From: a virus
Virus record (IMG/VR): IMGVR_UViG_3300036846_000278
Coordinates: 1 to 42,285 of that record
Length of the DNA: 42,285 bases
Strand: one strand, 5' to 3'
Shown here piece by piece: positions 1 to 42,285 of the stretch. The notes under the pieces are model-generated. The model was not told the DNA's origin and ran no database searches. It saw only the letters and a list, made by a program, of their open reading frames with translations. How positions within the stretch are numbered: position 1 is the stretch's first letter; each line of letters begins with the position of its first letter. A program made the translations under genes and the position numbers.

Positions 1-109
1 GTCATTGATTACCCTCGCAAGCCTATGCGGGCGGTGTGAAGCGCTCTCACCTTTGCGGGCGATTGTGCCGGGGATACGGCTAATACGCGAGGCATTAAAA
101 ACGGTTGGG
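1..109. repeat. Terminal direct repeat, left copy
   Basis: These 109 bases are identical to 42177-42285. The primase-polymerase reading frame passes through the repeat and continues correctly on the other side. The window is therefore one full turn of a circular or terminally redundant molecule with a unit of 42,176 bp. A repeat this short may be an assembly overlap rather than a physical terminal repeat; the sequence alone cannot tell. Confidence 0.95.
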
Positions 110-711
110 TCTATTTCAAGCTTATTGTTGTTAAATCGTTTTGCAAGCACTTTTAACAAGGCTTGCAACAAATGCTTGATTTCATCGGTATTAGGAAAAT
201 CAACTCTGCGCAGTTTATAGCGTAAATGACACCCGTTGCCGCTGTCAATGATGCAAGGGCGGGGAAACCCATGATCGCGCGTAAGGATTATAGCAATTTC
301 TTTGCCGACGTTTATCGCTAAATCGTGTTCTTCCTCTGTAGAAGATACACCCTTAATCCGCACTTCTTTGCCGCGAATTGGGTCAATGTCTATTAATAGC
401 TCTGCACGATAGAGAATCTCACTATCGCTAGTAAGCATTCCGTAGGCCGCAGATGATAAATGGTTCGGAACCCGCAAAATAGCATCGGGATGCACCGGGT
501 TAAGAGTTACATACCAGCCTTTAATGCTAGGATGATCGGCATTCTTAATCTCGTTCGCTGCTAGGATCGGATCATTGAAAAAACCGGCCAGCGTGCGGTT
601 CTTGTACGCAGTCAACCCGCGCACCTCGAAAACATGCGAGCCAGAGTCCAGAACGGGCGCAAGTGTGGACAGGGCGCTAACAATCGCGCCGAAGTCAAGC
701 TCAGGGAGCAT
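1..711 (-). CDS. Primase-polymerase/helicase, N-terminal part (gene spans the contig ends)
   Basis: This is the first 237 codons of a protein that continues at 42176 and stops at 40500, giving about 795 residues. The part here is an archaeo-eukaryotic primase (AEP/prim-pol) domain, which makes primers and may extend them. Motif I is the DID in LLIDIDP (about D108 and D110). Motif II is SGNGCHLRY (H162). Motif III is EIDPTVFNASRISRIPGT (D201). The VTLNPV stretch before motif I and the RIPGT stretch after motif III are typical of phage prim-pols fused to a helicase. I chose ATG 709-711 because the conserved N-terminus begins just after it. The frame stays open further upstream, but that part does not look like protein. 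The ribosome-binding site is weak (GGAAAC). A possible promoter lies at 946-973. Confidence 0.85.
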   Translation of the reverse strand, partial: MLPELDFGAIVSALSTLAPVLDSGSHVFEVRGLTAYKNRTLAGFFNDPILAANEIKNADHPSIKGWYVTLNPVHPDAILRVPNHLSSAAYGMLTSDSEILYRAELLIDIDPIRGKEVRIKGVSSTEEEHDLAINVGKEIAIILTRDHGFPRPCIIDSGNGCHLRYKLRRVDFPNTDEIKHLLQALLKVLAKRFNNNKLEIDPTVFNASRISRIPGTIARKGESASHRPHRLARVIND

Positions 712-845
712 GATTTGGGAGTTTCCAGTTACCGAAATTCGTGTCCCGCCACAGGGCAAACCCAAGGCAGGAAGGCCACCCTGCGCGCCTGTTATCAAGC
801 TGTCAAGCGGGGTTAGTGAATTTTCTGGGGTCCAGATACACGACA

Positions 846-874
846 CCCCGGAACCACTGGAAGAGGTTCCGGGG
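846..874. other. Perfect 10-bp hairpin in the prim-pol leader
   Basis: CCCCGGAACC (846-855) and GGTTCCGGGG (865-874) are exact inverted copies around a 9-nt loop. No U-tract follows on either strand, so it is not a standard terminator. It could be an RNA structure in the leader or a protein-binding or replication site. Confidence 0.6.
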
Positions 875-945
875 CGGGATGACCTTTCGATCAATCCTAC
901 ATCACACAAGAGAGGGTCGCACCGTCTCCGCGCTCGGTTGCCTTG

Positions 946-973
946 TATGTAGCTGCCCGCGCGCGAATGTCAA
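946..973 (-). promoter_or_regulatory. Candidate sigma70-type promoter for the prim-pol transcript
   Basis: On the minus strand TTGACA (968-973) is followed after 16 nt by TACATA (946-951). It lies just past the terminator at 1058-1094 and reads toward the prim-pol start at 711. The -10 box is imperfect. Confidence 0.4.
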
Positions 974-1057
974 TGGCGGAATTTAGAGCAATGCAAAAAT
1001 TCCTACTCGCGCGAATTGGTGGCTGTTAATAGCTGTCACTGATATGTCACGCACAAC

Positions 1058-1094
1058 AAAAAACCCTGCGACGGGATCGGGTTCCATCGCAGGG
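1058..1094 (-). terminator. Rho-independent terminator ending the early block
   Basis: Read leftward, an 11-bp stem (1084-1094 with 1064-1074, one G-U pair) is followed by six T residues (1058-1063 as A on the plus strand). It lies 38 bp after the stop of the gene at 1132-1824, so it ends the 7938-to-1132 transcript before the prim-pol promoter region. Confidence 0.85.
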
Positions 1095-1131
1095 CTTAGT
1101 TTAGATGTAGAAACCGTGTCGGCGGGTCAGC

Positions 1132-1824
1132 TCAAAACGGCGTAAATTCCACATCCTTGAGCTTGCCAGCCATCTTGTCGAGACCGAGCATCATGCGGGC
1201 GGGCTTGACATAACGATTTTCAACCCATTCACGTGCGGTCTTTTCATCCATGCCGAAAGTAATACCGCGCTCGACAATGGCTTCCAATGCTGCCTTAGCA
1301 TCGTAACCAATATCTTTCTGTGCGCTGAAATAACGGTAGGACGGATCGGCCTTGCGCGCTGCTTCGTACTTCTCCGAAACAAGATGACGTAGAATAGCAG
1401 CATCGAGCGGATCTTTCGGGATCTTGGCTTCACCGGGGCCGCGTCCACGCTTGCCGATTTCACCCGCGTACAGTGCTTTAATAGCAGTGTCTACGAGTTC
1501 TTTGTAATCGACAATCTTGCGTTCGCCATCGGGCCGCTTGACGTGCGTTTGCAGCGGATCATGCCGCATGGCAGCATCGTAAGCATCGAACGGCAGATTT
1601 GCCTTTTTGGTCAAGCTCTGCGTTGTCGCAACCCGGTTGGTCACATAGGACTTGGCAGCACTGCGCAGTAAATGCCAGCGCGCCGTAATCGGAATGCGGT
1701 CAATATCGAGTTCAACCGGATCATCAAGCTGATCAAGGTCAATACGGACCTTGTTTTCCCCATTCTTAGGGGCTTCATCAACTTCGGTCTCAACCTTAGG
1801 CGCTTCCAAAACATTCGTATTCAT
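1132..1824 (-). CDS. Unknown protein, 230 aa, last gene of the early block
   Basis: I do not recognise this protein. The first 45 or so residues are acidic and look disordered (VETEVDEAPKNGENK). The rest is charged, mostly helical and soluble, rich in Lys, Arg, Asp and Glu, with no signal peptide or membrane segment and no catalytic motif that I can name. I chose ATG 1822-1824 over the TTG one codon earlier because AAAGG lies 8 nt upstream of it. It is more GC-rich than the micro-ORFs before it and contains no YATTAATR site. A good terminator follows. A DNA- or RNA-associated role would fit the charge and position but is only a guess. Confidence 0.75.
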   Translation of the reverse strand: MNTNVLEAPKVETEVDEAPKNGENKVRIDLDQLDDPVELDIDRIPITARWHLLRSAAKSYVTNRVATTQSLTKKANLPFDAYDAAMRHDPLQTHVKRPDGERKIVDYKELVDTAIKALYAGEIGKRGRGPGEAKIPKDPLDAAILRHLVSEKYEAARKADPSYRYFSAQKDIGYDAKAALEAIVERGITFGMDEKTAREWVENRYVKPARMMLGLDKMAGKLKDVEFTPF

Positions 1825-1882
1825 CAATTCAACCTTTCTTTCTATCTTGTGATTGGGTTCTAACCCTAAACGATGTAATCAG

Positions 1883-2161
1883 TCAATGGGGTTTTTTCGC
1901 ATAATCCAAATTTTCTATCTCGATTTCTAATCCATGTCGTTCAAGCCACTCACGACAAAATATCAGCGCCGCGAAATAATCTGGCGCTAACAGATTTTCG
2001 TCTCCTATCGCGTTCAGTGTGGAGAAGATGCTATTAATGCACATCAGCCCATCGCCACGTTTGGCTATATCGCAGCATGATGGACAAGCGACAAGATGAC
2101 CCAGGAACAAAACGGAATTTTGAATGAACCGCTTGTCATCTTCGCTGAAAACTTTGACCAT
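1883..2161 (-). CDS. Small unknown protein with a Cys cluster, 92 aa
   Basis: The family is unknown. The middle carries ACPSCCDIAKRGDGLMC, with cysteines spaced as in a small metal-binding site, followed by a helical region ending in acidic ELERHGLEIEIENLD-like sequence. I start it at ATG 2159-2161. An in-frame GTG at 2198-2200 would lengthen it by 13 codons, but those codons lie inside a perfect hairpin (2170-2208). The ribosome-binding site GGGGAT is the 3' arm of that hairpin, so folding should hide it. This suggests translational control. Confidence 0.7.
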   Translation of the reverse strand: MVKVFSEDDKRFIQNSVLFLGHLVACPSCCDIAKRGDGLMCINSIFSTLNAIGDENLLAPDYFAALIFCREWLERHGLEIEIENLDYAKKPH

Positions 2162-2169
2162 CTGAAAAT

Positions 2170-2208
2170 CCCCGGTAGTGCCGAAAGGGCGCTCTAACAC
2201 TACCGGGG
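2170..2208 (-). promoter_or_regulatory. 11-bp hairpin that can mask a ribosome-binding site
   Basis: CCCCGGTAGTG and CACTACCGGGG (2170-2180 and 2198-2208) pair perfectly around a 17-nt loop. Read leftward, the 3' arm ends in GGGG followed by ATTTTCAG and the ATG at 2161. The only Shine-Dalgarno-like sequence of the downstream gene is thus inside the stem. The short ATTTT could also make it a weak terminator for the gene at 2217-2381. Confidence 0.65.
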
Positions 2209-2216
2209 ATCAAAGC

Positions 2217-2381
2217 CTAGCAGTTATCCCGCTCGGCTTGTCTGGCGTCTTCCATACGCTCGCGCCACGCTTTCTCCATAGCCTGCCAGTGCTTGCGCTC
2301 AATAGGCGTCTGTGCGCCCGCTGCTAGCGTCTGGCAAGCGGAGAATGCCTTGCGTGCCTGTTCAAAAGTATATTCGGACAT
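2217..2381 (-). CDS. Small charged protein, 54 aa
   Basis: A short reading frame starts at ATG 2379-2381 with AAGGAT 7 nt upstream and stops with TAG at 2217-2219. The product begins MSEYTFEQARKAF and continues as a charged helix containing HWQAMEKAWRERMEDARQAERD. It is soluble and probably a single helical hairpin; the family is unknown. One copy of the ACACGATACA leader 10-mer lies 18 nt upstream of its start, as before three other genes of this block, which supports it as a real gene. The hairpin at 2170-2208 follows it. Confidence 0.7.
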   Translation of the reverse strand: MSEYTFEQARKAFSACQTLAAGAQTPIERKHWQAMEKAWRERMEDARQAERDNC

Positions 2382-2399
2382 TGTGCAATCCTTATGCGT

Positions 2400-2409
2400 T
2401 GTATCGTGT
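2400..2409 (-). repeat. Leader 10-mer ACACGATACA, copy 1
   Basis: Exact copy on the minus strand, 18 nt upstream of the start at 2381. Four more exact copies lie before other early genes (5292, 6543, 7298, 7480). Confidence 0.75.
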
Positions 2410-2412
2410 TAT

Positions 2413-2520
2413 TTAGAGAAATGCTTTTAGAATTAAAATTATCACTCCAATTAAATTGACTACTAGCATCCATTTTATAATTGTCAAATTGCGTCGGATT
2501 GCTTCAAAATCATAGCTCAT
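2413..2520 (-). CDS. Membrane micro-protein, 35 aa (chain member 3)
   Basis: It starts MSYDFEAIRRNLTIIKW, and then residues 17-35 form one hydrophobic membrane segment (MLVVNLIGVIILILKAFL). The positive residues before the segment predict the N-terminus inside. Its ATG (2518-2520) overlaps the TGA of the preceding micro-ORF in an ATGA junction, so translation is probably coupled. An in-frame ATG at 2527-2529 would add three residues. Holin-like or inhibitor roles are possible, but the sequence does not decide. Confidence 0.6.
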   Translation of the reverse strand: MSYDFEAIRRNLTIIKWMLVVNLIGVIILILKAFL

Positions 2521-2576
2521 GTTCGCCATCCAAGCAAGATCATAACTATTAGTATATCTGCTATAAAATGTATCAT
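2517..2576 (-). CDS. Membrane micro-protein, 19 aa (chain member 2)
   Basis: A 19-residue frame almost wholly made of one hydrophobic segment (MIHFIADILIVMILLGWRT). Both its start and its stop lie in ATGA overlaps with the neighbouring micro-ORFs, which is the main reason to list it. On its own it would be too short to call. It could simply be a relay that couples translation of its neighbours. Confidence 0.45.
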   Translation of the reverse strand: MIHFIADILIVMILLGWRT

Positions 2577-2668
2577 TGCGATTTCATCGCTTGCAATATT
2601 TTCTGTTGCTGAAATGTTTGCAGCACTTGCGAAGCTGCTATGATTGCGAGAATTAGGTGAATGCTCAT
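2573..2668 (-). CDS. Membrane micro-protein, 31 aa (chain member 1)
   Basis: A short frame beginning MSIHLILAIIAASQVLQTF and continuing with a Gln- and Lys-rich tail (QQQKILQAMKSQ). A hydrophobic N-terminal half plus polar C-terminal half suggests a membrane-inserted or membrane-surface helix. Its ATG overlaps the stop of the gene at 2665-2934 (ATGA), and its own stop overlaps the next micro-ORF. AGGTC about 6-9 nt upstream may serve as ribosome-binding site. Confidence 0.55.
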   Translation of the reverse strand: MSIHLILAIIAASQVLQTFQQQKILQAMKSQ

Positions 2669-2934
2669 TGCTTTTGACCTATAATTTTTTCTTCGGCCTC
2701 ATCAATGGCGCTTTCGATCATAGACCCAAGCGTCATGTAGGTTGTCATCATGCCGTGCGTTTGCATCAGTTCTGAAAATTCAGACTTGCTCCAAAGTTTT
2801 TTAATTTCTTCAATCATCAGTTCAGACATGTGAACCGATGCATCCGAAAGCTTCTCCGCATCAGCCTCAGATATGCCAAGCGCTCTAAGCGCGGGGATAT
2901 GAATTTCACGAGCGATTTTGAGATTGTCAGTCAT
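2665..2934 (-). CDS. Unknown helical protein, 89 aa
   Basis: The family is unknown. The protein is all-helical and acidic, with no membrane segment. An N-terminal ALRALGISEADAEKLSD motif looks like a short helix-turn-helix or UBA-like hairpin, followed by two long helices rich in Met, Glu and Lys. I start it at ATG 2932-2934 with AAGG 9 nt upstream. The earlier TTG in the same frame lies inside the previous gene and is less likely. A YATTAATR site sits between the ribosome-binding site and the start. The stop overlaps the first membrane micro-ORF. Confidence 0.7.
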   Translation of the reverse strand: MTDNLKIAREIHIPALRALGISEADAEKLSDASVHMSELMIEEIKKLWSKSEFSELMQTHGMMTTYMTLGSMIESAIDEAEEKIIGQKQ

Positions 2935-2935
2935 A

Positions 2936-3205
2936 TTAATAGCCTTCTTTTTGGATTTCAAGCGCTTCTGCCGTTATGGCGTTTGACAGTTCAGAAATAT
3001 AATTGATCCTAGCAAGATGAATTGCCCTATCGCGTTCCAGGTCCACCGTGTCACTTTGGTAATCCCTTCCATGTGGCGCCATGCGCCCCATTGCGTCTAG
3101 CACATCTTGCAACGCTCGCCTAACGGCCATGCGTTGCTCAACTAGCGACTCTCTGTCAGTCCCATTAATAGAGACAAAGGGCTTCATTTGATCGGTTGCG
3201 CTCAT
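2936..3205 (-). CDS. Unknown protein, 89 aa
   Basis: The family is unknown. After an N-terminal segment that may be flexible, the sequence is helical (RESLVEQRMAVRRALQDVLDAMGRM and a second helix near ISELSNAITAEALEIQ) with many charged residues. It is soluble and lacks cysteine or catalytic motifs. Its ATG overlaps the TGA of the gene at 3202-3384 (ATGA), and the next start lies 2 nt beyond its stop. It belongs to a tightly coupled run of small early genes between 2413 and 3698. Confidence 0.65.
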   Translation of the reverse strand: MSATDQMKPFVSINGTDRESLVEQRMAVRRALQDVLDAMGRMAPHGRDYQSDTVDLERDRAIHLARINYISELSNAITAEALEIQKEGY

Positions 3206-3384
3206 TCTGAAAAAACCTTTTGATTGTAATATAATGCATTAACACCTAAAACATATCCTTTCGGAATTTGTTCAATTCCGTTTTCAACTTGATGAATATA
3301 AACCGAAAGCATACCTTTTTTGTCGATATGCTCACGAATAACATATGTGTCATTTTTCGACACAACATAACCTCGCTTATGCAT
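3202..3384 (-). CDS. Small unknown protein, 60 aa
   Basis: The family is unknown. The sequence is beta-rich and basic, with alternating hydrophobic positions (TYVIREHIDKKGMLSVYIHQ and GYVLGVNALYY), as in a small barrel or SH3-like fold. It starts in a TAATG overlap with the stop of the DUF3846-like gene and ends in an ATGA overlap with the gene at 2936-3205, so it is probably translated by coupling; I see no separate strong ribosome-binding site. Confidence 0.65.
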   Translation of the reverse strand: MHKRGYVVSKNDTYVIREHIDKKGMLSVYIHQVENGIEQIPKGYVLGVNALYYNQKVFSE

Positions 3385-3698
3385 TACAGTTCCTTCAATT
3401 CTGCATCAATATCGGCTTGCACAATCACAACATTGCCGACAAGTGTATCATTAATAGTGTGCGGATATAATGACATTTTCCACATATGATCCGCATAATC
3501 GTTAACAGGCAATCCTTCTAGCTTGCCTTCCTCATTGCAGAAAACAACGCATTTCTTGCCGTTGAATTTCTCCCAATACGGCACAACTTCTAAATGCCCA
3601 CCTAGCCATGCACGCAGCATTTCAAGCGATGGGACTTCACTATATTCAAATCGCGAAATTTCGCCCTCAGGGTTCATAACTGTTATGTGATAAGTCAT
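3384..3698 (-). CDS. DUF3846-like protein, 104 aa
   Basis: The sequence fits the DUF3846 pattern of small phage and plasmid proteins: LEMLRAWLGGHLEVVPYWEKF, then VVFCNEEGKLEGLPVNDYADHMW, then DTLVGNVVIV near the C-terminus. Its biochemical role is not known. I start it at ATG 3696-3698, preceded by AAGGGAACCGAAAA, the same ribosome-binding context as the AAA+ gene at 6521. The frame is open 9 codons further upstream, but that extension has a weaker site. A doubled GCTTGAC sequence at about 3746-3759, which ends the previous gene, may also act as a -35 element for this run of small genes. Confidence 0.75.
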   Translation of the reverse strand: MTYHITVMNPEGEISRFEYSEVPSLEMLRAWLGGHLEVVPYWEKFNGKKCVVFCNEEGKLEGLPVNDYADHMWKMSLYPHTINDTLVGNVVIVQADIDAELKEL

Positions 3699-3744
3699 TT
3701 TTCGGTTCCCTTGTTTCTGTGCCATAGGTCTAAACCTTTAGGCG

Positions 3745-4281
3745 TCAAGCGTCAAGCGGAATAATTCCCCCATCAGAAGAAACTTTATACGGTAATTCCG
3801 CATAGCCTAACAAAACCGTTGCCAGCATAGGGAAATCCCAGGTGCTAACGCCAGATAAAAACGCTTTTCCCCAACCATATTGCCACGACAATTCCCTGAT
3901 TTCCCGCCGTGTTATGGTGTAGGTATCCTTAACCTCATTACGCCCATAATACTCTGCTCTAGGGTACAGCAACAGGTTTCCCTCAGTCGCATTAATGGTT
4001 GTAGGTGCAATCACATCCCCATTTGCTAGTTCGGTCCAGCAATGCACAAATGGGATTTCTGATGCACCATTAATAGCAAGCTGCTCCTCTGCGGTTGCAG
4101 CGCGGATTGTCCCCATCACAACCTTTAGCGGGGCCATGTCCAAGCATAAGGCAACGGAGCGATGGAAACACATACCACTAGCTTGCACAAGCGATTGCAT
4201 ATGCAACGCTTTCCACAAATGCGGCAAGTGTCGCTCAATCCCCCGTATGTCATGCAGGATTTTATAGCCTTCATATTGCAT
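3745..4281 (-). CDS. Unknown protein with Cys-His-Asp arrangement, 178 aa
   Basis: I do not recognise the family with certainty. The order SGMCFHRSVALCLD, then VHCWTELANGDVIAPTT, resembles the Cys, His and Asp layout of transglutaminase- or papain-fold enzymes (Cys at a helix start, His-x-Trp-x-Glu, then Gly-Asp). Such folds include peptidases and amidases; activity here is inference. The C-terminal third is aromatic-rich with no named motif. I start at ATG 4279-4281 because AAGGTG lies 6 nt upstream; a TTG 7 codons earlier is the alternative. The gene ends GAC GCT TGA C, so its stop is embedded in a GCTTGAC sequence. Confidence 0.7.
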   Translation of the reverse strand: MQYEGYKILHDIRGIERHLPHLWKALHMQSLVQASGMCFHRSVALCLDMAPLKVVMGTIRAATAEEQLAINGASEIPFVHCWTELANGDVIAPTTINATEGNLLLYPRAEYYGRNEVKDTYTITRREIRELSWQYGWGKAFLSGVSTWDFPMLATVLLGYAELPYKVSSDGGIIPLDA

Positions 4282-4302
4282 CAGATCACCTTGAATAGCC
4301 AA

Positions 4303-4405
4303 ATTTGGCAGAATGCGCCTCTCTCAGCGTGTCGGCGGGGCGTCCGGTATCTGACCCTCTCCCCCGCTCGTTTCGCCTCTCAGTGAGCCGGACAAAGCGT
4401 GAACA
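4303..4405. other. GC-rich structured spacer
   Basis: There is no gene in this spacer between the genes at 4281 and 4406. It has a 6-bp inverted repeat (GTCCGG 4342-4347, CCGGAC 4388-4393) and a copy of CGTGTCGGCGGG (4328-4339) that also occurs at 1115-1126. A closely similar GGCGGGGGCGTCCG lies in the spacer near 31632. It is likely to fold as RNA; its role is unknown. Confidence 0.45.
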
Positions 4406-5227
4406 TTAGGCCGCTTCCTCCGTTTCGATCCCAAGGGCTTCATTGATCGCAAGCCGGACATAGGCGAGCGCGCCTTCATAAGTCCGGGCGAAGCTGTTCA
4501 CTTCGTTCATGCCGTTCAAGATAATGTAATCGTCGCGCGGCAAATCGTCGGCACACAGCATCTTGGGCATACCGTAATTGCCTTGCATCGGGATGGGCGT
4601 GCGCTCAATCAGCGCAAACCCGATCCGACGAAAGGCCGCAGGATGACCGATAGAAAACGCCATATCGGCAAGCGACATAGGTTCATCGGCATTCTTGACG
4701 GTCCAGCTATGACAAACCCGCGAGGAACCGCCAGTCGAGAAATCCATTGCCAATGCGGCAATCACTTCGCAGCGTCGCCCGGTTGCTTCCATTTCATCCA
4801 CATAGCGAGCGATTGCTAGACCATAGTTGGACATAGCCTGCGCCTCGGCCATCCAATTTGCCGCGATATAAACCGCGATCCGGACAACCGGCTTGTTACC
4901 GCTATCCGGCTTACGCTTTATCATGCATTTGGGATTGAACGCAGCAAAGCGTGCGCTTGAGACTTTCGATCCCACATACCCATAGGTCTGTTTAGGCGCG
5001 CGGTGGATCGCTGGCAAAGCTTCTAAGGCGACTGCCATACGCTCTGCCCCTTCAATCCAACCAGTGCGCGCCAATGCAAGCGCGCCTTCATAACCCGCGC
5101 CCAAATCCCACGAATAATCCCTATCGTCATGCATCGAATTGCGGCTGGACCATGTACGCTTGGCAGCATCAATGAACGCAATGACTGATGGCAAATCATT
5201 ATGGTGCATGTTAACTTGTTTGGACAT
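4406..5227 (-). CDS. Possible VWA-like partner of the MoxR ATPase, 273 aa
   Basis: This gene follows the MoxR-like AAA+ gene directly. The N-terminal half has WDLGAGYEGALALARTGW, a motif I associate with phage proteins that neighbour MoxR ATPases (perhaps DUF7192). The middle (VVRIAVYIAANWM, then a helix, then GRRCEVIAALAMDF) alternates strand and helix like a VWA Rossmann fold, but without a clear metal-site DxSxS. MoxR and VWA proteins usually act as chaperone-like pairs, so a partner role is likely by context. Start ATG 5225-5227 has AGGAAA upstream; the leader carries the 10-mer and a 12-bp hairpin. The gene is GC-rich and lacks YATTAATR. Confidence 0.65.
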   Translation of the reverse strand: MSKQVNMHHNDLPSVIAFIDAAKRTWSSRNSMHDDRDYSWDLGAGYEGALALARTGWIEGAERMAVALEALPAIHRAPKQTYGYVGSKVSSARFAAFNPKCMIKRKPDSGNKPVVRIAVYIAANWMAEAQAMSNYGLAIARYVDEMEATGRRCEVIAALAMDFSTGGSSRVCHSWTVKNADEPMSLADMAFSIGHPAAFRRIGFALIERTPIPMQGNYGMPKMLCADDLPRDDYIILNGMNEVNSFARTYEGALAYVRLAINEALGIETEEAA

Positions 5228-5249
5228 TTGATCGGTTTCCTATGTGTCA

Positions 5250-5284
5250 GATCGGCGAAAATGATTTAAGCTTTTTCGCCGATC
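5250..5284 (-). promoter_or_regulatory. 12-bp hairpin in the leader of the gene at 4406-5227
   Basis: GATCGGCGAAAA (5250-5261) and TTTTCGCCGATC (5273-5284) pair perfectly with an 11-nt loop. It lies between leader 10-mer copy 2 and the ribosome-binding site, which makes this leader about 45 nt longer than those of the sister genes. Confidence 0.6.
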
Positions 5285-5291
5285 CGCGTCA

Positions 5292-5301
5292 TGTATCGTG
5301 T
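5292..5301 (-). repeat. Leader 10-mer ACACGATACA, copy 2
   Basis: Exact copy on the minus strand, 64 nt upstream of the start at 5227. The extra distance is filled by the hairpin 5250-5284. Confidence 0.75.
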
Positions 5302-5303
5302 GA

Positions 5304-5323
5304 GGCAGGGATTAAACCCTGCC
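5304..5323 (-). other. Short hairpin after the AAA+ gene
   Basis: GGCAGGG and CCCTGCC form a 7-bp stem with a 6-nt loop, 11 nt after the stop of the AAA+ gene and directly before leader 10-mer copy 2. A similar order (hairpin then 10-mer) occurs at 6543-6575. There is no U-tract, so termination is doubtful. Confidence 0.5.
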
Positions 5324-5333
5324 CTATATGCCG

Positions 5334-6521
5334 TCAAGCTTTAAATCGGTTCATAGGTACGATTGTTTCCAGCTTCAAACGCTCTGATGCTTTTATGCCT
5401 TTCCAGATGAATGTGTCTGCACACTTCTCCCATGTCCAACCGCGCGAAAGCATCTGGAAACCATTGCGCGATGCACGCGGTGAAAAGATATGCCGGACTT
5501 TCAGCTTCTCCGCTTCGCTACGCAGCGCTTGCACATATCCACGCCAATCATCGTTAGGGCAAATCGCTGCCTCAACCGCAAGATCATATGTGATGGTTAC
5601 AAACGAGAAGCGTTCTAGCGTCGCAGCATCAAGCGCTTGACGGCCCACATATTCCGCATCAGCGCCAGTTCCATATGTGTTGCCGGCAGCAAGCACAACA
5701 AAATCAGGATGGCGCTTAACTAAACCATCAGGGAAGGGGCAAGAATCATTTTCAAATGCTGCGTTAAATGCCGTAAATGCTGACGCGTCACATGCATCGG
5801 CTTCATCAAGCAAGAAAAGGCCCCCAAATTCATACGCTTCGCGAAAAGGTGTGCGCGCGACAATAGGCGAGCCATTAAGTTGTGGGCACATAAATCCCAT
5901 TAATGCCTCAGGACTATCAACCTTGGCAGCCATGTAGAATTTAAGCCCCATTGCAACCGCGATTTGCATTGCCAAGGTTGTTTTACCCGATCCGGCTGGA
6001 CCAACCAGATAAGGGTTCAAGCCAGCAACGCACAAATCTAGCACATCGTCAAAAGCATTGTGTGTGCCGTCAAGCTGGACTGTTTTCTTATCGCCGATTG
6101 TTACGTCAACCTTACGTGGCGTTGCGTTCTCAAGTTCATTAATGCGCGTATGTGCCGCTTTGACCTTTTCACCCATTTCCGCCAGTTCGGCCAGCAACGG
6201 CGCAATGTCGATTTGTTGTGTGTCACCCATAGGAGCAGGGATCGGCAAAGGGGCGTTCACAACGTCCACCTTTTTAGTCCAACCCTGCTTTTCGCACATC
6301 GCGATTGCATCAGCCGAATTGCGTGCAGCAACCGAAAACAACGCACGCAGTTCATGCGAACGCAGCTTTTGCGCAGTTGCGAAAGGCACGCCACAAGCTT
6401 CTGCCAATGCACGCGCTTCTGCAAACATGCTTTCGGTCCAAACCGCAGTCGGATGCACGCGCGAGCCATAGATGGTTTCAACGTGCGCAACCATTTCGCG
6501 GATGAGGTTCAAGTTAGTCAT
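5334..6521 (-). CDS. MoxR/CbbQ-like AAA+ ATPase, 395 aa
   Basis: An ATP-driven remodelling enzyme of the MoxR/CobS/CbbQ type. The Walker A motif GPAGSGKT is at residues 174-181, and Walker B LFLLDEAD at about 235-242. Sensor-type AAGNTYGTG follows, and then an ALDAATLERFSFV arginine-finger region. The first 170 residues are a helical extension with a probable coiled coil (MGEKVKAAHTRINELENA). MoxR ATPases usually work with a VWA-domain protein, and the next gene may be such a partner. Start ATG 6519-6521 has GGGAACCGAAA upstream. Its leader has a candidate promoter, a hairpin and the repeated 10-mer. What it remodels in infection cannot be read from the sequence. Confidence 0.9.
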   Translation of the reverse strand: MTNLNLIREMVAHVETIYGSRVHPTAVWTESMFAEARALAEACGVPFATAQKLRSHELRALFSVAARNSADAIAMCEKQGWTKKVDVVNAPLPIPAPMGDTQQIDIAPLLAELAEMGEKVKAAHTRINELENATPRKVDVTIGDKKTVQLDGTHNAFDDVLDLCVAGLNPYLVGPAGSGKTTLAMQIAVAMGLKFYMAAKVDSPEALMGFMCPQLNGSPIVARTPFREAYEFGGLFLLDEADACDASAFTAFNAAFENDSCPFPDGLVKRHPDFVVLAAGNTYGTGADAEYVGRQALDAATLERFSFVTITYDLAVEAAICPNDDWRGYVQALRSEAEKLKVRHIFSPRASRNGFQMLSRGWTWEKCADTFIWKGIKASERLKLETIVPMNRFKA

Positions 6522-6542
6522 TTTCGGTTCCCATTAATGTGA

Positions 6543-6552
6543 TGTATCGTGT
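6543..6552 (-). repeat. Leader 10-mer ACACGATACA, copy 3
   Basis: Exact copy on the minus strand, 21 nt upstream of the AAA+ start at 6521. A YATTAATR site lies between it and the start codon. Confidence 0.75.
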
Positions 6553-6575
6553 GCCGTTGCTTATGGGGCAACGGC
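6553..6575 (-). other. 8-bp hairpin beside leader 10-mer copy 3
   Basis: GCCGTTGC (6553-6560) and GCAACGGC (6568-6575) pair around a 7-nt loop. It touches the 10-mer and overlaps the -10 of the candidate promoter at 6560-6588, so it may be an operator or the 5' end of the leader RNA. Confidence 0.5.
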
Positions 6576-6588
6576 AAAACCGCGTCAA
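6560..6588 (-). promoter_or_regulatory. Candidate promoter for the AAA+ gene
   Basis: On the minus strand TTGACG (6583-6588) is followed after 17 nt by CATAAG (6560-6565). The extended GCTTGAC form fits alphaproteobacterial -35 boxes. Similar GCTTGAC sequences occur near 798, 3749, 5337 and 7530, but with weaker -10 boxes. Confidence 0.4.
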
Positions 6589-6603
6589 GCTATTAATGCC
6601 TGA

Positions 6604-6640
6604 GGTTTAGCAGAAAAAGATTATATTTTTCTGCTAAACC
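6604..6640. repeat. Perfect 15-bp inverted repeat
   Basis: GGTTTAGCAGAAAAA (6604-6618) and its exact inverse (6626-6640) flank a 7-nt loop, 14 bp past the stop of the SprT-like gene. The A and T tracts are inside the stem and no U-run follows it. It may be an operator, an RNA-processing site or an unusual terminator. Confidence 0.65.
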
Positions 6641-6654
6641 AAAATCATCCATTT

Positions 6655-7275
6655 TCAGGCGTCAAAATGTGCGATTAAAATGCCGTTGCAATCAGGGACC
6701 GGGCAGTTCAGATATGTGTGATTGATTATGTGTTTTTTAGAAACACGTGCAAGCCAGCCGCAATCTGGGCATTCGGTTTTAATGCCCCATGTTGGGACTT
6801 TTTTGCGTTCCAACGTGAGCGTGATCTCACCATGCGGGATAGGCCCAAGCTCGTCTAGCATGGTCATACCCCATGAATGCCATTTCTCGCCTGCGTAGGT
6901 TGCCTTACAGTCGCCTTGTAAGCCAAGTGTATCCTTGGCCAGCTTGCCAAATGACTTGCGGTCATGGGTGCGATCGCTCAGGTTGTAGTCCAACGCACAA
7001 TGGCACAGCTCATGCGTCAGTGTGTCGGCGATGCTCGCTTCATTGACCTTTGTGCCGTCTTTCAACGTTGGGTTTATGAAAATCTCATAATGGTTGTCAG
7101 CGCTGCTCTCAGGGAAAATGATTTCCCCGATTGCGCTTGAACGAATGCCGGTTGACGGGAAACCGATGCTGGCGCGGATGTTGAGCGGCAAGGGAAATCC
7201 AGCCGCTTCGAACTGCGGCCTATGTGCCATAATGCAAGCGTTCAACCAAGCTTCGCGCGTTTCGTACATTTCCAT
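6655..7275 (-). CDS. SprT-like zinc metallopeptidase, 206 aa
   Basis: The HExxH zinc motif is THELCHCALD (H88, E89, H92), within a SprT/SPRTN-like context. The C-terminus carries a four-cysteine zinc ribbon (TECPDCGWLARV and NCPVPDCNG), as in SprT family members. Cellular SPRTN relatives digest proteins crosslinked to DNA, and phage SprT-like proteins are usually unassigned. Clearing proteins from DNA is a possible role. Start ATG 7273-7275 has GAGGAA 8 nt upstream. The leader contains 10-mer copy 4. The gene lies between a 49-aa gene and the MoxR-like gene in the early block. Confidence 0.85.
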   Translation of the reverse strand: MEMYETREAWLNACIMAHRPQFEAAGFPLPLNIRASIGFPSTGIRSSAIGEIIFPESSADNHYEIFINPTLKDGTKVNEASIADTLTHELCHCALDYNLSDRTHDRKSFGKLAKDTLGLQGDCKATYAGEKWHSWGMTMLDELGPIPHGEITLTLERKKVPTWGIKTECPDCGWLARVSKKHIINHTYLNCPVPDCNGILIAHFDA

Positions 7276-7297
7276 TGTTCAGTTCCTCGTGTGTGTG

Positions 7298-7307
7298 TGT
7301 ATCGTGT
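7298..7307 (-). repeat. Leader 10-mer ACACGATACA, copy 4
   Basis: Exact copy on the minus strand, 22 nt upstream of the start at 7275 and 3 nt past the stop of the gene at 7311-7460. Confidence 0.75.
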
Positions 7308-7310
7308 TGC

Positions 7311-7460
7311 TTAGGCGTAAATAGGCTTGCGCGTGCAAATGCCAGCGCCGTAATCGCGGTTCATTCTCGTGCATGCGCGAAGGGCCGCATCAAGCGTTTT
7401 GTAGGATGTGACCTTGCCAGTGATGCGGTTGGTAACTTCGTGGCGGATCGGATCGGACAT
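7311..7460 (-). CDS. Small basic protein, 49 aa
   Basis: The start is ATG 7458-7460 with AAGGAACCGCTCAA upstream and leader 10-mer copy 5 a further 19 nt away. The frame is open 23 codons upstream, but that stretch is the leader itself. The product begins MSDPIRHEVTNRITGKVTSY and ends in a basic helix (LDAALRACTRMNRDYGAG). It resembles small phage proteins built from one beta hairpin and one helix. The family is unknown. Confidence 0.7.
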   Translation of the reverse strand: MSDPIRHEVTNRITGKVTSYKTLDAALRACTRMNRDYGAGICTRKPIYA

Positions 7461-7479
7461 TTGAGCGGTTCCTTGTGTG

Positions 7480-7489
7480 TGTATCGTGT
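7480..7489 (-). repeat. Leader 10-mer ACACGATACA, copy 5
   Basis: Exact copy on the minus strand, 19 nt upstream of the start at 7460. A loose inverted repeat (GACTGC/GCAGTC, about 7495-7528) with a YATTAATR site in its loop lies directly upstream. Confidence 0.75.
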
Positions 7490-7557
7490 CTGTGAGACTG
7501 CTATTAATGGCATGATGTGAGGCAGTCAAGCGAAAAAATGCATGTGAGAAAATTATT

Positions 7558-7938
7558 TTATGTCAGTTGCAAACGTTCGGCAAATCCATGAGCGATCAGA
7601 TCGTTTAAGAATTGCGGTGGATAGCCTTTCGATGCACGCAAGCCACGCGCACGCAGGTTCAATATGCGGTTATCATGTCGCAAACCATTATAATGGAAAA
7701 TATCATCTCTCCACTCACCATGATAAATGGCCCACGCCGCGCGATGTGCTAGCACGTCAACGCCACATATTTGTGATTTATGAATGCCTGATCGTAGTCG
7801 GGTTGTGAATGCCGGAACATTAGCCCATCTGGCATTATATTGTGCACCCAATTCAGGACGTTCGCGCCAAAAGAACAATCCGTTATTATAATCGTATTCA
7901 ATTGCTTCGTTCAACTCTGCAAGTGTTAGCTTATTCAT
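7558..7938 (-). CDS. HNH-endonuclease-like protein, 126 aa
   Basis: The layout fits the HNH_3 family: GLFFWRERPELG near the N-terminus, the VLAHRAAWAIYHGEW segment, then IFHYNGLRHDNRILNLR where family members usually have DHINGxxxDNRxxNLR. The His, Asn and second Asn are kept, but the usual Asp before the His is Phe, so activity is uncertain. Phage HNH proteins may be homing endonucleases, packaging aids or early DNA-cutting enzymes. Start ATG 7936-7938 has AAAGG upstream. It is the first leftward gene after the divergent control region, so it is probably transcribed very early. Confidence 0.75.
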   Translation of the reverse strand: MNKLTLAELNEAIEYDYNNGLFFWRERPELGAQYNARWANVPAFTTRLRSGIHKSQICGVDVLAHRAAWAIYHGEWRDDIFHYNGLRHDNRILNLRARGLRASKGYPPQFLNDLIAHGFAERLQLT

Positions 7939-7960
7939 TGTGTAAACCTTTAACGGTTAA

Positions 7961-8210
7961 GATCAGGTTAGATCGTGAGGGATCAGGTAAGTGCATGACA
8001 GATCGTGCGATGTCAAGAAATCGCGTAAGTTACTGAAAACACTGACGTTTTTAAGATCAGGTAAGATCAGGTAAGATCATTATACGCCCATTTTTGTGAT
8101 GAAATGATGATATACTTATAGTTGCATAGGTTATTATTGTTTAGTGATGCTTTCTTTTTCAAAAACGTATATATGGGGATCATACACGATCTCTCACGAT
8201 CTTACCTGCT
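7961..8210. repeat. GATC-containing iteron-like repeats, direct and inverted
   Basis: AGGTAAGATC occurs at 8059-8068, 8069-8078 and inverted at 8199-8208, with a variant AGGTTAGATC at 7965-7974. A longer unit at 7965-7984 (AGGTTAGATCGTGAGGGATC) is repeated inverted near 8189-8208 with two mismatches. Another GATCAGGTAA lies at 7981-7990. This spacing and inversion is typical of sites bound by a replication initiator or a repressor. Confidence 0.7.
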
Positions 8211-8251
8211 CATGCCCGGATTTCCCGGTTTGTTCCGTTCTCGTGCGCACA

Positions 8252-8302
8252 AGTGAACTGATAGGGGTGATGTGTTCACTAGTTGACTGAAAGTCGTTCA
8301 CT
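8252..8302. promoter_or_regulatory. Three GTTCACT boxes (operator candidates)
   Basis: AGTGAAC at 8252-8258 and GTTCACT at 8274-8280 form an inverted pair, and a third GTTCACT lies at 8296-8302. A related GAACTG follows. The arrangement suggests a repressor or activator site. Confidence 0.45.
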
Positions 8303-8448
8303 TTCTGAACTGTTTCGGCTAAAGGTTTAGGGTTCATTGGTCGGATGTAGTACCCTTGTGATGCATGGTTGGTATTAATGCCTGTACCCGGCTGACACTG
8401 CTCCTAAGATCGTCACACTGTCGATAAAAAAGCAATAAGATCAATAAC

Positions 8449-8464
8449 TTAAGAGATCTCTTAA
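8449..8464. promoter_or_regulatory. 16-bp perfect palindrome
   Basis: TTAAGAGATCTCTTAA reads the same on both strands. It lies 229 bp upstream of the start at 8693 and is a good candidate for a dimeric regulator, perhaps one of the phage's own HTH proteins. Confidence 0.5.
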
Positions 8465-8474
8465 TTTAACATAA

Positions 8475-8495
8475 TGTTCATTATCATTCTGAACA
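8475..8495. promoter_or_regulatory. TGTTCA-N9-TGAACA inverted repeat
   Basis: TGTTCA (8475-8480) and TGAACA (8490-8495) are exact inverse half-sites 9 bp apart; one further GTTCA follows at 8498-8502. The half-site shares GTTCA with the boxes at 8252-8302, which suggests one regulator for both clusters. Confidence 0.45.
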
Positions 8496-8692
8496 CTGTT
8501 CAATTGCGCCTATCTTATTGATTTCTCAGGGATTCGCTATTTCGAACTGGCCGACCGCCACTGGGCCGGGGGGCAGGCGGGCCAACGTTTACGTTCATGC
8601 CCGGACGCACGAAAATTTTAAAAAATTCAGCTAGAGTTATAAACCTTAACACGCTATATCATCACTACCCTAAACCCCTAGGAGTGATCTAC

Positions 8693-8974
8693 ATGTCTGA
8701 CAGAACACACGAAAATCCCGTAGAGTTCGAACGCGATATGCTTGAAAAGATGAAGCAGCAAGGGATCAGCGATGACGATGCAAAGTATGTGATGAAAATG
8801 GTAAGGCATGTAGGAATGAATGTGACGAAGGAGTTAGATGCTGCAACTAGGGAGTCGCCGGAGCACTTACAGGCGAATATCTTTCATATGTCAGTCATGG
8901 CGATCTATAATACGGTGGTAACGATCAGGGATGATGCCATGGCTGAGTATGAGAAAAATAATCTTAAGCATTAA
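8693..8974 (+). CDS. Unknown protein, 93 aa, first rightward gene
   Basis: The family is unknown. The protein is helical, acidic and soluble (ENPVEFERDMLEKMKQQGISDDDAKYVMKM, then a second helical part ending AEYEKNNLKH). The helix-loop with GISDDDAKYV resembles the GISEADAEKL of the early protein at 2665-2934, which may mean a shared small helical fold or distant relatedness. I start at ATG 8693 because TAGGAGTGATCTAC precedes it; the 32 codons upstream in frame have no ribosome-binding site. It heads a three-gene run that ends at the hairpin 9515-9544. Confidence 0.7.
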   Translation: MSDRTHENPVEFERDMLEKMKQQGISDDDAKYVMKMVRHVGMNVTKELDAATRESPEHLQANIFHMSVMAIYNTVVTIRDDAMAEYEKNNLKH

Positions 8975-8986
8975 TAGGAGGTCACG

Positions 8987-9241
8987 ATGGATGACCGTGA
9001 GGACCAAGAAATAGTAGAGATACCAGAAGAGGGGTTGTTGGTCTTTACTGAGGCAAATGCTGCTAAGGTATTAGGTATGAGTGTGAAGAAGCTTAGATCG
9101 GCTAGGAAGCGAGGGAAAATAAGTTATCTGTCGCGCGGGGATGAAATTTACTATGAATTTGAGGAAATACAGAAGCGTACAGCAGAACAAATATTGTGCG
9201 ATGCATTTGATGGTAAGCCTTTAAGAGTCTATGAGTATTAA
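8987..9241 (+). CDS. HTH DNA-binding protein (excisionase/MerR-like), 84 aa
   Basis: Residues about 19-62 (VFTEANAAKVLGMSVKKLRSARKRGKI and on to EIYYEFEEIQK) fit the winged-helix HTH_17 type used by excisionases and small phage regulators: a helix, the LGMS turn, a basic recognition helix and a short wing. The first 18 residues are acidic. The ribosome-binding site is ideal (AGGAGG 7 nt before ATG). With no integrase in the genome, a transcription regulator of early or late genes is more likely than an excisionase. Its sites may be the palindromes in 8252-8495. Confidence 0.75.
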   Translation: MDDREDQEIVEIPEEGLLVFTEANAAKVLGMSVKKLRSARKRGKISYLSRGDEIYYEFEEIQKRTAEQILCDAFDGKPLRVYEY

Positions 9242-9253
9242 TAGGGGACTGAT

Positions 9254-9508
9254 ATGTTCATCAAGTTGACAGAAGTGCATGGGGTAGAAGAACTTGGGAT
9301 TACTATTAATAGCGATCAGATAGTCTGGTATGACCGGGCCAATGGGGATGAGTTGATGAGCAGGATTAAGATGATGGATGGTAAGCTGGTATGGGTTAAG
9401 GAGTGCAATTCAGAACTGGATTACATGTTAGGGACTAAGCGGTTTCTTGATGGTCTTGATTATAATAAAAATAATCAAGAACAGCAAAATGATGTGGTGG
9501 GAGATTAA
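9254..9508 (+). CDS. Small FlbD-like or unknown protein, 84 aa
   Basis: The N-terminus (MFIKLTEVHGVEELGITINSDQI) and the following strands resemble small FlbD-type proteins: a beta-rich start, then KMMDGKLVWVKECNSELDYML. FlbD proteins are flagellar regulators and similar small proteins occur in phages without a known role. The C-terminal 20 residues are Asn- and Gln-rich and probably flexible. A ribosome-binding site AGGGGA lies 6 nt upstream of ATG 9254. A strong hairpin follows (9515-9544), so the gene ends the short regulatory operon before the packaging genes. Confidence 0.55.
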   Translation: MFIKLTEVHGVEELGITINSDQIVWYDRANGDELMSRIKMMDGKLVWVKECNSELDYMLGTKRFLDGLDYNKNNQEQQNDVVGD

Positions 9509-9514
9509 TAAAGC

Positions 9515-9544
9515 CTCTGAGAATGATAAAAAACATTCTCAGAG
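9515..9544. terminator. 11-bp hairpin between regulatory and packaging genes
   Basis: CTCTGAGAATG (9515-9525) and CATTCTCAGAG (9534-9544) pair perfectly around ATAAAAAA. The plus strand continues TATAAATG, without a clean U-tract, so it could be an attenuator or processing site rather than a full terminator. Confidence 0.5.
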
Positions 9545-9629
9545 TATAAATGCCAATGCATTAATTACTCCCCTGATAGGGTTTTAATGTTAGGCTTGAA
9601 CTGAGAATTGTTTTTGATATTTTAAGCGG

Positions 9630-10145
9630 ATGTTTCAGCTTGAACGCACGCCGGAGATTGTCGAGGCGCTGACCGAAGCGCTGTTTCAGACGCGCGGGGA
9701 CATGATCGCGGCCTGCCAGATGCTCAAGATACGGTACCGGCATGTCGTCGCGTGGATGCAGGCCGATGCGGATACCGCGCAGGCGCTCAAGGAGGCGCAG
9801 AAGCAGGGTTGGATGCGGCTAGAGAACGCGGCGATGCAGCGCGCGGTCGAGGGTGTGCCCAAAGGGGTCTATTACAAAGGCAAGTGCGTCGGGGTCGAGA
9901 CGGTCTATTCGGATGGGCTGCTGAGTCAGATGCTCAAGGCCAGAGTGCCCGGCTACGGTGAGGACGGGGGGCATTCAGGCATGACGGTCAACGTCGCGGT
10001 CATGCCAAGGGCGAACTCGTATGAGGAGTGGACAGTTCAGCGCAATGCGGCGCTGGCCGGGGGCCGTGAGAGTACTGCTTCGCTTGCGGCCTCCGAGCGG
10101 GTGATAGAAGGCAAGACTATTAATGGCATGCCTGATGTACTGTAG
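9630..10145 (+). CDS. terS: Terminase small subunit, 171 aa
   Basis: The N-terminal region (TPEIVEALTEALFQTRGDMIAACQML, then VVAWMQADAD) is a helix-turn-helix for recognising packaging DNA. The middle carries YSDGLLSQMLKARVPGY, close to the common small-terminase motif YDDxLLxxLLKAxxPxxY. The C-terminal 60 residues are variable and may bind the large subunit. No clear ribosome-binding site precedes ATG 9630. TTGAAC at 9596 and TATTTT at 9618 (16 nt apart) could be a promoter placed very close to the start. The gene is much more GC-rich than its flanks. The TAG stop is followed in the same frame by the large subunit. Confidence 0.85.
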   Translation: MFQLERTPEIVEALTEALFQTRGDMIAACQMLKIRYRHVVAWMQADADTAQALKEAQKQGWMRLENAAMQRAVEGVPKGVYYKGKCVGVETVYSDGLLSQMLKARVPGYGEDGGHSGMTVNVAVMPRANSYEEWTVQRNAALAGGRESTASLAASERVIEGKTINGMPDVL

Positions 10146-10154
10146 GAGCGGACC

Positions 10155-11657
10155 ATAGATGCGGTCTGGGAACCACAACCGGGGCCGCAAGCGCTTGCTG
10201 TATCAGCGAGGTTTATCACTGAATTATTATATGGTGGTGCGCGTGGCGGTGGCAAGACAAGCTTCTTGCTCGGGGATTACTTACAGGACGTTGACCAAGG
10301 GCCGGGATGGAAGGGTATCCTTTTTCGTAAGACTTATCCTGAGCTGGAAGAAATCATATCCCAGGCCAAGGACATGTATTTACACCTTGGAGCAACATGG
10401 AAGGTTTCGGATCGGACGTTTACGTTCCCGACTGGTGCCACGCTGAAATTACGGCACATTGATAGTGATGATGACGCAAGCCACTATCAGGGGCATTCTT
10501 ATGCATGGGTTGGATTTGATGAAATCGGTAACTGGCCGAACCTGAGCAATTATAATAAGCTCAAAGCGACACTGAGAAGCACTGATATTAATGTAACGCA
10601 TATGCGGATCAGAGCGACAGCGAACCCCGGTGGGCCGGGACACCATGCGGTTAAGAACTATTTTATAGACCATAACCCTCAGGGCTTTGAAATGGTCAAG
10701 AGCCAAGAGGGTACTACACGGATGTTTATTCCTGCTAAGGTCACAGATAACAAGATACTATTAACAGTCGATCCTCAGTATATAAGCCGGTTAAGAGAGG
10801 TGGGAAGTCCTGAGTTGGTAAGAGCGTGGCTAGAGGGTGACTGGAATGTCATTACGGGAGCGTATTTTCCAGAGTTTAGCACGTTGGAACACGTCATTGA
10901 CCCGTTCTCTATACCGCCGTACTGGCTTAAGTTTATGTCAGGCGATTGGGGTAGTGCTAGTCCCTTTAGTTATCACTGGATCGCTGTTTCTGATGGGACT
11001 ATTAATATACCTGATCCTAGACCGCCAGATGTGAACTGCCCGGTAGGAATGACGATACGCCCACCAAGGTTAATCCCTAAGGGTGCCTTAGTCGTGTATC
11101 GGGAATTTTACGGAGCTTTGGTGGGGATGATAAATGTAGGGCTAAGATGGCCCGCGAGTCGGGTTGCGGAAGGGATCAAGGCAAGGACACCCAGGGGTGA
11201 GAAAATTACGTTTAGGGTTATGGACCCTAGCGCTTTCAAGCAGGATGGAGGGCCTAGCCATGCGGAGGTTATGGCAAGGGCCGGGGTATATTTTAGAGCC
11301 GCTGATAATACTCGGCTTCCGGGTTGGGGTGCTATACGGGAGAGGCTTACGGGACTCGATGCGGACCCAGACATTAATAATGGTGTCGGTGTACCGATGT
11401 TGTATATCTTTAATACATGCCCGAACCTTATAAGGACATTGCCAGCATTACAGCATGACAGTAAAGACCCAGAAGATTGTGATACCAACGGTGAGGATCA
11501 TGCGCCGGATGACTTGCGGTATGGCTGTATGGCACGGCCTTGGGTAAGACCTAAACCACCGCCGGAGCCATTAATGCCTAAGACATTAGAGACGGTGACA
11601 CTAAACGAGCTATTTACGGACCATGAGAGGAATATCAGGGTGGATTACGGTCTGTAG
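10155..11657 (+). CDS. terL: Terminase large subunit, apparent ATA start, 500 aa
   Basis: The packaging motor and nuclease. The Walker A motif GGARGGGKT is at residues 27-35, Walker B VGFDEIGNW at about 120-127 and the coupling motif RATANPGGPG near 153-162. Nuclease acidic residues lie in FMSGDWG (about D264), VMDPSAF (about D357) and DHAPDDLRYG (near 448-457). No ATG, GTG, TTG or CTG lies between the preceding TAG and Walker A. The best start is ATA 10155-10157, six nt after GGAG, giving the typical N-terminus DAVWEPQPGPQALAVS. ATG 10159 is out of frame. Alternatives are readthrough of TAG 10143, a frameshift or a sequence error. Confidence 0.9.
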   Translation: MDAVWEPQPGPQALAVSARFITELLYGGARGGGKTSFLLGDYLQDVDQGPGWKGILFRKTYPELEEIISQAKDMYLHLGATWKVSDRTFTFPTGATLKLRHIDSDDDASHYQGHSYAWVGFDEIGNWPNLSNYNKLKATLRSTDINVTHMRIRATANPGGPGHHAVKNYFIDHNPQGFEMVKSQEGTTRMFIPAKVTDNKILLTVDPQYISRLREVGSPELVRAWLEGDWNVITGAYFPEFSTLEHVIDPFSIPPYWLKFMSGDWGSASPFSYHWIAVSDGTINIPDPRPPDVNCPVGMTIRPPRLIPKGALVVYREFYGALVGMINVGLRWPASRVAEGIKARTPRGEKITFRVMDPSAFKQDGGPSHAEVMARAGVYFRAADNTRLPGWGAIRERLTGLDADPDINNGVGVPMLYIFNTCPNLIRTLPALQHDSKDPEDCDTNGEDHAPDDLRYGCMARPWVRPKPPPEPLMPKTLETVTLNELFTDHERNIRVDYGL

Positions 11658-11826
11658 GGTTATAGAGCTTTCTCAGGAAGTTGACAATACGGGTTTGCCA
11701 GCCGGGACCAGTATTGCGGATGCGTTGGGCTAATTCAGGTTCCATTCTGAGTGTTACGTTTTTCTTTTTGAGTTCTTTCGGGATGCGGGGACGCCCGCGT
11801 GACTTGCGGTTTTCGGGTTCGCACAC
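11635..11826 (-). CDS. BrnA-antitoxin-like regulator, opposite strand, 63 aa
   Basis: The segment LRMEPELAQRIRNTGPGWQTRIVNFLRKLY matches the C-terminal signature of BrnA-type antitoxins (TGxGWQTRIN). Its basic start includes RGRPRIP, an AT-hook-like motif. BrnA proteins are ribbon-helix-helix repressors that neutralise a BrnT RNase, but no BrnT-like gene is present here, so it is probably a stand-alone regulator. The start is GTG 11824-11826 with GGAG upstream. A strong promoter of its own lies at 11859-11887. It overlaps the last 23 bases of terL tail to tail. Facing against the late operon, it looks like a moron gene. Confidence 0.75.
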   Translation of the reverse strand: MCEPENRKSRGRPRIPKELKKKNVTLRMEPELAQRIRNTGPGWQTRIVNFLRKLYNPTDRNPP

Positions 11827-11858
11827 TGTTCCACTCCCGCTACTCCCCGAGTTATGTC

Positions 11859-11887
11859 ATAATATTAATGCAGTTAAAAAAAGTCAA
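11859..11887 (-). promoter_or_regulatory. Strong sigma70-type promoter for the BrnA-like gene
   Basis: On the minus strand TTGACT (11882-11887) and TATTAT (11859-11864) are exactly 17 nt apart. The predicted transcript start is about 25 nt from the GTG. A YATTAATR site overlaps the -10 and spacer, and a GCAG/CTGC inverted repeat spans the -35, so self-repression is possible. Confidence 0.7.
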
Positions 11888-12016
11888 CGTTTTTCTGCAT
11901 TGGCGGGAAATACGGCTTTTTGGCATTTGCGTAAAATGCGATATTGAAATCCTTTAATAAAGACTTGATCCAGTTTGAAGTCGGGCGTAAGCGTGTTCGC
12001 CGCGAGGGCTAGCGTC

Positions 12017-14431
12017 ATGGCTTCAAAGGCTGATAACAAATATTTGACGCAGCAAAACCCCGAAGGTGCTGCTACTGAGCGGCGCGGCTATTGGCAATCA
12101 CAGATCGAAAAATCTAACAAGCGCTGGTATACATTTGAAACTGATGGTGACACAGTTTTAAACCGCTTTATGCTTGAAAGTGGTTATGTTGGCGATAAGT
12201 ACAACATATTATATTCGTCCACAGAGACAATCAAGCCAAGTCTGTACGGGCAAACGCCTAAGGTGCAGTGTAAAACCCGACAGCAAGACACCGAAGATAA
12301 CATTAAAGTCGCTGCGGCTATGTTGCTTGAGCAGATCGGGCAATATGCAGTCGATATGCTTGATTTTGACTATGTTATGCAGAATTGTGTCGCTGATTAT
12401 TGCTTACCCGGTTTAGGGGTTGCGTGGGTTCGCTATGATCCCAAATTTTCCAAGAAGCCTGTTAATGATAATGATGATGAAGAGGCACAAGCCGAAGGTG
12501 CTATTCAGGAAACATTGACGTTTGAAGGTTTAGCGCTTGATTATGTCACATTTAAGGATTTTCGGTGCGGGTTAGCGCGCAATTGGTTTGAAGTTCCTTG
12601 GGTTTCGCGTAAGGTGTACTTTTCCAAGTCCCAAGCTACTGAGAGATTTGGGAAAGAGAAAGCCAACAAGCTGAAATATAGCTTTAATGCACAGAATATC
12701 AAGAATAGGACTGGTGAGCGGTCTAACTCTGATGATGGCGCGACTAAACAAGCGATTATCTATGAGATATGGGATAAAGTTAATCTCGAGGTTGTATGGT
12801 ATTCGGATGATTACGAAGATGACGTAATTGATGAAGTTGATGATCCATATAAGCTTGAAAACTTCTTTCCATGTCCACGCCCATTAAGGGCTGTATGGTC
12901 GCCGAGAAGCTTTATCCCGAAAGCGCTCTATAGTCAGTATAAGCCACAAGCTGCGGAGCTTGATCGGCTGACAGAGCGTATACGCTATCTGACAGAGGCA
13001 TTAAAGGTCCGTGGTTTGTATGACGGATCGCAACCGAATTTGTCTAATGTGCTGGATGGTCCCGGCAATAAGATGATCCCTATTCAGGATTGGACGGGGT
13101 TCATGGGAAATGGGGGACTTGAGGGTGTCGTTCAGTGGGTTCCTATTAAAGACGTTGTTGAGTGCCTTTCGCAGTTATTCAACCAACGTGAGATATGCAA
13201 AAATGAGATATATGAGATTACTGGCTTTGGCGATATTATGCGGGGGATCAGCAAAGCGAGTGAAACGTTAGGCGCGCAAGAGATTAAGTCTGATTGGGCA
13301 ACTGGTCGCCTTAAGGACATGCAGCGAGAAGTCCAACGGTTTTGCCGGGACATTATTCGGATATTCATAGAACTAGCTGCCGAGCATTTTAGCAAACAGT
13401 CATTAATGCTCTATAGTGGAATTACGATCCCACCGCCAACGCCTGCGGAAGTCCAAGCGGCAAGCCAGTACAAGCAAGCACAAGCACAGTTTCCGCAGCA
13501 ACAGCAGCAATATGCGCAGATGGCGCAACAGGCTCAGGCTCAGGGACAACCACCGCCGCCACCACCGCAACCCCCACAAGCGCCACCACCGCCGCAAGGG
13601 GAAGTCATACGACAGATGTTTGACAAGGTAGTGGCACTCATAAAGAAAGATAAATTACGGGTTGCTGCAATAGGGATTGAAACAGATTCTACGATCCTGC
13701 CTGATGAACAGAAGGAACGTGAGGATCGGATGCAATTCCTGTCAAGTATGGGGGCATTCTTACAGCAAGCCGCGCCTTTAGCCATGCAATTCCCTGATAT
13801 GCGGGGATTGCTAGGCGGTATAATGATGTTCACATTAAGGACATTTAGTGCCTCTAGGCCGCTTGAAAAAGAGTTTGAGAACTTCCAAGCGAAATTGCAA
13901 GCTGCACCACCTACACCACCACCGGGACAGAACGATGCGGGACAAGCTGCACAAGCGGTTGCGCAGATCAAGGCGCAGAATGATGCTCAAATCGCCGGAC
14001 AGCAAGATCAAACCAAGCGATACGAAATCGACAACCATACCCAAAACGAAAGACTAAAGCTGCAACAGGATCATGAGTTCCGTATGGGACAATTGAGCTT
14101 GCAATCACAACAGAACGATTTGCAGAGCAAGAAGCTCGGGCTTGATACGCTTGGTGAAGAACGTGCGCATGATTTGGAGAAGCAACGGACTGCCGTTGCT
14201 GCCGCGCATGAAATGACAGCATTAACAACGGGCCATGCTCAAGATGCCGTACAAGCGGAATTGGATCGCCAGCATGAAGCACAACAGAATGAAGCTGATC
14301 GGCAAAATGATGGTGATATAGCGCAATTGGGGCAAGAATATCAGAATGAGCGGATTGGTATTAAGCAAGCACATCAACTAGAAATGGAAGATAAAAAGGG
14401 TGTGCCGGGTGGTGATGGTGGAAACGGATAG
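12017..14431 (+). CDS. Portal protein, 804 aa
   Basis: Probable dodecameric portal of the podovirus (P22-like) class, the DNA gate at the head vertex and docking site for terminase. Evidence is its size, its place after terL and before scaffold and coat genes, and an N-terminal region ([32 protein letters not shown]) typical of large portals. Mid-protein [21 protein letters not shown] and the helix-rich core suit the portal stem. Around residues 490-540 there is a Gln- and Pro-rich linker with poly-Pro, and the last 200 residues form a long Gln-rich helical tail, perhaps the barrel. Start ATG 12017 has GAGGG upstream; a TTG 14 codons earlier is less likely. Confidence 0.8.
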
Positions 14432-14442
14432 GAGTAAGGGTT

Positions 14443-14592
14443 ATGCCACTTAAAAAGGGTAAGAGCCAGCCTGTTATATCGGGTAACATTAAAGAAATGG
14501 TCAAAGCTGGATACCCTCAGAAACAAGCTGTAGCTGCATCACTTAATCAAGCTGGTAAATCGAAACCGCCGCAAGGGAAAAAGGGTAAATGA
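14443..14592 (+). CDS. Small basic protein behind the portal, 49 aa
   Basis: The frame runs from ATG 14443 (GGAG 8 nt upstream) to TGA 14592, which overlaps the next start (ATGA). It begins [20 protein letters not shown] and continues with [17 protein letters not shown] and a Lys-rich tail. This pattern (a Lys-rich start, xNIxEMVxAG, PQKQAVAxALxxA) is common in small phage proteins next to portal and capsid genes, with no known function. It is short enough to be missed by gene finders. Confidence 0.75.
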
Positions 14593-14966
14593 CAGACTTA
14601 TTTGAATATCCAGCGGACCATGTAGGGACACGACACTATGTCAGTGTTCGCGGGTATTCACGGTCTATACCGAGGTATAAGACTTTTCGCGGAACGGATG
14701 GCTATAATCGTGTGTTGCCTGAGTTCGGCGGGGTTGAACAGCCTTATACTTCGGATAGCCCGTTTATAATGCCCGATAAGCAGCCGTATGTGTCCCCTAT
14801 GGATGGATCGTACATAACAAGCCGTTCTGCCCATAGGGAACATATGCGTAAACATAATGCAGTGGAATGCGGTGATAGACCTGTTGGTGAGCTTAAACCA
14901 CAACAAGGGCGAAAGCTTTCGGGTAGAGATATTGCTGACGTGATACGTTCGCTTGGAGGTCATTAA
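14589..14966 (+). CDS. Unknown protein in the head operon, 125 aa
   Basis: I do not recognise it. The sequence is rich in Tyr, Arg and Pro ([20 protein letters not shown], then [32 protein letters not shown]) and looks extended rather than globular. [17 protein letters not shown] resembles a pattern I know from small phage proteins encoded near portal or scaffold genes. It has no membrane segment. Both its start and stop overlap neighbouring genes (ATGA and TAATG), with a YATTAATR site forming the second junction. A minor head component or assembly factor is the likely role. Confidence 0.65.
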
Positions 14967-16141
14967 TGGCTGGTATTGACGACATTGACATTACCAAGGA
15001 TTTAAACGGCGTCCCCGCGCAGGGTGATGCGGTTCCGGTCAATCAGCAACCGCCGCCGCAGGATGCGCCAGACGGGGACAAGCCCGAACCGCGCAAGAGC
15101 CTCAGGGACACGCTCAGTGATGCGTTCCGGGGTGAGGAAGCGCCCAAGGTTGAGCCAGCGCCGGAGAAGCCCGCAGAGCCGGTTAAGCCGGTTGATGCCC
15201 CCGAACTGGTCAAGGTCGGCGATCGCTTTCATCGGCGTGACGGTAGCTTTGCCTCCAAGGAGGAAATCGACGCTTTTACCGCTGGCGATAAGCCGCAAGG
15301 CGAAGCCCCCGCCGCGCCAGCCCTGCCACCATGGGCGGATAAACTCACAGACCTAGAAAAACAGCAATTCCATGCGCTTCCTGCGGAAACTCGGCAATTC
15401 GTCGAGCGGACAATGGAAGGCATGAATAAACGCGGAGAGCAATACAACGAATATGCATTAATAGATCAGGTTATAAACCCGCGTAAAGAGGGATGGGCCA
15501 ACAACGGTATGACTCCGTTAGTGGCTATTAATAACCTTCTAGCTTTGTCAGATTTCGCTGGACGCGATCCCGGTCAATTTGTGTTATGGTTTTCAGACCA
15601 GCACAGATTAAACCTCGATCAACTCCTAGACGCTCGGGATGCCGCTAAAAACGGTCAGCCTAATAATCCGCAAATCAATGGTTTGCAACAGGAGATAGCG
15701 CAACTTAAAAACGTCATTAATGGTTTTGCTGACACATCGGCGCAGCAACAGCAGGTTAATCATATGCGTACGGTGCAGATGTTTGCTGATGAGAAAGATG
15801 CGAATGGAAACATAGCGCATCCGTATTTCGGTGAACTGGCCGACGATATTGCTAATCATGTCATGTTGATCCGGCAACAACAGCCTTACTTGCCAGAGCA
15901 TGATATTCTTAAAGCCGCTTATGACTTTGCATCGTTTAACAATCCAGTTGTTCGTAATGCATTACAGCAGTCAAGAGCGCAGGCTGATAAGAGTAAAAAT
16001 GCGCAAGAAGCGACTCGGGCGCGACAGGTGGGAGTTTCTATTAATGGCGGTCCCGCAGGGGATACAAGCAAGCAGCCTATAAATGCAAACCGAACCCTCC
16101 GTGAAACTCTTGTTCATGCGTTTAATCAGGCGCAGGAATGA
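14966..16141 (+). CDS. Probable scaffolding protein, 391 aa
   Basis: The position directly before the coat gene and the composition suggest the capsid scaffold. The first 110 residues are acidic, Pro-rich and disordered (DGDKPEPRKSLRDTLSDAF, PAEPVKPVDAPELV). They are followed by helical segments (TDLEKQQFHALPAETRQFVERTMEG) and a coiled-coil region (INGLQQEIAQLKNVINGFADTS). The short C-terminal end (TLRETLVHAFNQ) may be the coat-binding helix; a matching SLRDTLSDAF occurs near the N-terminus. The first 350 bases are GC-rich and the rest AT-rich, an abrupt change within one gene. Confidence 0.7.
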   Translation: MAGIDDIDITKDLNGVPAQGDAVPVNQQPPPQDAPDGDKPEPRKSLRDTLSDAFRGEEAPKVEPAPEKPAEPVKPVDAPELVKVGDRFHRRDGSFASKEEIDAFTAGDKPQGEAPAAPALPPWADKLTDLEKQQFHALPAETRQFVERTMEGMNKRGEQYNEYALIDQVINPRKEGWANNGMTPLVAINNLLALSDFAGRDPGQFVLWFSDQHRLNLDQLLDARDAAKNGQPNNPQINGLQQEIAQLKNVINGFADTSAQQQQVNHMRTVQMFADEKDANGNIAHPYFGELADDIANHVMLIRQQQPYLPEHDILKAAYDFASFNNPVVRNALQQSRAQADKSKNAQEATRARQVGVSINGGPAGDTSKQPINANRTLRETLVHAFNQAQE

Positions 16142-16159
16142 AATTAGGAAGGATCGGCT

Positions 16160-17128
16160 ATGGCTAGTCCCAATGTTAGCGAGATCGTCACAACGACTCT
16201 TGAATGGCGTAGCAAACAACTTGCTGATAACGTTACCAACAATAACGCGCTATTAAAGCGCTTGCAAGATAAAGGCAAGATAAAGCCGACTGATGGCGGT
16301 AATCGCATTATGCAAGAGCTGGAATACGGGCAGAACGGAACGTTCACATGGTATTCTGGCTATGATACCCTTAATATCGCGCCTAGTGATGTGCTGACCG
16401 CCGCTGAGTATGACTGGAAACAGGCTGCGGTTGCGGTCACAATGTCTGGATTGGAGGAATTGCAGAATAGTGGTCAAGAGCGGGTTATAGACTTGCTAGA
16501 GGCTCGTATTAACAATGCTGAAACAACCATGCAGAACAGCATGGCTGCTGCCGTCTACGGTGATGGTACAGCCGCAGCCGGTAAAGCAATCGGTGGATTG
16601 GGCTTGTTGGTTGCTGACACTGGTGTCGGTGTTGTGGGTGGCATTGATAGTACAGCTTGGCCGTTTTGGGCTAGTCACAAATTCGCGGCAGTTGCCGATG
16701 GTGGCGCAGCGGCGACAACGGCCAATATGCTTAATTACATGAATAAAATGTGGCTTAATCTAGTTCGTGGTACAGATAAGCCAGATTTGATTGTGGCTGA
16801 TAATGCTTTCTACTTGCTTTATTGGGGCGCATTATTGCCTAATCAGCGGTTTACATCACCGGATATGGCTCAGGCTGGTTTTGAAAGCCTTAAGTATATG
16901 AGCGCTGATGTTGTGTTCGATGGCGGTATGGGTGGTGCCTGTCCAGCGAACCATATGTTTTTCTTGAACACGAAATACATATACCTACGCCCGCATACAA
17001 ATAGGCAATACGTGCCATTGTCGCCGGATCGCTACACGAACAATCAGGATGCTTTCGTCAAGTTGATTGGGTGGGCTGGCAACATGACTACATCAGGACG
17101 TAAGTTCCAGGGTGTATTAATAGCATAA
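16160..17128 (+). CDS. Major capsid protein, 322 aa
   Basis: A coat protein by position (after scaffold, before adaptor genes), length and sequence style. The N-terminal helix region (VSEIVTTTLEWRSKQLADNVTNNNALLKRL) precedes GGNRIMQELEYGQN, TFTWYSGYDTLNIAPSDVLTAAEYDWK and a long helix with AVTMSGLEELQNSG, as in HK97-fold coats of P22- and epsilon15-like podoviruses. The rest contains Gly-rich loops (YGDGTAAAGKAIGGLG) and the C-terminal QRFTSPDMAQAGFESLKYMSADVVFDGG. The ribosome-binding site GGAAGG is strong. The name rests on resemblance and context only. Confidence 0.85.
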   Translation: MASPNVSEIVTTTLEWRSKQLADNVTNNNALLKRLQDKGKIKPTDGGNRIMQELEYGQNGTFTWYSGYDTLNIAPSDVLTAAEYDWKQAAVAVTMSGLEELQNSGQERVIDLLEARINNAETTMQNSMAAAVYGDGTAAAGKAIGGLGLLVADTGVGVVGGIDSTAWPFWASHKFAAVADGGAAATTANMLNYMNKMWLNLVRGTDKPDLIVADNAFYLLYWGALLPNQRFTSPDMAQAGFESLKYMSADVVFDGGMGGACPANHMFFLNTKYIYLRPHTNRQYVPLSPDRYTNNQDAFVKLIGWAGNMTTSGRKFQGVLIA

Positions 17129-17224
17129 CGTCGAGCATTTGCCCCCGCTCGGTGTTGGGTGTTGCCGGGGAAGGATTGGTTCCCTCCGTTACTATCCCCG
17201 GCAACACTATTAATGGAGTTCAAA

Positions 17225-17896
17225 ATGGCTGGTAATTCATCAATTGAAGGCTTGGCTCCCGGTCCAGATGGCACGCTATTACGGTTTATGTATGATAGCG
17301 CCAAGAATGAATATGCATCTGTAGCCGAGGGTAGAGCTATATTTGATACCGTTTTGTATGTGGATGTTATTGCGCCGGGCCAAATGGCAAGTACGCCTCG
17401 CTTTGAGCTTGAGCGCGTATGGTCGCCGCAATCTTTAGCTGCGTTGGGATTGGTCGAACCTAGCCAAAAGACGCATAAATATGTTGAATTTCAAGAGCAG
17501 ATCGAAAAGTTTAAACGTCTTGAAGGCGATCAGGATTTGGGTGGTACGCCGCTTAAAATGTGGCCGCGTATTGATCGTGGTCTGGCCTCGACGTTGGCAG
17601 CTATTAATATTCATTCGGTCGAAGCCTTGGCGGCGATACCCGATAGCAGCCTTGACCGGATCGGTATGGGTGCAATGGAATTGCGGGAACAGGCGCGGTC
17701 TTTCTTGAATGTCGCTCTGGATAGTAAGGACACGTCTGCATTGACTGGGCAAGTATCGGAACTGACAACCGAGAATAAACGTCTGCGCGATGCGCTCGAT
17801 GTTGCAAATGTGCAAGTTCGTGATTTGCAGAAGCAGATCGGTAAATTGTCAGAGAAATCAAGGCTTGCTGATCCCTTAGGGAGTTTTAAGCCATGA
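17225..17896 (+). CDS. Head-associated protein with HhH-like and coiled-coil parts, 223 aa
   Basis: I start at ATG 17225 with GGAG 8 nt upstream, inside a spacer carrying a YATTAATR site; the frame is open 22 codons earlier but without a ribosome-binding site. The N-terminal 120 residues are of unknown fold. Residues about 125-165 (STLAAINIHSVEALAAIPDSSLDRIGMGAMELREQA) look like a helix-hairpin-helix motif, as used for DNA contact. A coiled coil follows (LTTENKRLRDALDVANVQVRDL). It sits between the coat and adaptor genes. A vertex, decoration or head-completion role is plausible. Confidence 0.65.
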   Translation: MAGNSSIEGLAPGPDGTLLRFMYDSAKNEYASVAEGRAIFDTVLYVDVIAPGQMASTPRFELERVWSPQSLAALGLVEPSQKTHKYVEFQEQIEKFKRLEGDQDLGGTPLKMWPRIDRGLASTLAAINIHSVEALAAIPDSSLDRIGMGAMELREQARSFLNVALDSKDTSALTGQVSELTTENKRLRDALDVANVQVRDLQKQIGKLSEKSRLADPLGSFKP

Positions 17897-18609
17897 CACT
17901 ATTTACTATAGTGCAATCTGTTATGGACAGCAATGGGTGGCAACAGCCTGTTACTGCGGTTTCGTCGTCTATAGATCAGAACATGCGTCAGAGCTTTGCG
18001 CTGTGTAATAAATCATTGCAGTCAGTATCCTTTAAAAAGGATTGGCCGACACTTATACGTGAATATACGTTCTATACAGTTGTAGATCAACCTACATATC
18101 CATTGCCTGCGGACTTTCATCATTTGGTTGCGCCAAGCGCTTGGAATGCTGCGCAATATTATGCGATGAAAGGTTCGTTGACCTCTATGCAATGGTATAG
18201 ACGAGTTATTAATGGTTTCCTTGATTGGCGTTCGGGTTTTCGTTTGGATACTGTTGGAAAGACATTTCAGATTTCACCGACGCCTAGTGCTCCGCTGGAA
18301 ATCGTATTTATGTACGTAACTAATCTGATTGCAAATGACGTAAACGGTGTAGCGATACCAAAATTTGCTCAGGATACAGATGTACCATTAATAGACGAAG
18401 ACTTAGTGGAGTTAGATTTTAATTGGCGTTGGCGTCAGAAAAAGGGTTTGGATTTCTCTGCCGAGATAGCCGAATTAACGGGAACGATGAATACTCGTAT
18501 GGCGCAATATCTTGGCATGGGTGAGCTTAGAGTTGGTGGTGATGGGTTCTATAACGCTCCGATCACGCAGCCGATGACGGGTGATTATTGGCCTCAGTTT
18601 ACGAGCTAA
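17893..18609 (+). CDS. Head-tail adaptor protein, 238 aa
   Basis: The sequence fits podoviral adaptors that sit under the portal: DWPTLIREYTFYTVVDQPTYPLP, then DFHHLVAPSAWNAAQYY, the QWYRRVINGF helix, and a C-terminal region with EDLVELDFNWRWRQKKGLDFSAE. The YPLPADFHHLV pattern is characteristic of P22-like/BPP-1-like adaptors. Start ATG overlaps the stop of the previous gene (ATGA). It would join portal and tail hub and plug the head after packaging, by analogy with P22 gp4. Confidence 0.8.
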   Translation: MTLFTIVQSVMDSNGWQQPVTAVSSSIDQNMRQSFALCNKSLQSVSFKKDWPTLIREYTFYTVVDQPTYPLPADFHHLVAPSAWNAAQYYAMKGSLTSMQWYRRVINGFLDWRSGFRLDTVGKTFQISPTPSAPLEIVFMYVTNLIANDVNGVAIPKFAQDTDVPLIDEDLVELDFNWRWRQKKGLDFSAEIAELTGTMNTRMAQYLGMGELRVGGDGFYNAPITQPMTGDYWPQFTS

Positions 18610-18612
18610 ATT

Positions 18613-20172
18613 ATGGCTGCTAGGCAATCACCAATAAACACACAACAACGGGCAAAGCCGTATGTTATACCCGCGCCTATTGGTGGTTTGAATGGTCGTG
18701 ATGGTCTGGCGGTTATGGATCAGACTGACGCTTATGAAATGTATAATATTCTGCCCGGTACAACATCGTGCAATGTGATGCCGGGATGTACAATCTTTCA
18801 GGCAAATTGTAATGCTCCTGTTACATCATTAGAGGTATTTGCTGGTGGAGCTACGCAGAAGATTATAGCTTTTGCCGGAGCAAATGTTATTGATGTAACA
18901 GTGAATGGCACGCAGAATATTTTAAAATCTGGTATCCATTTGCCGCAAACGCAAGCAACAATGTTTTCAACGGTTGCAGACAGTCATCAGTTCCTGATTA
19001 TTACAACTGGTCAGGATACGCCAATGAGCTTTGATGGGACAGCAATAACGAATTTGGCTATTACTGGTCTTAATGAGCCTGATGTGAATTTGAATTTCGT
19101 CTGTCCGTATCAAGGTCGCTTATTTTGGGGAACGGTTGGGAAGCTTGGTTTTTATTTTCTCCCGCCCGGTCAAATTCAAGGCGCGGCTTCATGGTTTGAT
19201 TTGGGTCAAATGTCGGTGATGGGAGGTTATTTACAAGCTATAGCGACATATTCTGATGATGCTGGAAATGGTCCAAACGATTATATAGTGTTTATCTCTA
19301 GTAGAGGTGAATACTTTATGTATCAGGGTATAGACCCAAGTAATGCAGCGGATTGGACCTTTGTGGGTCGTTATAGGGGCGGTGGGCCTATTGGTCGTAA
19401 ATGTGTTATAGACTATGCTGGTGATATACTTATTCTTACAACCACTGGTGTACAGCAATTTAGCCAGATACGTAAGTATAATGATATTCGCTATGACCTT
19501 ACGCCACTATCTGCAAAGCTAGGTGATATTCTTTTACAGAATAATGTTAATAAAGATATATGGGGCTGGTGTATGCAGCTCTGGCCCGCTGGTGGCATGT
19601 TGATTATTAATACGCCTGTTTCCAATAGTCAGGCTGGTCAGTATTATCAGTTTGCAATGAATACTATTACGCAAGCGTGGGGTTGTCGTAACTCGCGTGA
19701 ATGGGATGCTATTTGCTTTTGCATGTCTGATAAACAGGTTTATTTTGGCCGTTATGATGGTTCAGTTCGTTTGGTTGGCGGATTATATGATAATGGCAAT
19801 ACTATTAATTTTTCGGTGAAACAGGCATATAATTCATTTCAGGAAGAAGGATATAAATTATATCATTGGGCACAGTTTCTTGTGCGTTGTGATGCTCCTG
19901 TTAGCATGTCTGCAACATTGGCTGTTGATTATAAAGAGATAGCCCCGCCGTCGCCAGAATTTGATATTGGTGTTGATGTAGGTGCTGCGTGGGATACCGC
20001 GATATGGGATCAAGTGTCGTGGGGTTATGGATTATATACGCAACGGTGGATCGCAGCATTTGGTAATTATGGGTTTACGGCTGCACATTGGTTAATTGGT
20101 AGCATTGGCGGTGCGACCTTACAATGGTTCTCGACTGAACACGTATATGAGAAAGCGAGCGGTTTGCTATGA
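18613..20172 (+). CDS. Tail hub / DNA-stabilisation protein, 519 aa
   Basis: A beta-rich protein with repeated short strands and Gly/Asp turns (GGLNGRDGLAVMDQTDAYEMYNILPG, FAGANVIDVT, IAFAGA, VFISSRGEYFMYQGIDPS), which suggests a beta-propeller. Its place after the adaptor gene and before ejection proteins corresponds to P22 gp10, the packaged-DNA stabilisation and tail accessory factor. The last 60 residues are aromatic (WDQVSWGYGLYTQRWIAAFGNYG). I rate it as the tail hub or stopper by position and fold impression; direct homology to gp10 is inference. Confidence 0.65.
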   Translation: MAARQSPINTQQRAKPYVIPAPIGGLNGRDGLAVMDQTDAYEMYNILPGTTSCNVMPGCTIFQANCNAPVTSLEVFAGGATQKIIAFAGANVIDVTVNGTQNILKSGIHLPQTQATMFSTVADSHQFLIITTGQDTPMSFDGTAITNLAITGLNEPDVNLNFVCPYQGRLFWGTVGKLGFYFLPPGQIQGAASWFDLGQMSVMGGYLQAIATYSDDAGNGPNDYIVFISSRGEYFMYQGIDPSNAADWTFVGRYRGGGPIGRKCVIDYAGDILILTTTGVQQFSQIRKYNDIRYDLTPLSAKLGDILLQNNVNKDIWGWCMQLWPAGGMLIINTPVSNSQAGQYYQFAMNTITQAWGCRNSREWDAICFCMSDKQVYFGRYDGSVRLVGGLYDNGNTINFSVKQAYNSFQEEGYKLYHWAQFLVRCDAPVSMSATLAVDYKEIAPPSPEFDIGVDVGAAWDTAIWDQVSWGYGLYTQRWIAAFGNYGFTAAHWLIGSIGGATLQWFSTEHVYEKASGLL

Positions 20173-20675
20173 AATGCGTTCCCGCAGGCGAGAATACGGA
20201 ACTAGTTGGCGCGTATGTCGGCGAGAAGAGCGGGTGTGGATTTGAACCTGGAATGTATCAGGCTTTAGCGGTCATTAATGAGAGTGGTGATTTCTGTGCC
20301 GGTGTTGTGGTTAGTGATTTTCGCGGGCATGATTGCCAAATGTCTTGTGCGGCTGAAACGTCTGTAGCGTGGCGCGGCAATGTCCTGAACACGATATTTG
20401 AATATGTTTTTAATCAGCTTGGTTGTGCAAGATGTACGGCTATAACGAAGAAATCTAATAGGCGTACAAGAGAGTTTTTAGAAGGTATAGGATTTCAGTT
20501 AGAAGGAAGGCTGCGTCTTGGTTTTGATGGCATTAAAGATGCCCTTATCTACGGCTTATTGGCGAGCGAGTGCCCCTATATCGCACACGATGATGGGGAT
20601 GCATTGCAAGATGACAGAGCCCAACAAGTTGAGGATGAGACAACTATTAATGATGTCATTACGGCAGTGCATTAA
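20169..20675 (+). CDS. GNAT-like acetyltransferase, 168 aa
   Basis: The C-terminal half carries GNAT features: a helix (NVLNTIFEYVFNQLGCARCTAIT), then NRRTREFLEGIGFQLEGRLRLGFDG and KDALIYGLLASECPY. The GIGFQLEGRLR segment is the usual end of a GNAT fold, where a peptide or small-molecule amine would be acetylated with acetyl-CoA. The acetyl-CoA loop is less clear. The last 40 residues are acidic. It overlaps the hub gene (ATGA). Similar GNAT genes occur in several podoviral structural operons; the substrate is unknown. It may modify a virion or host protein. Confidence 0.75.
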   Translation: MKCVPAGENTELVGAYVGEKSGCGFEPGMYQALAVINESGDFCAGVVVSDFRGHDCQMSCAAETSVAWRGNVLNTIFEYVFNQLGCARCTAITKKSNRRTREFLEGIGFQLEGRLRLGFDGIKDALIYGLLASECPYIAHDDGDALQDDRAQQVEDETTINDVITAVH

Positions 20676-20691
20676 TGAGGACTAGCTTACT

Positions 20692-21918
20692 ATGGGCAAG
20701 TCAACTCCTACAGCGCCAACCGCGCCTAATCCGACGCAGACAACGCAGCAACAGCAAGCGTATAACTTGCAGACTGCGCAGCAAAATGCAGAGCTAAATC
20801 GGGTTAATCAGCAGACTGCGCAAGGATCATTGCAGTATCAGGTAACGGGGACAAATCCCGATGGTACGCCGCAATATACGGCAACGCAGTCTTATAGCCC
20901 GACGCAGCAAGGATTGTATAATTCGCAGACGGGATTGCAGCAATCGCTGTATAATACGGCCAATAATAATTTAGCTGGTCAGGTTAATCAATCGCTGTCG
21001 TCGCCTTATGACATATCGAATTTAGGACAGATACAGTACGGTGCTAGCGGTGCGGCTGGTGGGAGCATTAATAATCAGTATGGTAGTGGTGGACCTATCC
21101 AGACAAGCTTGAATTTTTCCAATCTGCCAGCAATCCCGCAAGCCGGTGATTTTGCGTCCATGGGTCAGCAGATTAATAACTCGGTTTATAACCAAGCGAC
21201 AAGCCGACTTGATCCGCAATGGCAGTTACAACAGCAACAGCTTGCATCTACTTTGGCAGCCAAGGGCGTCACGGAGGGGTCACAAGCGTACCAGAACGCT
21301 ATGGATGAGTTTCAACGCCAAAAGACGGATGCATATAATCAAGCGACTTATTCAGGCATACAGCAGGGAGCGGCAGAACAACAGCAATTGTTCGGTATGG
21401 CATTACAGGGTCGCCAGCAAGGCGTTGCAGAAACCGCAGCGCAAGGACAGTTTGCCAATCAGGCGCAGCAACAAGGTAATCTTCAAAATTTACAAGCGGG
21501 GACGTTCGGTAATACCGCACAGCAACAAGCTTATACGCAGTCATTACAGAATGCGAACCTCAATAATGCAGCGCAAGCGCAGGCGGTTTCACAGTACGGT
21601 ACACAGCGTAATGCGCCTCTTACTGCTCTGTCTTCGTTGTTAGGTAATGTAACTGGCGCCGGTGGGGTGCAGAACCCAAATTATATTAATGCACCACAAG
21701 CGAATGTTGCTGGTGTCAATTATGCTGGAATGGTCCAAGATAATTATGACAATCAGATGAAAGCATATCAACAGCAATTGGCACAACAACAATCAGCACT
21801 CGGCGGATTGTTTGGTTTAGCTGGTAGTGTAGCGAGTGTTATTCCGGGGGTCGGTGCTGCCGGTGGTCTGTTTAGCGGTGGTCTAGGTGGCGGTGGCGGC
21901 GGTGGATGGGCCTTTTGA
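20692..21918 (+). CDS. Gln/Asn-rich virion or ejection protein, 408 aa
   Basis: The protein is strongly enriched in Gln, Asn and Ala (NPTQTTQQQQAYNLQTAQQN, QQNAELNRVNQQTAQGSLQY), with long amphipathic helices and a short Gly-rich tail (GGLFGLAGSVASVIPGVGAAGG followed by poly-Gly). This composition is common in internal virion proteins ejected by podoviruses, which line or cross the host envelope. The Gly- and Val-rich C-terminus could insert into a membrane. GAGG lies 12 nt before ATG 20692. It is the first of three consecutive genes that probably form the ejectosome. Confidence 0.7.
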   Translation: MGKSTPTAPTAPNPTQTTQQQQAYNLQTAQQNAELNRVNQQTAQGSLQYQVTGTNPDGTPQYTATQSYSPTQQGLYNSQTGLQQSLYNTANNNLAGQVNQSLSSPYDISNLGQIQYGASGAAGGSINNQYGSGGPIQTSLNFSNLPAIPQAGDFASMGQQINNSVYNQATSRLDPQWQLQQQQLASTLAAKGVTEGSQAYQNAMDEFQRQKTDAYNQATYSGIQQGAAEQQQLFGMALQGRQQGVAETAAQGQFANQAQQQGNLQNLQAGTFGNTAQQQAYTQSLQNANLNNAAQAQAVSQYGTQRNAPLTALSSLLGNVTGAGGVQNPNYINAPQANVAGVNYAGMVQDNYDNQMKAYQQQLAQQQSALGGLFGLAGSVASVIPGVGAAGGLFSGGLGGGGGGGWAF

Positions 21919-21930
21919 TAGGAGGTATTA

Positions 21931-24138
21931 ATGTACGATTATTCTCAAGACCTAACGGACGATCAGAAAAACAAGATCGTTAATAGTATGTTCTTGGGTG
22001 CTATACCGCAAGTAACGCAGCAATGGAAGAATGATCCGCGTACAGTCGCTGCAAATAATTTAATAACGCAAGGGTCAAGCACGGCTCCGCTTTATGGTGG
22101 AACGGGTGCTCAAGTGGCTGGCGGTTTGGGTCGCATTGCAGCGGGTTTGCTAGGCGGTCGTTTGGCTAGGCAGCAATGGGGTCAATATGGTTTGGCGGAT
22201 AATACGATTGCCAATCAGGTTACGGGTGCATTGGGTAATCAAGCCCCGCCGCCGCCCGCCGCTGCGATCAATCCCAATCTGGCAAATCCGATCCCGTCGA
22301 GCGGCAATCTCGCCGCAGCAACGCCGCAAGCGCCGGTTGGCATGGGTCAGGGTCTAGGCGGTGTCGCCGGGGCGCTTGGCGCGCAATTGCCGATCCAGCA
22401 ACCCCCTACAGCGCCGACAGGGGGCGCGCCGCCAAACCCTCCGCTTGGCCCTACTGGCGGGGCCTTGGTCGATAATACGCCAGTTGCGCAAGCCGCGCCG
22501 GGTGCGCCGGTTCTTCCGGGTGCACGTGCTCAGGGGTTCCGCAGTTATCAATCGCCTGCGTGGGATAGTGTCGAACAACAAGCGGCTGATGAATACCATA
22601 TCCCGGTTTCGATGCTCCAAGCTGTAAGGTTAGCAGGAGAAAGAACAAATACAGGTGTAATCAGTCCTGCGGGTGCTAATACCGTTTATCAGATTACGCC
22701 CGGTACTCGAAACGGTATTCAGAACAATTATGGTTTTGATCCCTATTCATCGCCATTAAATTCTGCACGTGGAGCGGCTGCGGTGTTATCGGAAAATATG
22801 AAGGCAACGGGCGGTAATCAGGCTGAGACGTTTGCGCGGTATCATGCTGGTACGGGTGGCACTCGTGGACCTATTAATGCTGCATACGTTAATAGGACGA
22901 CTGGCTATACGGGTGCTGGTCAAACTGTTGGGCAACCCGGTCCTGCTATTAATACTACAGCAGCTACGTTAGCTCCGGTACGAACATTTACCGCGCCGCA
23001 ACAAGCTGTGCCGGATTTACCGCCGCCGCCGACGCCAGTGGAAAATCAGCCGTTGCCAGATCGTGTGCAATCGGCGCGTATGGAAGTGGCACAACGTTTG
23101 TTGGCAAATACTCCGCTAACTGGCGGGGCACGCTTAATAGCCATGCAGCAAGCAGAAGCCGATCCCGGTATTGCTGATGAACAAAAAGCGCGTGAAGATG
23201 AATACACGGCTAATGTTCAGATGGCACGGATGCGGGAAGAATCTGCGCGTAATCTTTATAATACGGAAGCCAGTGCATTGTATCAGGCACCAATTGCGGA
23301 GCGTGCCGCTATTCAGGCGAACAATCAAGCTAACCAGTCTACGGCATTCCAAGGGGATATACAATCATCACTTAAGCAACAAGAAGCTCAAGATACAATA
23401 ACAGGAAAGATATTAGAAAATCAAGAGAAAGGCGGGGGCGGAAAACCTGTTACTGGTCAGATGCTTAAAGACTTGCGCACTATGTCTGATCAGAGCGAAG
23501 CTATAGATCGGTTGCGTCAGGGTTTTAGAGATGATTATGCCGGGTATGGTGTGGATGCATATGGTAATTCTGTTTTAGCTACTAAGGGAGCATTGCCAGG
23601 TTTTATGCAATCTCAGGGCGACTTAGATCAAGTGCAGTGGTGGAGGGATTATAACGATTTAGATAATGCTGCTATACATGGGTTATACGGCGCAAGGCTC
23701 AACGATACAGAATTGAAAAGATGGCGGAGGTATGCTGTAGGGCCGGGCGATAGCGCGGCTACAATTCGTACTGCTATAGATGAACGTCAGAAGATTCTTC
23801 AAAACCATTTTGGTACTGTTGGTAAAGCGGCATCTGATGTGTATAATCCTAAAGAAGTTTATGACTTAATGGGCGGTGATGATTACGTTAATCGTGCGCA
23901 AGCGTTTAATCAGTATTACACTAAGAAATATACGCCAACGCCCGGTGTCGGTACTCCGGGGATAACTTCGCCATCATCTACCAGTGCAGCAGCCAATAGA
24001 GTTATCACATTAGGTAATGGTATGCAGGTAATCAAAGACCCTGCAACGGGTAAGATTACTGTAGTTGGTGGTGCAACACGACAGAACTTGCAACCCGGTC
24101 AAACGCGCAATGACTTGCGTGCAGGATTTGGAGGCTAG
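21931..24138 (+). CDS. Ejection protein with lytic transglycosylase domain, 735 aa
   Basis: Residues about 205-330 form an SLT-like domain: AAAEYHIP-type approach (QQAADEYHIPVSMLQAVRLAG), catalytic Glu likely E237 in GERTNTGVISPAGANTVYQITPGT, and ARYHAGTGG later. It would cut peptidoglycan locally so DNA can enter the cell. Residues 100-200 are Pro-, Ala- and Gly-rich linker. The rest is Gln-rich and helical. No separate endolysin was recognised in the genome, so this domain is the only clear peptidoglycan enzyme. The linker (about 22230-22560) is a GC-rich patch inside an AT-richer gene. The ribosome-binding site TAGGAGG is ideal. Confidence 0.8.
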   Translation: MYDYSQDLTDDQKNKIVNSMFLGAIPQVTQQWKNDPRTVAANNLITQGSSTAPLYGGTGAQVAGGLGRIAAGLLGGRLARQQWGQYGLADNTIANQVTGALGNQAPPPPAAAINPNLANPIPSSGNLAAATPQAPVGMGQGLGGVAGALGAQLPIQQPPTAPTGGAPPNPPLGPTGGALVDNTPVAQAAPGAPVLPGARAQGFRSYQSPAWDSVEQQAADEYHIPVSMLQAVRLAGERTNTGVISPAGANTVYQITPGTRNGIQNNYGFDPYSSPLNSARGAAAVLSENMKATGGNQAETFARYHAGTGGTRGPINAAYVNRTTGYTGAGQTVGQPGPAINTTAATLAPVRTFTAPQQAVPDLPPPPTPVENQPLPDRVQSARMEVAQRLLANTPLTGGARLIAMQQAEADPGIADEQKAREDEYTANVQMARMREESARNLYNTEASALYQAPIAERAAIQANNQANQSTAFQGDIQSSLKQQEAQDTITGKILENQEKGGGGKPVTGQMLKDLRTMSDQSEAIDRLRQGFRDDYAGYGVDAYGNSVLATKGALPGFMQSQGDLDQVQWWRDYNDLDNAAIHGLYGARLNDTELKRWRRYAVGPGDSAATIRTAIDERQKILQNHFGTVGKAASDVYNPKEVYDLMGGDDYVNRAQAFNQYYTKKYTPTPGVGTPGITSPSSTSAAANRVITLGNGMQVIKDPATGKITVVGGATRQNLQPGQTRNDLRAGFGG

Positions 24139-24140
24139 CA

Positions 24141-26186
24141 ATGGCTGGTCAGGAATTAACCGATCCTCGCTTAATAGCGGAGTTCAACGATAGGCAAGCT
24201 GCGGCTGATGCCGGTTTGGATTTCGACAAGATCAGCCGATCACAACAATATAAAGACACGCTTGAGAACAATTTGAAGTTTGGCCGCAATACTGGATTTG
24301 CTGGTATAGGCTCGATGGATAATGAGGGTAGTGTTGGCAATAGCTGGTTTCGTGGGCAAGTCGGGCAAGCACTGGAAGGGGCCGCGCAGGGTATTACGCG
24401 CTTGGGCAATACGGCTGAAAAAGCCATTGGCCTTGATCCGAACCAAGGTGCGCTTGGTGGTGAGGGGATGTTTAGCGATGCGGCTGTAGATTACAACGAT
24501 GCACAGGCACGCATTAATGCTATGCGCCATGCGCAGGGTATGCAAGCACGCGGGCGTACTGGTCCTGATTTGGCTGCAATGGCAGGGTCATTAATGACAC
24601 CTATGATTGGCGGTGGTGCGGGCAAAGGGATTGTCGGTGCAGCTTTGCACGCAGCGGGACAAGGAGCCATTCAAGCCGGATTGCAGCCGGTGGACGATAC
24701 ATCGAAAGACGATTTCTGGACACAGAAGGCCATGCAGATTGCAAGCGGGGCGGGAACAAGTGCGGCGGTGGGCACAGCTTTGAAGGTGCCGGGGGTGGTG
24801 GCGGGTGCATTGGGTTCTAGGGCCGCAGACGTGGCGCAGAATGTGGATCGGTTTGACCGCCTAGGCTTGACCCCCTCACTGGCTGAGACAAGCCCTAGTC
24901 GGGGTACACAGCAGGTTTCCAAGGCGTTGGCGGGAACGCTTCTTGGTGGTCCGATTGCCAAACGCGCGGCGGGTACGCTTAGTGATTTGGGGGGCGTGGT
25001 TTCGGATACGGCTGACCAGATTGCCGGTGGTCAAGCTCCAAGCCGTTTTGATCTAGGACAACTATTAAAGAGTGGTCTTGAGAACTTTAGGGAACGTTTT
25101 AAAGAACAATCAGATGATAATTATGATGCTGTAAAAGCTATAGTACCTAAAGATACCATGGTTGATATGAATGATACTGTTAATGCTATGCGCGGGCCTG
25201 TTAATCAGTTTCCAAATGCTCCGGGTTTAGGTGAGGCGTTGTCTAGCCCTAAGCTTGCTAAATGGGCTAATATATTATCACTTCCAGATAATTTAGGCTC
25301 ACAGCCTCTTTCATTTGCCGAAGCACATGCGATGCGTGCGCGTATAGGCGATTTGATGAATGCTAAACCAGGTGAGATAACTGATTTACCTACAGGCGAT
25401 TTAAAGCAAGTTTACGGTGCTTTATCTGAGTCTATGAAAAATGCCTTGGGTGAAGGTACTCCTGAAAGAAAGGCATGGGACGATGCTTATAATTTCTATA
25501 AACAGGGTCGTAGTACAATAGATAACGTTATACAACCATTATTGAATAAGCCATCTGGCGAGAACATGGTTGACACTATACAGAATATGGTTAAACAAAA
25601 TGGCGTAGGTGTTCAAACTGTTAGAAACTCATTAGAACCCGATGATTGGGATAAAGTTGCTGGATATATGTTTAGTAATCTCGGTCAAGCTAGACCGGGT
25701 GAAGCTGGTGCATCGGGTCAAGCTTTTAGTATTAATAAGTTTTTAACTGACTTTAATACATTACGCCAAAATCCGGAAGCCTTTAATGCAGCGTTTGGCG
25801 GAACTAAATATGAACCGCTTGCTCAACGCTATCAGGACATAGCAGACATAGCCGATCAGGCTAAAAAGTCTGGTGAGTTTGTGAATAGGTCACAGTCCGC
25901 GAATGTCGGTGCTAATCTTGGAATAATAGGGGGTTTATTTACACATCCCCATATTGCTATTCCAACAGTAGCAAGCGGTTATACGGGTGCCGGTATCTTA
26001 GCCAATCCAACGGTCGCGCGGACTGTTGCTAATATGGGTCGCGCCTATCAAGCTATGGGGACAACGCAGCCGAGAACGCTAACTCGTTATTTGATGGAAC
26101 AGACGGCGAAGCTTCATGGGCTTGGTATGCAGCAAATTCCGGGTGCGGCTGCTATTGGTGTAGGTCGTGCTATAGGAGGTCCGTAA
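24141..26186 (+). CDS. Large internal virion / ejection protein, 681 aa
   Basis: The third ejection-type gene. It starts with charged helices, then has a Gly/Ala-rich stretch about residues 140-215 (GSLMTPMIGGGAGKGIVGAALHAAGQG, SGAGTSAAVGTALKVPGVVAGALG) that could span or insert in a membrane. A long helical middle follows, and a second hydrophobic stretch lies near residues 590-640 (NLGIIGGLFTHPHIAIPTVASGYTGAGIL). Similar architecture is seen in phage DNA-transfer proteins. The first 900 bases are GC-rich and the rest AT-rich. Its stop overlaps the next start (TAATG). Confidence 0.7.
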   Translation: MAGQELTDPRLIAEFNDRQAAADAGLDFDKISRSQQYKDTLENNLKFGRNTGFAGIGSMDNEGSVGNSWFRGQVGQALEGAAQGITRLGNTAEKAIGLDPNQGALGGEGMFSDAAVDYNDAQARINAMRHAQGMQARGRTGPDLAAMAGSLMTPMIGGGAGKGIVGAALHAAGQGAIQAGLQPVDDTSKDDFWTQKAMQIASGAGTSAAVGTALKVPGVVAGALGSRAADVAQNVDRFDRLGLTPSLAETSPSRGTQQVSKALAGTLLGGPIAKRAAGTLSDLGGVVSDTADQIAGGQAPSRFDLGQLLKSGLENFRERFKEQSDDNYDAVKAIVPKDTMVDMNDTVNAMRGPVNQFPNAPGLGEALSSPKLAKWANILSLPDNLGSQPLSFAEAHAMRARIGDLMNAKPGEITDLPTGDLKQVYGALSESMKNALGEGTPERKAWDDAYNFYKQGRSTIDNVIQPLLNKPSGENMVDTIQNMVKQNGVGVQTVRNSLEPDDWDKVAGYMFSNLGQARPGEAGASGQAFSINKFLTDFNTLRQNPEAFNAAFGGTKYEPLAQRYQDIADIADQAKKSGEFVNRSQSANVGANLGIIGGLFTHPHIAIPTVASGYTGAGILANPTVARTVANMGRAYQAMGTTQPRTLTRYLMEQTAKLHGLGMQQIPGAAAIGVGRAIGGP

Positions 26187-26554
26187 TGGCTTTTGTTGCC
26201 GATCCTACATATCAGACATTCGGAGCTTGGACGTTCGGTCATATGACCGGAGCGAACGAAGGTGGTCAAGCAACTCTAACACAACAGACTGCAACACTTG
26301 GTGCTTTGACGTTTTCTGCGACGACATTTAGTAAAGCTACTCCTACAAGTGGTACTATTAACGGTGCTACAGCGGGTTCTGTTATTACTGCGTCTGGTTT
26401 GCCGACTGGCTTAACTATTAATAGTGCTGCTAGGACATGGGCGTGGGACGGCACAGGAGTTATAAGCACTGGTTCTTTCACTTTGACTGAGACATTAAAT
26501 ACTGTCAGTAATAGCCCACATATAAGTACAATAAATTATAGTATTACGGCATAG
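26186..26554 (+). CDS. Single Ig-like (He_PIG-type) domain protein, 122 aa
   Basis: The second half (SVITASGLPTGLTINSAARTWAWDGTGVISTGSFTLTETL) follows the putative-Ig pattern in which LPxGLT is followed by GxxxTGxFTLT. The protein is Thr/Ser/Gly-rich and beta-rich with no charged patches. Such domains decorate phage tails and capsids and bind carbohydrates weakly. It lies before a cadherin-like and beta-propeller spike gene, so it may be a spike base, adapter or decoration protein. It overlaps the previous gene by TAATG and has AGGAGG upstream. Confidence 0.65.
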   Translation: MAFVADPTYQTFGAWTFGHMTGANEGGQATLTQQTATLGALTFSATTFSKATPTSGTINGATAGSVITASGLPTGLTINSAARTWAWDGTGVISTGSFTLTETLNTVSNSPHISTINYSITA

Positions 26555-26567
26555 GTAGGGATATACG

Positions 26568-28952
26568 ATGCTTTATATGAGCCTCAGTGGCGATACTCAG
26601 CCTGAGAACACGCCTATTAATACAGAGATAGGTGTTATCGCCATGAACAACGACCCAAGCAACAGTGCTTGGGAATATAGCATTGTGTCTGATCCTGATG
26701 ATGTATTCACGCTTGATGGTAATACGTTAAAGAATGCTGTTGTGTTCAATTATGATAATAGCCCGTCACATAGTGTCGCTATTAAAGCTCATACATCTGG
26801 ACAGCCCGATGTTGTCAATTTTTTCACGATTGGCGTTTTGAACGTAACCGAGTCTAGCTCTAGTTCATGGCGGACAAACCGTAATATTATCGGCGGCGGT
26901 GGTTGGGCGACTGGTATTGATATTGCCGACGATGATACCAAGATTATCCGCAATGATGTAACGGGTGTGTTTTTCCGTAAAGACGCAGATGACTGTTGGA
27001 CGCCATTAATGCGTAATGGTGATAATATCTACCTTACGGATATTATTGGTTGTGGGATATACGACGCAGCTATTGCCCATAGCAATTCCGATCATATGGC
27101 GTTTATCCAATGGGGCCGGTTGTATATGACAACCGATGGCGGCAAAACGCTAGAAGAGAATACGGCATGGATTGGCGATCCCAAGTGTGCGCCGAATGAC
27201 AGCCTGCGGACCATGGGCGCGCCATTGCGGTATGATCCGGTTAACCCGTTCGTGCTGTTCTCTTGCACGCCAACGCACGGTGTCCGGTTCACCCTAGACG
27301 GCGGCAAGCAGTGGATCACGGTGCCGGTCGATCAGGTGCCGTTGCCGACCAAAGCAGCCATTGCCTTTGATGCGACTTCGGTGACGGATGGGCGTTGCAT
27401 GTCGGTCTATATCTCGATTGGAACCGCGCTCTACTGGACTGGTGACGGTGGCTTTACATGGTGGATAGTCCCCGGCTCGGAAGATGCGCTGATATGCCAT
27501 ATCGCGGTTGATCCCTTTACCAGCTTTTTGCATGTCATCGGGCATCCGACAAACATGGATTATAATTCTTTTTATAACCGTTGGGATGGTAGAAATTGGC
27601 TTAACGCGACTAACGCACAAGGGCATTCTGTTTGTGTAAGTCCCGCTACGGGTTATGTCTATATTATGGATACCAGCGGTAGTACGTATTTATCTACAGA
27701 CGGTGGTTTACATTTTTCCGGGTATATGGATAAGCACAGGGAAGCCGATAGGATCACATGGCATGAAACTACAGATGAATGGTATATGGCTAATGGGAAT
27801 TTCTGTATAGATAGCCATGACGTGATCTGGATGGTAGAAGGAATAGGTGCGTGGACTTCCTTAGCGCCGCAAGCGCATATAAGCCTTTTAACGTGGACTG
27901 AGGCATCTGTCGGCTGCGAAAGCATGGTGATTGACAGTCTGAACATGAAGCCAGACGGAACGCTTCTCGCGGCTATGCATGACCGTACAGCTATGGTTAT
28001 CCCTAAGCCCGGTATTGAGTATCCTACTATTAATGCTAATGATGGTGTGCGCTCAATCCGCCATAGCAACGGGATAGATTGGGCGCAAGACGATCCTGAT
28101 TTTCTGGTCTGTACTGTCATGGAAGGTAATGGCATGTATAGCCCTAGCAACGGGGCAAACTGGTATAGCTTTGAAGGTGATATACGAGTACAGAGCGGGG
28201 ATTATGGCGGCGGTAATATCATAGCATTTGATAGTAATACAATTTTGCAAGCGCAAACCAATGACGGTAAGTTCATGCGCACCGTTGACGGTGGGCGTAA
28301 TTGGGATGAAGTTATTTTTGGTAACGGCGCAAGACATATGTTTCACCATATGTACCCTTACCAACGGTCTATATTAATACGAGACAGATTTGTCGATAAT
28401 GCAGGTTGGGTCTATCTTATTAATAGCGATGCTCAAACGCCAGACGATCTTAGCTCACGCGGGCTTTGGCGGATTACCGACAAGGGTGCAACCCTAGAGC
28501 GCATATTGGACGGCTATATCAGCCATGCTTCGCGCGATTTCTTCAACGGCAAACTTGTCCAGCGTTCGGCGAATGAGTTGTGGTGGACGGCAGGAGACGC
28601 GGGCTTTGGTGTGCAACGGTCGCTAGACGGGGGTCGTGCATGGAATGACGTAGCTGGTGATGATAACATTAATGGCACTGGCTTTGTGTTCTCGGATACC
28701 TATGGAATAGCATTTGGTCCTAGCGAGATTTACGCGATTGGGCATCGCATGAACGGCCATTACGCGCCGACCAATTGGGATACGTACGGCTTATGGATGA
28801 GCGCCAACGATGGTAAATACTGGACACGGATACTGCACATACCGGAAGGTTATATAGATCGGCCTAGCTGCATGGCTGCTGATCCAAACGTGTATGGTAA
28901 ATGCTATATAGGTTATCCATCAGCCGGGATCGTGATGGTAGAATTTAAGTAG
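26568..28952 (+). CDS. Tail spike with BNR/Asp-box propeller, 794 aa
   Basis: The N-terminal 110 residues are cadherin-like (DVFTLDGNTLKNAVVFNYDN). The rest holds at least seven Asp-box motifs (SxDGGxxW type): TTDGGKTL, TLDGGKQW, TGDGGFTW, STDGGLHF, TVDGGRNW, SLDGGRAW and SANDGKYW. This spacing is seen in sialidase-like and GH74-like double propellers, which bind or cut polysaccharide. The role is probably receptor or capsule recognition, perhaps depolymerisation; catalytic Asp residues cannot be assigned by eye. A GC-rich patch runs about 27180-27540. It is AT-rich elsewhere. Confidence 0.75.
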   Translation: MLYMSLSGDTQPENTPINTEIGVIAMNNDPSNSAWEYSIVSDPDDVFTLDGNTLKNAVVFNYDNSPSHSVAIKAHTSGQPDVVNFFTIGVLNVTESSSSSWRTNRNIIGGGGWATGIDIADDDTKIIRNDVTGVFFRKDADDCWTPLMRNGDNIYLTDIIGCGIYDAAIAHSNSDHMAFIQWGRLYMTTDGGKTLEENTAWIGDPKCAPNDSLRTMGAPLRYDPVNPFVLFSCTPTHGVRFTLDGGKQWITVPVDQVPLPTKAAIAFDATSVTDGRCMSVYISIGTALYWTGDGGFTWWIVPGSEDALICHIAVDPFTSFLHVIGHPTNMDYNSFYNRWDGRNWLNATNAQGHSVCVSPATGYVYIMDTSGSTYLSTDGGLHFSGYMDKHREADRITWHETTDEWYMANGNFCIDSHDVIWMVEGIGAWTSLAPQAHISLLTWTEASVGCESMVIDSLNMKPDGTLLAAMHDRTAMVIPKPGIEYPTINANDGVRSIRHSNGIDWAQDDPDFLVCTVMEGNGMYSPSNGANWYSFEGDIRVQSGDYGGGNIIAFDSNTILQAQTNDGKFMRTVDGGRNWDEVIFGNGARHMFHHMYPYQRSILIRDRFVDNAGWVYLINSDAQTPDDLSSRGLWRITDKGATLERILDGYISHASRDFFNGKLVQRSANELWWTAGDAGFGVQRSLDGGRAWNDVAGDDNINGTGFVFSDTYGIAFGPSEIYAIGHRMNGHYAPTNWDTYGLWMSANDGKYWTRILHIPEGYIDRPSCMAADPNVYGKCYIGYPSAGIVMVEFK

Positions 28953-28985
28953 ATAGAAACTAGGGGGCTTATGTAGGAGGCATTA

Positions 28986-30938
28986 ATGCCCTTTGATGGC
29001 TCGGGCAATTTCACGCGCGTTCACAAGTGGACGGATGATCGTGATAACAATATCAAGATTTTAGCGGATCGCCACGACGCAGAGGATGATAACTTTGCGA
29101 GCGCGTTTAATCTGGCGTTCATGCGGACCGGCATTGTTCCCATGACAGGCAATCTGAATATGGGTTCTAATAATATCAATGCAATTAGTGCTGGAACTGT
29201 AACGGTACCTTCTGTCACATTTGCGTTAAGTAATCTAACGGGTTTCTATCAGCCGAATAGCAACGCATTAGGTTTCACTATTAATGGGACTGAAAGGTTT
29301 GAGGTTAATAACGTTGGTGCTCATGTTTTTGGTGCTCTTAGCGTGGATGGAGCTATTACGGCAGCTTCACTTACGGCTAGTGGACTATTGACTGCTTCGG
29401 CGGGTTTAGCTGTTACAGGTGGTACTACTACGGATACGTTGACGGTTACGGGACTATTAACTGCCTCTAACGGTATAAATGTGACAGGCGCTATTACTGC
29501 TACTGGTGATATTAGCAGTAGCGGCGTATTACATAGTAATGGTGTTGTTTCTAACGGTAGTGTTAATGTTAATTCAGGTGTGGTAGATGTTCAAACTGCT
29601 GGCATGGGAGGTGTACAGTTAATAAGCACTGATGCTACGCATACTGGCTATATAGGGTTTTTTGATAACACACCTACTCGTAAAGGCTATATTGGGTTTA
29701 TACCTACGGCTACTGGCGCGCAGTCCATGGCCTATCAGAATGAGACTGGCGGTAATCATCAGTTTGCGCAGAATATTGACTGTCTCGGCACGACGATTGA
29801 TGTAAACGCTAGTAAAGCTATCTGGCAACATGATGGTACGAATTGCTTTTTCCGTGCGCAGACAGGTATGTTAAATCTTGGCGCTGTTGGCGCCAATGAT
29901 ATGGTCATAGATACCAGTCATAATGTAACTGTGTACCATAATTTGACTGTTGACGGTACTACATATTTTGGTGATACCAGTTTCTATGCCAGTAACGCTC
30001 TAGGTGGTGCTGGTTTTGTTGGTCTAAATTTTAATCCAAACTGCTATATTCAATATAATCGTTCTAATGGTGCTTTATTGTATGCTGTGAATAGTAGTAC
30101 AATATTTCAATTTGGACCAAGCGACTCATATGTAAATGGGAATTATCATGTAAGTAATGTTCTCTATGTAGGACCGAATAGTCCTTTAAGTGTAAAGCAT
30201 GATGGTAGTAATGGATTTATGTTTTCTGGTATTGGTAATCTGACTTTAGGAGCCCAATCTACAAGTACCGTGGTAATTGGTACTAATGTTGTTTCCGTGT
30301 ACGGTTTGGTAGCTACGCAAGGGACTAATTCTGGCGTACAAATAATGGAGCGTGATACCACTAAGAATTGGATTTTGTACGGGCAAGGCGGTTTCTTTAA
30401 GCTATGGTCAACTAGTAATGGCGATACATGGCTTATGACTGACACATCATTTACGCCTAATGTTGATAATTCCGTTATTTGCGGAGGACCGGGACATAGG
30501 TGGCAATCTGTATGGGCCGTAAGTAGTAATATCCAGACTTCCGATGCCCGCGAGAAGCGGTGGCGCGGGGGTTTGAACGATAACGAGTTAGCTACATCAA
30601 AGGAATTAATAGCAGAGATTGGCATATACCAATGGCTGCGCGATCTGGACAAGGACGGTGAGGAAGCCAAGTTACAATGCGGTCTAGTTGCGCAGAGGGC
30701 TATTGAGATATTCGAGCAACATGGTCTTAATGCACTAGATTACGGCTTTGTCCGGTACGATGAATGGGAAGATACGATTGTTAATGATAAGGATATGCAG
30801 CCGCAGGTACAGCTTGGTGGTAATCGCTATTCGATTATGTTCCCCGATCTTATTGCGTTTATGATGGTCGGGCAGGAACAGCGGTTAAGCGAGATTGAGG
30901 CCAAGGTTGAGCATTTGCGCGGCTATGGAAGCAAGTGA
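28986..30938 (+). CDS. Tail fibre with S74 intramolecular chaperone, 650 aa
   Basis: The N-terminal part (DGSGNFTRVHKWTDDRDNNIKI) is typical for virion-anchoring fibre ends. A long beta-repeat shaft follows, with repeated TASGLLTAS and TATGDISSSGVL-like segments. The C-terminus has the peptidase S74 layout: SSNIQTSDAREKRWRGG (the SD dyad at the cleavage site), IGIYQWL, CGLVAQRAIEI, and a final coiled coil (EQRLSEIEAKVEHLRG). The S74 domain helps trimer folding and then cuts itself off. Start ATG 28986 sits in a CATTAATG site with AGGAGG upstream. It is the last rightward gene. Confidence 0.85.
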   Translation: MPFDGSGNFTRVHKWTDDRDNNIKILADRHDAEDDNFASAFNLAFMRTGIVPMTGNLNMGSNNINAISAGTVTVPSVTFALSNLTGFYQPNSNALGFTINGTERFEVNNVGAHVFGALSVDGAITAASLTASGLLTASAGLAVTGGTTTDTLTVTGLLTASNGINVTGAITATGDISSSGVLHSNGVVSNGSVNVNSGVVDVQTAGMGGVQLISTDATHTGYIGFFDNTPTRKGYIGFIPTATGAQSMAYQNETGGNHQFAQNIDCLGTTIDVNASKAIWQHDGTNCFFRAQTGMLNLGAVGANDMVIDTSHNVTVYHNLTVDGTTYFGDTSFYASNALGGAGFVGLNFNPNCYIQYNRSNGALLYAVNSSTIFQFGPSDSYVNGNYHVSNVLYVGPNSPLSVKHDGSNGFMFSGIGNLTLGAQSTSTVVIGTNVVSVYGLVATQGTNSGVQIMERDTTKNWILYGQGGFFKLWSTSNGDTWLMTDTSFTPNVDNSVICGGPGHRWQSVWAVSSNIQTSDAREKRWRGGLNDNELATSKELIAEIGIYQWLRDLDKDGEEAKLQCGLVAQRAIEIFEQHGLNALDYGFVRYDEWEDTIVNDKDMQPQVQLGGNRYSIMFPDLIAFMMVGQEQRLSEIEAKVEHLRGYGSK

Positions 30939-31022
30939 TGCGCTGGTCGCTATTAATAGCTCTAGCTATGTTAGCAAGCTGTATCGTAGAACAAAACACG
31001 CGCTTATGGATCGGGAAGCCTG
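30939..31022. other. Convergent junction without a clear terminator
   Basis: Rightward late and leftward replication transcripts meet here within 84 bp. It carries a perfect 12-bp palindrome GCTATTAATAGC (30949-30960), one of the YATTAATR sites, but I see no stem followed by a U-tract on either strand. Late transcripts may run into the opposite genes as antisense RNA. Confidence 0.5.
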
Positions 31023-31403
31023 CTATTTCGTGTCCACACGTTCAGCCGTAGCATTCTCATGGTTAAGGCGTGCTATGTCAGTGGGTTTTCTGAACGGCCA
31101 ATTTTTCTTACCAAGATGCTTAATGCGTTGGTAAACCCAAAATTCATGCAACAAGGTTTCTAGCTCGCCTAGTGTTTTAACCCCGTAACCGTCTTGCATG
31201 ACATTGCGTTGGATGGCCTTTAATACATCATGTGCGCCCGATGGTGGCACAAAATATCCTGCGGCACGTAGATATATGGTGATGGTAGCGCCATGACGTG
31301 CGCCGCTTAACAAGTCATAATTCCGGTAGATCAGGTCATTTTTGCCCGATAAGCGCATCTTGGCGAAGCGTTGCCAGCGCGCGGCGTTTTCAGCATCAGC
31401 CAT
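31023..31403 (-). CDS. Unknown protein, 126 aa, last leftward gene
   Basis: I do not recognise it. It is basic and soluble, with an N-terminal helix (AARWQRFAKMRL), a central GARHGATITIYLRAAGYFVPPSGA segment, and helices with LETLLHEFWVYQRIKHLG. It has no enzyme motif that I can name. The start (TAATG) overlaps the stop of the membrane gene at 31403-31597. Neighbouring small membrane proteins make a lysis-related role possible, but I see no muramidase, amidase or peptidase signature. Confidence 0.65.
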   Translation of the reverse strand: MADAENAARWQRFAKMRLSGKNDLIYRNYDLLSGARHGATITIYLRAAGYFVPPSGAHDVLKAIQRNVMQDGYGVKTLGELETLLHEFWVYQRIKHLGKKNWPFRKPTDIARLNHENATAERVDTK

Positions 31404-31597
31404 TAGAGAAAGACCTTCGCTAGTACCGCGCCAGCCGTCAGGATCGCGGCAAAGGCGGTCATGGCAGCGAAGATGCTGTTCCGCCTGAGGAAGCCGGTTT
31501 CTGTCAGTAATTTATATCGTTCGGCCATGAACTTCTCTGTCTCGGCCATCTGATGCCGCATCCGGATTAATTCCGCGTTGTATTCTTGTTCGGTCAT
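31403..31597 (-). CDS. C-tail membrane protein, 64 aa, holin candidate
   Basis: The first 40 residues are a charged helix, probably coiled coil (EYNAELIRMRHQMAETEKFMAER), followed by one hydrophobic membrane segment at residues about 42-63 (IFAAMTAFAAILTAGAVLAKVFL). This topology (cytoplasmic helix, single C-terminal membrane span) occurs in some phage holins and in small regulators of membrane proteins. GGGAA lies upstream of ATG 31595-31597 and the leader holds a large inverted repeat (31615-31688). It is the best holin candidate of this block, but without an endolysin beside it the call is weak. Confidence 0.6.
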   Translation of the reverse strand: MTEQEYNAELIRMRHQMAETEKFMAERYKLLTETGFLRRNSIFAAMTAFAAILTAGAVLAKVFL

Positions 31598-31614
31598 TCA
31601 GGGTTCCCAAATGC

Positions 31615-31688
31615 GGCCCTAGGAGCGCTTCGGCGGGGGCGTCCGCTAGTGGGGTAGTGGGCGAGGCCGTCTTTCGACTCCTAGGGCC
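31615..31688 (-). promoter_or_regulatory. 11-bp inverted repeat in the leader of the holin candidate
   Basis: GGCCCTAGGAG (31615-31625) and CTCCTAGGGCC (31678-31688) are exact inverses 52 nt apart. The intervening GC-rich sequence can fold further. The 106-bp spacer 31598-31703 has no convincing gene; a reading frame across it has no supporting start or composition. Confidence 0.55.
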
Positions 31689-31703
31689 ATGTGCGGGCAA
31701 AAT

Positions 31704-31796
31704 TCAATGGGTCGCTGCGTCCAGTAGCAGTCCGAAGCTCACCGCAAGGCACGCTAGGACGAAAAACAGGAACACGCCTTCTTGATTGAGCCGCAT
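31704..31796 (-). CDS. Membrane micro-protein, 30 aa
   Basis: A short frame from ATG 31794-31796 to TGA 31704-31706. It begins MRLNQEG and then forms one hydrophobic helix (VFLFFVLACLAVSFGLLLD) ending DAATH. Such tiny single-span proteins are common near lysis genes (pinholins, spanin parts) and as unknown membrane peptides. It begins 5 nt past the XRE-like gene with only a weak ribosome-binding site, so it may depend on coupling to that gene. It is too short for most gene finders. Confidence 0.55.
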   Translation of the reverse strand: MRLNQEGVFLFFVLACLAVSFGLLLDAATH

Positions 31797-31801
31797 AATT
31801 G

Positions 31802-32062
31802 CTAATCCACTAGCTTGATTTTCTTGCCGAGGAATTTTGCCGCCATCTGTAGGCTAACGCCTGTCGGTCTTTTTGTCTTGTGGTTTTGCCAATTATAAAT
31901 TGTCGTTGTGCTTAAACCACTTTCGTTAGCAATCTGCCAGACAGAGCGAGGATCGCTCTGCATCAGCTTCATAATCTCCACATGAATAGGATCGGTTTCG
32001 GGACGCTTGGGGCGGCTAGGCGACCATAAGCGTACATACTTTTTCTTATTGTGCCCAATCAT
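31802..32062 (-). CDS. XRE-type HTH DNA-binding protein, 86 aa
   Basis: Residues about 40-80 match a Cro/CI-type helix-turn-helix: SVWQIANESGLSTTTIYNWQNHKTKRPTGVSLQMAAKFLG. The NESGLSTTTIYNW segment is the usual turn and recognition helix. The first 30 residues are basic and perhaps flexible. There is no dimerisation or peptidase domain, so it is a small repressor or antirepressor type. Its ATG overlaps the stop of the gene at 32059-32484 (ATGA). With the HTH proteins at 8987 and 11635 it is one of three candidate regulators. Confidence 0.8.
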   Translation of the reverse strand: MIGHNKKKYVRLWSPSRPKRPETDPIHVEIMKLMQSDPRSVWQIANESGLSTTTIYNWQNHKTKRPTGVSLQMAAKFLGKKIKLVD

Positions 32063-32484
32063 AAAGTTTTACCGACCGTCATTAATAGCTTCTGCAATGT
32101 GTGAACTTCTTCCATTGCTTTGTCCAAGTCGGCCTCAAGCTCATTAATGCGATCTATGTAGCCTTGCAGGTTGACATTCATAGCAGGCTCATAGGGGACA
32201 ACCTGATTGCCAGAGCCGTTAGTTTTCCTTGGTAGTGGATTTTTCTTGCCTTTAAGTTTGGCAATGATTGCAAGTGCCTTCTGATCGCTCGTATTCGGCG
32301 GATCATGTGGTTGTGTTAAACCTTCATTTAAGCGATAGGCGCGTACATAGTAATCGACTTGGGATGCTGAAACACCAAATCGTTTAACCGCTTCCTCGCG
32401 CTTCATACCGCTTTCGTGAAATTCCTTGCCCCATTCCAGTTTTTGCTGTGGTGAATAAGTGCGACGTTCGATCTTGTATGCCAT
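32059..32484 (-). CDS. Transposase-like HTH and coiled-coil protein, 141 aa
   Basis: The N-terminus (RRTYSPQQKLEWGKEFHESGMKREEAVKRFGVSASQVDYYVRAY) has a helix-turn-helix like that of IS-type OrfA proteins, which phages use as small DNA-binding proteins. A Lys- and Pro-rich linker follows, and the end is a coiled coil (IDRINELEADLDKAMEEVHTLQKLL). I start at ATG 32482-32484 because AGGGAA lies 10 nt upstream at the end of the helicase gene; a TTG-type extension inside that gene is unlikely. There is no transposase catalytic part and no insertion-sequence ends nearby, so it is not a mobile element. Confidence 0.7.
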   Translation of the reverse strand: MAYKIERRTYSPQQKLEWGKEFHESGMKREEAVKRFGVSASQVDYYVRAYRLNEGLTQPHDPPNTSDQKALAIIAKLKGKKNPLPRKTNGSGNQVVPYEPAMNVNLQGYIDRINELEADLDKAMEEVHTLQKLLMTVGKTL

Positions 32485-32497
32485 ATCGTGTGGTTCC

Positions 32498-34108
32498 CTA
32501 GAGTACATCTTCAAGTTTGCATTCACCGATGCTTAAGCCCCGTTCTGATTGGTACTTCCGCAGGGCCGAGCGGAAGCGTGTCTGTGTATCTCCCCTTTCT
32601 AAATATGTCATTAGCATTAATTCATCGACCGTCTTGTGCGTAACAATGTGGTGGATGCCGACAATGTTTTGCTGACCGGATCGGGCAAGTCGGGCGTTGG
32701 TTTGCTGGTAGCGTTCGAGTGACCAAATCTGGCTGTACCAGATGATGTGGTGCCCGCCGTGCTGCGCATTGATCCCATGCCCGGCTGACTGCGGATGCAA
32801 GAGCATGACGGGGAGCGCGCCCGCGTTCCAGAGGTCGAGGATATGCCCGGAGTTTTTCGAGGTCATGACCCCGAATTGAATGCCCGCGAGCCGGAGGGCT
32901 TTAATAATTCTGTCCTGATCGGCTTTGAAATGGAAAGCAATAACTACATTACTGTCAATCAATTCGATCAATTCTAGCATTTTGTCTAGTTTGCGATCAT
33001 GCAGGATTTCTGTAAGCTGACTGCCGTGTTCGTCGCTATAGTAAACAAAACCGTTCGCCATCTGATGACAGAGCATGGATTTCGTGCCGCCGTGAGACGC
33101 CATAACAAAATCCTTGTCCAATTCTATTAATGCTTCTCGTTCCAGGCGATCATACATAGTACGGACTTCTGTTGGCAGTTCAATCGTATGTAAATGCGTT
33201 GGCGGGATTATCCCTTTGCTGGCATCGCCGATAGTCTCAGGTAGCACGCCATAATCATCTGCACTGAGTTCAACTGTGCAGTCTGCAATCAATTCATGGA
33301 TTTTAGTCGGCGCGCCATCTTTCGGCATCCAGTCCGGTCTTAGTTCCAGTTCATCTTTGTTGATTTCATAGTCATAGGTATGCGCGGCAACTTGCGCGGT
33401 CCTGTGGAAAAACCTGTCTCTAAACTGTTCATAGGTTGTGTGCAGCCGCTTGCCATGATCGACAAGATACATCGGTGCCCATAGGTTGAGCAAGCTGGTG
33501 GGGGCAGGGGTGCCGGTCATAATGACAACCCGCTTGAATCTATGTGGGCCTACTTTAATAGGTCTGCCATAGTCATCGCGTATTGTTCTGCCGTCATTAC
33601 CTTTAATAGTATGTCTGTCGCCATAGTTGGATAGTATCCTAAATCGTTTGGCTTTATGACTCTTGAACATGGAACTTTCATCAACAACCAGCATGTCGAA
33701 GCGTTCCCATGATCCACGCAATTCCTTGAACAGCCATTCAAGCAATTCAGGATTGACCAAATAGATATGCGCGGGGCGGTATAGAGCTAGACGGCGCTGA
33801 TCTATATTGCCGCGTAATAAGCTAAACCGAAGAAATTGTGTGGTGTTCCATGCCATCGCTTCTTGCCGCCATACGGTGTTACAAACGGCAATAGGCGCGA
33901 CAACAAGCACTGGCTTATCTATCACGCGCCAATTCACAAGTTCAGTAATTGCTTGTAAGACTATAATGGTTTTACCTAGACCCATATCTAGGATTACGGC
34001 GGTTCCATCACTGGAATCATCGTTATTGGTTCCCGTAAATATTTTGTGTGATGCTCTTAACTGGTAAGGTCGCATCTGCTGATAGTCAGCTACTCTAAAT
34101 GGGATCAT
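32498..34108 (-). CDS. SNF2-type DEAD-like helicase, 536 aa
   Basis: A superfamily 2 helicase of the SWI/SNF type that moves on duplex DNA with ATP. Motif I is LDMGLGKT (residues about 40-47), motif II VVDESS (about 142-146), motif III IMTGTPAP (near 200), and the C-terminal lobe has SAGHGINAQHGG and QQTNARLARSGQ (motifs V and VI). The DESS box instead of DEAH fits phage members. The role is probably replication or recombination support beside polymerase and VRR-NUC nuclease. About 32550-32930 is a GC-rich patch. Its ATG overlaps the stop of the membrane micro-protein at 34105-34251. Confidence 0.9.
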   Translation of the reverse strand: MIPFRVADYQQMRPYQLRASHKIFTGTNNDDSSDGTAVILDMGLGKTIIVLQAITELVNWRVIDKPVLVVAPIAVCNTVWRQEAMAWNTTQFLRFSLLRGNIDQRRLALYRPAHIYLVNPELLEWLFKELRGSWERFDMLVVDESSMFKSHKAKRFRILSNYGDRHTIKGNDGRTIRDDYGRPIKVGPHRFKRVVIMTGTPAPTSLLNLWAPMYLVDHGKRLHTTYEQFRDRFFHRTAQVAAHTYDYEINKDELELRPDWMPKDGAPTKIHELIADCTVELSADDYGVLPETIGDASKGIIPPTHLHTIELPTEVRTMYDRLEREALIELDKDFVMASHGGTKSMLCHQMANGFVYYSDEHGSQLTEILHDRKLDKMLELIELIDSNVVIAFHFKADQDRIIKALRLAGIQFGVMTSKNSGHILDLWNAGALPVMLLHPQSAGHGINAQHGGHHIIWYSQIWSLERYQQTNARLARSGQQNIVGIHHIVTHKTVDELMLMTYLERGDTQTRFRSALRKYQSERGLSIGECKLEDVL

Positions 34109-34251
34109 CGGCGGAAGAACTTTATATAATTATTCATATTATATGCCCCCGTACCGCAATTTATACAAGCTAATATCCAATCGCTCATAAACGCGCATAG
34201 GATGGCAGCCGATAAATTGAATACCATTAATGCTATTAATGATACTTTCAT
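34105..34251 (-). CDS. Small membrane protein, 48 aa
   Basis: The frame runs from ATG 34249-34251 (AGGA 5 nt upstream) to TGA 34105-34107, overlapping the helicase start by ATGA. It begins MKVSLIALMVFNLSAAILCA, a signal-like or membrane helix, then has SDWILACINCGTG and a basic end (IKFFRR). Two cysteines near residues 30-33 could form a disulphide or bind metal. Two YATTAATR sites fall within its first 12 codons (about 34224-34241). The family is unknown. Confidence 0.6.
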   Translation of the reverse strand: MKVSLIALMVFNLSAAILCAFMSDWILACINCGTGAYNMNNYIKFFRR

Positions 34252-34255
34252 TGTC

Positions 34256-34573
34256 CTATATGAAGGGTGCATTTTTCACCGCTTCAATCAGCTTGTGACA
34301 GAGCCTTTCAACGTCAAGGATTGAGCAACAAGGTTCCATAATGTCGCATCCCCTTTTACGCCAATCTTCTGCTACAGCAAGTTGTAATTCGCGAAGTTTT
34401 TTACCTGGACGTTTAATCTCAACAAATTTCGGTGGGCCAGGACAATACTTTGGCATTAATATCATCCGATCCATAGTACCATTGTTGCCTGGGGTGTAGA
34501 GCTTTAATACCCTAAACCCGTATTCGTGTAGCCTATCTCTCAAGCGTCTTTCAATGTCACTTTCACTTATCAT
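34256..34573 (-). CDS. VRR-NUC domain nuclease, 105 aa
   Basis: The compact VRR-NUC (PD-(D/E)XK) fold: SESDIERRLRDRLHEYGF at the start, GTMDRMIL (D35), then KFVEIKRPG (E52 and K54) and LRELQLAVAEDWRKRGCDI. These enzymes cut branched or flapped DNA, and phage ones often act as Holliday-junction-type nucleases. Its ATG (34571-34573) lies inside the end of the preceding 44-aa gene, overlapping by 11 bases in another frame. It sits between the polymerase and the SNF2-type helicase, consistent with replication or recombination. Confidence 0.9.
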   Translation of the reverse strand: MISESDIERRLRDRLHEYGFRVLKLYTPGNNGTMDRMILMPKYCPGPPKFVEIKRPGKKLRELQLAVAEDWRKRGCDIMEPCCSILDVERLCHKLIEAVKNAPFI

Positions 34574-34697
34574 ACCACGCTCTAAAACATTTTAAACAAG
34601 ATGTGTAAGGCTTACCATCGAAAAGTGAAGATGTATGGTATTTGCCATGAAAAATTAAGCACCATAGCGAAGGTTTCTCAAATTTCATTAGCTTCAT
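34563..34697 (-). CDS. Small protein, 44 aa, HNH-fragment-like or unknown
   Basis: The frame starts at ATG 34695-34697 with GAGG 6 nt upstream and overlaps the previous stop (ATGA). It ends TGA 34563-34565. The sequence begins MKLMKFEKPSLWCLIFHGKY and continues HTSSLFDGKPYTSCLKCFRAWY. It is aromatic and cysteine-containing (CLKC) and may bind a metal. I do not recognise a family. Its position between polymerase and nuclease genes and its good ribosome-binding site support it as real. Confidence 0.6.
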   Translation of the reverse strand: MKLMKFEKPSLWCLIFHGKYHTSSLFDGKPYTSCLKCFRAWYDK

Positions 34698-34849
34698 AGT
34701 CCCTCACTATTAATAGAACGGTGCCGGATAGGTGTCGTCACATTATCCGGCACAGTCTGCGGGGTGCCGCTGCTTGGTACGGGGTTTGCCAGCGACACGT
34801 TAGAGCTTCCCGCTGTCGTACCGGAGGTTAAGGGGGTTGTCCGGTACAT
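34694..34849 (-). CDS. Small Thr/Ser/Pro-rich protein, 51 aa
   Basis: It starts at ATG 34847-34849 in a TAATG overlap with the polymerase stop and ends in an ATGA overlap with the next gene. The product is low-complexity (MYRTTPLTSGTTAGSSNVSL, then PVPSSGTPQTVPDNVTTP) and probably disordered. The DNA carries two strong inverted repeats, GTGCCGGATA/TATCCGGCAC (34721-34753) and GTACCGG/CCGGTAC (about 34816-34845), so the mRNA is likely to fold here. The frame could matter less than the RNA structure; coupling on both sides supports translation. Confidence 0.5.
   Translation of the reverse strand: MYRTTPLTSGTTAGSSNVSLANPVPSSGTPQTVPDNVTTPIRHRSINSEGL
34721..34753. other. 10-bp hairpin downstream of the polymerase gene
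   Basis: GTGCCGGATA (34721-34730) and TATCCGGCAC (34744-34753) pair perfectly with a 13-nt loop. Together with a second stem nearby it may stabilise or process the mRNA between the polymerase and nuclease genes. Confidence 0.5.
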
Positions 34850-36981
34850 TATTTTGCGTACCTCTGCATAGCCTTGACTTCTGCATCCAATGGCAAACCC
34901 ATACACCACTTCGGAACGTCAAGCAAGCATTCCTTTAAGTGATCTTTTGCACTCTGTGAGTCATCACCATTAATAGTCACTACTTCATCATGCACAAGCG
35001 CGCGAACATCAAATCCTGCCTTGGCTGCGTTCATTGCGCCGATAGCGCAAATATCGCGTGCTACCCCTTGAACTATATTCTCAACTAGCTTTCCGCCATA
35101 GGTATCTTCCCGCTGTGAAAATCGGCCTTTCCATTCCGTACGGAATGTCAGCTTAGGCTTGCCCCATTGGTTTAGCTCATCGGTCTTGGGTCGGTAATAG
35201 GCGATATGCCGTCCGCTTGGCAGGGTGCAGACAAGCCACCATTTTTCGTGATCCAGACGCTCGACATGAAAGGTTATCTCTGTGCCGTACAGCGAAACAA
35301 CATCACCTTCGTTATCAACTGCGTCAATAGCACAATAGTTTGTACGTGACCATAACCCCGTATTATAATCGGAAATCTCAGGGTGAGCATCCCTATATGC
35401 TTTGACGATAAATTCGGCTTCTTCCAATGAAATAATAATATCAAGCGAGTCGCAATAAAGCTGAAAACCTTTAGCTCCGAGCTGAAATCCACAACCAAGA
35501 ACGGCTGATTTCGCGCGTTGCCTTTCGGCTTGCATGTATTCATAGACTTTACCGCAAGCATCAAAATAATCATTGTAATCGCGCCTATACATATGATCGG
35601 CTGCAAATCGGACATATGTGTCTTCGCCTTTGGTAAAACTATTAAGCAAGCTTTCGCAGTTTGCCAGCCATGCTAGAACACGCGCCTCGATCTGCGCGTA
35701 GTCGCCGGATAGGATCGACTTACCATCAGGGGCTTTGATAAATCCCCGCATGGCGTGAGACAGGCTCATTAATGGCCTTGGGAATAGCATGTCGGCATCG
35801 TTAATCCACATAGGCAAGCCATTTTTGCCGATCCCTTTTGTCCAACTGCCATTGTCTAAGAAATCGAACATGATCCGAGCATGATCCGAGTTACCCCGGA
35901 TGAAGTTATGCGGTTGCAAGCGCTTGCCTGACCAGCGGCCAGTGTGTGCGCCGTAATACATAAACAGTCCGCGTGCGTATCCGTCATCTGAGGTGTTATC
36001 AACCATTGCTTGCAACTTTTTAACTGAAGCGCGTGAGCAGTCGAGACGGATATTAATAACATCTTTCAATTCTGGGCTGAAATTATCATGGTTTAATCGG
36101 CTTAACGTTTTTGATTGGAGATTAGGCAAATCCATAATCTCTTCACGCGCATTAATGTACTCTAATACTTTTTCGCGTTGAGTTGGATTTATGCCTGTTA
36201 TGTCATTAAATCGTTGCACGGCTGATTGTGTGTAGTGATCCGAGAAGTGAATAGCCTTGAAAACATTTTCCCTGTCTATTGGGACGCCTTGACTATTAAT
36301 AGTATAGTCTAATTCCCATACAGCTTGCTCGAATGGGGGGAGGTCGGTTAGAACTTCGTCTAGCTGTTTCTCAACCCGCGCATCCTGCAAGCAATAGTCT
36401 TTAAAGCCATTCCAATCGTTTGGCAGTTCATAAGGTTCTGCCCATAGCTGCGTGACAATACCATCGCGCTTTGCACCCTTGTACTTGCGCGGGACAGAGA
36501 AGGTCTTGATGTAATCGCCGCCCGTTTTCATCTTCTGTAGGGGAAGCTCAAGATCGGAAGCCGCGCCGTCGAGACTGCCACGCAAGCCCCAATAGCGGGC
36601 GCGGGCCATCGTGCACGACCAGTGGCGAGGGAACGGCCAGCCCCACTGTTTGACGGCTATTTCGCGCCATATGTCCTGTTCAAACCGGGCGTTGTGGGCA
36701 ACGAAAATCCAGTCTTCATCAATCGCTTGTTGGACGAGTGGCGGGACTGGAACTTTGTAGCAATTTAGGAACGGATCGTTTTCGCCGCAAAAAGGATAGC
36801 GGGTGCGCGCATAGTCCGGGTTCGCACCCATGAGGTCGATTATTTCTTCATGTTTTCCCACTACTAAGGCGAGCATTAACGGACTTGTTGACCAGTGTTG
36901 CGCATAGATAGCCGAACCGAGCTTGATAAGATCAATCAAGCTGCGTGTTTCCCAATCGACATGAATGCGCGTATCAGGCAT
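34849..36981 (-). CDS. Family A DNA polymerase with 3'-5' exonuclease, 710 aa
   Basis: The replicative polymerase. The exonuclease domain has DWETRS (D9, E11), HNARFEQD (about 96-103) and YCLQDARVEKQL (D200). The polymerase domain has motif A SGDYAQIEARV (about 425-435), motif B around RAKSAVLGCGFQLGAKGF and motif C VHDEVV (HDE near 664-666). All expected catalytic acids are visible. It resembles T7-like and other phage family A enzymes with proofreading. Start ATG overlaps the stop of the upstream membrane gene (TAATG). About 36560-36870 is GC-rich against an AT-rich remainder. The gene sits in a full replication block. Confidence 0.95.
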   Translation of the reverse strand: MPDTRIHVDWETRSLIDLIKLGSAIYAQHWSTSPLMLALVVGKHEEIIDLMGANPDYARTRYPFCGENDPFLNCYKVPVPPLVQQAIDEDWIFVAHNARFEQDIWREIAVKQWGWPFPRHWSCTMARARYWGLRGSLDGAASDLELPLQKMKTGGDYIKTFSVPRKYKGAKRDGIVTQLWAEPYELPNDWNGFKDYCLQDARVEKQLDEVLTDLPPFEQAVWELDYTINSQGVPIDRENVFKAIHFSDHYTQSAVQRFNDITGINPTQREKVLEYINAREEIMDLPNLQSKTLSRLNHDNFSPELKDVINIRLDCSRASVKKLQAMVDNTSDDGYARGLFMYYGAHTGRWSGKRLQPHNFIRGNSDHARIMFDFLDNGSWTKGIGKNGLPMWINDADMLFPRPLMSLSHAMRGFIKAPDGKSILSGDYAQIEARVLAWLANCESLLNSFTKGEDTYVRFAADHMYRRDYNDYFDACGKVYEYMQAERQRAKSAVLGCGFQLGAKGFQLYCDSLDIIISLEEAEFIVKAYRDAHPEISDYNTGLWSRTNYCAIDAVDNEGDVVSLYGTEITFHVERLDHEKWWLVCTLPSGRHIAYYRPKTDELNQWGKPKLTFRTEWKGRFSQREDTYGGKLVENIVQGVARDICAIGAMNAAKAGFDVRALVHDEVVTINGDDSQSAKDHLKECLLDVPKWCMGLPLDAEVKAMQRYAK

Positions 36982-37145
36982 TACACAGTTCCAACTAGAT
37001 ATTTCAGTACATATATAGCAAGTGCAACGATAATTACAACTACCGCGATCCTCTTAAACGTGGCCTCTATCGGCAAAAGCTGGATGATATAAACTACCGC
37101 GCCAGCTATCAGCAGGACGATTACGATTTGTATTAATAGTTGCAT
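36981..37145 (-). CDS. Two-span membrane protein, 54 aa (Thivi_2564-like)
   Basis: The frame runs from ATG 37143-37145 (GGGAG 8-9 nt upstream) to TAA overlapping the polymerase ATG. It has two hydrophobic segments, residues about 3-24 (LIQIVIVLLIAGAVVYIIQL) and 33-52 (IAVVVIIVALAIYVLKYLVG), joined by LPIEATFKR. The pattern (segment, PxxxxxKR-type turn, second segment) resembles small phage and bacterial proteins of the Thivi_2564 type, which I recall only loosely. A holin-type or membrane-anchor role is possible. It comes right after a strong terminator and so may have its own start of transcription. Confidence 0.65.
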   Translation of the reverse strand: MQLLIQIVIVLLIAGAVVYIIQLLPIEATFKRIAVVVIIVALAIYVLKYLVGTV

Positions 37146-37159
37146 TGCACTTACTCCCT

Positions 37160-37219
37160 AAAAAGGACGGGCGTTGCGGCGAGTGAGACACAAGGGGGTT
37201 TCAGGGGGCCGCAACGCCC
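37160..37219 (-). terminator. Rho-independent terminator after the ssDNA-binding gene
   Basis: Read leftward, GGGCGTTGCGGC (37208-37219, minus strand) pairs perfectly with 37169-37180 over 12 bp, then GTCC and five T residues (37160-37164). It follows the stop at 37225 and splits the replication block into two transcripts or makes a partial stop before the polymerase. Confidence 0.85.
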
Positions 37220-37224
37220 ATCAG

Positions 37225-37902
37225 TTACAGGATATCAGGCAACCCTGACGCAGTGTTGCTTGCTCCTGCTATTAATGGCGTGAACTGATCCTTAGCGGCA
37301 GGTCTTACACCACCAATACGCTCGCCATCTTCAAATTTCTGGATGTTGTTAAGCCTTACGGAAATAAAGTTACGCCCAAGATATTCCGAGCCAAACATGA
37401 TCCCCGAAACGCGACCAGTGCAACCGCTATAAATATCTAACGGCATAATATCTTCATTGCGAGGGCCGATCACGCCCGGAGCGCCGCTATAGACAACTTG
37501 GCCGGTTACAGGGTTCCGTTGTGGAATAGCTCGCTGCTTAAAATTAAGATAGTATGTACCCTTAAGATACTCACGATTTTTCGTGTTATGTGCTGGACTA
37601 TCCCCATCACGAAAAAATGGTTCGAGATTAAAGAATGCATTTGGCAATAAACTTTCCGGCCATGCTTCTCCCTGCGTCTGTTTGGCAAGGTTAATCATGT
37701 CGGCAAGTTCATTAATGCGCGTTTTTGCCCATGCCATCGTGATCCGGTATTCTGCCTCTTGAAAACCCTGATCGTCTATAATGGGTTTGCGCGTGCGTTC
37801 ATCAACTTTACCAAGCGGTCTGTCATGACTGCAATGCGTGATAAGTCCAATTGGCGTTATGAACTGATTGAAAACTGGCTTACCGCCATTATTCGGATAC
37901 AT
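37225..37902 (-). CDS. DUF2815-like ssDNA-binding protein, 225 aa
   Basis: The DUF2815 pattern: AEYRITMAWAK near the start, GTYYLNFKQRAIPQ in the middle, then DIYSGCTGRVSGIMF and RNFISVRLNNIQKFEDGERIGG. Members are phage ssDNA-binding proteins with an OB-like fold. It would coat template strands at the fork. I start at ATG 37900-37902 with AAGGAA upstream, one TTG and one Ser codon shorter than the longest frame. Upstream are three GACGC repeats (about 37911-37935) and downstream a strong terminator. Confidence 0.85.
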   Translation of the reverse strand: MYPNNGGKPVFNQFITPIGLITHCSHDRPLGKVDERTRKPIIDDQGFQEAEYRITMAWAKTRINELADMINLAKQTQGEAWPESLLPNAFFNLEPFFRDGDSPAHNTKNREYLKGTYYLNFKQRAIPQRNPVTGQVVYSGAPGVIGPRNEDIMPLDIYSGCTGRVSGIMFGSEYLGRNFISVRLNNIQKFEDGERIGGVRPAAKDQFTPLIAGASNTASGLPDIL

Positions 37903-37937
37903 ACTCAATTCCTTCGCGTCTAAAGCGTCTGTAGCGT

Positions 37938-39080
37938 CTATTTCAAAGCGTCAAATTCTTGTCCTCGTTTGTATTCCCTCCTTCCATCAATAGATTTCTC
38001 AACTGTGAGCGATTGGTTTTGTGGCGTCAATAAGTCAGTAGGACAAACTTGATCCATGCCTTTGAGCCATGCACCGCGACCCTGATGCTTGAAAATCTTC
38101 TTAACGATCTTCTCAACGCCAGCGGGGCCGATAGGACTTTTATCAGCTAATGCTTCATCGTCAACGCCTAAATAGCGCAGATTATTATAAACCTGTTCGC
38201 GAGCTTTATCGCTATTAAATGCACGATTTTGTTTGGCCTTGACTACCTTATAGCCATTAATAGTCTTGCCTTGCTGTAGCATCCTGCGCAAAGCTTCGCC
38301 GCGCAAAGCATCATGCCAGCCTTTCAGCACTTCCGCGTCTTCCATTGCGGTCGCAAGCTGTTCATCGCTCATAGCGACGGCATCGCCAGGATAGTAAGCA
38401 TCTTTCAGGTTCTCTTGCGCCCATGCCAAGAAATGCTGACATGTGCCACGCGCGGGGCAGTAAGATTTCTTGCAATGCTTACCGGGGATAATGGTTGTAC
38501 TAGCAACAGCTAGGCCAACTTCATGTCGAAACCACGCAATATCATTTTCGCTTGGTTCGTAATGGCGGATCATGCCGTCACGATGCACATAATTCGGTTG
38601 TATCACTGTCAATTTATAGTGTTTCCGCTCGCCATACTTAGCAATAGCCCCGAGTAGATACAGCATAAATTGAGGATTTAAATACACGTCAACAGGAACA
38701 TAACCGTTTTTATAGTCAACAATTTCTATCGTTGTATCTGTTACGAATACAATATCAGGCGTACCGTATTCGCCGGTTTCAGGGATTTCTAGGGTTTCTT
38801 CTACGCACATACGACATTTACTTTTTTCCTTATATATCATATATGCGTTTTCGACGTATTCATGGGCAAGCATTACTGCATATTCCATGTCCACATCGCC
38901 ACTATCAGGCACGACTCCCCATTTAATAGCGTCTTCTAGTAGCTTGTGCGCCGTATCGCCTTTAATAGAAGCATCCGTCTCGTCGTTGTCGAATGTCTGG
39001 ACAACTTGCACAGAACCTGGGCAACTTAGCCATCTGCTAGCCGATGATGGTGGTCTAAAAGTTGCGTGCTGCACCGTCAT
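37938..39080 (-). CDS. DUF2800-like PD-(D/E)XK nuclease, 380 aa
   Basis: A Cas4/RecB-like exonuclease of the DUF2800 type. It has SSASRWLSCPGS (a Cys and a start motif), KGDTAHKLLEDA (H45), YGTPDIVFV (D109), IEIVDYKNG (D122, K124) and a later cluster CKKSYCPARGTCQHF. That cluster, together with C20, would hold an Fe-S site. It is likely to resect DNA ends during recombination or packaging. The ATG overlaps the TGA of the coiled-coil gene (ATGA). It stands before the ssDNA-binding protein, which it would load or assist by context. Confidence 0.9.
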   Translation of the reverse strand: MTVQHATFRPPSSASRWLSCPGSVQVVQTFDNDETDASIKGDTAHKLLEDAIKWGVVPDSGDVDMEYAVMLAHEYVENAYMIYKEKSKCRMCVEETLEIPETGEYGTPDIVFVTDTTIEIVDYKNGYVPVDVYLNPQFMLYLLGAIAKYGERKHYKLTVIQPNYVHRDGMIRHYEPSENDIAWFRHEVGLAVASTTIIPGKHCKKSYCPARGTCQHFLAWAQENLKDAYYPGDAVAMSDEQLATAMEDAEVLKGWHDALRGEALRRMLQQGKTINGYKVVKAKQNRAFNSDKAREQVYNNLRYLGVDDEALADKSPIGPAGVEKIVKKIFKHQGRGAWLKGMDQVCPTDLLTPQNQSLTVEKSIDGRREYKRGQEFDALK

Positions 39081-39394
39081 GTCTCATACTCAAATTGTTT
39101 AGGTTTGTTTATTACTTCAATAATGTATCGTCGTTTAATTTCTTTTATGTAAGCTTCCCTGTGTTTAGCTAACTCAGTAAATTCATGCATTTTATCTTCA
39201 AGAAATGTATTACGTTTAAGCAATCTAGTCAGTTCATCGCAATCAATTTTATTGTGATTACGTTCTGTTTCCAAAAGTTTTCTATACCAATTTACATTGG
39301 CAGTATTGTTACTAAGCTCCTGTTGTAACTTAAAAAGTTCTGTGACTAACCGATTATTTTCAGCAGTTAGCCGAGATAAATAATCGTCAGACAT
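39077..39394 (-). CDS. Coiled-coil protein, 105 aa
   Basis: An unbroken helical, charged sequence: YLSRLTAENNRLVTELFKLQQEL, then LETERNHNKIDCDELTRLLK and a Lys/Arg-rich third part. Heptad-like spacing indicates a coiled coil of most of its length. The family is unknown. A weak ribosome-binding site (AGAGAAG) precedes ATG 39392-39394, with a YATTAATR site between. It directly precedes the DUF2800 nuclease and could be its accessory. Confidence 0.65.
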   Translation of the reverse strand: MSDDYLSRLTAENNRLVTELFKLQQELSNNTANVNWYRKLLETERNHNKIDCDELTRLLKRNTFLEDKMHEFTELAKHREAYIKEIKRRYIIEVINKPKQFEYET

Positions 39395-39416
39395 ACATTA
39401 ATACTTCTCTAGTGGC

Positions 39417-39443
39417 GGGCGTAGCACAAAATGCACTACGCCC
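39417..39443 (-). other. Hairpin before the coiled-coil gene
   Basis: GGGCGTAG (39417-39424) and CTACGCCC (39436-39443) form an 8-bp stem. It lies just past the stop of the gene at 39451 and upstream of the start at 39394. There is no U-tract in the leftward direction, so it may be attenuation or processing. Confidence 0.5.
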
Positions 39444-39450
39444 TTAGTCC

Positions 39451-39621
39451 TTAATTTTGCCGCTCAATGTCACAATATACGAACGACATACAAAATTCTT
39501 GTTGCGTTTCAGGATCGTTGCTTGTGTCATCGCATTCTTCATCAGCATTAGACACAACCATCCCGGTTAATCGGATACCGAAGTAGTCAAACAACGGTTC
39601 CTCTGCGTAGCCGAGCCTCAC
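39451..39621 (-). CDS. Small acidic protein, 56 aa
   Basis: I start it at GTG 39619-39621, which overlaps the TGA of the previous gene (GTGA). The alternative GTG 8 codons upstream lies inside that gene. The product is acidic (RLGYAEEPLFDYFGIRLTG, then ADEECDDTSNDPETQQEF) and has three cysteines. There is no recognisable family. A hairpin follows at 39417-39443. Confidence 0.5.
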   Translation of the reverse strand: MRLGYAEEPLFDYFGIRLTGMVVSNADEECDDTSNDPETQQEFCMSFVYCDIERQN

Positions 39622-39842
39622 GGACCAACCGGAGGAACAAGCCACGACTGGACGGGCGCACCCGGTGTCGTCGGCGGCACTGGCGAAGTCCGGGCCGGTC
39701 CCGCTGCATGAGGGACAGGCAAACCCGGTGTGGACGGCGGACTAGGGGCCGCTTGGTTGTCAACAACCGCATCTTGTGTGATTTCCTCGGCTTCATCGAT
39801 TTCATCTTCCGACAAGGGATCGGGTTGTGATTTTTTAGTCAT
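39618..39842 (-). CDS. Pro-rich disordered protein, 74 aa
   Basis: The start, ATG 39840-39842, has GGAGGAAAAAG upstream and overlaps the previous TGA (ATGA). The first 30 residues are acidic (DPLSEDEIDEAEEITQD), the rest Pro-, Ala- and Val-rich (SPPSTPGLPVPHAAGPARTS). It is very probably disordered. The GC-rich half (about 39620-39760) contrasts with its AT-rich start. The low complexity prevents naming a role; a linker-like or decoy function is possible. Confidence 0.6.
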   Translation of the reverse strand: MTKKSQPDPLSEDEIDEAEEITQDAVVDNQAAPSPPSTPGLPVPHAAGPARTSPVPPTTPGAPVQSWLVPPVGP

Positions 39843-40066
39843 CTTTTTCCTCCATTAATATTTATCTGCTCCGTATGTTCTGCAATGACTTTTGCAAAAC
39901 GCCTGCAAATCTCAGGATATTGTTTTGGAGTCGTATCTGCCAGTCGTACTATTCCCATAAGCCTTAACTCCTTCTGCAAACCATTTTTTATAATGGTATT
40001 ACTAAGATGAGGATTTATCATATCCATGATATCTTCCTCATTGGGAAAGTTAGACTCCTGTTCCAT
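39839..40066 (-). CDS. Paralogue B of the tandem pair, 75 aa
   Basis: The body (EEDIMDMINPHLSNTIIKNG, then MGIVRLADTTPKQYPEICRRFAKVIAEHTEQ) matches residue for residue the C-terminal half of the upstream neighbour at 40076-40489 (about half identical by eye). It lacks the N-terminal helix and Pro-rich linker found there. The domain, a helical one with LMGxxRLxxxxPxQYxxxxRRFxxVIAxH, resembles small C-terminal modules of phage recombination and ssDNA proteins. Start ATG 40064-40066 lies next to a YATTAATR site; the ribosome-binding site is weak. Confidence 0.7.
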   Translation of the reverse strand: MEQESNFPNEEDIMDMINPHLSNTIIKNGLQKELRLMGIVRLADTTPKQYPEICRRFAKVIAEHTEQININGGKR

Positions 40067-40075
40067 TAATGCTCT

Positions 40076-40489
40076 CTACATGATACTAGTAGAACCGCCT
40101 GCATGTTGTGCAATTACTGCACTAAAGCGCCGGTGCAGTTCGGCATATTGTTCGGGCCGTGCTTCTGGCAAACGGGGAATGCCCATCTGTCCAAGCACTT
40201 CGGAGAAACCGGCTTTCACCTGATCTTGCGACAGGTACGGGTTAATCAGGTTCATAATGTCAGCTTCACCGAGAACCGGGGCTTGCGGCAAATCGACCGT
40301 AGGGGCCGCAACAGGCGGGGTATGCGCGGCGAAAGGGTCGAAGTGTGCCGGATTGACTTGGAGCGGCTGTGTGGGCTGCTCTAGGGCCGTGAGACCCCCT
40401 CCGTTTGGCTTGGCAGGAGTTATTTCATCACTGGCAAGTATGTTACGTATTTCGCGGAGTTCTACCAAAATCTCTTCTAGGATACCCAT
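40076..40489 (-). CDS. Paralogue A of the tandem pair, 137 aa
   Basis: The N-terminus is a helix (GILEEILVELREIRNILASD), followed by a Pro/Gln-rich linker (about residues 25-75). The C-terminal domain (EADIMNLINPYLSQDQVKAG, then MGIPRLPEARPEQYAELHRRFSAVIAQH) is shared with the next gene. It is GC-rich (about 40140-40420), unlike the AT-rich sister. AAAGG precedes ATG 40487-40489, directly after the prim-pol stop. The function is unknown; the domain may bind the primase-helicase or ssDNA-binding protein. Confidence 0.7.
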   Translation of the reverse strand: MGILEEILVELREIRNILASDEITPAKPNGGGLTALEQPTQPLQVNPAHFDPFAAHTPPVAAPTVDLPQAPVLGEADIMNLINPYLSQDQVKAGFSEVLGQMGIPRLPEARPEQYAELHRRFSAVIAQHAGGSTSIM

Positions 40490-40499
40490 AAAAAACCTT

Positions 40500-42285
40500 T
40501 CAATCTAAATCAGGCAAGCTGGATGATGGTAAGGAAACGGGTTGTGCCAGCTTATACACAATCGCTCCTAATCTCTTTTCATCTTCTATAACTAAAACTT
40601 CCTCAAAAATCAGTTTATCAATCGCTCTCCGCATTGTTGGATCACCAACGTTAAACATACGGCAAAGGTCTTTAGTAGTCAAGCCATTTCTTGATTGTGC
40701 AATCGCCATTTGAATATTTGCATACAACTTCGGATCACGTGCCTTACGTTCAGCAACATCTACTTGATTAACGTAATCCTCGAAATCAGGGATTTCCATG
40801 TCAGGCGGCGGCGTGTCCCAAGTCACAGTGTCAGATATTAATGGTATCTGTAATTTGCCAACGTCTCGACTTTGCATGATAAGCCAAGCTACTCCGTCGA
40901 AATTGTAGTGAGATTTAGTGTAAAGCTGTATTTGTGCGTCAACGGCACCCTGTTGCGCCACGGACCCTGATATACGATCCATGATGTTGCCTTTATCTCC
41001 GCCCGCAGGGGCCTTGCGGTCATGCTTAACGGATAAAACTGCACAAACATATTCACCATCATCACTCACAATAGCATTCACATTTTCGATCTGTTCATAC
41101 TCTTGCATGTTGAGGTTGCGTGTTGTGCCTTCCATATGAAATCTATTAACAGGTTCTATCACAACCAACCAAGGCCGTGTTGTGTCTGTTCTACGGATAA
41201 ATTCCCTAATCGTTTCTGCGCCTTCAAATCCCATCGGAAGGCGATATTTTTTACCGTCTCGTTTCTTGCTAGCCAAGTTCCAGTAATAAAACCGCGCAAA
41301 TCCTTCGGTAGCTTCTTGCTCAGTCATATCGTGCCATTCTGTGTCACAGATATGCTTGAACATATCTTTAATCTTGTTCTCTTGCCGCCAGTCACGCTCT
41401 TCAAGTGCTACATAAAGAACATTGCACACTGTCATGCCACGCCCGAAGATCGGCCTACCGAATAAAGCATGGAGAACAAATTTATATGCTAATGTAGTTT
41501 TACCTTGTTTCGGCGGTCCTGATAAAGCTGTGTGTGTATCAAATGGTATAAACCCATCAATCATAAATTCAAGTTCTTTTTTGGGTTTATGCATGATTTC
41601 AACAAAGCAAAATGGTTCGGCAATTTCGTCATTTGTGCCGCCTACTAGCATTTGCGGCATTGTAACGATTTCGCCAACAGGTGCAAGCTCAGGCGCAATC
41701 TGTGATACTCTGTCAAGTGGCGCTATTAATGGTCCTGAGTCAAAGTCTGTAAGTGGCTCACCTAACGTTGCCGCAAGCTGTTCAGCCGCAGCACGCTTGT
41801 TGCCATCGTAAATGCATTCAGAGAGTAGAGATATAGGCGTGCGGCGTCCCTCGGTAATATCACCAAGGTCATGCACGCCAAAATCCTTGATTGTGCCGTC
41901 AGCGAGGATCGAAATATCTTCCTCAAGATCGCGGCCTAGGTCGGCACTGCTAATCCGGTATCCATCGCCATGCACGCGCACTAGGCCAGCTAGCAAATGC
42001 GGTACCCATTCGTGAATGCGGCGGCGTGCTTCGTTGTTCAGCTTACGAAAAATATTCTCGTCGGTGGGGTACTCTATGATATGCCGCCTTATATCAGGGG
42101 CATTAATAGTTTCCCCGTCTTCCTCGACAAGTAATTTTACCGTTGCAAGGTCCAGATCATCAAACGGATCGAACCCGTCATTGATTACCCTCGCAAGCCT
42201 ATGCGGGCGGTGTGAAGCGCTCTCACCTTTGCGGGCGATTGTGCCGGGGATACGGCTAATACGCGAGGCATTAAAAACGGTTGGG
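40500..42285 (-). CDS. Primase-polymerase/helicase, C-terminal part (continues at 711-1)
   Basis: The frame is open from the right end of the window and continues from the piece at 1-711. The end of the primase part carries RIPGTIARKGES. After a helical linker comes a RepA/RecA-like helicase: Walker A GPPKQGKTT (about residues 457-465 of the whole protein), a Walker B region PWLVVIEPV, and a KHDRKAPAGGDKG arm. The last 80 residues form a winged helix (IQMAIAQSRNGLTTKDLCRMFNVGDPTMRRAI), as in primase-helicases. The result is a single polypeptide for priming and unwinding. In the window, 42177-42285 repeats 1-109; the real gene is one copy. The TTG at 41994-41996 is internal, not a start. Confidence 0.85.
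   Translation of the reverse strand, partial: PTVFNASRISRIPGTIARKGESASHRPHRLARVINDGFDPFDDLDLATVKLLVEEDGETINAPDIRRHIIEYPTDENIFRKLNNEARRRIHEWVPHLLAGLVRVHGDGYRISSADLGRDLEEDISILADGTIKDFGVHDLGDITEGRRTPISLLSECIYDGNKRAAAEQLAATLGEPLTDFDSGPLIAPLDRVSQIAPELAPVGEIVTMPQMLVGGTNDEIAEPFCFVEIMHKPKKELEFMIDGFIPFDTHTALSGPPKQGKTTLAYKFVLHALFGRPIFGRGMTVCNVLYVALEERDWRQENKIKDMFKHICDTEWHDMTEQEATEGFARFYYWNLASKKRDGKKYRLPMGFEGAETIREFIRRTDTTRPWLVVIEPVNRFHMEGTTRNLNMQEYEQIENVNAIVSDDGEYVCAVLSVKHDRKAPAGGDKGNIMDRISGSVAQQGAVDAQIQLYTKSHYNFDGVAWLIMQSRDVGKLQIPLISDTVTWDTPPPDMEIPDFEDYVNQVDVAERKARDPKLYANIQMAIAQSRNGLTTKDLCRMFNVGDPTMRRAIDKLIFEEVLVIEDEKRLGAIVYKLAQPVSLPSSSLPDLD
42177..42285. repeat. Terminal direct repeat, right copy
   Basis: Exact copy of 1-109. 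It should be removed when the molecule is treated as circular. Confidence 0.95.

Follow-up and report, generated by a model that had tools for sequence, protein, structure and literature searches.

The infC gene of E. coli starts at AUU, and a T4 rIIB mutant with an AUA start is reportedly partly active. An AUU start is also cited for E. coli pcnB in PMC13009471, a study in which S. aureus infC, ccpN, and citZ start at AUA, with about 10% (up to 30%) of the AUG output in the reporters that were tested. An E. coli rpoS mutant in which ATG had been changed to ATA is described as retaining the protein at an up to 5-fold-lower level in PMC12864459, which also cites Hecht et al. (2017) for an AUA activity in E. 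coli of up to 1% of that of AUG. Termination-reinitiation operates at short gene distances in E. coli and weakens as the distance grows, with a 40 to 80% loss at +14 nt; it still works in part at 13 to 14 nt (PMC10666635). Searches of the open-access literature for a terminase gene that starts at ATA or AUA yielded none among the titles and abstracts listed. Here, we describe a large terminase subunit gene (terL) of a metagenomic phage that, judging from its sequence and those of its relatives, is likely translated from an AUA codon at position 10155.

Results

The stretch of DNA analyzed here (the window; 42,285 nt) is a complete metagenomic phage genome. Positions 1 to 109 and 42177 to 42285 are identical and form an exact direct terminal repeat of 109 bp, and the alignment of a closely related contig (the sister, described below) spans the terminal-repeat joint; together, these observations indicate a closed genome of 42,176 bp. 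The genes compared between the two contigs are collinear and unbroken by frameshifts, and each of them other than terL has a normal start in the window. A large minus-strand open reading frame (ORF), from 40500 onward, crosses the joint.

The terL gene is flanked by terS and by a portal gene at positions 12017 to 14431 (PHROG 12082), and its frame is open through to the stop TAG at 11655 to 11657 (Table 1). Its product matched the Pfam profile Terminase_6N (PF03237) over the cut-off (E = 3.8e-8), as well as PHROG 979 (E = 3.8e-36) and PHROG 2. Thus, the gene combines an ATPase-domain profile match and a Walker A motif with terS and portal neighbors, as a large terminase gene would. A profile search of the whole window gave a single Terminase_6N match, and hence a single copy of terL.

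Table 1. Positions in the window of features at and around the terS-terL junction
Feature	Position	Strand	Basis
terS, small terminase subunit, 171 aa, stop TAG 10143-10145	9630..10145	+	PHROG 4044, E=2e-18; sister (L139) 97% aa identical
AGGAG, Shine-Dalgarno-like, overlapping the terS stop (TAGGAG)	10144..10148	+	sequence
13-nt stretch GAGCGGACCATAG between the terS TAG and the block common to the sister	10146..10158	+	blastn: homology ends at 10145 and resumes at 10159
ATA, proposed terL start codon	10155..10157	+	homologous to TTG (sister) and ATG (L015, L054), 4 codons ahead of WEPQPGPQ
terL, large terminase subunit, 500 aa from the ATA	10155..11657	+	Pfam Terminase_6N, PHROG 979 and 2; 18 IMG/VR loci at 73-98% identity
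ORF from the out-of-frame ATG, 95 codons, competing start	10159..10446	+	open in the window, the sister, and L003; closes after 4-41 codons in other close relatives
WEPQPGPQ, conserved near the TerL N terminus	10167..10190	+	present in relatives
Walker A motif GGARGGGKT	10233..10259	+	sequence

Several other sequence features of the genome were observed. The palindrome ATTAAT, mostly as YATTAATR, occurs at 84 sites in the whole window, compared to about 22 expected from the dinucleotide content (examples of TATTAAT are at 391, 2032, 6591, 9236, and 10118). Several other palindromic hexamers, among them GAATTC, CTGCAG, CGGCCG, and CCGCGG, are absent from the window, with 6 to 12 sites expected. 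The ATTAAT excess is common to the sister (L147) and to L015, L003, L054, L076, L012, and L001 (3- to 6-fold), with none in L004 and L005; as a guess, the sites could serve for protein binding or modification. A near-perfect palindrome with 18-bp arms (GGTTTAGCAGAAAAAGAT/ATATTTTTCTGCTAAACC) lies at 6604 to 6640, between two minus-strand genes, and is matched in the sister at L147 10244 to 10280. Two neighboring minus-strand genes, 39839 to 40066 and 40076 to 40489, are each about 50% identical to the sister's copy of the other over 55 to 57 residues, and this cross-matching suggests an old tandem duplication.

The preliminary description of this locus had stated that there is no in-frame ATG, GTG, TTG, or CTG between the terS TAG and the Walker A motif, even though a typical terminase N terminus ending in GGARGGGKT is encoded there. 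Both statements hold. Past the terS stop, the terL frame reads GAG CGG ACC ATA GAT GCG GTC TGG GAA CCA CAA CCG GGG CCG CAA, with Walker A farther on encoded by GGT GGT GCG CGT GGC GGT GGC AAG ACA, and its first canonical start codon is TTG 10266, downstream of Walker A. This TTG was considered as an internal start and rejected, since Walker A would be lost and the N-terminal codons ahead of it are conserved, with almost all changes synonymous. The ATA begins 9 nt past the terS stop and, as had been noted, lies 6 nt after GGAG (10145 to 10148). The duplex of AGGAG with the anti-Shine-Dalgarno (anti-SD) sequence has an energy of -6.9 kcal/mol, which is in the range of the other genes of the genome and better than about three-quarters of the listed starts, on an ORF list that is heuristic and includes spurious ORFs. 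The terL gene therefore has what is expected of an AUN start: no canonical start before the conserved region, an SD sequence at a proper distance, and a codon homologous to the start of its relatives.

A scan of IMG/VR for relatives of TerL gave the 18 loci of Table 1, some of them partial, plus one distant relative; no relative of the window TerL was found in the bacterial and archaeal genome collection. In the relatives whose loci include the 5' end, the gene begins with ATG, GTG, or TTG, either at WEPQPGPQ or a short distance ahead of it. We collected at least 113 distinct TerL 5' ends, and among the matches listed, a canonical codon lies downstream of the last in-frame stop and ahead of the motif in 112 of 113 (ATG in 90, GTG in 17, and TTG in 5), the window being the sole exception; this tally is mechanical, from scans for WEPQPGPQ, and a canonical codon in the interval is not proof of its being the start. 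In a first set of about 105 ends, the window was likewise the only one without ATG, GTG, or TTG.

The closest relative, IMGVR_UViG_3300036791_000449 (the sister; L139/L147), encodes a TerL that is 98.8% identical in amino acid sequence over 258 residues and a terS product that is 97% identical. Its terL begins TTG AAT GCG GTA TGG, compared to ATA GAT GCG GTC TGG in the window, ATG GAC ACG GTA TGG in L015, and ATG AAC ACG GTA TGG in L054; at the same position, ATG is also found in L008, L009, and L022, and GTG is found in L004. Aligned codon for codon, the ATA thus coincides with the start codon of the relatives and precedes the conserved W by four codons. This homologous position is the strongest evidence that the ATA may act as a start, and it supports the earlier proposal that 10155 is the best start position. 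In the 257 TerL codons that were compared downstream of the start, the window and the sister differ by 26 synonymous and 2 nonsynonymous changes, one of the latter falling in codon 2, on the boundary of the replaced stretch. This pattern indicates that the TerL frame is under purifying selection from its N terminus.

The preliminary description had also suggested checking the relatives for ATG or ATA at this codon, and there the comparison gave ATG (L015 and L054) or TTG (sister), with ATA in none. No contig in the IMG/VR scan other than the window has ATA, ATC, or ATT at the start position before the motif, nor does any other share its exact terS-terL junction; hence, the ATA is attested by a single assembly. 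Retention of an AUN start among relatives, which would be supportive rather than strictly defining, is therefore not seen here. Conservation of the ATA would have excluded a base error, while initiation itself does not require it. The main rival to an AUA start is accordingly that the true or prevalent codon at 10155 is ATG, with G at 10157, and that the contig consensus shows A through a base error or a minority allele. The ATA is one substitution away from the ATG of L015 and L054, and no second assembly bears it out. We nevertheless consider this explanation unlikely: the remainder of the genome looks accurate by the collinearity, intact frames, and normal starts noted above, 26 of the 28 codon differences in terL after the start are synonymous, and the nearest relative has TTG at this codon, so that ATG is not the obvious expectation.

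The junction itself sets the window apart from the sister, which holds 422 nt with a small 134-aa ORF where the window has 13 nt. The terS-terL interval is variable within the group, ranging from an overlap up to 2.8 kb of small ORFs, and terS directly adjoins terL also in L054, L015, L106, and L079. The window junction could reflect either a loss of the 422-nt block or an older layout. The 134-aa ORF of the sister (L147 13949 to 14353), which is absent from the window, has a 67% identical homologue in L024, likewise between terS and terL, and weakly matches a putative structural protein from Azobacteroides phage ProJPt-Bp1. The 13-nt stretch shares an 8-nt match, AGCGGACC, with the sequence after terS in L012; we considered this match as a possible remnant of a small ORF since lost, a question that so short a stretch does not settle. 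The RNA of the window junction folds more stably than shuffled sequences (z = -3.2, compared to -0.3 for the sister), forming a hairpin that starts at 10160 and includes part of the AUG at 10159. We ascribe no role to this hairpin, since it would be hidden under a terminating ribosome.

In the window, terS and terL share a frame with the TAG alone between them, as readthrough of this stop into a TerS-TerL fusion, one of the alternatives raised at the outset, would demand. An open in-frame continuation is not kept in the relatives, however: the terS TAG of the sister precedes 422 nt with more stops in that frame, and terL of L054 and L015 is in a different frame, overlapping the terS stop as TAATG. 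Moreover, TAG is an ordinary stop in this genome, ending 14 of the 55 ORFs, including the portal gene, on the heuristic list with its spurious ORFs, and no tRNA genes were found in the window. Readthrough is thus quite improbable. Still less credence is due to a defective genome, in which terL is not made and the assembled molecule is a deletion variant that is helper dependent or dead. The junction does lack the 422 nt of the sister, including its TTG start, but the assembled genome is closed, terL is intact, and a terS adjoining terL is the natural layout of the four relatives named above.

The ATG at 10159 is out of frame, as originally described, and opens an unrelated ORF that is probably a chance occurrence and, on present evidence, does not constitute a separate gene. 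Two further explanations involve this ATG, which has a usable SD sequence at 10 nt: initiation there with a subsequent shift to the terL frame, or displacement of the ATG by an indel error. Both are hardly credible, since in the sister, itself a separate contig, the ATG stands in the identical wrong phase, the shift would be needed within two codons (ATG CGG TCT, ahead of WEP) in a sequence with no slippery heptamer, and in most close relatives the +1 frame is soon closed (Table 1).

Discussion

Most likely, terL does start at the ATA, though only weakly, and low-level initiation at this codon is probably helped by termination-reinitiation from terS. Ribosomes ending terS at UAG 10143, or 30S subunits at the overlapping AGGAG, could reach the AUA, and the 6-nt spacing would put it into the P site; TerL would then be begun with initiator tRNA at a low rate. 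Since only a small number of terminase motors is required in each cell, a phage may tolerate a weak start, and a low output of TerL would meet the demand for this packaging motor. The decoding of AUA by the initiator tRNA, its coupling to terS termination, and the sufficiency of a low rate are steps that we infer. Counting against an AUA start, the out-of-frame AUG 4 nt downstream would compete with it. It is conceivable, if doubtful, that the arrangement is a natural throttle on terminase dose, in which the AUA start is coupled to the terS stop and the out-of-frame AUG acts as a competing sink.

If real, the AUA start would have practical consequences. Standard gene callers, which accept ATG, GTG, and TTG, would start terL at TTG 10266 or later and would thus drop Walker A from a hallmark gene used in phage classification. 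The locus would also serve as a natural experiment on the smallest supply of terminase that a phage can survive on and on whether AUA initiation becomes workable when coupled to an upstream stop. More broadly, the rare start codons, a class already known, would gain a further example.

The ATA of terL would extend a rare, though previously documented, type of start codon to a new setting. Among its relatives, the window resembles the sister in its nearly identical terminase subunits and in placing the start at the same codon; it differs in that terL of the sister starts with TTG and is separated from terS by the 134-aa ORF. With L054 and L015/L076 it shares a terS followed directly by terL and a start four codons ahead of WEPQPGPQ, whereas the start in those genomes is an ATG that overlaps the terS stop as TAATG. 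Like E. coli infC and pcnB, terL would have an AUN start codon, which is expression limiting in those genes; they differ in having AUU, in being other genes, and in having been shown by experiment. The nearest likeness in the codon itself is to S. aureus infC, ccpN, and citZ, in which the AUA likewise follows an SD sequence and reduced expression relative to AUG is a feature; these are cellular genes with extended SD sequences, established by ribosome profiling and reporters (PMC13009471), whereas terL is a phage packaging gene with a 5-nt SD sequence, proposed from sequence alone.
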